In this document: positions 1-34,287 of the stretch, one piece after another
Position numbering within the stretch: the first letter of the stretch is position 1
How the letters are laid out: each line of letters starts with the position of its first letter
Assembly (NCBI RefSeq): GCF_018139625.1
Contig: NZ_JAGSOH010000078.1
Coordinates: forward strand, 1-34,287
DNA length: 34,287 nucleotides
Direction of reading: 5' to 3'
Source of the DNA: Actinospica acidithermotolerans
Lineage (GTDB): Bacteria; Actinomycetota; Actinomycetes; Streptomycetales; Catenulisporaceae
Position numbers and translations under genes: made by a program
Notes under the pieces: model-generated
The model's database searches: none
Told to the model about the DNA's origin: nothing
The model's input: only the letters and a program-made list of their open reading frames with translations

Positions 1-325
1 CACCAGCGGCGGCCGCCTCGGCGGCGGGCGGGGCGTCGCCGGCGGGGGACGCCCCAGCGTCGGCGGCCGCCTCGGCGGCGGGCCGGACCGGCACCAAGGG
101 CTGCGGGAGGGTTGCGCCGTAGCCGGTGGCCTTGACGACGGCGATCAGGTCCGCCGGGGAAACCTCCGGGGGGTATGCGACGGCCGCCCGCTCGGTGGCG
201 TAGTTGACCGTCGCGGTCACGCCCTCGAGCCGGTTGAGCTTCTTCTCGATCCGGGCCGCGCATGCGGCGCAGGTCATCCCGGTGATCTCCAGCTCGACCC
301 GGTCGTCGGTACGTATGGCGCCCAT
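1..325 (-). CDS. copA: Copper-translocating P-type ATPase, N-terminal part (cut by window edge)
   Basis: Only the first 108 codons lie in the window. The product begins with a heavy-metal-associated (HMA) domain at about residues 8-75, with the metal motif GMTCAAC giving the CxxC pair that binds Cu(I), followed by an Ala/Pro-rich linker (AEAAADAGASPAGDA) that would lead into the membrane part. I chose the ATG at 325 because a strong GGGAGGAG sits just upstream; an in-frame ATG at 343 lies before that ribosome site and is unlikely. It is the last visible gene of csoR-copZ-copA, 27 nt after copZ. The ATPase identity is inferred from the HMA domain plus context, since the DKTGT and CPC motifs fall outside; another HMA-domain metal ATPase is possible. 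Confidence 0.82.
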   Translation of the reverse strand, partial: MGAIRTDDRVELEITGMTCAACAARIEKKLNRLEGVTATVNYATERAAVAYPPEVSPADLIAVVKATGYGATLPQPLVPVRPAAEAAADAGASPAGDAPPAAEAAAAG

Positions 326-352
326 CGCCTGCTCCTCCCGCATGCCCCAGCC

Positions 353-682
353 TCAGACCAGCTCGTATCCGGCCTCGTCGACCGCCTCGCGGACCTCGTC
401 CTCGGTCAGCGGACGGGTCGAGCCGACGGTCACCTTCTTGGCCTCGAGGTCCACCTGCACGCCGGTCACGCCCTCGATCGCGGACAGCTCGCGGGTCACC
501 GCGCCGGCGCAGTGGCCGCAGCTCATGCCGTGCACCGCGTAGACGGCGACGACCGGGGCGGCCGCGATGTCGGCGGACGGGGCGGCGGGCGCGGCGTTCT
601 CGGCGCTCGCGGCAGCCGGAGCGGAGGCCGCGGCGTTCCCGGCGGGCGCGGACGGCTTCGGGGTGATCTCGATCTCGGTCAT
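353..682 (-). CDS. copZ: HMA-domain copper chaperone with Ala/Pro-rich N-terminal extension
   Basis: The 109-residue product has a C-terminal HMA fold (about 45-109) with the motif MSCGHC (residues 53-58), the Cu(I)-binding CxxC loop of CopZ-type chaperones that hand copper to CopA. Typical CopZ proteins are 65-75 residues. Here about 42 extra N-terminal residues are an Ala/Pro/Ser/Glu low-complexity segment with no membrane helix. The start at 682 is the ATG of MTEIEITPK; longer readings run back through csoR in another frame. It lies 41 nt after csoR and 27 nt before copA, so all three are probably one transcript. Function follows from family knowledge and context; the role of the tail is unknown. 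Confidence 0.88.
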   Translation of the reverse strand: MTEIEITPKPSAPAGNAAASAPAAASAENAAPAAPSADIAAAPVVAVYAVHGMSCGHCAGAVTRELSAIEGVTGVQVDLEAKKVTVGSTRPLTEDEVREAVDEAGYELV

Positions 683-723
683 GGGGCGTTCGATCCTTCG
701 CTGGTACGGGGTGTTCGGGTTCT

Positions 724-1005
724 TCAGGAGCGGACCAGGCGGGCGATCGCCGCGGAGGCCTCGCGCACCTTCGCGTCCGCCACCTCGCCGCCTTCGGCCA
801 TGGCCTCGGAGACGCAGTGCGCCAGATGTTCCTGGAGCAGGCCGAGGGCCACCGACTCCAGGGCGCTCTTGGCCGCGGAGACCTGGGTGAGGATGTCGAT
901 GCAGTACTTGTCCTCCTCGATCATCCGCTGCAGGCCGCGCACCTGGCCCTCTATCCGGCGCAGACGCTTGAGGTAGTCGTCCTTGGCGTCCGTGTAACCG
1001 TGCAT
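724..1005 (-). CDS. csoR: CsoR-family copper-sensing transcriptional repressor
   Basis: This is a 93-residue all-helical repressor of the CsoR/RcnR family (DUF156). The Cu(I) ligand set is intact: Cys35 (DKYCIDIL), His60 and Cys64 (HLAHCVSE), matching the Cys-His-Cys spacing of copper CsoR proteins such as M. tuberculosis CsoR (36/61/65). The family motif RLRRIEGQVRGLQRMI is at about 14-29. The start at 1005 is preceded by a near-perfect GGAAGGAGG; an in-frame ATG at 1089 lacks this and would run through the operator. It heads the csoR-copZ-copA operon and should be released from its own promoter by Cu(I). The Cys/His/Cys set argues against RcnR or FrmR, which use other ligands. Confidence 0.93.
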   Translation of the reverse strand: MHGYTDAKDDYLKRLRRIEGQVRGLQRMIEEDKYCIDILTQVSAAKSALESVALGLLQEHLAHCVSEAMAEGGEVADAKVREASAAIARLVRS

Positions 1006-1029
1006 CCCGAGCCTCCTTCCGTCCGTCGA

Positions 1030-1059
1030 ACCATACCCCTGTAGGGTATACCACGTCGA
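1030..1059 (-). promoter_or_regulatory. csoR operon promoter with CsoR-type operator
   Basis: On the minus strand, TCGACG (1059-1054) and TATGGT (1035-1030) are 18 nt apart and look like -35 and -10 boxes. Between and over them lies the inverted repeat ATACCC-N5-GGGTAT (1033-1049), which has the GC-run-flanked-by-TAT form known for actinobacterial CsoR operators. It ends 28 nt before csoR, so binding would block RNA polymerase directly. The palindrome is seen; CsoR as its ligand is inferred. Confidence 0.75.
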
Positions 1060-1158
1060 CCCGCTCCGTCGACGGGACCGGTCCCCCACCGCTCTTCCTA
1101 CGCTGCCGGCAGCGGGCCGTCAGCGGCCCGGGGACGGCAGCGGAAGGAGCCATGCACC

Positions 1159-1638
1159 ATGGTCACGAAGGGGCCGGCGGACGTCACCCAGCTTCGCCTC
1201 GGGCATGTGACGGGCCGTGCGAGGACGACGAGGGGACGCACGACGACCACCGTCACCCGGTACGCGCTGCACTCGCTCGGCGCGGCGCGTCGCCCGGCGG
1301 ACGGCAGCACGACCGCGGAGGTGCTCTGCGGGACCTGCGGTCGGCAGGTGCGGCTGACGGTCGCCGCGATACCGGTCACGATGCGGACGCGGCAGCAGTG
1401 GCGGATATGGGGGCGGATCATCGGCATCGGGGGCCTGGCGTTCATCGTGCTCGCGTTCGTCGCCGCGGCGCACGGGATGAGCGGGCTGACGGGCGCCTTC
1501 GTCATCGTGGGCGTGCTCGCCGCCTGCAGCTGGCCGGGGATGGCGGCGGAGGCGCGCAAGCACGACGGCGTGAAGGTGGCGGCGGATGAGACCCGCCAGG
1601 CGCGGCAACTGCACGCGGTCCTCAGGTCGAGTCGCTAA
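1159..1638 (+). CDS. Hypothetical two-helix membrane protein with a CxxC pair
   Basis: The 159-residue product is not recognised. The N-terminal 50 residues are basic and Thr/Arg-rich. A CGTC pair (Cys57, Cys60) sits in LCGTCGRQVRL, which could be half of a zinc ribbon, although no second CxxC is present. Two hydrophobic stretches at about 86-104 and 108-126 are probable membrane helices, followed by a charged C-tail. GGAAGGAG (1142-1149) is well spaced for the ATG at 1159 and too close for the ATG at 1152. It is divergent from csoR and ends inside a degenerate copy of the 14-bp repeat. A copper link is only positional. Confidence 0.7.
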   Translation: MVTKGPADVTQLRLGHVTGRARTTRGRTTTTVTRYALHSLGAARRPADGSTTAEVLCGTCGRQVRLTVAAIPVTMRTRQQWRIWGRIIGIGGLAFIVLAFVAAAHGMSGLTGAFVIVGVLAACSWPGMAAEARKHDGVKVAADETRQARQLHAVLRSSR

Positions 1639-1641
1639 GCG

Positions 1642-1767
1642 GAAGTAGCTGCGCAGAAGTAGCTGCGCGGAAGTAGCTGAGCAGAAGTAGCTGAGCAGAA
1701 GTAGCTGCGCGGAAGTAGCTGAGCAGAAGTAGCTGAGCGGAAGTACCTGTGGGGAAGTATCTGTGGG
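1642..1767. repeat. 14-bp tandem repeat array, nine consecutive units
   Basis: Nine head-to-tail units start exactly every 14 nt (1642, 1656, 1670, 1684, 1698, 1712, 1726, 1740, 1754), with consensus GAAGTAGCTG(C/A)GC(G/A). The last two diverge to GAAGTACCTGTGGG and GAAGTATCTGTGGG, and a decayed tenth begins at 1768. Two sub-variants, CGC and AGC in the second half, are interspersed. The array fills the gap between the stop codon at 1638 and the hairpin at 1779. The period is not a multiple of three and there are no spacers, so it is neither coding nor CRISPR. Confidence 0.93.
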
Positions 1768-1778
1768 GAAAGAAGAAT

Positions 1779-1801
1779 CCGGCCCTCGATATGAGGGCCG
1801 G
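1779..1801 (-). terminator. Hairpin terminator downstream of tRNA-His
   Basis: A perfect 9-bp stem, CCGGCCCTC with GAGGGCCGG, closes a 5-nt loop. On the minus strand it is followed by ATTCTTCTTT, a pyrimidine-rich tail, and it lies 9 nt after the tRNA 3' end, so it reads as an intrinsic terminator for tRNA-His. On the plus strand there is no T run, though it may also stop transcripts from the 1159-1638 gene. Confidence 0.78.
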
Positions 1802-1810
1802 ACTGATAAG

Positions 1811-1884
1811 GGTGAGTGACGGGACTCGAACCCGCGGCCACCTGGACCACAACCAGGTGCTCTACCAACTGAGCTACACCCACC
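1811..1884 (-). tRNA. tRNA-His (anticodon GTG)
   Basis: The minus strand folds as a cloverleaf. The acceptor stem is GTGGGTG with CACTCAC, the D-arm contains GCTCAGTTGGTAGAGC, the anticodon stem-loop is CCTGG-TTGTGGT-CCAGG with anticodon GTG, and the T-arm is GCGGGTTCGAGTCCCGT (GTTCGAGTC loop). The extra G at position -1 opposite the discriminator C is specific to tRNA-His. The 3' CCA is not encoded. The gene lies downstream of adpA-orn on the same strand but has its own promoter. Confidence 0.96.
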
Positions 1885-1892
1885 ATCGTTCC

Positions 1893-1945
1893 GCACCCCT
1901 GCGGGGCTCGGCACTCGCACTAGTGTAGCGGGTCCGCAGGGGTGC
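1893..1945 (-). promoter_or_regulatory. tRNA-His promoter inside a 12-bp inverted repeat
   Basis: On the minus strand a TACACT -10 box lies at 1927-1922, with a poor -35 (CTGAGC) about 16 nt upstream, placing the start about 30 nt before the tRNA. The box is bracketed by a perfect 12-bp inverted repeat, GCACCCCTGCGG (1893-1904) and CCGCAGGGGTGC (1934-1945), 29 nt apart. In an orn read-through transcript the repeat could form a large-loop stem and act as the orn terminator. The repeat is certain; its role is not. Confidence 0.6.
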
Positions 1946-2003
1946 TCAGGTACAGGTTTTCCGCGCCCCGCCGGAGCGGGCCGGGAGCGGGTCCGGAAGC
2001 GGC

Positions 2004-2597
2004 TCAGCCGGCCAGCTTCGCCGCCGCGTCGCGGGCGTCGTCCGAGGTCGGGCCGGGCAGCGGGACGAAGACCGTGGCCCGGTAGTACCTGAGCTCCTCG
2101 ATGGAGTCCCTGATGTCGCCGAGCGCGCGGTGGTTGCCGGTCTTGGCGGGGGCCTGGAAGTAGACCCGGGGGTACCAGCGGCGCACCAGCTCCTTGATCG
2201 AGGAGACGTCCACGACGCGGTAGTGCAGGTGCCCCTCGAGCTCGGGCATGTCCCGGGCCAGGAAGCCGCGGTCGGTGCCGACCGTGTTGCCGGCCAGCGG
2301 GGACTTGTTGGCCTCCGGCGCGTGCTGCCGGATGTAGTCGAGCACCTGGCGCTGCGCCTCGGCCAGGTCCATCCCGCCGTCCAGCTCCTCGAGCAGGCCG
2401 GAATGCGTGTGCATGTCCCTGACCAGGTCCTTCATCTGGGCCAGGGCCTCGGCCGGGGGCTTGATCACCACGTCCACGCCGTCGCCGAGGATGTTGAGAT
2501 CCGAGTCGGTCACCAGCGCGGCCACCTCGATGAGCGCGTCGTGCTCGAGATCGAGGCCCGTCATTTCGCAGTCGATCCACACCAGCCGGTCATTCAT
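2004..2597 (-). CDS. orn: Oligoribonuclease (DEDDh 3'-5' exoribonuclease)
   Basis: The 197-residue product is a full-length oligoribonuclease, which degrades 2-5 nt RNAs and pGpG to mononucleotides in the cytoplasm. Visible DEDDh features are ExoI WIDCEMTG (Asp9, Glu11, the metal ligands), ExoII around [17 protein letters not shown], and Exo[20 protein letters not shown] with the catalytic His and Asp. The start at 2597 ([14 protein letters not shown]) puts ExoI at the normal position; longer in-frame readings enter adpA in another frame. It lies 26 nt downstream of adpA on the same strand, the arrangement known in Streptomyces, where orn loss affects growth and development, and upstream of tRNA-His. 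Nothing unusual is seen. Confidence 0.96.
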
Positions 2598-2623
2598 GGA
2601 GTCGAGGGTAACCTTCCGCGCGC

Positions 2624-3772
2624 TCAACCATCCACCGAAGTCTCGACCCCGGCTATGTTCTCGCTCACATCGTCCGGCTCGTCCTTGACGGGTCCGGCCC
2701 ACGAATCGGGCTCGGCCGTGCGCTCCTCCGGTGAGGTGCGGAAGCTGTTGCGGTACGCGGTCGGCGAGGTGGAGAGCATCCGGCGGAAGTGGCCGCGCAT
2801 CGCCACCAGGGAGCCGAAGCCGCTGCGGATGGCGATCTGATCCATCGGCAGGTCCGTGGACTCCAGCATCCGCTGCGCGTACATGACGCGCTGGGCGTTG
2901 AGCCACTGCAGCGGCGCGACGCCGACGGTGCCGCGGAATTTCCGGTCGAACGAGCGGCGGGACATCGCCGCGCGGGCGGCCATCGCGTCCACGTCCAGGG
3001 GCTCGGTCAGGTGGTCGAGCGCCCAGGCCATCGCGTCGGCGAGCGGGTCGCCGCGCAGCTCGTCGGGCACGTCGTTGTCGAAGTACGGGGTCTGGCCGCC
3101 GCGCCGGCCGGCCGGGAAGACGAGCCTCCTGGCCAGCCTGGCCGCGGCCTGGGCGCCGTGGTCGCGGCGCACGACGTGCAGGCAGGCGTCGAGTCCGGCG
3201 GCGGCGCCGGCCCCGGTGATGATCTCGCCGTCGTCCACGCACAGTTCACGCGGCAGCACCTGGGTGCGCGGGTAGCGGCGGGCGAGGGCAGGGGCGTGCA
3301 GCCAGTGGGTGGTGCAGCGGCGGCCGTCGAGCAGCCCGGCGGCGGCGAGCACGAACACGCCGCTGTCCAGGCCCACGATCCGGGCGCCCTCCTTGGCCGC
3401 GCGGCGCAGCGTGGCCAGCGCGGGCTCCGGCGGGCGGTCGGTGGGCGAGCGCCAGGCGGGCACGATCAGCGTGCCCGCGGCCTCGGCGGCGGCCAGTCCG
3501 TAGGGCGTGGCCAGCAGGATTCCGCCGGTGGTGGGCAGCGGTCCCGCTTCGCCCATGCAGGCGAGCAGCCGGTAGTAGGGCAGTCCCTGGCCGCGCCGGT
3601 CCACGCCGAACACGGTCAGCGGAAGCGAGCTCTCGAACAGCGGACCGTGCTGGAAGAGGATCACCGCGACGGTCCCCCGGTCCCGGTGCGGCGCCAGCTG
3701 CGGCGCGGGCTGCGTCGCGGCCGTCTGCGGTGCGCCCCGGCGGGGACGGGGGATAGCGCGCTCAGGCGTCAC
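2624..3772 (-). CDS. adpA: AdpA-type developmental regulator (DJ-1/GATase1-like plus AraC domain)
   Basis: The 382-residue product has a GATase1/DJ-1-like dimerisation domain (about 34-205) and an AraC/XylS DNA-binding domain (about 245-345) with two helix-turn-helix units ([20 protein letters not shown] and [20 protein letters not shown]). Phrases such as [35 protein letters not shown] and LQWLNAQRV match Streptomyces AdpA, the pleiotropic activator of morphogenesis and secondary metabolism, and the place next to orn is that of adpA. The GTG start at 3772 has GGAG 11 nt upstream. Three points are odd. There is no TTA codon, so the usual bldA control is absent. The usual Cys of LCTGAFVLA is Asp136 (LDSGVFVLA). 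The second helix-turn-helix reads GFGSLVAMR where AdpA usually has GFRSPVALR. A GlxA-type paralogue is the alternative. Confidence 0.85.
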
Positions 3773-3840
3773 GATGGGTACGGCTCCGATTTCTCCGGCC
3801 TCGGGCCGACCGGACGGGCCGACCTTGCGATCAGGATTCG

Positions 3841-3870
3841 TATATATTCCAAGATCGCTTCGATTGTCGA
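3841..3870 (-). promoter_or_regulatory. Probable adpA promoter
   Basis: The minus strand has TCGACA (3870-3865, five of six matches to TTGACA), an 18-nt spacer and TATATA (3846-3841) inside an AT-rich stretch that is unusual here. A start near 3834 would leave a leader of about 60 nt before the GTG at 3772. I see no clear ArpA-like or BldD-like palindrome. Confidence 0.5.
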
Positions 3871-3919
3871 CTCGGTTCCGTCCGATGCGCCCCTGATACG
3901 CCGTCAGGTGTGAGCGGTA

Positions 3920-4654
3920 TCACAGCCTACGCCGGGCCCTGCGGTCACGCAGCGCGACCGGCAGCCGGTCGCCGATCAGGTAGGACGCGATGCCGAGACC
4001 GACCGCGACCAGATGCTCGCGGCCCGCGAGGTTCGGCAGCAGCACCGTCTCGAGCACCATGGCGAGCACGACGGCCGCCAGCACGATGTAGGCGCGGCAC
4101 CTGAGCAGCACGTATACCGAGAGCGCGACGACGACGGTGGACGGTCCCGTGTCCAGTTCGTAGGCGTCGATCTGCGGAGTGCCCACCCCGAGCACCGCAC
4201 TCACGATCCACATCAGGCGCGCGGAGAGCGTGGTGAGCGCATTGGTGCACACGGCCACCAGCAAAGTGCGCCAACGCCCCAACTGGACCTCGGCGACCGC
4301 GAATACGACGAGCACCTGGGCCACGGCGCCCCAGGCGGGCAGGTCCGGCGCCGGCGCGAACATGGACAGCGGCAGCCGCAGGACGATCAGCCACACCGGA
4401 AGCGCCTGGTAGACGGCGGCGACGTGCTCGACCAGCCACCAGCCTGGATCGGTGTGCTGCAGCAGCGCGAACAGCGCGATCAGCGCGGCGCACGCGAGCG
4501 AGAAAGGGATCGCCCGCCAGCCGCGGGCGCGCAGCTCGACGAGCACCGGCCGGAAGACGCGGTCGGCCTCCCCCGCCAGGATTCTCGCGGCGCGCCGCGG
4601 GCCGAACCGCGAAATCCCCGCTTCCGCACCGTTCCGTCCCGCCACTCGGTTCAC
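3920..4654 (-). CDS. Polytopic membrane protein, possibly rhomboid-like
   Basis: The 244-residue product starts with about 45 basic residues and then has roughly six hydrophobic segments. They include IPFSLACAALIALFALL, ALPVWLIVLRLPLSMF, WGAVAQVLVVFAVAEV and YIVLAAVVLAMVLETVLL. A C-terminal RDRRARRRL tail should face the cytoplasm. The segment between helices, VGTPQIDAYELDTGPSTVVV, resembles the D-x-GPS region of actinobacterial rhomboid-like membrane proteins, but I cannot identify a catalytic Ser/His pair with certainty, so no protease activity is claimed. The GTG at 4654 (VNRVAGRNGAE) was chosen because it follows the preceding stop by 50 nt; internal starts are possible. It is probably in an operon with the phosphotransferase upstream. 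Confidence 0.65.
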   Translation of the reverse strand: MNRVAGRNGAEAGISRFGPRRAARILAGEADRVFRPVLVELRARGWRAIPFSLACAALIALFALLQHTDPGWWLVEHVAAVYQALPVWLIVLRLPLSMFAPAPDLPAWGAVAQVLVVFAVAEVQLGRWRTLLVAVCTNALTTLSARLMWIVSAVLGVGTPQIDAYELDTGPSTVVVALSVYVLLRCRAYIVLAAVVLAMVLETVLLPNLAGREHLVAVGLGIASYLIGDRLPVALRDRRARRRL

Positions 4655-4704
4655 CCTAGGACATCCGGGGGCTGCGCGCCCGGCAATTCGAGGTGTGTCA
4701 GGGC

Positions 4705-5874
4705 TCAGAGGTTGTCGCGGAGCGCCGAGAGGCCGTTCTCCACCAGCGGGGCGACCCAGCTGCCGGCCTTCTCCAGGCCCGGCGGCACCGGCAGGCCGTG
4801 CCTGACCCGGTAGTGCAGCACCTCGAGCAGCCCGGCGACCCGGTAGTGGTTGAGCGCGATGTACCAGCCGATCCGGCTCAGGTCGAATCCGGTGCGGGTC
4901 GCGTAGCGGTCGGCCAGCTGGCGCTTGGAGGGGAAGCCGCGGGTACGGGTGTGCGCCGAGGCGATCGGGTTGAGCGGCTGGTCGGGGCCCTCCCAGAAGG
5001 TCAGCAGCAGGCCGAGGTCGACCAGCGGGTCGCCGATCGTCGCCGCCTCCCAGTCGAGCACCGCGTTGACCCGGCCGACCGAGGCCAGGTCGAACACGAC
5101 GTTCTCCAGGCGGTAGTCCCCGTGCAGGATGGCTATCCGGCCGTTCGCCGGCACCCCGGCGCGCAGCGCCGCGGCCAGCCGGGCCAGCCTGGGCACCTCG
5201 CGGCTCGCGCTGGCCGCGTGCAGCCGGTCCCAGCGGTCGACCTGGCGGATCAGGAACTGGTCGGTGCGCGCGTAGTCGGCGAGGCCGGTCGCGCGCACGT
5301 CGAGCAGGTGCAGCGCGACGAGGATGTCGAGCAGTCCGTGCGAGACGGCCCGCGCCTGGCTGGGGCTCAGGGCCGCGCACTGCTTCTCCGAACGGTAGAC
5401 GGTGCCGATCGCCTTGGCGGTGACGAAGAACGGCGCGCCGATCACGGAGGTGTCCTGGCAGAGCAGGTAGGGCTCGGCCACCGGCACCCGCCCGGCCCGG
5501 CCGTGCGTCTGATGTATGGCCCTGATGACCTGGTACTCCCGCCGGATGTCCGAGCGGCTGGTCTCCGGGGCCGGCGCGGCCAGCGCGGCGGGGACCGGGA
5601 CGTGGCCGCCGGGGCCGAGCGGCAGCGGCGGGCGGCGCAGCACCAGCACCCGACCGTCGGCGTCGCAGAGCTCGTAGGAGAGGTTGGACCGGCCGCCGGG
5701 CAGCGGCATGGCGCGCAGCGGCGGTCTGATCGAACCGGGCAGCCGGACCGCGAGATAGCGGGTCAGTCTCGGCAGGTCGAGTCCCACGACCGTGTCCGAC
5801 CAGGTCTCGGCGGCCACCCCCGTGGCGCTGCGCTGATGGTTCGGGGACGGGCCGTCCATGGCGCCGATGCTCAC
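4705..5874 (-). CDS. Aminoglycoside phosphotransferase-fold kinase (APH family)
   Basis: The 389-residue protein belongs to the APH/choline-kinase-like family. The catalytic loop is HGDYRLENVVFD (His251, Asp253, Asn258) and the metal-binding segment is VLDWEAATIGDPLVDLG (Asp274). An N-lobe with PLPGGRSNLSYEL at about 58-70 corresponds to the nucleotide-binding region. The arrangement is closest to the ACAD10-like/FadE36-like branch often found in actinomycetes with acyl-CoA genes, rather than to resistance kinases, but no acyl-CoA gene is nearby. The substrate cannot be told from sequence. It is soluble, with no signal peptide. The ATG at 5874 gives a short disordered leader; Met6 is an alternative. 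It is divergent from the NlpC/P60 gene and upstream of the 3920-4654 membrane protein. Confidence 0.85.
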   Translation of the reverse strand: MSIGAMDGPSPNHQRSATGVAAETWSDTVVGLDLPRLTRYLAVRLPGSIRPPLRAMPLPGGRSNLSYELCDADGRVLVLRRPPLPLGPGGHVPVPAALAAPAPETSRSDIRREYQVIRAIHQTHGRAGRVPVAEPYLLCQDTSVIGAPFFVTAKAIGTVYRSEKQCAALSPSQARAVSHGLLDILVALHLLDVRATGLADYARTDQFLIRQVDRWDRLHAASASREVPRLARLAAALRAGVPANGRIAILHGDYRLENVVFDLASVGRVNAVLDWEAATIGDPLVDLGLLLTFWEGPDQPLNPIASAHTRTRGFPSKRQLADRYATRTGFDLSRIGWYIALNHYRVAGLLEVLHYRVRHGLPVPPGLEKAGSWVAPLVENGLSALRDNL

Positions 5875-6143
5875 CGGCAGCTCCCAGCTCTATGAAGTAT
5901 TGAAGTCTCTGATCCCCCCGGTGGCCGTTCCCGAGCCGACCGCTCCGGGCGGGTATCAGGACGGGGCGCTCACAGCGCGCGCCCCGCTCGCAACGTAATG
6001 CGACGCGAGCCGGTTGGCTAGAGGGGTGGCTTGGAACGGTATTTCCCTCCTGTTACGGATCTCCCCCTCCCCGAGATACGGCGGCGTTGCTAGGTTGGTC
6101 CCCGGCAAGAGCTGCAGAGTGCGCATACCCACCGGGAGAGGTC
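5875..6143. promoter_or_regulatory. Divergent intergenic region with hairpin and extended -10 element
   Basis: There is no credible gene in these 269 nt. An 8-bp stem CGGGGCGC/GCGCCCCG (5962-5969 with 5979-5986, 9-nt loop) stands in the middle. On the plus strand TGCTAGGTT (6088-6096) is an extended -10 element without a good -35, giving a leader of about 40 nt to the GTG at 6144, which has GGGAGAGG as ribosome site. NlpC/P60 and Rpf genes in this phylum often carry ydaO (c-di-AMP) leaders; I could not align this leader to that motif by eye. Confidence 0.4.
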
Positions 6144-7529
6144 GTGACAAGACCGCGGAACCAGGACACGACATCCTTCACCAGGCCGCGCAGGCTGACC
6201 GCCGCCGTGGCGCTCTCCGTGGGCGCCGGATCCCTGGTGTACGGCACGGTGCTCGCGCTGCCGGCGGAGGCTGCAGCGACGGCGCAGCCCACGTCGTGCA
6301 GCACGGCGACGGCGACGGCCTCGTCGACGAAGACTGCGACGGCGAGCGGCTCAGCGAGCGCGACGGGTACTGATTCGGCGACGGATACGCCGACGGCGAG
6401 CGCGACGGCCACGGATTCCGCGTCCGCCTCGGCCACGCCGACGGGCACCGCGTCAGGCGACGCGACGGGTTCCGCGACGGGCACCGCGACGCGCGAAACC
6501 TCGGCCGGCGGCACCGCGACCGCGACCGCGACGCAGTGCGCGACGACGACGGCCACTGCGACTGGAACCTCTACGAAGTCGGCATCCGCGTCGGCGAGCG
6601 CCACGCGCACCGCGACGAAGTCGGCCGGCGCCACGCCCACCACGAAGAAGACCACGGCCGCGGCCACGACAGCCGCCGCGCTGGCCACCGGCACGCAGCC
6701 GGGCGCGGACGCGGCGTCGATCCCGGGCTACTACCTGGACGGGACCTCTGGGTACTACGCGTACACCGCCGTGCCCCCGGGAGACTCCTCGTACCAGCTG
6801 TCGCACGGCACGATCACCCGCGCGGAGATCATCGCGCGAGCGCAGCTGTGGGTCGAGGCGCAGGTGCCCTACAGCCAGACCGAGTGGTACACGAACCAGA
6901 ACGGCACCTACCGGCAGGACTGCTCCGGCTACGTGTCGATGGCCTGGGCGCTGGATCAGAACACGGATTTCTGGACCGGGAACCTGAACCTGGTCTCGCA
7001 CACCATCGCGTCCAGCGACCTGCTCCCCGGCGACATCCTGCTCTCCGTGAAGCACACCATCATCTTCGCCGGCTGGGCGGACTCGGCGCACACCCAGTTC
7101 GACTACTACGAAGAGGCGCACCCGGGCACGGTCGCGCGCTACGTCGTCGACGCGCCGCTGTCCGCGTTCCTGGACAACGGCTTCGCGCCCTTCCGGTACG
7201 ACGGGGTGAGCGGCTCCGGCCTGATCCCCGGCAGCCCGGCCGACGGCCAGCTGTACTCGACGCTCTCGAAGCTCGCCTCCGAGATCAACCCGCCCGGGGT
7301 GAGCGACAGCCAGCCGGGCGGCCTCGACGGCGCCGGCGCGCCCGGCACCTCGTCGGCCGACGCCACCTCGACGGGCCTGTCCGCGGAACTGGTGGCGGAC
7401 GACACCGTCAGCTCGGAGGGCGTGCACAGCGAGGGGATGGTGCTCGGCGCGAGCGGCGTGTTCCTGGTCGGATTCGGCCTGGTGATCCGCCGTCCGTTCT
7501 CGCTGCGCGCCTACCGTCGCAAGCACTGA
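6144..7529 (+). CDS. Secreted, C-terminally anchored NlpC/P60-like protein with Thr/Ala-rich stalk
   Basis: The 461-residue product starts at a GTG behind GGGAGAGG. An N-terminal signal segment (residues 17-45, AVALSVGAGSLVYGTVLAL then AEAAA) is followed by about 135 residues made almost only of Thr, Ala, Ser and Gly. A cysteine-peptidase-like domain of NlpC/P60 type follows (about 220-355). DCSGYVSMAWAL holds the presumed nucleophile Cys260, LLPGDILL and KHTIIFAGW hold His304. These enzymes cut peptidoglycan stem peptides. The C-terminus has one helix (GMVLGASGVFLVGFGLVI) and a basic RRPFSLRAYRRKH tail, a topology of exported protein held in the membrane with the domain outside. The third catalytic residue is not assigned. 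The stalk is a likely O-mannosylation target (inference). Confidence 0.82.
   Translation: MTRPRNQDTTSFTRPRRLTAAVALSVGAGSLVYGTVLALPAEAAATAQPTSCSTATATASSTKTATASGSASATGTDSATDTPTASATATDSASASATPTGTASGDATGSATGTATRETSAGGTATATATQCATTTATATGTSTKSASASASATRTATKSAGATPTTKKTTAAATTAAALATGTQPGADAASIPGYYLDGTSGYYAYTAVPPGDSSYQLSHGTITRAEIIARAQLWVEAQVPYSQTEWYTNQNGTYRQDCSGYVSMAWALDQNTDFWTGNLNLVSHTIASSDLLPGDILLSVKHTIIFAGWADSAHTQFDYYEEAHPGTVARYVVDAPLSAFLDNGFAPFRYDGVSGSGLIPGSPADGQLYSTLSKLASEINPPGVSDSQPGGLDGAGAPGTSSADATSTGLSAELVADDTVSSEGVHSEGMVLGASGVFLVGFGLVIRRPFSLRAYRRKH
6300..6710 (+). repeat. Low-complexity Thr/Ala/Ser-encoding region
   Basis: About 410 nt inside the NlpC/P60 gene consist of degenerate runs of gcgacg-type codons for Thr-Ala and Ser-Ala dipeptides. 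There is no fixed period, but the words GCGACGGC and ACCGCGAC recur. Such tracts vary in length between strains by slippage and are easily mis-assembled. Confidence 0.8.
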
Positions 7530-7564
7530 ATCCCCACGTTCCGACCCGCCGGACCGCGTTGCTC

Positions 7565-7618
7565 TTGTACCGCGGCCGAAAGTGGACTATACCTGTCGGC
7601 GAACAGGTCTAGTCCACT
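7565..7618 (+). promoter_or_regulatory. Chitinase promoter with two inverted DasR-like (dre) sites
   Basis: TTGTAC (7565-7570), 17 nt and TATACC (7588-7593) form a plausible promoter. Two 16-bp words, AGTGGACTATACCTGT (7581-7596) and ACAGGTCTAGTCCACT (7603-7618), match the published dre consensus A(C/G)TGGTCTAGACCA(C/G)T at 13 and 14 of 16 positions. They are inverted copies of each other at 15 of 16 positions, 6 nt apart, with centres 22 bp (two helical turns) apart. The first covers the -10 box and the second the expected start. DasR, the GntR-type N-acetylglucosamine regulator, would repress chitinase here (inference). Confidence 0.78.
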
Positions 7619-7669
7619 TCAGGCTGCCCGCACCTCAGGCTCGCCCCGTACCGAGGAGAGCAAGCGCAC

Positions 7670-8965
7670 ATGAGCATATTCAGACGGTCACTGGCGCCGC
7701 TGCTGGTCGCGGCCGCCGTGCTCGCCGCCGACGTCGCACTGCCCGGCGCCGCGCAGGCGTCCGCGGCACCCGCCGACGCCGGGCACGGAAACAAGGTCGC
7801 GATCGGCTTCTTCACCCAGTGGAGCATCTACAGCGGCTTCCTCGAGAAGGATCTGATCGGCGACGGCGCGGCGAGCAAGCTGACCGAGATCAACTACGCG
7901 TTCTCCAGCGTGTCCGCCGACGGGCTGTGCACCTCCGGCGACTCGTGGGCCGACTACCAGAAGCCCTTCACCGCGGACCAGGCCGTGGACGGCGTCGCGG
8001 ACACCTCGACGCAGGCGCTCGCCGGCAACTTCAACCAGCTGCGCGAGCTCAAGGCGAAGTACCCGAAGCTGAAGATCGTGATGACGATCGGCGGCTGGTC
8101 CTGGTCGGGTCAGTTCTCGAAGATCGCCTCCACGGCCGCCGGCCGGCAGGCCTTCGTGAACTCATGCGTCGACCAGTACCTCAACGGCAACATCCCGGGC
8201 CTCGCGCCGGGCGCCGCGAAGGGCATCTTCGACGGCCTGGACATCGACTGGGAGTATCCGAACGAGCCCGGCGACAACAACCCGTACGGGCCGCAGGACA
8301 CCCCCGACTTCACCGCGCTGATGCAGACCTTCCGCAGCGCCGTGAACCAGGCGGGCGAGGCCAACGACGAGCACTACGTGCTGACCGCCGACGTCTCGCC
8401 GAACCAGTACGCCGCCGCGCAGCAGCTGCAGCTCCCGCAGCTGGCGAAGTCGCTGGACTGGTTCAACGTGATGACGCTCGACTTCCACGGCGGCTGGGAG
8501 AACCAGACCGACTTCAGCTCGAACCTGCTGCCCGACCCCAACGACCCGCAGGCCTCGAACGACAAGTTCTCCATCGTGCAGACCGTGCAGTACTACGAAC
8601 AGCACGGCGTCCCGGCGGACAAGATCTCGCTGGAGATCCCGTACTACGCGCACGCATGGACCGGCGTCGCGAACGTGGACAACGGGCTGTACCAGAGCGC
8701 GACGGGCGCCTCCGCCGAGGACCAGGCCGCGTACAACGTCGTCGTCAACCAGCCGGGCACGGTGCACTACGACCCGGTGACGGCGTCGATCTGGAAGTAC
8801 GACCCGGCCTCCGGCACGTTCTACACGTACGACACCCCGCAGACCATCGCGGAGAAGGGCATATACATCGACCTCGCGGGTCTGCGCGGCGCCTCGGTGT
8901 GGTCGCTCGACGGCGACACGAGCGACGGCGCGCTGACGAACGCCCTCGCGAGCTCGCTGTACTAA
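7670..8965 (+). CDS. Secreted GH18 chitinase, single catalytic domain
   Basis: The 431-residue enzyme has a signal peptide (residues 1-30, ending GAAQASA) and a family-18 glycoside hydrolase barrel. The SxGG-type strand is KIVMTIGGWSWSGQFS (135-150), and the catalytic motif FDGLDIDWEYP gives DxxDxDxE with acid/base Glu195. MTLDFHGGWE and the C-terminal SVWSLDGD strand are also typical. It would hydrolyse beta-1,4 links in chitin outside the cell by substrate-assisted catalysis. No chitin-binding or fibronectin-III domain is present, unlike many Streptomyces chitinases of 500-600 residues. The ATG at 7670 follows GAGGAGAG. Its stop overlaps the convergent gene's stop by 4 nt. DasR-like sites control the promoter. 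Confidence 0.95.
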   Translation: MSIFRRSLAPLLVAAAVLAADVALPGAAQASAAPADAGHGNKVAIGFFTQWSIYSGFLEKDLIGDGAASKLTEINYAFSSVSADGLCTSGDSWADYQKPFTADQAVDGVADTSTQALAGNFNQLRELKAKYPKLKIVMTIGGWSWSGQFSKIASTAAGRQAFVNSCVDQYLNGNIPGLAPGAAKGIFDGLDIDWEYPNEPGDNNPYGPQDTPDFTALMQTFRSAVNQAGEANDEHYVLTADVSPNQYAAAQQLQLPQLAKSLDWFNVMTLDFHGGWENQTDFSSNLLPDPNDPQASNDKFSIVQTVQYYEQHGVPADKISLEIPYYAHAWTGVANVDNGLYQSATGASAEDQAAYNVVVNQPGTVHYDPVTASIWKYDPASGTFYTYDTPQTIAEKGIYIDLAGLRGASVWSLDGDTSDGALTNALASSLY

Positions 8966-9417
8966 GACTCTGAGGGACCCCGGTCCCGCGGCTCCTGCTG
9001 CGGGTCCGGGGTCTCAGTTTTCGGGAGCCCCGCGCCGAAGATGAGAAAAGCGACGAGCAGCCACAGTCCGAGCCAGACGCGCAGCGAGACGGTGTCCGCG
9101 ACGACGAGGCCGTAGATGTAGACGCCGACGCCGACGAACAGGGAGCTGAGCCGTGGCACGTCCGCGTACTTACCGCGGCTGAATCCGCTCGCCGCTAGAC
9201 CGAACCCGGTCAGCAGCAGCGACGACACCCACCAACTGGGGAAGTTGTTCCACTCGATCCAGGCCGCTCCCGCGATCCACGGCACGCCGACGACGCCAAG
9301 GAAGGCCGCGTCGCTCATCTCCTTCGCGGGGGCCGTGCCCTCCTCTATCCGAGCGGCCGGCTCCGGCTGCTCCGGAAGGTACTCCTGCGGTATCGCGTCC
9401 TCGGGCTCTAGCGCCAT
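8962..9417 (-). CDS. Small four-helix membrane protein of unknown function
   Basis: The 151-residue product is not recognised. An acidic, proline-rich N-terminus (about 1-38) is followed by four hydrophobic segments: AAFLGVVGVPWIAGAAWI, WVSSLLLTGFGLAASGF, LFVGVGVYIYGLVVA and VWLGLWLLVAFLIFGAGL. The C-tail is hydrophilic (KTETPDPQQEPRDRGPSES). The start is uncertain. The ATG at 9417 gives a sensible N-terminus but has no clear ribosome site, and an in-frame ATG at 9468 is possible. It converges on the chitinase gene, and the two stop codons share nucleotides (8962-8965). Confidence 0.65.
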   Translation of the reverse strand: MALEPEDAIPQEYLPEQPEPAARIEEGTAPAKEMSDAAFLGVVGVPWIAGAAWIEWNNFPSWWVSSLLLTGFGLAASGFSRGKYADVPRLSSLFVGVGVYIYGLVVADTVSLRVWLGLWLLVAFLIFGAGLPKTETPDPQQEPRDRGPSES

Positions 9418-9436
9418 GCCTGCAGACGATAGAGCC

Positions 9437-9453
9437 CCCGGGTTAACTCCGGG
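9437..9453 (-). terminator. Weak hairpin downstream of copCD
   Basis: CCCGG (9437-9441) and CCGGG (9449-9453) can pair around the 7-nt loop GTTAACT, 71 nt beyond the copCD stop. The stem is only 5 bp and no T tract follows, so terminator function is a guess. Confidence 0.3.
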
Positions 9454-9523
9454 CCATCCCGGCCGCATCAGCCCGCTGAGAGCGCCTGCGCCGCCCCGAC
9501 AGGCCGCTTGAGCGCCCGTCAGA

Positions 9524-11284
9524 TCACGGGCTGATCTTCACCGGCACGTTGAGGGTCGTCTCGTCGAAGTCGTCGCTGCGGATCGTCACGCTCATCGTCC
9601 ACGTCCCGGGGAAGCTCAGCGTGAGCGGCTGGTCCACGTAGTGACCGGGCCCGTCCCGGATGACGGTCGCGTTGAGCGGGCCGACCTTCTCAGCCGGAAG
9701 GGTGAACTGAACCGTAAGCTCCGCCGCCGTGTAGGGCAGGCCCTTCGCGTCGTTGAGGTAGAGGTGCGTCTGGTTCTGGCCCTCGGTGCCCGGCCCCACG
9801 TAGATCGTGATGGTGCCGGAGGCCGTGCCGGTGTTGTAGTCGAGCGTGACGTTCGTCGGGCCGGTCTGGGCCGCCTCGACCGTGCGGCCGGGCTGGCTCT
9901 CGACCAGGATCGAGCTGATGCCCAGGATGACGAGCGCGACGACCGCCTCCAGCGCCACGGAGCGGCGCAGCTTGGCCAGCAGGCCGGCCGGCTCCATCCG
10001 CTGGGCCTGCGCGACGGCGACGCGGCCGGTGTGCTCGACCGTGCGCCGGATCCAGTCGCGGGCCATCCAGCCAAGTCCGGCGAGGATGCACAGGCCGCCG
10101 ATCTTCAGTACGACCATTCGGCCGTACGGGGTATTGCTCAGCGCCGCCCACGAGCCGACGTTGCGCCAGGTCTGGTAGATGCCGCTCGCCACCAGAGCGC
10201 CGACGCACGCGAGCGCCAGCCGCGAGAAGCGCTGAACGGACGTCACCGCCGTGGCCAGATCGCGGGTCGAGTCCGTCGCCGGCCGGCAGACGACCAGCAG
10301 CAGCATCGCCAGGCCGCCGAGCCAGAGTCCCATCGCGGTCAGGTGAACGAGGTCGGAGAACACCGCGATCGGAACCTGGATACCGGTCGACGCGTGGTCC
10401 GCCGCGGCCCACGTCGCCGCGCCGAGCACGCCGAGGAACCCGATCACTGCGACGAAGTAGGTGCGGCCTCGGGCGGTCGCGTTCGGCAGCCGGTTCAGTG
10501 TGGCGGCGAGGAGCGGAGCGGCAAGGGCGAGCAGCAGCAGTCGCGCGACGACGGCCTGCCCGAAGCGGGTGCCGAGCGTGCCGCTGAGCACGCTCGTGTC
10601 GAGCGCGCTGCCGAGCGGTAGTTCTCCCGCATAGGCGCCCTGTACGACGAGTACTCCGATCGCGGACGCGAGTGACGCCGTCCAGCCGATCGCCAACAGC
10701 CGGAACGACCGCCGATCGGACGCACCGCCGGGCCAGCACACCGCCAGAAAGGCGAATCCGCCGAACAGCAGCGCATAGCCCAGATAGCCCAGCCAGCGCA
10801 GCGCTCCGTAGAAGAAGCCGACGGCGGTGCTCGACTTCACGTTGATCGTGTTCTCGTTCACCTTCGTCGCCGACGCCGTGCCGACCGAGAACACGAACGC
10901 GCCCTCGACCGGGTGCGAGTCAGCGGAGATGACGTGCCACGCCACCGTGTACGTGCCGTAGCCCAGGCCTGACCTGAGGCCGATCTCGATCACGTCGGGG
11001 TCGGACGTCGCCTTCGTGCTGCCGTCGTCGACGCGGTCGCCGTTCGGGTCGAAGACCCGGATGCTGTCCGCGCTGACGCCCACGGCCTCGTCGAAGGTCA
11101 GCGTGACCTGGCTCGGCGCCCGGGAGACGATGTCGTTCGCCGCGGGGGCCGAGCCCTCGAGCGTGGCGTGCGCCGACGCGGGAGCCGCGACCGCGAGGAC
11201 GAGTCCGACTGCGACGGCTATGGCGGCGAGGAGGGCCCTGGCCCGGCGGAAGCCCGCCGGGCCAGGGACGGGACGCGAGGTCAC
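9524..11284 (-). CDS. CopC-CopD fusion copper-transport protein with extracellular C-domain
   Basis: The 586-residue protein has a signal peptide whose predicted cut (ASA|H) makes His39 the mature N-terminus, the first copper ligand of CopC domains. The CopC beta-barrel runs to about 135 and ends in SADSHPVEGAFVFSVG, where Asp122 and His124 complete the usual Cu(II) site. About eight membrane helices of the CopD type follow (about 155-465), then an outer beta-domain (about 480-586) like YtkA/FixH-type domains. The role is copper binding and import across the membrane. The GTG start at 11284 overlaps the ycnI stop as GTGA, so the two are translationally coupled. The ATG at 11338 would run into ycnI. 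Confidence 0.92.
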   Translation of the reverse strand: MTSRPVPGPAGFRRARALLAAIAVAVGLVLAVAAPASAHATLEGSAPAANDIVSRAPSQVTLTFDEAVGVSADSIRVFDPNGDRVDDGSTKATSDPDVIEIGLRSGLGYGTYTVAWHVISADSHPVEGAFVFSVGTASATKVNENTINVKSSTAVGFFYGALRWLGYLGYALLFGGFAFLAVCWPGGASDRRSFRLLAIGWTASLASAIGVLVVQGAYAGELPLGSALDTSVLSGTLGTRFGQAVVARLLLLALAAPLLAATLNRLPNATARGRTYFVAVIGFLGVLGAATWAAADHASTGIQVPIAVFSDLVHLTAMGLWLGGLAMLLLVVCRPATDSTRDLATAVTSVQRFSRLALACVGALVASGIYQTWRNVGSWAALSNTPYGRMVVLKIGGLCILAGLGWMARDWIRRTVEHTGRVAVAQAQRMEPAGLLAKLRRSVALEAVVALVILGISSILVESQPGRTVEAAQTGPTNVTLDYNTGTASGTITIYVGPGTEGQNQTHLYLNDAKGLPYTAAELTVQFTLPAEKVGPLNATVIRDGPGHYVDQPLTLSFPGTWTMSVTIRSDDFDETTLNVPVKISP

Positions 11285-12012
11285 GGATTCTCGCTCCGCC
11301 GCGTCTTGCGGACGTACAGCAGCGCCGCGACGCCGCACCCGGCGCCGATCGCACCGAGCACGAGGCCGGCGACGCCGAATCCGTCACTCGATGACGGACT
11401 GCCGGTACTGCCCACCGCGTCGGCGGACGTGGCGCCGGTAGTGGACGACGCCGTCGCCGTCGCCGAGGCCGCGGGCGTCAGCGTGAGCACGGGCGCCGGA
11501 TGGTCCGGGTCGGGGTTGGCGCTCGTGCTCAGGTCGATCCAGCGCACGACGTCGCCGTTCGAGTACGTCTGCACGGCCTTGAACGCGAGCTGCGTCGTGT
11601 CGCTCGGCAGCGGGTCGACCGAGATCTGGAAGTCCTGGTACTGGCCCGGCTGGATCGTCCCGCCGGTCCAGTCGATCTCGTTGACGGCGGTGGTGAACGT
11701 GCCGTCGTCGGTGGTCAGCGGCTTGGCGAGGGTGACCGTGTGCACGGCGATCGTCCAGCCGGGGACCGGCTTCGCGAGCACCTGGGCGATCGGGTACTGG
11801 GTGGGGATCTGCAGCTGGAGCGAGACGGTGTCCGCCTTCGACTCCTCGTTCGGCACCTTGAAGGTGAGTTCGGCGGTCGATCCCTGCGGCAGCGAGGCCG
11901 GGCTGACGGTGACGTGGGCGGACGCGGTGGCGGCGATCGCCAGTCCGGCGAGCGTGAGGGCGCCGACGATGGCGGCGCGACGGCGTGCGGGCACGCCGGA
12001 GGAAGGCAGCAT
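11281..12012 (-). CDS. ycnI: YcnI/DUF1775 copper-binding protein, membrane anchored
   Basis: The 243-residue protein has a signal peptide ending ATASA, so the mature chain starts HVTVSPASLPQGS with His33 first, the mono-histidine brace position of YcnI domains, which bind Cu(II). The DUF1775 beta-domain spans about 33-185 (TAELTFKVPNEE, GWTIAV, IQPGQYQDFQISV). A Ser/Thr/Ala linker leads to one helix (GVAGLVLGAIGAGCGVAALLYV) and a basic tail KTRRSENP. It is a periplasm-side copper metallochaperone acting with CopCD, with which it overlaps by GTGA. The ATG at 12012 is the only start in frame before an upstream stop. It lies 13 nt after the next gene in the same direction. Confidence 0.92.
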   Translation of the reverse strand: MLPSSGVPARRRAAIVGALTLAGLAIAATASAHVTVSPASLPQGSTAELTFKVPNEESKADTVSLQLQIPTQYPIAQVLAKPVPGWTIAVHTVTLAKPLTTDDGTFTTAVNEIDWTGGTIQPGQYQDFQISVDPLPSDTTQLAFKAVQTYSNGDVVRWIDLSTSANPDPDHPAPVLTLTPAASATATASSTTGATSADAVGSTGSPSSSDGFGVAGLVLGAIGAGCGVAALLYVRKTRRSENP

Positions 12013-12025
12013 GAAGTTAAAGCCC

Positions 12026-12658
12026 TTACATAGAAGAGTTGACGGGACACCTCCTGTTCATCCTGAGCAGGGCGAACGCAGGCGGCCCGCGCAGCACCCG
12101 CGGACTGGGCGCCGGACCGGCCGGCGGCGATGTCGTGCGCCGTGCCGTGACGTGGATTCCGCGCCGCAGCGGCGAGGGCGGCACGACGCCGAGCGCGGCG
12201 GCGAACCGTCCGGCGAGGAGGTCGGCGGCCGGGGCCACGAGCAGCCCGACGGCGCGGCAGAGGTCGAAGAAGCCCCGCTCCCCGCTTCCCAGCCACCAGC
12301 CGCCGACGAGGACGGCCAGGGCGTGCGCCAGGATCATGGCGGCCGCGCCGTGGTCGGTGCCCGCCGCGTAGCCCGGCATCCCCGGCATCGTCTTCGGGCA
12401 GAACCACCCGAGCTCTACGTGCAGCCCGAGCTGCCCGAGCCCGAGGGCCGCCGTGACCGTCAGCGGCGACCGCTCCTTGTGCGCGAACCCGTAGGCCGCG
12501 AGCCAGACGATCGGCAGCGCCAGCATCGGCCCGACCCACCCGGGGTCGCTGCCGTTCGCGAGCCGGTGCAGTTCGGTGCCCGTGCCGACGCACACGAGCG
12601 CGAACAACGCCGCCCGAAACGCCCTGGCCGTGGTTCCACCGAAGTGCATGGCCCCCAT
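12026..12658 (-). CDS. Polytopic membrane protein with CPKTMPGMPG motif, copper operon
   Basis: The product (about 210 residues) has about five hydrophobic segments (near 13-33, 43-59, 66-82, 104-124 and 130-150) and an Arg/Pro-rich soluble tail. The loop between helices 3 and 4 reads HVELGWFCPKTMPGMPGYAAGTDH, dense in Cys, Met and His that could bind Cu(I). It is the first gene of the operon that continues with ycnI (13-nt gap) and copCD, which supports a role in copper handling. The start is uncertain: Met at 12658 or 12649, with no strong ribosome site; a longer reading to 12736 lacks support. The family was not recognised. Confidence 0.68.
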   Translation of the reverse strand: MGAMHFGGTTARAFRAALFALVCVGTGTELHRLANGSDPGWVGPMLALPIVWLAAYGFAHKERSPLTVTAALGLGQLGLHVELGWFCPKTMPGMPGYAAGTDHGAAAMILAHALAVLVGGWWLGSGERGFFDLCRAVGLLVAPAADLLAGRFAAALGVVPPSPLRRGIHVTARRTTSPPAGPAPSPRVLRGPPAFALLRMNRRCPVNSSM

Positions 12659-12742
12659 ATTGACGTACCGGCCACGCCGGGTGAATGGCGGGGGGTGGCG
12701 CGCGGCCGCCGTAGGGGCGCGAATGGTCGACGGCACGAGCCG

Positions 12743-12801
12743 TTCACGCTGTCGGACCCCGGGTCTACGGTGAGTAGTGACAGGGGTGCGGGGGCACCCC
12801 T
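12743..12801 (+). promoter_or_regulatory. Promoter and 5' hairpin before the DUF5134-like gene
   Basis: TTCACG (12743-12748), 17 nt and TACGGT (12766-12771) form a plausible promoter with a start near 12778. Immediately after it, AGGGGTGC (12782-12789) and GCACCCCT (12794-12801) form a perfect 8-bp stem with a GGGG loop. It ends 4 nt before the ribosome site CGGAGGGA (12806-12813). The stem could be an operator or an mRNA 5' structure. No known motif was recognised. Confidence 0.45.
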
Positions 12802-12819
12802 TATGCGGAGGGATGTCTC

Positions 12820-13527
12820 GTGCGCTCGATTACGCCGCTTCTGGCCTGGTTCTTCACTCTTGTGCTGCTTCTCCTGGCAGCCAGGGCCACGGCGTGCCTG
12901 GTCGTCTCCCGGCCGGCGCGACGAGGGCGGCAAGCGCGCAGCGATCGCGTGCGAGACATCGACCGTAACCGGGAGTTCGGTCACGCCGCGATGGCCCTGG
13001 GCATGGCCGCGCTGCTGGCACCCGGCATACCGAGACCCCCGTCGGTCGTCAGCGTGACGTTCTTCGCCGCGCTGGCCGCGTGGGCCGCCTTCGACTGGTG
13101 CCAACGCCTCCTGGCCCGAATCCGCGGCCGCGAAGTGAGATCCTGCACGGGGGCGGCGGCCGCAGGCCCCCACCTGCTGGACCCGCACCACGCCATCGTC
13201 AGCGCGGCGATGGTGGTGATGCTCCTGCGGCCGGGGATGGGTGCGGCGTCGGCGTCGGCCTCGGCGGTAACCGGCTCCGCGATGCCCGGAATGGCGATGG
13301 GCGCAGCACCCAGCACGCCCACCCTTCTACTCGTCGGCTACGTCTGGATCGCCGCCCTGGTCCTCGGCGTCGGCATGACTCGCGTGCTCGCGGTAGCGGC
13401 CGCGCCGGCCGGAAGCCCCGGCCAAGATCACGCATGCCGTTCTCAGGCCGTGCTCTCCTCCCCCGCCACCGTCTACGCCTGCGAACTGGCGATGACCGTC
13501 CTGACGGGGCTCATGCTCGTAACCTGA
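12820..13527 (+). CDS. DUF5134-like integral membrane protein
   Basis: The 235-residue protein has five to six hydrophobic segments. The paired His signatures EFGHAAMALGMAALL and LDPHHAIVSAAMVVMLL are of the kind seen in actinobacterial DUF5134 proteins. A Met-rich loop SAMPGMAMG lies near residue 155, similar to MPGM motifs in the neighbours at 12026 and 14101. The GTG at 12820 is well placed behind CGGAGGGA. The first helix (LLAWFFTLVLLLLAARATACLVV) may be a signal anchor. The function is unknown; His and Met pairs in the membrane and the setting suggest metal binding. It is followed 4 nt later by a GNAT gene that may be co-translated. Confidence 0.75.
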   Translation: MRSITPLLAWFFTLVLLLLAARATACLVVSRPARRGRQARSDRVRDIDRNREFGHAAMALGMAALLAPGIPRPPSVVSVTFFAALAAWAAFDWCQRLLARIRGREVRSCTGAAAAGPHLLDPHHAIVSAAMVVMLLRPGMGAASASASAVTGSAMPGMAMGAAPSTPTLLLVGYVWIAALVLGVGMTRVLAVAAAPAGSPGQDHACRSQAVLSSPATVYACELAMTVLTGLMLVT

Positions 13528-13531
13528 TCCC

Positions 13532-14104
13532 GTGACAGCAACGCTCACGATCCCCGGCACGGCCACCGCCCCCGCGCTCACCCTGCGCCCCTGGCTACCC
13601 CGTGACATCCCCGCGCTGGTCAAAGCCCACGCCGACCCCGCGATGCAGCGCTGGCTGCTGCGCCACGTCGACGACGCCGACCAGGCCCGCGCGACGCTGG
13701 ACGAACAGGCCGCGCAGTGGGCCGCCCGGACCCGCTTCGTCTTCGCCGTGGTGGAGAACGAAGCCGCCGCACCGGCCTCGGCGACCCCGATCGCCTCCGT
13801 ATCGGTGCGCCGCATCGCCAAGCTCCCCCACGCCGCCGAAGTCGGCTACTGGACCGCGCCCGAAGCCCGCTCCCGCAACATCGCCACCCGCGCCGTCGAA
13901 GCCGCGATGCGCTGGTCCGCCGCCCAATGGGCCGCTGACGGCGAGCCCATCACCCGCTTCGAACTCATCCACTCGCTCGGCAACGACGCCTCCTGCCGGG
14001 TAGCGCAGAAGCTCGGCTTCACCCTCGCCCACGAACTCCCGGCCTTCCCGCCCAAGTTCCCCGACCCGGGCCACCTCCACGTGCGGGAGTGGGCCGGCGG
14101 TTAA
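13532..14104 (+). CDS. GNAT-family N-acetyltransferase (RimJ/RimL-like)
   Basis: The 190-residue product has the RimJ/RimL type GNAT fold. The N-terminal strand TLRPWLPRDIPALVKAHADP, the central EVGYWTAPEARSRNIATRAVEAAMRWS (acetyl-CoA loop, about 109-135) and FELIHSLGNDASCRVAQKLGF (motif B, Asn donor) are all visible. It would acetylate an unknown amine, perhaps a protein N-terminus, with acetyl-CoA. The acetyl-CoA loop normally reads R-x-x-G-x-A; here the Gly is Asn (RSRNIA). The GTG start at 13532 lies 4 nt after the upstream stop without its own clear ribosome site, so re-initiation is likely. Its stop overlaps the convergent ctaG stop by 4 nt. Confidence 0.9.
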   Translation: MTATLTIPGTATAPALTLRPWLPRDIPALVKAHADPAMQRWLLRHVDDADQARATLDEQAAQWAARTRFVFAVVENEAAAPASATPIASVSVRRIAKLPHAAEVGYWTAPEARSRNIATRAVEAAMRWSAAQWAADGEPITRFELIHSLGNDASCRVAQKLGFTLAHELPAFPPKFPDPGHLHVREWAGG

Positions 14105-15078
14105 GCCGCCGGCCCCGGGTTCCGCTGGGCCAGGCCGGCCAGGTACTCGTTGTACTCGTTCAGCTCGGCGTCGCCGTCGCGGTCGGCCTTGCGGTCCTTG
14201 CGCTTCGCCTCGCGCTGGTCGGACTTGGCCCACTGCACGAACAGCACCAGCAGGACGATGATCGTGGGCGCCTCGCCGAAGGCCCAGGCGATCGAGCCGG
14301 CGGTGTTCTGGTCGCTGAGGGCGGTCAGGCCCCAGGAGGACGGAGGATTGGCGAAGACGCTCTCGAACAGGGAGTTCGACATCATGATCGCGATGCCGAA
14401 GAACGCGTGGAACGGCATGACGGCGAACAGTTCGAGGATGCGGATCACGAAGGGCGAGCGGTGCGGGGCGGGGTCGACGCCCATGACCGGCCAGAAGAAG
14501 AGCAGGCCGACGAACAGGAAGTGCACCAGCATGAAGTCGTGGCCTACGCGGCTCTTCATCAGGAAGTCGAACAGCGACGTGAAGTAGAGGCCGTAGAGGC
14601 TCACGACGAACAGCGGCAGCGTGAACAGGGGCGAGGAGACGACTTTCGCGAACCTGCTGTGCAGCAGGGCGAGCAGCACTTCGCGGGGGCCGGTGCGACC
14701 GGGTCCGGCGGGGTGCAGGACGCGCAGGGCCAGGGTGATCGGCGCGCCGAGGAGCAGGAACAGCGGGTCGACCATGGAGAGCATCATGTGCTGCACCATG
14801 TGCGCGCTGAACAGGTACATGCCGTACTCGTTCAGGCCGGTGCAGGTGATGCCGAGGAAGATCAGCATGCCGGCGAGGAAGCTGGCCGTGCGGCTGATCT
14901 GCCAGGCGTCTCCGCGCTGCCGCAGCCGCAGCACGCCGAACAGGTACATGCCGGTCGCCACGATGGTGGCGGCGAGGAAGAACGGCTCGGGATGCCAGTT
15001 CAGGTAGGACGAGATCCCGGGCGGCGGAAGGGTGTCCGCACCCGGCATCCCCGGCATTCCCGGCATGCTGCTGGCCAT
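14101..15078 (-). CDS. ctaG: CtaG-type cytochrome c oxidase assembly factor
   Basis: The 325-residue protein is of the caa3_CtaG family (DUF1404-type), with about seven membrane helices. The conserved segments LFSAHMVQHMMLSMVDPLFLLLGAPITLALR and MLVHFLFVGLLFFWPVMGVDP carry the family His residues. These proteins assist Cu insertion into heme-copper oxidases. The N-terminus is Met-rich (MASSMPGMPGMPGADT). The C-tail is charged and cytoplasmic. The ATG at 15078 is preceded by GAGGCGAGGG. It lies only 22 nt beyond the nuoN stop on the same strand, so it may be the last gene of the nuo transcript. That would place a terminal-oxidase assembly factor together with complex I genes. Confidence 0.92.
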   Translation of the reverse strand: MASSMPGMPGMPGADTLPPPGISSYLNWHPEPFFLAATIVATGMYLFGVLRLRQRGDAWQISRTASFLAGMLIFLGITCTGLNEYGMYLFSAHMVQHMMLSMVDPLFLLLGAPITLALRVLHPAGPGRTGPREVLLALLHSRFAKVVSSPLFTLPLFVVSLYGLYFTSLFDFLMKSRVGHDFMLVHFLFVGLLFFWPVMGVDPAPHRSPFVIRILELFAVMPFHAFFGIAIMMSNSLFESVFANPPSSWGLTALSDQNTAGSIAWAFGEAPTIIVLLVLFVQWAKSDQREAKRKDRKADRDGDAELNEYNEYLAGLAQRNPGPAA

Positions 15079-15100
15079 GTCGGCTACTTTAACCCTCGCC

Positions 15101-16699
15101 TCATTTGAAGGCGGGGGCGGGGTAGAGCGAGAAGAAGACGGTGACGACCAGCGCGAGTCCGACGGCGATGCGCGGGCCGAGCGGGATGGAGCGGGAGAGC
15201 GCGGAGCGCTGTTCGATCGCGGCTCCGGCCTCGGCGCCCGCGACCGCCGGCGCCGTCGTGACCGGGGCGAAGAGGGCGGCGGCCCAGCGCAGGTAGTAGA
15301 ACAGCGCGATGACGACGTTGACCGCCATGACGACGGCGAGCCACGTCAGCCCGCCGGAGATGACCGCGCGGAAGACGGCGACCTTGGCGAACAGGCCCAT
15401 CAGGCCCGGCGGCAGTCCGGCCAGGCACAGCAGGAACAGTCCGAGCGGCCACGCGGCCCGCGGCTGACGGCTGCTCAGCGACCGGTAGTCGGCGAGCTCG
15501 CCGCCGCCCGGCAGCGTGCCGCCGAGGGCGCTGACCACGCCGAAGGCGCCGAGGTTCATGGCCGCGTAGAACACCAGGTAGGCGACCGAGGCGGTGACGG
15601 CCGGCCCGAGGTTCCAGGCCTGGCCGACGGGGACCTTCGCCAGATCGGCGCCGTTCCACGTGGTGACGGCCAGCGGGACCAGCACGTATCCGGCCTGGCC
15701 GATCGTGGACCAGGCCAGCAGCCGGACGGCGGAGCGCTGCCGCAGGGCGACGGTGTTGCCGAGGGTCATGGTGACCGCGGCCAGGATCGCGATCAGTGTC
15801 CCCAGGTTGTGGATCTCGGTGCGGAACGCGATCTCGAGGGTGAGGATCAGGCCCGCGAAACCGGCCGTCTTGGAGACCACGGACAGGTACGCGGCGACGG
15901 GGACGGGGGCTCCGGAGTAGACCTCGGGCGTCCAGAAGTGGAAGGGCACGGCCGAGACCTTGAACGCGAAGCCCGCGAGCGTGAGCACCATCCCGGTCGT
16001 CAGGATCGAGGCATGGTAGCCGCTCAGGTGCAGCACGGCTTGCATGTCGGCGAAGTAGACCGATCCCGTGACGCCGTAGACGAGGGAGATGCCGAAGAGC
16101 ATGACGGCGGTCGACGCGACGGACATGAGGAAGAACTTGAGCGCCGCCTCGGCGCCGCTGGTCGACGCGTCGGCCGCGCTGCCGTCGGATCCGCGCCGCT
16201 TGCGACCGCCGAAGCCGACGAGCGCGTAGGCCGGCAGCGAGAGCGTCTCCAGGCCGACGGTCATCGTGATGAAGTCGCGCGCCCCGGCCATGACCATGGC
16301 GCCGGTCAGCGAGCACAGGATCAGGAAGTGGTACTCGCCGAACGGGACCTTGAAGCGGCGCGGCGCCATCAGGACCGTGAGGAGCGTCCCGCCGAGCAGC
16401 AGCGTCTGGATCGTGAGGGAGAAGCTGTCGGCGGAGTACGAGCAGCCCAGGACGGTCGAGTGGCCGGAGTCGAGGCAGAACGTCAGGCGGGGCTTGGTCG
16501 AGGCGCCGCCGATCCACAGGCCGAGTTCGGCGATGAGCGCGATGACGATGACTGCGGCCGAAAGCCACAGCAGATCGTGCTTGCGCTTCTCGCGGGTGAA
16601 CAGGTCCGTGATGAGGACGCCCAGAGCGCCCAGCGCGACGATCAGCACCGGCATGATCGCGGTGTAGTCGATGCTCTGTCCGCCAAAACCGTGGTTCAT
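15101..16699 (-). CDS. nuoN: Complex I antiporter-like subunit NuoN
   Basis: The 532-residue membrane subunit has the length and about 14 helices of NuoN/ND2. The ion-channel residues are present: Glu in TMTVGLETLSLPAYALVGF and Lys in LTLAGFAFKVSAVPFHFWTPEVYSGAP, plus a second Lys in SVVSKTAGF. It should contribute one proton-pumping antiporter module. The ATG at 16699 overlaps the nuoM stop as ATGA. A Gly/Ser/Asp-rich loop (GGRKRRGSDGSAADASTSGAE) between helices is longer than usual. Confidence 0.96.
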   Translation of the reverse strand: MNHGFGGQSIDYTAIMPVLIVALGALGVLITDLFTREKRKHDLLWLSAAVIVIALIAELGLWIGGASTKPRLTFCLDSGHSTVLGCSYSADSFSLTIQTLLLGGTLLTVLMAPRRFKVPFGEYHFLILCSLTGAMVMAGARDFITMTVGLETLSLPAYALVGFGGRKRRGSDGSAADASTSGAEAALKFFLMSVASTAVMLFGISLVYGVTGSVYFADMQAVLHLSGYHASILTTGMVLTLAGFAFKVSAVPFHFWTPEVYSGAPVPVAAYLSVVSKTAGFAGLILTLEIAFRTEIHNLGTLIAILAAVTMTLGNTVALRQRSAVRLLAWSTIGQAGYVLVPLAVTTWNGADLAKVPVGQAWNLGPAVTASVAYLVFYAAMNLGAFGVVSALGGTLPGGGELADYRSLSSRQPRAAWPLGLFLLCLAGLPPGLMGLFAKVAVFRAVISGGLTWLAVVMAVNVVIALFYYLRWAAALFAPVTTAPAVAGAEAGAAIEQRSALSRSIPLGPRIAVGLALVVTVFFSLYPAPAFK

Positions 16700-18231
16700 C
16701 CGCGGGCTCCCAGGACGGTGTGGACGGCCGGGTCGGCGGCGGCCAGCACGACCGCCGGCCAGAGTCCGGCGAGCAGGGTCAGCGCGGCGAGCGGCAGCCA
16801 CGCCAGCCACTCACGCGGTGTCAGGTCGCTGTCATGCGCGAGCACGTTCTCGTTGGCCGGGTCGGTGACCGTGCCCATGCACACGCGGCGCACGACGAGC
16901 AGCAGGTAGGCCGCCGTCAGCACCATGCCGATGCCCGCGACGGCCATATAGACGTGGAAGGCGGTGACGGACAGGCCGGGACCCGGTCGCGCCGCGCCGA
17001 CCAGGACGTAGAGCTCGCCCCAGAATCCGGCCAGGCCGGGCAGTCCGAGCGAGGCGACGGCGGCGAACGCGAGCAGTGCGCCGTAGCGGCGCGAGCGGCC
17101 GTAGAGGCCGCGCCCGATCGCGAACAGGTCCGTGGTGCCGTAGCGCTCCTTGAACCCGCCGACCAGGAAGAACAGCAGGCCGGTGATCAGGCCGTGCGCG
17201 ACGGACGCGAACAGCGCGCCGTCGATGCCGACCTGCGTCATCGAGGCGATGCCGAGCAGCGTGAAGCCCATGTGGCCGACGGACGAGTAGGCGATCAGCC
17301 GCTTGAGGTCGCCGTCCGCGCGGATCTGCGCCAGGCAGGCGAGCGATCCGTAGACGATGCCGACCACGCCGAAGGCGGCGAGCGCGACCGCATACCGGTG
17401 CAGCCCCTCGGGGATCTCGCCGACGCCGATCCGGATGAAGCCGTAGGTGCCCATCTTCAGCAGCACGCCGGCCAGCAGCACCGAGCCGACGGTGGGGGCC
17501 GAGGTGTGCGCGTCGGGGAGCCACGTGTGCAGCGGCCACATCGGCGTCTTGATCGCGAATCCCAGGCCGACGAGCACGAACGCCAGGCTCTGGGCGCTCG
17601 CGGTGATGCCCAGGCCGTGCCGCTGCTGCAACAGGACCATGTCGAAGGTGCCGGTCTTGGCGTGGATGACCAGGAAGCCGAGCAGCATCAGGGCCGAGCC
17701 GAGCAGCGTGTACAGGATGAACTTCATCGCCGACTGCTGCTTCGAGGCGCCGCCATGCGCGTCGTCGGAGCCCCAGTGCGAGATCAGGCCGTACATCGGG
17801 ATGAGCACGAGCTCGAAGAAGACGAAGAACAGCAGCAGATCGAGCGAGATGAACGTGCCGACCATGCCGATCTCGAGCGTCAGCAGCAGCGCGGTGAACG
17901 CGCGGCCCTTGCCGTCGCGGGTGGTGGTGCGGACCGCGTAGATCAGGCACAGCGCCGTGAGCAGCGTGGTCAGCAGGACCAGCGGCAGCGAGACGCCGTC
18001 GATGCCGAGGTGGAACCGCAGGTCGAGCGCCTGGATCCAGCTCAGGTCGATCTGGCCCTGGAACGAGGCGCCCGCCGAGTAGTCGAACAGCGGCAGCAGG
18101 ACGAGCGAGACCGCGAAGGTCAGCACGCCGGCGAGGGCGCCGATCCGCGAGGCGAACTCGCGGGGCACGACGTAGAGCGCGAGCAGGCCCGCGGCCGGGA
18201 TCGCGAGCAGGAGCAGCAGGATCGCGGACAC
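16696..18231 (-). CDS. nuoM: Complex I antiporter-like subunit NuoM
   Basis: The 511-residue product is a normal-length NuoM/ND4 with about 14 helices. The channel Glu is in LLFFVFFELVLIPMYGLI and the broken-helix Lys in GLGFAIKTPMWPLHTWLPDAHTSAPT; a further Lys is in LLKMGTYGFIRI. The family motif PLHTWLPDAHTSAP is intact. The GTG at 18231 directly abuts the nuoL stop (no gap), and the 3' end overlaps nuoN by 4 nt. It looks competent for proton pumping. Confidence 0.97.
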   Translation of the reverse strand: MSAILLLLLAIPAAGLLALYVVPREFASRIGALAGVLTFAVSLVLLPLFDYSAGASFQGQIDLSWIQALDLRFHLGIDGVSLPLVLLTTLLTALCLIYAVRTTTRDGKGRAFTALLLTLEIGMVGTFISLDLLLFFVFFELVLIPMYGLISHWGSDDAHGGASKQQSAMKFILYTLLGSALMLLGFLVIHAKTGTFDMVLLQQRHGLGITASAQSLAFVLVGLGFAIKTPMWPLHTWLPDAHTSAPTVGSVLLAGVLLKMGTYGFIRIGVGEIPEGLHRYAVALAAFGVVGIVYGSLACLAQIRADGDLKRLIAYSSVGHMGFTLLGIASMTQVGIDGALFASVAHGLITGLLFFLVGGFKERYGTTDLFAIGRGLYGRSRRYGALLAFAAVASLGLPGLAGFWGELYVLVGAARPGPGLSVTAFHVYMAVAGIGMVLTAAYLLLVVRRVCMGTVTDPANENVLAHDSDLTPREWLAWLPLAALTLLAGLWPAVVLAAADPAVHTVLGARG

Positions 18232-20112
18232 TCAGCTCACCGTCCCCACGTAGGCGTACACGGCGGCCATGATCACCACTCCGAGGAACAGGCAGGTCAG
18301 ATAGAACTGGACGCTTCCGGTCTGCAGCCGGCGCAGCACCGTGCCGAGACCGCGCGCGCCGGTTCCGGAGCCGCGCACGTAGGCGTCGATGACGTTCGCG
18401 TCCAGGAAGCCGACGAGCCGGGCGGCGGCGCGGGTCGGACGGACCACGGCAGCGTCGATCAAGCGGTCGAAGTAGAAGCCGTTGACCAGCGCCGGGCGGA
18501 CCGGGCCGAGCAGCGCCCGCGCCGGATCCGCTCCCTCGTCGCGGCGCCAGGCCAGGAAGACCAGGCCGCCGAATCCGAGCACGAACAGCAGCGAGAGCAG
18601 CGTGGTCAGGCCGCCGGGCCACAGGTCGGCGCCGGCCGCGCCCGCCTCGCCGTACCAGCCGCCGAGGTAGTTCGAGAAGCCGCTGCCGAAGAGCACGACG
18701 ATGCCGAGCAGGGCCGCCGGAACCGCCAGCAGGATGAGCGGGATCAGCTCGGGCTGCGGCGCCTCGACCGTGGCCTCGTGCTCGTGCGGGGCGTCCGGGA
18801 ACGGGCCGTGGAAGACGCCGAGCCACAGCCGCAGCGAGTACGCGGCGGTCAGCCCTGCCGTGATCAGGCCGAAGATCAGCACGATCCGGCCGGGCGCGGC
18901 GAACTCGCCGGTGGCGTTGTAGGCCGCGCCGAGCACGGCCTCCTTGCCGAAGAAGCCGGAGAACGGCGGGATGCCCGCGAGCGCGAGCAGGCCGATCGTC
19001 ATCGTCGTGTACGCGACCGGCATCCGGTAGCGCAGGCCGCCCATCGCGCTCAGCTCGTTCGAGCCGACACGGTGGATGACGACGCCGGCCGCGAGGAACA
19101 GCAGCGCCTTGAACGCGCCGTGCACGAGCAGCAGGTAGATCGCCTGCGAGCGGCCGCCGACCGCGAGGCCGCCGAGCATGTACGCGAGCTGGCTGACGGT
19201 CGAGTAGGCGAGGATCTTCTTGATGTCGGTCTGCGCGAACGCGCACAGCGCCGCGCCGGTCATCGTGATCGCCGCGATGATCGCCATCACGATCAGCACG
19301 GCCTGGCAGAGCGCGAAGACCGGGTAGAGCAGCGCGACGACGTAGATGCCCGCGGCGACCATGGTGGCAGCGTGGATCAGCGCACTGATCGGGGTCGGGC
19401 CGGCCATCGCGTCCGGCAGCCAGGAGTGCAGCGGGAACTGGGCGCTCTTGCCGAGGACGCCGCACAGCAGCAGGAAGGCGATCCAGGCAGGGTGGTGCAG
19501 CCTGTCCTGGCCGGTGGCGGCGAGCACGGCGTTGATCTGGAACGAGTGCGCCTGCACGCCGAGCGCGATGATGCCGAACAGGAACGGGACGTCGCCCGCC
19601 TTCGTCATCAGGAAGGCCTTGATCGACGCCGGGCGCGCCTCGGGCTTCTCCCAGTAATGGCCGATCAGGAAGTACGAGCAGGCGCCCATGATCTCCCAGC
19701 CGACCAGCAGCACGACCAGGTCGGCGGAGTAGACCACCGTCAGCATCGCGGCCGTGAACAGCGAGATCAGCGCGGCGTACGAGGGATAGCGCGGCTCGCC
19801 GCCGAGGTACGTGGTCGAGAACACCTGCACGCAGATCGCGACGCCCGCGACCAGCACGGCGATGATCGCGGACAGGCCGGTGACGCGGGTGCCGATCTCG
19901 ACGTGGAAGGCGCCCGCGGTGCCGATCGAGTACGTGTGGACCGACGCGCCGCCGGAGCCGTGGTCGATCGCGACGAGCAGGGTGAGCAGCAGCGCGGCGC
20001 CGACCGGCGCGGTCGACCAGAACTTCACATGCCGCAGGTCGCGGCCGCCGGCCGCGGTGACGGCCGCCCCGAGGGCAGGCAGCAGCGAGGCGATCAGGGC
20101 GAGCAGGTTCAC
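18232..20112 (-). CDS. nuoL: Complex I antiporter-like subunit NuoL
   Basis: The 626-residue NuoL/ND5 homologue has the channel Glu in VVLLVGWEIMGACSYFLIGHYWEK and the Lys of LGKSAQFPLHSWLPDAMAGPTPISALIHAATMVAAGIY. The C-terminal region of about 120 residues past the antiporter core (VNGFYFDRLIDAAVVRPTRAAARL onward, then a final helix) corresponds to the lateral helix that clamps NuoM and NuoN. A His-rich loop (DAPHEHEATVEAP) lies between late helices. The GTG at 20112 overlaps the nuoK stop as GTGA. Confidence 0.97.
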   Translation of the reverse strand: MNLLALIASLLPALGAAVTAAGGRDLRHVKFWSTAPVGAALLLTLLVAIDHGSGGASVHTYSIGTAGAFHVEIGTRVTGLSAIIAVLVAGVAICVQVFSTTYLGGEPRYPSYAALISLFTAAMLTVVYSADLVVLLVGWEIMGACSYFLIGHYWEKPEARPASIKAFLMTKAGDVPFLFGIIALGVQAHSFQINAVLAATGQDRLHHPAWIAFLLLCGVLGKSAQFPLHSWLPDAMAGPTPISALIHAATMVAAGIYVVALLYPVFALCQAVLIVMAIIAAITMTGAALCAFAQTDIKKILAYSTVSQLAYMLGGLAVGGRSQAIYLLLVHGAFKALLFLAAGVVIHRVGSNELSAMGGLRYRMPVAYTTMTIGLLALAGIPPFSGFFGKEAVLGAAYNATGEFAAPGRIVLIFGLITAGLTAAYSLRLWLGVFHGPFPDAPHEHEATVEAPQPELIPLILLAVPAALLGIVVLFGSGFSNYLGGWYGEAGAAGADLWPGGLTTLLSLLFVLGFGGLVFLAWRRDEGADPARALLGPVRPALVNGFYFDRLIDAAVVRPTRAAARLVGFLDANVIDAYVRGSGTGARGLGTVLRRLQTGSVQFYLTCLFLGVVIMAAVYAYVGTVS

Positions 20113-20477
20113 CGGGCGACCTCGGCTTCGACGTTGCGCGGGGAGAGCTCATCGGCGGTGACCGGCTCGACGGGCTCGGCCAGCGCCCGCTGCTCGCCGA
20201 GGTCGGCGGTGGCGCGCTGCCGGTAGACCAGCAGCACGATCGCCAGGCCGAGGCCCGTCTCGGCGGCCGCGATCGTGATGATGAAGAGCGTGAAGATCTG
20301 CCCCATGCCGTACCGGTCGCGCAGTATCGCGCTGAAGCTGACCAGGTTCAGGGTGACGGCGTTGAGCAGCAGTTCGATCGCCATGAGCACCGCGATGGCG
20401 TTACGGCGGGCCAGCACTCCGTAGAGGCCGATGGCGAACAGCAGCGCGCCGAGGACGAGCGGGTAGACGGCGTGCAT
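20109..20477 (-). CDS. nuoK: Complex I membrane subunit NuoK
   Basis: This 122-residue three-helix subunit retains both buried glutamates of the NuoK/ND4L channel (AVLMAIELLLNAV and IAAAETGLGLAIVLLVYR). A hydrophilic tail of about 25 residues (EQRALAEPVEPVTADELSPRNVEAEVAR) extends beyond the usual 100-residue length. The ATG at 20477 lies 1 nt after the nuoJ stop, and the end overlaps nuoL by 4 nt. Confidence 0.96.
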   Translation of the reverse strand: MHAVYPLVLGALLFAIGLYGVLARRNAIAVLMAIELLLNAVTLNLVSFSAILRDRYGMGQIFTLFIITIAAAETGLGLAIVLLVYRQRATADLGEQRALAEPVEPVTADELSPRNVEAEVAR

Positions 20478-20478
20478 C

Positions 20479-21024
20479 TCAGGCCTCGGCCTCCTCGGTG
20501 TCCCGGCCTCGGCGGGACAGGACGATGGCGCCGACGAGCGCGGCGAGCAGCAGCACGGACAGCACCTCGAAGGGCAGCACCCAGTACTTGAAAAGCTGCG
20601 TGCCCAGCGCCTCGCCGGAGCCGAGCGGCACCGCGCCGCGCGGGTCGAACCAGGTGTGCTGGTACGCCTGGACGATCACCGTGACGAGGGTCCCGGCGGC
20701 GCCGAGGCCGACGATCAGGGCCGGCCAGCGGTGCCGGACGTTCAGCTCCTCGGTCGGGCCGATCGGCGCCCGGGTGAGCATCAGGCCGAACAGGAACAGC
20801 ACGATGATCGCGCCGGCGTAGATCAGCACCTGGATCCAGGCGAGCAGTTCGGCGGTCAGCAGCAGGTACTCGACCGCGATCGAGCCCATGCACACGAGCA
20901 GCCAGAGCGCCGCGTGCACCAGGTTCTTCACCGTGACCACGAGCAGCCCGGAGCCGAGCGTGACCAGGCCGATCAGCACGAACGCGATCTCCAGGCCGGT
21001 CGGGGAGAGGTAGCCGTGGCTCAC
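20479..21024 (-). CDS. nuoJ: Complex I membrane subunit NuoJ
   Basis: The 181-residue five-helix subunit contains the family motif [30 protein letters not shown], the pi-bulge helix of NuoJ/ND6 with its conserved Tyr and Gly. The GTG at 21024 ([16 protein letters not shown]) overlaps the nuoI stop as GTGA; longer in-frame readings only shadow nuoI. The C-tail [11 protein letters not shown] is short and charged. Confidence 0.95.
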
Positions 21025-21629
21025 TCGGCGCTCCCCCGCGGTTCGGCCGGCGGCTCCGGCGCGGCGGGCTGCGCGGCGGCGTCGAGCGCCGCCTGCTTCT
21101 TCGCGGCCGCCTTCTGCGCGAGAGAGATCTCCTTCGGCTCCTCGGCCGCGTCGTCGAGGGCGACCGGCGGCGGGATCGTCTCGACCCACTCGCCGAGGCG
21201 CTCCTTCTCGTGCAGGAGGTCGCGCAGGTCGTATTCGGCGTACTCGAACTCGGGCGACCACTCGAGCGCGTCGAAGGGGCAGACCTCGATGCAGATCCCG
21301 CAGTACATGCACAGCGAGAAGTCGATCGCGAAGCGGTCCAGCACGTTGCGGCTGCGCTCGCGTCCGCCCGGGGTCGGCGCCGGGATCGTCTCCTTGTGCG
21401 AGTCGATGTAGATGCACCAGTCCGGGCACTCGCGCGCGCAGAGCATGCAGGAGGTGCAGTTCTCCTCGATCAGCGCGATCACGCCGCGGGTGCGCGGCGC
21501 CAGCTCCGGAGGCGTGTCCGGGTACTGGTGCGTGTGCGCGGGCGTGACCATGTTCTTGAACGTGGTCGCCAGGCCCTGGACGAGCCCGGAGCCCGGCACG
21601 GCCTTCTTCTTCTCGTTCTTCTCGGTCAC
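21021..21629 (-). CDS. nuoI: Complex I 2x[4Fe-4S] ferredoxin-like subunit NuoI
   Basis: The 202-residue product has two complete [4Fe-4S] motifs: [12 protein letters not shown] (Cys58, 61, 64, 68) and [12 protein letters not shown] (Cys107, 110, 113, 117). These are clusters N6a/N6b that pass electrons towards NuoB. An N-terminal amphipathic segment ([14 protein letters not shown]) should lie on the membrane. A C-tail of about 50 residues rich in Ala, Pro and Glu goes beyond the usual length. The GTG at 21629 overlaps the nuoH stop. With no NuoE/F/G in the cluster, this subunit is the most likely electron entry point for reduced ferredoxin (inference). Confidence 0.96.
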
Positions 21630-22594
21630 AGCACCTTCACCACCCCGGTCAGCGCGAGCTGGAACAGTGCCAGCGGAATGAGCACGGTCCACGCGAACTT
21701 CTGCAGCTGGTCGGCGCGCAATCGGGGGTAGCTCACGCGCAGCCAGATGACGACGAAGGCCAGCGCGAAGGTCTTGATCGCGGTCCACAGCCAGCCGAGC
21801 TGCTGATCGGCGACCGGGCCGTGCCAGCCGCCGAGGAAGAGCACGGTGGTCAGCAGGCAGAGCACCACGATGCCGGCGTACTCGGCGAGCAGGAACAACG
21901 CGAACCGCAGGCCGGTGTACTCGGTGTACGCGCCGAAGATGATCTCGGAGTCGGCCACCGGCATGTCGAACGGCGGCCGCTGCAGCTCGGCGAGGCCGGC
22001 CGTGAAGAACACGAAGCCGCCGACGAGCTGCCACGGGATCCAGTACCAGTGCCAGGCGCCGAGGATGCCGGGCAGCGAGAGCGTCCCGGCGGCCATCGCG
22101 ACCGACACGGCGGACAGCAGCATCGGCAGCTCGTAGGCCATCAGCTGCGCGGCCGAGCGCAGGGCGCCGAGCAGCGAGTACTTGTTCGCGCTGCTCCAGC
22201 CGGCCATCAGCGGGCCGAGGACGGCGATGCCCATGACGGCCAGCGCGAAGAACAGGCCGAGGTCGAGGTCCACGCCCACCTGCGTGCCCGGGCCGATCGG
22301 GATGACGATCAGCGCCAGCAGGTACGGGATGAGCGCGACGGCCGGAGCGGCCTGGAAGACGCGCCGGTCGGCGGCCGCGGGAACGACGGCCTCCTTCTGC
22401 GCGAACTTCACGCCGTCGGCGACGAGCTGCGCCCAGCCGTGGAAGCCGCCGGCCTCCATCGGGCCGAGCCGGCCCTGCATGTGCGCCATGGCCTTGTGCT
22501 CCATCTGGCCCACGACCAGCGGGATCACCATGAAGCCCAGGAAGACGACGACGATGCGCAACCCCACCTCGAGCCACCAGGTCAGCGAGCTCAT
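21626..22594 (-). CDS. nuoH: Complex I quinone-site membrane subunit NuoH, divergent
   Basis: The 322-residue product has the eight-helix NuoH/ND1 fold, recognisable from [34 protein letters not shown] and [18 protein letters not shown]. Positions that are nearly invariant elsewhere differ. The acidic stretch usually read FD-x-PEAE-x-EL is [10 protein letters not shown], losing one Glu and changing another to Asp. The early Q-x-R-x-GPN-x-x-G stretch is [12 protein letters not shown]. These residues line the quinone cavity and the E-channel, so coupling may be altered. The ATG at 22594 overlaps the nuoC stop as ATGA. Confidence 0.94.
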
Positions 22595-23448
22595 TCCGCG
22601 CCCTCCGACGACGGCGGGGCCTCGGACGACCGCGGGGTCTCGGGCGGGTGCTCGCCCTCCGACGACCGCGGAGCTTCCGACGGGCGCGGGGTCTCGGACG
22701 GCGGCTGGGTCTCGGACGGGCGCGGAGCCTCCGACGGGCGCGGAGCCTCCGACGGGCGCGGGGCCTCGGACGGGCGCGGGGTCTCCGACGGGCGCGGAGC
22801 CTCGGACGTCCGGGGGGCCTCGGATGGCGGCGGCTTCGGCCCGGGCTGCTCGGCTGCGTACGGCTTGAGCCACTCCTCGCCGGGCACGCCCGGGGGCAGC
22901 ATCCTGCGGCGCCCGGGCGAGGCGGCGGTGTGCTCGGACTCGCCCGGCTCCTTGGCGCCGGGCCAGGCCTTCGCGACCCGCGAGGCCAGCACGAAGTCCT
23001 TGCGCAGCGGGTGCCCCTCGAAGCCGTCCGGCAGCAGCAGCGGCTTGAGGTCCTCGTGCCCGGCGAAGGCGATGCCGAACATCTCGAACGTCTCGCGCTC
23101 GTGCCACGCAGCGCCGCGGTAGACGCCGATCGCCGTGTCCAGGCGCGCGCCCTGCTCCGCGTCCTTGGCCACCCGCGTGCGGACGATCAGGCCCTGCGCC
23201 TTGGCCAGCCTTCCGGGACCGCGGTCCTCGGTGGACGCGACGAACGCGGCCACCAGATACCCGGCCTCGAGCTCGTCGACCGCCGTGAGCCAGTCCAGGA
23301 AGTCGGCCCCGAGCTCGTCGCGCGCGGCGGTCAGCGTGTCCACCCAGTGCTCGGGCGGCACGGTGGCCAGCACGCGGCCGTACTGCTCGGTGATTTCGAC
23401 GTCCGGACCCAGCGCGTCGGAGATCACGGTGAGATCCTCAGCGGTCAT
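22591..23448 (-). CDS. nuoC: Complex I 30-kDa subunit NuoC with hexapeptide-repeat tail
   Basis: Residues 1-155 are the 30-kDa subunit domain, with the signature [36 protein letters not shown] (about 117-152). The remaining 130 residues are not part of the normal fold: a Pro/Gly-rich linker, then twelve six-residue units of the form S-E-(A/T)-P-R-(P/S) from residue 209 to 280, ending SEGAE. There is no NuoD domain, so this is not a NuoCD fusion. The ATG at 23448 overlaps the end of nuoB by 11 nt, and the 3' end overlaps nuoH. The tail should be extended and disordered (inference). Confidence 0.93.
22609..22824 (-). repeat. 18-bp in-frame tandem repeat in nuoC, twelve units
   Basis: Exactly 216 nt encode twelve hexapeptides in the order [24 protein letters not shown] three times, [36 protein letters not shown]. 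The central copies are nearly identical at DNA level and the ends are decayed, as expected for recent expansion by slippage. Frame is always kept. Confidence 0.92.
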
Positions 23449-24640
23449 CTTCGTGCTCCCACGCCTGGTCCTCGACCGCCCGGTCGAACAGCTCCATGCC
23501 GTGGTCCCTGGCCTTGCGCAGCTCGCGGAAGTAGCGCCGGCGCGGCGGCTTCTTCCGGATCGGCGGCAGCTCGGCGGTCTGCTCCACGGCCGGGATCTCC
23601 TCCTCGATCACCGGGAGCTTCTCGGTCGGGTAGTCGGCACGGCGCACCACCTCGGTCGGCGGCTCGACAGGAGGGGCGATCCGCTCCGTGGGCGGCTCGA
23701 CGGGAGCGGCGATCCGCTCCGTCGGCGGCTCGACAGGAGGGGCGATCCGCTCCGTCGGCGGCTCGACCGGAGCCGAAAGCCGCTCCGTGGGCGGTTCGAC
23801 GATCGGTGCCCGCAGGAGCTCCGTGGGCAGCTCGATCGGGGCCGCCGGCTCCGTCGGGGTGAGCGCCTCGGTCGGCTCGGCGGGGGCGGCGGGCTCCACG
23901 GCGGCCATCCGCCGCGTCGGCCCCTCGACCGGCGTCGGCCCCTCGACCGGCGTCAGCCGCTCGGTGTCCACCTCGGCGCCGGACTCGGGCTCGAGCACCG
24001 GCTGCGGCGCGACGGTCCCCGGCGCGGCGGCCGGCAGCGGCTTCGGCTTCCGGTCCTTGAGCGGCCTGGCCTGCTTCGGCGCCTTCGGGGCCCTGGGCGC
24101 CCGGGCCGCCGCCACCGCGCCCTCGCGCGCGATCCGCTCCTGCAGCTTCACGATCCCCTGCAGCAGCGCCTCGGGCCGCGGCGGGCAGCCGGGCACGTAG
24201 ACGTCCACCGGGATGATCTGGTCCACGCCCTTGGTCACGCAGTACGAGTCCCAGTACGGGCCGCCGCAGTTCGCGCAGGAGCCGAACGAGATCACGTACT
24301 TCGGCTCGGGCATCTGCTCGTAGAGCCGCTTGACCGCCGGGGCCATCTTGTCGCTGACCGTCCCGGAGACCACCATCAGGTCGGCCTGCCGCGGGCCCGG
24401 CGCGAACGGGATCACGCCGAGCCGGATGAAGTCGTGCCGGGCCATCGAGCTGGCGATGAACTCGATCGCGCAGCAGGCCAGGCCGAAGTTGAACACCCAG
24501 AGCGAGTACTTCCTGCCCCAGTTCAGGACGAGTTTCACCGGTTTGGGCGCGAGCTCGAAGGCTGATCCGAAACGCCGCGTGTCGGCCCCGGCCCCGGGCG
24601 CGAGCACTTGGGGATAGCCGAGGTCTACTGCTCCAGCCAC
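23438..24640 (-). CDS. nuoB: Complex I N2-cluster subunit NuoB with 220-residue repeat tail
   Basis: Residues 1-175 are a complete NuoB/PSST subunit with all four N2 [4Fe-4S] ligands: tandem Cys56-Cys57 (GLACCAIEF), Cys122 (GSCANCGG) and Cys152 ([12 protein letters not shown]). The typical length is 160-190 residues; here it is 400. The extension starts Ala/Pro/Lys-rich and includes [12 protein letters not shown], four full 11-residue repeats VEPPTER(I/L)(A/S)(P/A)P plus a partial copy (281-330). It ends in a folded-looking basic then acidic segment ([30 protein letters not shown]). The GTG start at 24640 overlaps nuoA by 16 nt. The extension may recruit a partner or sterically mark this complex; no function is known. 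Confidence 0.94.
23651..23800 (-). repeat. 33-bp in-frame tandem repeat in nuoB
   Basis: Four full and one partial 33-bp copies encode V-E-P-P-T-E-R-(I/L)-(A/S)-(P/A)-P. A diverged copy ([11 protein letters not shown]) precedes them. The DNA of the central copies is almost identical. The unit length differs from the 18-bp repeat of the neighbouring nuoC, so the two tails expanded independently. Confidence 0.9.
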
Positions 24641-25008
24641 GTCAGCACGCCCTTCTTATAGGCGTAGAGAATCCCCACCGCGAGGAATCCGATGAACACG
24701 AACATCTCCGCCAGCGTGGTGCCGCGGAAGCCCGGCGCGGCGAAGATCGTCGCCCACGGGAAGAGGTACACCGAGTCCACCGCGAAGATGACGTACAGAT
24801 AGGCGTACACGTAATAACGCACATGGGTGTGCGCCCAGCCCTCGCCGACCGGGTCGACGCCGCTCTCATAGGTCAGCAGCTTCTCGCGGGTCGGCCGGAA
24901 CGGGGAGAGCAGCCGGTTCGCGGTCAGGGCGAATACGACGAAAAGGATACCCAGCAGGAACAGGATGCCGACGATCGAATACGCGGAGTAATAGGTCGTG
25001 TGACTCAT
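24625..25008 (-). CDS. nuoA: Complex I membrane subunit NuoA, divergent acidic motif
   Basis: The 127-residue three-helix subunit is recognisable from [29 protein letters not shown] and [10 protein letters not shown]. The motif after the loop, usually F-D-(I/V/L)-E followed by the FPW element, reads FAVD here (Ala76, Asp78): one conserved Asp is lost and the Glu is shortened to Asp. In E. coli NuoA the equivalents are Asp79 and Glu81, near the quinone entrance. It is the first gene of the ten-gene operon. The ATG at 25008 follows AGGAGCGGAG. It is divergent from korA across 172 nt. Confidence 0.94.
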
Positions 25009-25180
25009 CCCGCGCTCCGCTCCTAGGTGTCATCGCTCCTGAGGCCCCGCTCGTCGCACAAGCGTACCGGCCAGCCGACGACACCCTACGCATCCGGCTC
25101 TGACAGGAGCTCAGGCGTAGACTGGCGCTAACACGACGTGAAACGTCCGTAACGCTGACCTGGCAGGCGGGTGCACTACT
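25009..25180. promoter_or_regulatory. Divergent nuoA/korA intergenic region
   Basis: These 172 nt separate the start codons of the nuo operon (minus) and the kor operon (plus) and must hold both promoters. A small palindrome CACGACGTG (25132-25140) is the only symmetric element I noticed. No convincing -35/-10 pair was found for either direction. The arrangement allows joint control of the two operons. Confidence 0.5.
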
Positions 25181-27052
<1,872 letters not shown>

Positions 27053-27124
27053 CCGGATACAGCCTGGGAGTTGCCGAGCGGCCCGCAGCCTGCGAGCGGC
27101 CCTAACCAAGGGAGTTTTCACGTA

Positions 27125-28153
27125 ATGCTGGACGTCACGGTTTCGGCCGGAGCGCCGTCGGCGAAGGACTTCAAGTCGGACCAGGAGGTCCGCTGGTGCC
27201 CCGGCTGCGGGGACTACGCGGTGCTGGCCGCCGTGCAGAGCTTCCTGCCGAGCCTGAACCTGGACCGCGAGAAGATCGTGTTCGTCTCGGGCATCGGCTG
27301 CTCCTCCCGGTTCCCGTACTACCTGAACACCTACGGCATGCACTCGATCCACGGCCGCGCCCCGGCGATCGCCACCGGCCTGGCCGCGGCGCGCCCTGAC
27401 CTGTCCGTCTGGGTGGTCACCGGCGACGGCGACGCGCTCTCGATCGGCGGCAACCACCTGATCCACGCGCTGCGGCGCAACGTGAACCTGAAGATCCTGC
27501 TGTTCAACAACCGGATCTACGGCCTGACCAAGGGCCAGTACTCGCCGACCTCCGAGCCCGGCAAGGTGACGAAGTCCACGCCGTACGGCTCGCTGGACGC
27601 GCCGTTCAACCCGGTCTCGCTGGCGCTCGGCGCCGAGGCCACCTTCGTGGCCCGCACCATCGACTCGGACCGCAAGCACCTGACCTCGGTGCTGACCGCG
27701 GCGGCCCAGCACCCGGGCACCGCGCTGGTGGAGATCTACCAGAACTGCAACATCTTCAACGACAACGCCTTCGAGCACCTGAAGGCCCCCGGCGAGCGGG
27801 ACCGGCACCTGCTGCGGCTCGAACCGGACGCCCCGCTCGTCTACGGCGAGCACAAGGTGGTCTGGGACGGGGAGCGCCGGGGTCTGGGCGTGACGGATCT
27901 CACCGACCCGCGCCCGGCCGTCACCCACGACGTCGCCGCGGAGGATCCGGCGTACGCCTTCGCGCTCGCCCGGCTGCAGGATCCGGCGACGCTCTCGCCG
28001 ACCCCCATCGGCGTCTTCCGCAGCGTCCGGCGGCCCGTGTACGACGATCTGATGACGGACCAGCTCAGCGCGGCGGGCCACGGCAGCAAGGAGCCGGATC
28101 TCGGCGCGCTGCTGGCGGGCTCGGACACCTGGACCGTCGGAGGCGGATCGTGA
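27125..28153 (+). CDS. korB: 2-oxoacid:ferredoxin oxidoreductase, TPP-binding beta subunit
   Basis: The 342-residue beta subunit contains CPGCGDYA (Cys25, Cys28, iron-sulfur ligands), a further Cys in GIGCSSRFPYY, and the thiamine diphosphate motif GDGDALSIGGNHLIHALRRNVNLKILLFNN (about 100-130, G-D-G to N-N). NCNIFND near residue 210 gives another cluster Cys. It forms the catalytic dimer with KorA and reduces ferredoxin. The ATG at 27125 follows AAGGGAG; a longer reading from 27071 lacks a ribosome site. About 50 residues after the core, rich in Arg and Pro, form the usual beta-subunit tail. The next gene in the same direction is a permease and probably separate. Confidence 0.95.
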   Translation: MLDVTVSAGAPSAKDFKSDQEVRWCPGCGDYAVLAAVQSFLPSLNLDREKIVFVSGIGCSSRFPYYLNTYGMHSIHGRAPAIATGLAAARPDLSVWVVTGDGDALSIGGNHLIHALRRNVNLKILLFNNRIYGLTKGQYSPTSEPGKVTKSTPYGSLDAPFNPVSLALGAEATFVARTIDSDRKHLTSVLTAAAQHPGTALVEIYQNCNIFNDNAFEHLKAPGERDRHLLRLEPDAPLVYGEHKVVWDGERRGLGVTDLTDPRPAVTHDVAAEDPAYAFALARLQDPATLSPTPIGVFRSVRRPVYDDLMTDQLSAAGHGSKEPDLGALLAGSDTWTVGGGS

Positions 28154-28396
28154 GGCGGCCGGAGGCTACGTTCCGGTAACTCTCTTAGCCTAACTCAATT
28201 CTTCTCGCAGAGTTCTCACCGCCCCGGCAGTCCGACAAGTGGATGAACGAACCGGCAGGGTGGTAGGAACGATCCTTGGTGAGGGCATGAGTATCGCGTC
28301 AGCGGCGACAGAAACTGGCGAAAGAGCTTGTGCGCACCACCACGGCGGGCTCGGGGCCCGAGGGCAGAACAGAGTGAGCAGAGGCAACCGGTAGAC
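28154..28396 (+). promoter_or_regulatory. Leader of the permease-OB gene, possibly structured
   Basis: No gene is seen in these 243 nt. A weak hairpin CCGGA/TCCGG (28159-28163 with 28172-28176) just after korB could end that transcript. Further on, GGTGGT (28259-28264) is complementary to ACCACC (28336-28341) and would enclose about 70 nt. CGGGC/GCCCG (28346-28350, 28356-28360) forms a hairpin before the ribosome site GAGCAGAGG. A leader fold is possible but does not match a riboswitch I know. Confidence 0.35.
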
Positions 28397-30907
28397 ATGA
28401 GCACCTCGACCACGGGGACGGCACCCGAGGCGGCGACGGACGCGTCGGCGCAACCCAGCGCGCTGTCCGCCGCTGCGGTGGACATCCCGGAGAGCCTCGG
28501 CTACCGGATCAAGCGCACGATCCTGGGCAAACCGCTGGTCAACGACCAGCTGTTCGGCGAGAAGCTGTCCCGCCCGATCGCCCTCGGCGTGCTGGCGCCG
28601 GACTGCATCTCCTCCTCGGCGTACGGCACCGAGCAGATGCTGACCCAGCTCATCCCGGTCTTCGGGCTGGCCGGCTTCACCCTGGTGATGCCGATCACCG
28701 GCGTCATCCTGGTCCTGCTGATCGTGCTGACGCTCTGCTACCGGGACGTCGTCTCGGTCTACACCAAGGCGGGCGGCTCCTACGTCGTCGCCCGCGAGCA
28801 GTTCGGCGTGAAGGTGGCCCAGGTCGCCGCCGTCGCCCTGCTGATCGACTACATCGTGACCGTGGCCGTGCAGATCGCGGCGGGCACGATCGCCGTCTCC
28901 TCCTGGCTGTCGCTGACCTTCAACATCGACATCACCAGCTGGAGCATCTGGATCTCCGTCTTCATGATCTGCCTGCTCTGCTACGGGAACCTGCGGGGCA
29001 TCAGGGAGGCCGGCCGGACCTTCGCCTTCCCGATGTACTTCTACGTGACGATGATCGGCCTGACCGTCGTCGCCGGTCTGGCCCGCCTGGCCGTCGGCGA
29101 CCTGCCGCACGCGAACAACTTCACCGACACGCGCTACGGCGGCGCGCTCGGCACGGCCCTCGACCCGGGCGCCGGCACGCACGCGATCCTGAGCTTCGTC
29201 GCGATCTCCGGCCTGCTGCGCGCGTTCGCGAACGGCGGTTCCTCGCTGACCGGCCTCGAGGCGATCTCCAACGGCGTGTCGGCCTTCCGCAAGCCGGCCG
29301 GCCGCAACGCCCGCAAGTCGATGTTCTGGATGTCCACGATGCTGGGCTCGCTGGTGCTCGGCGTCTCCATCCTGGCCTGGCAGACGCACGCCACGCCGTA
29401 CGAGTCCGGCAGCCCCTCCGTGCTCGGCCAGCTCTCCAGCCTGATCTGGGGCCACGGCGCGTTCGGCAACATCATGCTGACCATCGTGCAGCTGGCGACC
29501 GCGCTCATCCTCTACACCGGCGGCAACACCTCGTTCAACGGCTTCCCGTTCCTGGCCTCCTTCGTGGCCGAGGACTCCTTCCTGCCGCGGCAGTTCCTGC
29601 ACCGCGGCCACCGGCTGGCGTTCTCGAACGGCATCATCGTGCTGGCGATCATCTCGACGGCGCTGCTGCTGTTCACCGGCGGCAACCTGACGCGGCTGGT
29701 CTCGCTGTACGCGATCGGCGTGTTCACCGGATTCACGATGGCCGCGGCGGGCCTGTTCAAGTACCACAGGAACCGCAACGAGAAGAACCGCACGATCAAG
29801 CTGGTGATCAACGGCACGGCCTGCGTGCTGAGCGCGGCCGTCGTCGTCATCTTCGCGATCTTCAAGTTCACCGAAGGCGCGTGGATGGTCGTCGTGGTCT
29901 TCCCGGTCGGCGTGTTCGCGCTGATCAAGCTGAACGAGCGGTACCGCCGCGAGGCCGCCGCGCTGGCCGGCGCCCCGGCGAGCGCCAGCGTGCCGACGCT
30001 GACCCGCAGCACGGTGCTGGTGCTGGTGGACTCGGTCGACCTGGCCGTCGTCAAGGCGCTGCGCTACGCGCGCTCGCTGCGGCCGGTCGAGCTGCGCGCC
30101 GTGCACCTGATGATCGACTCGAAGCACGCCGAGCACCTGCGCAGGCGCTGGGACGCCTCGATCGCGGCGGACGTGCCGCTGGAGGTCATCGAGGTCCCGG
30201 ACCGGCGGCTGCGCCGCGCGGCGGCCGAACTCGCCGCGCGCACGCACGACGAGACCGGCACCGAGGTCACCATCATGCTGCCGCGCCGCGCCTTCCACAT
30301 CACCAGCCGGCTGCTGCACGACCACACGGCGGACAAGATCGCCTCGGCGGTATCCCGGCTCCCGCACGTCGCGGCCATGATCGTGCCGTTCGACGTGGTC
30401 GAGGCGATCGAGGAGATGTCCGAGTCCTCGGCCGAGGGCAACGCCGGCAAGGTCACCCGCGGCGGCCGCGCCAAGCCCGGCCACGGCGCCAAGGCCCCGC
30501 ACGCCGATCAGGCGGTCCCGGTGCGCCGCACCAAGAAGATGCTGCTCGACGCCGAGTGCGTGATCGAGGAGGACCAGCCCGCCACCGGCGCGAGCACCGA
30601 GCACCGGCCGCCGATCGCCGTCCGCGACGTCCGCTGGCGCAACCGCGCGACGCTCGAGGGCCGCATCCGCAGCGTCTACGTGGGCCCGGTCTCCGGCTCC
30701 CCCGCCCTCGAGGCCGAGCTCTACGACGAGACCGGCGGCATCACCCTCGTCTTCCTCGGCCGCCGCGCGATCCCCGGCATCGAGCCCGGCGCCAAGGTCC
30801 GCGTCGAGGGCATGGTCGGCGAGACCGAGGGCTACCTCGCGATGACCAACCCCTCCTACCGCCTGCTGCCCCGCGAGGGCGAGGACGAGGGCGAGGAAGA
30901 GGGCTAG
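28397..30907 (+). CDS. APC-superfamily permease fused to a C-terminal OB-fold domain
   Basis: The 836-residue protein starts with about 12 membrane helices of an amino acid/polyamine/organocation permease (about 60-515; IALGVLAPDCISSSAYGTEQML, YTKAGGSYVVAREQFG, ISGLLRAFANGGSSLTGLEAISNG). A cytosolic domain of universal-stress-like form follows (about 530-690; STVLVLVDSVDLAVVKALRYARSLRPVELRAVHL). After a charged linker comes an OB-fold (about 735-830; ATLEGRIRSVYVGPVSGSPALEAELYDETGGITLVFLGRRAIPGIEPGAKVRVEG). In Streptomyces the OB-fold protein is usually a separate short gene close to trkA and an APC permease. Here they are one open frame. Potassium or amino acid transport is possible; the substrate is not shown. 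The ATG at 28397 has a modest GAGCAGAGG. Confidence 0.9.
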   Translation: MSTSTTGTAPEAATDASAQPSALSAAAVDIPESLGYRIKRTILGKPLVNDQLFGEKLSRPIALGVLAPDCISSSAYGTEQMLTQLIPVFGLAGFTLVMPITGVILVLLIVLTLCYRDVVSVYTKAGGSYVVAREQFGVKVAQVAAVALLIDYIVTVAVQIAAGTIAVSSWLSLTFNIDITSWSIWISVFMICLLCYGNLRGIREAGRTFAFPMYFYVTMIGLTVVAGLARLAVGDLPHANNFTDTRYGGALGTALDPGAGTHAILSFVAISGLLRAFANGGSSLTGLEAISNGVSAFRKPAGRNARKSMFWMSTMLGSLVLGVSILAWQTHATPYESGSPSVLGQLSSLIWGHGAFGNIMLTIVQLATALILYTGGNTSFNGFPFLASFVAEDSFLPRQFLHRGHRLAFSNGIIVLAIISTALLLFTGGNLTRLVSLYAIGVFTGFTMAAAGLFKYHRNRNEKNRTIKLVINGTACVLSAAVVVIFAIFKFTEGAWMVVVVFPVGVFALIKLNERYRREAAALAGAPASASVPTLTRSTVLVLVDSVDLAVVKALRYARSLRPVELRAVHLMIDSKHAEHLRRRWDASIAADVPLEVIEVPDRRLRRAAAELAARTHDETGTEVTIMLPRRAFHITSRLLHDHTADKIASAVSRLPHVAAMIVPFDVVEAIEEMSESSAEGNAGKVTRGGRAKPGHGAKAPHADQAVPVRRTKKMLLDAECVIEEDQPATGASTEHRPPIAVRDVRWRNRATLEGRIRSVYVGPVSGSPALEAELYDETGGITLVFLGRRAIPGIEPGAKVRVEGMVGETEGYLAMTNPSYRLLPREGEDEGEEEG

Positions 30908-30939
30908 CCTCCGGCCGGGCTCCGTCCGCCCGCGTCAGC

Positions 30940-30972
30940 CCCCGTCCGCCGCGGCTCAGGATGCGGACGGGG
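30940..30972 (+). terminator. Hairpin after the permease-OB gene
   Basis: A perfect 10-bp stem CCCCGTCCGC (30940-30949) with GCGGACGGGG (30963-30972) encloses a 13-nt loop, 33 nt after the stop. No U run follows, as is common for actinobacterial terminators. It also abuts the ATG at 30974, which would make that codon a poor start for rarD. Confidence 0.65.
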
Positions 30973-30974
30973 CA

Positions 30975-31002
30975 TGGACATGCGTAATAAGCGAATTACA
31001 CT
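30975..31002 (+). promoter_or_regulatory. rarD promoter, leaderless arrangement, with palindrome
   Basis: TGGACA (30975-30980), 16 nt and TACACT (30997-31002) form a promoter whose start would fall on the GTG at 31010, seven nt after the -10 box. The spacer holds the inverted repeat GTAAT-N6-ATTAC (30983-30998), which could be an operator. The AT-rich block stands out in this GC-rich region. Confidence 0.55.
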
Positions 31003-31009
31003 TGCACCC

Positions 31010-31999
31010 GTGACTGAGCGGCGGCGCGGGCTGATATTCGGGTTCGGGGCGTACGGGATCTGGGGGCTCTTCCCGCTGTACTGGCCGCTGCTGGAGCCGG
31101 CCGGGGCCGGGGAGATCCTGGCGAGCCGGATGGTGTGGTCGCTGGTGTCGGTGATCGTCGTGCTGGCAGCGATGCGGCACGGCGGCTGGCTCAAGCCGCT
31201 GCTGCGGTCGCCACGCAAGCTGCTGCTCCTGCTGGGAGCGTCGGCGTGCATCACCGTGAACTGGGGCGTCTACATCTGGGCGGTGAACGCGGGGCACGTC
31301 ATCGATGCGGCGCTCGGGTACTTCCTGAACCCGCTGGTGACAGTGCTGTTCGGCGTGCTGATCCTGCATGAGCGGCTGCGGCGCGCGCAGTGGCTGGCCG
31401 TCGGGATCGGCGCGATGGCGGTGGTCGAGCTCGCGCTCGGGGCCGGGCACCTGCCGTGGATCGCACTGGTGCTGGCTTGCTCGTTCGGCACCTACGGTCT
31501 GCTGAAGAAGCTCGCGGCCGTCCCCGCACTGGAGTCGATGGCAATCGAGTCCGGCTACCAGTTCCTCCCGGCGCTCGGTTTCCTCATCTACCTGCAGGTC
31601 TCCGGCACGGCTGCTTACGGGCACGCCGCGTGGCACGTCACGTTCCTGCTGACACTCGCCGGCGCCGTCACGCTGATTCCGCTGCTGCTGTTCGCGGGGG
31701 CGACGAACCGGCTGCCGCTGTCGACGATCGGCTTGCTGCAGTTCCTCACGCCGGTCCTTCAGCTGCTCTGCGGCGTGCTCGTGAACCACGAGACCGCGCC
31801 GGGCGCCGAGTGGATCGGGTTCGGGATCGTCTGGGTGGCACTGGCCGTCCTGACCGCGGACGGGCTCCGGCAGGCCAGGGCGACGCGCGCGGCGGGCGCG
31901 CGAACCGCCGAAGCTCTCGCGGTGGCTCAGGCGAGCGGCGCCGGGAGCACGCCTTCGAGCACCAGCAGCGCCTCCTTGTTGCCCAAGCCGTCGGCGTAG
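31010..31999 (+). CDS. rarD: RarD-type DMT-superfamily permease (EamA domains)
   Basis: The 329-residue protein has about ten membrane helices in two EamA-type halves. RarD signatures are GAYGIWGLFPLYWPLLEPAGAGEILASRMVWSL, WGVYIWAVNAGHVIDAALGYFLNPLVTVLFGVLILHERL and LLQFLTPVLQLLCGVLVNHE. The family exports unknown metabolites; the chloramphenicol link of its name is not established. I favour the GTG at 31010: it begins TERRRGLIFGFGAYG like relatives and sits at the expected start of a leaderless transcript. The ATG at 30974 would add 12 residues encoded by the promoter itself. The last 73 nt overlap the convergent ogt gene. Confidence 0.88.
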   Translation: MTERRRGLIFGFGAYGIWGLFPLYWPLLEPAGAGEILASRMVWSLVSVIVVLAAMRHGGWLKPLLRSPRKLLLLLGASACITVNWGVYIWAVNAGHVIDAALGYFLNPLVTVLFGVLILHERLRRAQWLAVGIGAMAVVELALGAGHLPWIALVLACSFGTYGLLKKLAAVPALESMAIESGYQFLPALGFLIYLQVSGTAAYGHAAWHVTFLLTLAGAVTLIPLLLFAGATNRLPLSTIGLLQFLTPVLQLLCGVLVNHETAPGAEWIGFGIVWVALAVLTADGLRQARATRAAGARTAEALAVAQASGAGSTPSSTSSASLLPKPSA

Positions 32000-32472
32000 C
32001 CGGTCAGCGCCCCGTTCGCGCCGAGAACGCGGTGGCACGGGACGACGATGCCGAGCGGATTCGAGCCCACCGCGCCGCCGACCGCCCGGGCCGCGACGCG
32101 GTCGAGGCCCAGAGCCGCCGTGATCTTGCCGTAGGTGGTCGTCGAGCCGTACGGGATCTTGCGCAGCTCGCCCCACACGCGCTGCTGGAAGTGCGTACCG
32201 CGCGGCGCGAGTTCGAGGTCGAACTCCTTCAGGTCGCCGGCGAAGTACGCCTGGAGCTGCGCTACGGCGTGCTCGAACGCCTCGGGCGCATGCTCCCAGC
32301 GCGGGTCGATCTTGGCGACGGGCTTGTTCCGGTCCTCGCTCCAGACCTGCAACGTCACGCCGGTCAGCACGACGCCGCCGGGCGCGGAGAGGTCGCGGAC
32401 GCCGGTGAGCAGGTAGGCGCCGAGCGGGCTTTCGGTGGTGGTGTAGATCGTCGCAGCCGTGGCGGAGGTCAT
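31927..32472 (-). CDS. ogt: Methylated-DNA--protein-cysteine methyltransferase
   Basis: The 181-residue suicide repair protein removes methyl groups from O6-methylguanine and O4-methylthymine onto Cys146 in the motif GIVVPCHRVLG. GTHFQQRVWGELRKIPYGSTTTYGKIT is the DNA-binding helix region with Arg finger, and AVGGAVGSNP the Asn hinge. Length is normal. The ATG at 32472 overlaps the stop of the ada-alkA gene as ATGA, so the two are coupled. It supplies the second methyltransferase activity that E. coli Ada has fused at its C-terminus. The 3' end overlaps rarD, tail to tail, by 73 nt. Confidence 0.96.
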   Translation of the reverse strand: MTSATAATIYTTTESPLGAYLLTGVRDLSAPGGVVLTGVTLQVWSEDRNKPVAKIDPRWEHAPEAFEHAVAQLQAYFAGDLKEFDLELAPRGTHFQQRVWGELRKIPYGSTTTYGKITAALGLDRVAARAVGGAVGSNPLGIVVPCHRVLGANGALTGYADGLGNKEALLVLEGVLPAPLA

Positions 32473-33929
32473 GAGTTACTCCAGAAGTAGTGGATCGCGT
32501 AGGACGCCCAGGGGTGCCAGGACTCGACGTCGGCGCTGCCGAGGCCGGCCTTCTTCATCGCGGACTTGATCACGACGTCGCCCGACAGCACGACGTCCGG
32601 GTCGCTCAGAGCCCGCATACGCAGGTAGCCCGCCGTCCACGGCCCGATGCCGCGCAAGGCCAGCAGTTCCCGCTGCGCCTGGTCCCGGTCGGCGCCCGGA
32701 TCGAGCCGAACGCTGCCGTCGGCCAGCGCGCCGCTGATCGTGCGCAGGGTCTGCTTGCGCGACTCGGGCATGCCGAGCTCGGCGAAGTCCGCGTCCGCCA
32801 ACGCTGCCGACGACGGGAAGACGTGCGTCAGACCGCCGCTCGGCTCGGGCAGCGGCTCGCCGCGTGCCGCGACGAGAACGCCGGCGAGCCGACGTGCCGC
32901 AGCAACGCTGATCTGCTGCCCTAGAACGGCGCGGATCGCCATCTCGTCGGCGTCCGCGGCACCCGGCGAGCGCAGGCCCGGGGTCTTCACGCTGAGCGGG
33001 CCGAGGACCGGATGGGGCGCGAAGTACTCGGCGACGGCCAGGGGATCGGCGTCGAGGTCGAACAGCCTGCGCATCCTGCCGATCGCGGTCGTGAACCCGC
33101 GCAGGTCGGCGAGATCCAGCCGGCAGTCGAGCCACGCCCCGCCGCTCGGCCGCTCGCGCACCTCGGCGATCCCGGGCCCGTGCTCGAACCGCAGGGTCCG
33201 CCGATAGACACGGTCGCCGCGGTCGCCGGTCATCTCCTCGACGCCGGGGATGGCACGGAGGCCGATGAAGTCGAAGATGTGCTCCCGGTCGTACGGCTCG
33301 CGGTATGCCAGCCGTAGCGAGATCCCGCTGCCGCCGCCGTTCCCGCGCTCGATCTTGCGCGCCGAGGTACGCAGCTCAGTCGGTGTCGAGGCGTAGATCT
33401 CGCGGATCGTGTCGTTGAACTGCCGCACGCTCGCGAACCCCGCGGCGAACGCGACGTCCGTCGCGGGCAGCTTCGTCGTCTGCAGCAGCACCCGCGCGGT
33501 ATGCGCCCGCTGCGCCCGAGCCAGCGCGAGCGGCCCCGCCCCCAGCTCCGCGACCAGATGCCGCTGCACCTGCCGCTCGCTGTACCCGAGCCGAGCCGCG
33601 AGCCCGGCCACGCCCTCCCGGTCGATCACCCCGTCGTTGATCAGCCGCATAGCGCGCCCGATGATGTCCGCGCGCAGGTTCCACTCCGCCGACCCGGGCA
33701 CCGCGTCCGGCCGGCACCGCCGGCAGGCCCGGAACCCGGCCGCCTGCGCCGCCGCCGCGCTCGGGTAGAACCGCACGTTCTCCCGCTTCGGCGTCGTCGC
33801 CGGACAGCTCGGCCGGCAGTAGATCCCCGTGGTCAGCACGGCGATGAAGAACACCCCGTCGAACCGCGGGTCACGCCCGCGCACCGCGTCGTACCGGTGC
33901 TCGTCGCTCTGGATTCCGCTGGTCGCCAT
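32469..33929 (-). CDS. Ada-AlkA fusion: methylphosphotriester sensor, AraC domain and 3-methyladenine glycosylase
   Basis: The 486-residue protein has three parts. Residues 1-80 form the Ada N-terminal zinc domain, with Cys38, Cys42, Cys69 and Cys72 at the same numbers as in E. coli Ada; Cys38 accepts methyl from phosphotriesters. Residues about 85-190 form an AraC-type DNA-binding domain (GVAGLAARLGYSERQVQRHLVAELG). Residues about 205-486 form AlkA, with the helix-hairpin-helix LRGIGPWTAGYLRMRAL and the catalytic Asp in VLSGDVVIKSAMKKAG. It would sense alkylation, activate repair genes and excise alkylated bases. The ATG at 33929 gives the E. coli Ada cysteine register; an upstream in-frame ATG at 33998 is less likely. 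It is translationally coupled to ogt. Confidence 0.94.
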   Translation of the reverse strand: MATSGIQSDEHRYDAVRGRDPRFDGVFFIAVLTTGIYCRPSCPATTPKRENVRFYPSAAAAQAAGFRACRRCRPDAVPGSAEWNLRADIIGRAMRLINDGVIDREGVAGLAARLGYSERQVQRHLVAELGAGPLALARAQRAHTARVLLQTTKLPATDVAFAAGFASVRQFNDTIREIYASTPTELRTSARKIERGNGGGSGISLRLAYREPYDREHIFDFIGLRAIPGVEEMTGDRGDRVYRRTLRFEHGPGIAEVRERPSGGAWLDCRLDLADLRGFTTAIGRMRRLFDLDADPLAVAEYFAPHPVLGPLSVKTPGLRSPGAADADEMAIRAVLGQQISVAAARRLAGVLVAARGEPLPEPSGGLTHVFPSSAALADADFAELGMPESRKQTLRTISGALADGSVRLDPGADRDQAQRELLALRGIGPWTAGYLRMRALSDPDVVLSGDVVIKSAMKKAGLGSADVESWHPWASYAIHYFWSNS

Positions 33930-34015
33930 GAGTCCATGATGACCCGGCACCGCTCCTCGCCCTAGCGGGTTTCGGACATGGATGCTGGCGCCACTCACTC
34001 ACAGACGCCGACGTC

Positions 34016-34040
34016 GTTCACTCATAGCCGTTCACTCATA
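34016..34040. repeat. Direct repeats upstream of ada-alkA
   Basis: The 11-mer GTTCACTCATA occurs at 34016-34026 and 34030-34040, starting 14 nt apart, and a related CCACTCACTCACA lies at 33991-34003. They are about 90-110 nt upstream of the ada-alkA start and could be activator sites. They do not match the E. coli Ada box. Confidence 0.55.
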
Positions 34041-34141
34041 CGAGCGACACGCTATGCGGCGGCGGAATCGTCGCGGTCACCGAGGTCGGGCATCCTCGAT
34101 ACGAACTCGAGCGCATGCGCGAGGCGCGGCGCAGGGATGCA

Positions 34142-34156
34142 GGCCGCACGGCGGCC
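34142..34156 (-). terminator. Hairpin after the polyprenyl synthetase gene
   Basis: GGCCGC (34142-34147), ACG and GCGGCC (34151-34156) form a perfect 6-bp stem with a 3-nt loop, 25 nt beyond the stop of the minus-strand gene. There is no T tract. Confidence 0.45.
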
Positions 34157-34181
34157 GACTGAGCCGGACAGAACCGGTCGA

Positions 34182-34287
34182 TCAGACCGTGCGGGAGTGG
34201 ACCAGGTCGCAGAGGGCGTAGAGGGCGGCGCGGGCCGGGATGTCGGGGAGGGTGGCGAGCAGGTCGCGGGCCTCGTCGGCGTAGCGG
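34182..34287 (-). CDS. Polyprenyl diphosphate synthase, C-terminal end (cut by window edge)
   Basis: The last 34 codons read RYADEARDLLATLPDIP then ARAALYALCDLVHSRTV and stop. The YADEAR-x-LL-x-x-LP-x-x-P-ARAAL-x-ALCD-x-V-x-x-R pattern is the C-terminus of long-chain trans-polyprenyl (heptaprenyl/octaprenyl) diphosphate synthases of actinomycetes, which make the menaquinone side chain. The catalytic DDxxD motifs are outside the window, so this rests on the tail and on the frequent location of this gene near rarD and nuo in Streptomyces. Confidence 0.75.
   Translation of the reverse strand, partial: RYADEARDLLATLPDIPARAALYALCDLVHSRTV

Follow-up and report, generated by a model that had tools for sequence, protein, structure and literature searches.

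A putative copper-sensing arrest leader ahead of ycnI and copCD in Actinospica acidithermotolerans

The gene at 12026..12658 (reverse strand) of the window, that is, of the whole stretch of 34,287 nucleotides of A. acidithermotolerans which was analysed, is probably (with a probability of roughly 0.7) a cis-acting, copper-sensing arrest leader, an upstream ORF (uORF) that would control ycnI and copCD through its C-terminal RGPP. Arrest leaders with an R[A/G]PP motif have recently been described, and the 12026 gene is best explained as one of them. The sequences provide four elements for this reading: a leader family, its conserved residues, the R[G/A]PP motif and the gene order. What had appeared to be an uncharacterised protein of a copper relay would in this way become a testable gene-regulatory switch.

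The leader gene and its neighbours

The 12026 gene encodes a predicted leader protein of 210 aa. Its frame is open to a GTG at 12736, but the family alignment makes the ATG at 12658 the more likely start. The protein matched no family of Pfam or NCBIfam and no fold of the PDB at E 0.001 or better, and its translation contains no CXXC copper motif. Four helices are found in the structure model, which is of moderate quality (pLDDT 73.9, pTM 0.52), whereas plain hydropathy by itself gave three segments. The positive-inside pattern across 63 family members fits four transmembrane (TM) segments.

Arrest leaders are recognised by an R[A/G]PP near the end of a protein of <300 aa, by membrane segments and by a same-strand gene beyond the stop. 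The 12026 gene has membrane segments and RGPP at residues 190-193 (codons CGC GGG CCG CCT, 12080..12091, reverse strand), a predicted ribosome-arrest site with the stop 17 codons later, and ycnI begins 13 nt past that stop (gap 12013..12025, reverse strand). The tail of 17 residues after RGPP is the second longest among those measured. A scan of 11200-13600 for sigma-70 promoters and terminators detected none.

The presumed regulated gene encodes a YcnI (DUF1775) copper chaperone (11281..12012, reverse strand; PF07987, E 1.2e-46). It is followed by a YcnJ-like CopC-CopD fusion (9524..11284, reverse strand; PF04234 and PF05425), whose ORF is listed to 11338 and whose start is inferred to be the GTG at 11284, overlapping the ycnI stop. 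In both YcnI and CopC, Ala-Ser-Ala followed by His was read by eye in the translations, in agreement with the mature N-terminal His predicted for them by the earlier note. Divergent from the leader lies a gene for a DUF5134 membrane protein (12820..13527, forward strand; PF17197, E 2.1e-15, 57.5 bits against a cut-off of 29), with a Met-rich loop predicted outside. The Caa3_CtaG oxidase assembly factor (14101..15078, reverse strand; PF09678, E 1e-84) has a Met-rich N-terminus, also predicted outside; it passes the curated Pfam cut-off (284 bits against 27.7) and falls below that of the caa3 CtaG equivalog TIGR02737 (40.5 bits against 279.35). Pfam thus agrees with all the identities given before for these four neighbours. 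Between the DUF5134 and ctaG genes stands a GNAT acetyltransferase (Pfam; 13532..14104, forward strand), for which nothing linking it to the system was found.

The arrest motif and the conserved residues of the family

The four-helix family of the 12026 gene is present in 137 of the 394 genomes of the class, and a Pfam search at E 0.01 gave no match in any of 63 members. R[G/A]PP is located near the C-terminus in 112 of the 115 family hits (107 RGPP, four RAPP and one further RGPP), or in 104 of the 107 distinct hits. In the three exceptions, one each, the motif is cut by a contig end, the frame ends early or the hit is a degenerate fragment. Among 475 non-family genes called at the named loci, RGPP turns up four times, never in the last 20 residues; the simple gene caller used there misses genes, having found 50 family genes against 69 known hits. 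The codons of the motif differ synonymously among the ycnI-linked members, which is an indication that selection acts on the arrest peptide. R[G/A]PP has been proven to arrest ribosomes: in PMC12992588, seven S. lividans proteins, one of which has four helices and three conserved His, show R[A/G]PP-dependent arrest in vitro and with a B. subtilis reporter.

Residue conservation was taken from alignment A2, which has 63 members and took in 62 of the 69 hits of loci L045-L101. Hits entered it only if they had an arrest motif and a stop and if an N-terminal R-A motif could be located, and duplicates were dropped, so that the A2 counts of R[G/A]PP and of the N-terminal R-A are conditioned by the entry rule, whereas the count of 112 is free of this. 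The residues flanking R[G/A]PP are variable. His31 at the end of TM1 (12566..12568), Gln76, His80 at the end of TM3 (12419..12421) and His112 in TM4 (12323..12325, all His codons on the reverse strand) are invariant, with 63 of 63 each. Across all aligned hits the three His were found in 107/107, 106/107 and 106/106 cases, respectively. Cys23 in TM1 (12590..12592, reverse strand) also shows 63 of 63, a count which is conditioned by the presence of this Cys in the scan seed and rests on the matches listed by that scan.

The TM3-TM4 loop, predicted to be extracytoplasmic, carries CPKTMPGMPG in the window protein (MPGM codons at 12377..12388, reverse strand). Throughout A2, Met makes up 10.5% and His 7.1% of the loop, compared with 1.8% and 1.9% of the remainder of the protein, and at least two Met are found in the loop of 57 of the 63 members. 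Conservation of MPGM among orthologues, which the earlier idea of Met pairs binding copper had called for, is therefore seen as a Met-rich loop and not as the exact motif, which occurs in 7 of the 63 and, judged from the alignment, is incidental. Taken with the three His, this outer loop rich in Met and His has the look of a metal sensor.

Genes behind the leaders and the proposed switch

Leader-family hits are located directly upstream of a same-strand gene. Downstream ORFs, picked by a rule of length and GC, were obtained for 105 of the 107 distinct hits, the other two being without one. Pfam assigned sigma-70 region 2 to 48 of them, DUF1775 to 34, PepSY_TM to 12, SCO1 to four, and PCuAC, a metal ATPase and MauE to one each. 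The ECF sigma factor is consequently the commonest downstream gene (48/105), and copper genes (DUF1775, SCO1, PCuAC, E1-E2 ATPase) follow in 40 of the 105. None of nine members classed as PepSY-linked by regular expressions has any of the five tested copper genes nearby, and thus the ligand may not be copper in every member.

In this genome, the copper operons ycnI-copCD and PCuAC-Sco-DyP each begin with a leader copy of their own. A third copy heads a gene pair of thioredoxin-like (DUF929) and VKOR proteins; it has His31 replaced by Phe, His80 by Asp and His112 by Gln, carries two loop Cys and retains RGPP. Among 197 genomes, matches to the C56-type paralogue at E 1e-8 came only from this genome and from one of the same order.

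In the switch outlined here, it is a proposal that the 12026 protein arrests, that its ligand is copper and that the response runs in the direction given. The nascent leader would insert with its N-terminus inside, and the TM3-TM4 Met/His loop together with His31, His80 and His112 would face outside. The Gly closing TM4 precedes the Arg of R[G/A]PP by 36-73 residues (median 58), and with RGPP at the peptidyl-transferase centre the sensor domain should already be clear of the ribosome tunnel in most members. At low outside copper the ribosome would remain arrested and ycnI-copCD would be expressed; copper binding would pull or reshape the nascent sensor, relieve the arrest and lower downstream expression.

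The coupling of arrest to expression may differ between operons. In streptomycete ycnI operons, an arm just past RGPP can pair with the Shine-Dalgarno region of ycnI, and arrest could open this site. Among 16 streptomycete ycnI junctions, each of the six pairs CCGUAC/GUACGG is present in 14 to 16, with covariation almost nil because both arms hardly vary. Pairing in the best 5% was found for 11/30 ycnI, 1/34 ECF, 3/11 PepSY and 0/4 Sco junctions, with classes assigned by regular expressions and ranks covering the 79 of the 115 hits that have a usable junction; since the ycnI rows are related, few independent events stand behind their number. In the window, the junction RNA folded no better than shuffles (z -0.47), and the pairing of the post-RGPP segment with the ycnI ribosome site was not significant (z -1.3, rank 0.17). 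A hairpin sequestering the Shine-Dalgarno is accordingly not supported there, and this step could be of the Rho type, as in CruR.

A wider reading, held tentatively and at somewhat less than even odds, is that actinomycetes have one modular family of four-TM sensors which, as nascent chains, would read the extracytoplasmic environment during their own translation. The version with three His and the Met/His loop would sense copper outside the membrane and control ycnI, PCuAC-Sco, copper ATPase, PepSY and dedicated ECF sigma-factor genes, and the version that has exchanged the metal ligands for Cys would sense thiol state and control thioredoxin-like/VKOR genes. If this were true, the ECF sigma factors behind leaders would be copper-response sigma factors. 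If the copper part holds, a nascent membrane protein senses a metal across the membrane, on its far side, and the ligand sets appear to vary with the regulated gene.

Related systems and alternative readings

By its description in PMC12992588, S. lividans SLIV_18480 is the closest to the 12026 protein, being small, with four TM segments, three conserved His, a C-terminal R[A/G]PP and a metal-related downstream gene. On this description the two may be orthologous. In the same source, the genes behind the seven arrest proteins include some for YcnI-like chaperones, and uORFs of ycnI-family genes are described as mostly having TM segments; SLIV_18480 itself may be the one that precedes the ycnI-like gene. 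Compared with what is described there, the copies studied here differ in heading ycnI-copCD (the window) and PCuAC-Sco-DyP (the second copy), and the window protein in its loop MPGM and in the 17 residues past RGPP.

Bordetella CruR (DUF2946) is a copper-responsive uORF with a C-terminal RAPP-type motif (PMC9426467), and operons headed by it may hold Sco, PCuAC, YcnI and CopC. The 12026 leader is similarly a copper-linked uORF with such a motif at the head of a copper operon. It differs from CruR in lacking a DUF2946 match and CXXC and in having four TM segments instead of an N-terminal export signal. Its sensing is predicted to be extracytoplasmic; for CruR, perception of copper in the cytoplasm has been proposed (PMC9426467). 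Membership of the 12026 protein in CruR/DUF2946 was rejected, with no Pfam match, PF11162 included, in 63 members.

Arrest leaders of the SecM/MifM type sense secretion or insertion, not metal. They arrest near the C-terminus, as the 12026 leader is predicted to do, and a further parallel is the pairing that may cover the downstream Shine-Dalgarno in the ycnI operons of streptomycetes.

The Streptomyces sco operons SCO3968-3963 (PMC3603459) and sco-ecuc-SLI_4212-dtpA (PMC4736821) share Sco, PCuAC-like, CopC-CopD and DyP genes with this genome, which splits the set over two loci with a leader each. In the Streptomyces operon, genes for an "integral membrane protein" (SCO3968) and a "hypothetical membrane protein" (SCO3967) precede sco (PMC3603459). 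From the order leader-ycnI-sco-PCuAC-copCD at loci L079, L098 and L099, these two are inferred to be leader and ycnI. On the leader reading, the membrane gene in front of sco in Streptomyces, so far unexplained, would gain a candidate role.

An arrest leader could also have a second role if the completed protein stayed in the membrane and there buffered or chaperoned copper. A full four-TM sensor with a long Met-rich loop exceeds the needs of an arrest peptide, and relief of arrest would free a complete protein; on the other hand, CruR was undetected in earlier proteomics and is suggested by the authors of PMC9426467 to be short-lived. This dual role is considered unlikely.

The earlier note had read the 12026 protein as a membrane protein that acts in trans, binds Cu(I) and passes copper between YcnI/CopCD and CtaG. 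Its copper link stands, given the copper-handling neighbours, the outer Met/His loop, the three conserved His and the clustering of MPGM sites (see below). The relay itself does not stand for this gene, since it leaves unexplained the near-universal C-terminal R[G/A]PP, which that note had missed, with its codon variability, the separate leader of each of two copper operons, the copies linked to sigma-factor and VKOR genes, and the stalling of ribosomes by similar S. lividans proteins (PMC12992588). As the main reading it was rejected on these grounds, and we regard it as quite improbable. For genes ending in R[G/A]PP, Met-rich loops alone are a poor ground for annotation as chaperone or transporter.

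Monitoring of membrane insertion or of the envelope redox state, with structural His and Met, is very unlikely as the function of the leader. By the account in PMC12992588, it is the Sec or YidC machinery that frees arrest peptides in localization pathways, and one paralogue in the same genome heads the thioredoxin-like/VKOR pair. However, copper genes follow the 40 members counted above, and the single redox-linked copy found is the one that has lost the three His and gained two loop Cys.

The MPGM-type motifs noted before are all in frame, in the 12026 protein, in the DUF5134 protein (SAMPGMAMG, MPGM codons at 13282-13293, forward strand) and at the CtaG N-terminus (SMPGMPGMPG, 15046-15066, reverse strand). 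The three genes lie in three transcription units, a leftward one of 12026-ycnI-copCD, a rightward one of DUF5134 and a leftward one of ctaG. The leader family showed no homology to DUF5134 (hhalign probability 0.1%), and a literature search on the name DUF5134 found no paper in the library searched. MPGM is present in 2 of the 28 DUF5134 members listed, the window protein included; CtaG row L193, read in a wrong frame, was left out of the comparison. As both are predicted to expose Met-rich segments, copper binding by the DUF5134 protein and CtaG is plausible.

In the 7.89 Mb genome, ATGCCNGGNATG gave 34 sites in all frames and both strands, against 12 for the reversed control. Four of the 34 lie within 3,053 bases, in the three genes, the proportional expectation for such a length being about 0.013. 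The surroundings were read for 30 of the 34 sites and included two further copper-linked proteins, a PCuAC protein on contig C389 and a DUF5134 paralogue on C28; the remaining sites read belong to apparent response regulators, unrelated enzymes or non-coding frames. That the shared motif is a coincidence of flexible Pro-Gly-Met loops in high-GC membrane proteins, with no metal role, would suit its rarity in both families but is highly improbable, as the loop is enriched in Met some six-fold relative to the remainder of the leader protein and the MPGM sites cluster.

The C-terminal arrest motif and the proposed sensor residues

The 12026 gene, which encodes a four-TM protein on the minus strand directly upstream of ycnI-copCD, is best read as a copper-sensing translation-arrest leader, which would make it a new member of the class of arrest leaders described in December 2025. 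A first search of 14 genomes from the taxonomic family found relatives in 8, counting the own genome, and a profile search of 394 genomes from the class found them in 137, frequently in multiple copies. A scan of named genomes, seeded by an N-terminal peptide and with RGPP excluded from the seed, gave at least 57 loci. None of 63 aligned members (the window protein and 62 filtered hits) matched Pfam at E 0.01, and NCBIfam gave two weak matches, one member each.

The ribosome-arrest motif R[G/A]PP lies close to the C-terminus in 112 of the 115 family hits among the matches listed, followed by 3 to 17 residues in 110 of 111 measured hits and by 62 in one. Gene calling in the named loci (among the matches listed) yielded 475 genes outside the family; these contain RGPP four times, never within 20 residues of the protein end. 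The four motif codons vary freely among ycnI-linked members and the flanking residues are poorly conserved in the 63-member alignment, a pattern that resembles selection on a short arrest peptide. In published work, RGPP is reported to arrest translation more robustly than the other motifs compared and to be the tetrapeptide most strongly excluded from proteins in many phyla; seven Streptomyces lividans proteins ending in R[A/G]PP showed arrest both in vitro and when tested with a B. subtilis reporter (PMC12992588). The same source describes SLIV_18480 as a four-TM protein with a metal-related gene downstream and a copper site predicted to comprise three His and one Met. It lists YcnI-like chaperones as products of some downstream genes and finds TM segments in most uORFs of ycnI-family genes (PMC12992588). 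By this description, the 12026 gene is a putative orthologue of SLIV_18480.

In an alignment of 12 members, Arg15, Cys23, His31, His112 and RGPP were invariant and His80 was present in 11. His31, Gln76, His80 and His112 are each conserved in 63/63 members of the larger alignment, and the counts across every hit that was aligned are 107/107 for His31, 106/107 for His80 and 106/106 for His112. Cys23 is equally present in 63/63 and in 105/107 overall, yet a Cys was part of the scan seed. One copy in a related genome (G003, locus L012) carries Asp for His80, another possible sensor variant.

The TM3-TM4 loop is rich in Met (10.5%) and His (7.1%) as compared with the rest of the protein (1.8% and 1.9%, 63 members), with at least two Met in 57/63 loops and M-x(1,2)-M in 47/63. 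The exact MPGM on which the earlier note had built proved poorly conserved when family members were checked, occurring in 7/63 loops. This Met/His-rich loop is common to ycnI-, ECF- and PepSY-linked members; four Sco-linked members have a Met-poor His-Cys loop, with RAPP. Positive-inside counts over 63 relatives predict the loop outside, and plain hydropathy of the 12026 protein alone recovered three of the four TM segments. The Gly ending TM4 precedes R[G/A]PP by 36-73 residues (median 58), a spacing with which the sensor can sit outside the ribosome tunnel at arrest.

Genes behind the family copies

Among 105 same-strand downstream ORFs, a largely streptomycete sample, Pfam assigned sigma-70 region 2 to 48, DUF1775 to 34, PepSY_TM to 12, SCO1-SenC to four, and PCuAC, E1-E2 ATPase and MauE to one each. 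The commonest partner in this sample is therefore an ECF sigma factor and not a copper gene. Among the matches listed, the named loci contain 23 ECF-linked hits, and for 19 of these the locus also has ycnI (11, in loci with a second family hit too) or PCuAC (8); none of nine PepSY-linked hits has any of the five tested copper genes nearby, which disfavours a purely copper-related family. ECF genes lie directly behind Met/His-rich copies in L048, L050, L051, L053, L055 and other loci, often beside ycnI or PCuAC, and are candidate copper-response sigma factors.

Immediately behind RGPP, 16 streptomycete ycnI junctions have a stretch capable of pairing with the ribosome site of ycnI, as would be expected of an arrangement in which ribosome stalling unmasks the site. 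For the junction of the window, this pairing was not significant. In CruR, a copper-responsive uORF of Bordetella, arrest is reported to control Rho termination, with the operon switched off by copper (PMC9426467). By either route, a freed ribosome site or Rho-type termination, the downstream genes would be on at low copper.

Copies at separate operons

The own genome carries three family copies. The window copy heads ycnI-copCD; the second (contig C389, L163:6635-9900) lies ahead of genes for PCuAC, Sco and a DyP peroxidase, with the PCuAC protein ending in MPGM. The third (contig C56, L162:3355-4041) heads a thioredoxin-like DUF929 gene and VKOR. This third copy shows homology to the one on C389 (35% identity, E 1e-11), has the three His replaced by Phe, Asp and Gln and two Cys in the loop, and keeps RGPP. 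Among the matches listed, 10 of 57 named loci have two same-strand copies, typically ahead of ycnI and of an ECF sigma factor. In S. coelicolor, sco, a PCuAC-like gene and copCD form one operon preceded by the membrane-protein genes SCO3968 and SCO3967 (PMC3603459), and dtpA is part of the same sco operon in S. lividans (PMC4736821). Given the gene order in L079, L098 and L099, SCO3968 is probably the leader and SCO3967 ycnI.

The earlier note had proposed that MPGM membrane proteins pass copper from import to oxidase assembly. The copper-gene neighbours and the Met/His-rich loop agree with such a relay; one copy per operon favours the leader, since a relay protein is needed once and a leader at every operon, and the 12026 gene is better explained as an arrest leader. 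Two relatives (L164, L165) share the ctaG, leader, ycnI, copCD neighbourhood. DUF5134 adjoins the leader in one (G003), as in the window; in the other (G001), ctaG is directly upstream of the leader and DUF5134 was not found there.

MPGM motifs, CtaG and DUF5134

The MPGM motifs described in the 12026 protein, the DUF5134 protein and CtaG were all located, and the neighbours were confirmed as YcnI/DUF1775, a CopC-CopD fusion, DUF5134 and Caa3_CtaG. The MPGM-coding pattern has 34 sites in the 7.89 Mb genome (reversed pattern, 12), four of them in this 3-kb part of the window. Among 30 sites inspected, those linked to copper beyond the window are the PCuAC protein and a DUF5134 paralogue; the remainder include apparent response regulators, unrelated enzymes and non-coding frames, and thus MPGM is not copper-specific.

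By positive-inside counting, both the N-terminus of CtaG and the loop of DUF5134 are predicted to lie outside. MPGM-type segments open CtaG in the window and two relatives (G001, G003); Catenulispora CtaG starts with MGDGMSGPGWM and that of three same-order genomes with MDH-GHGM-M. Among the other CtaG hits listed, 23 of 28 lie in open frames of at least 620 aa, presumably CopD-CtaG fusions, and have no MPGM there. A Corynebacterium CopD-CtaG fusion and genetic interactions of B. subtilis ctaG are discussed in PMC13344008. Met-rich loops occur in several DUF5134 members and are absent from many, with MPGM in 2 of 28 among the matches listed. Read by eye, DUF5134 proteins of L132-L160 repeat H..M..GM..M-like patterns within their TM helices, which may point to a metal site inside the membrane. 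The CtaG and DUF5134 proteins may plausibly have a copper role.

A small membrane protein without a Pfam match follows copCD (8962-9468, minus strand). Read from its translation, the ORF at 353-1153 (minus strand) has a CopZ-like, heavy-metal-associated domain with GMSCGHC at its end and is a probable additional copper gene of the window.
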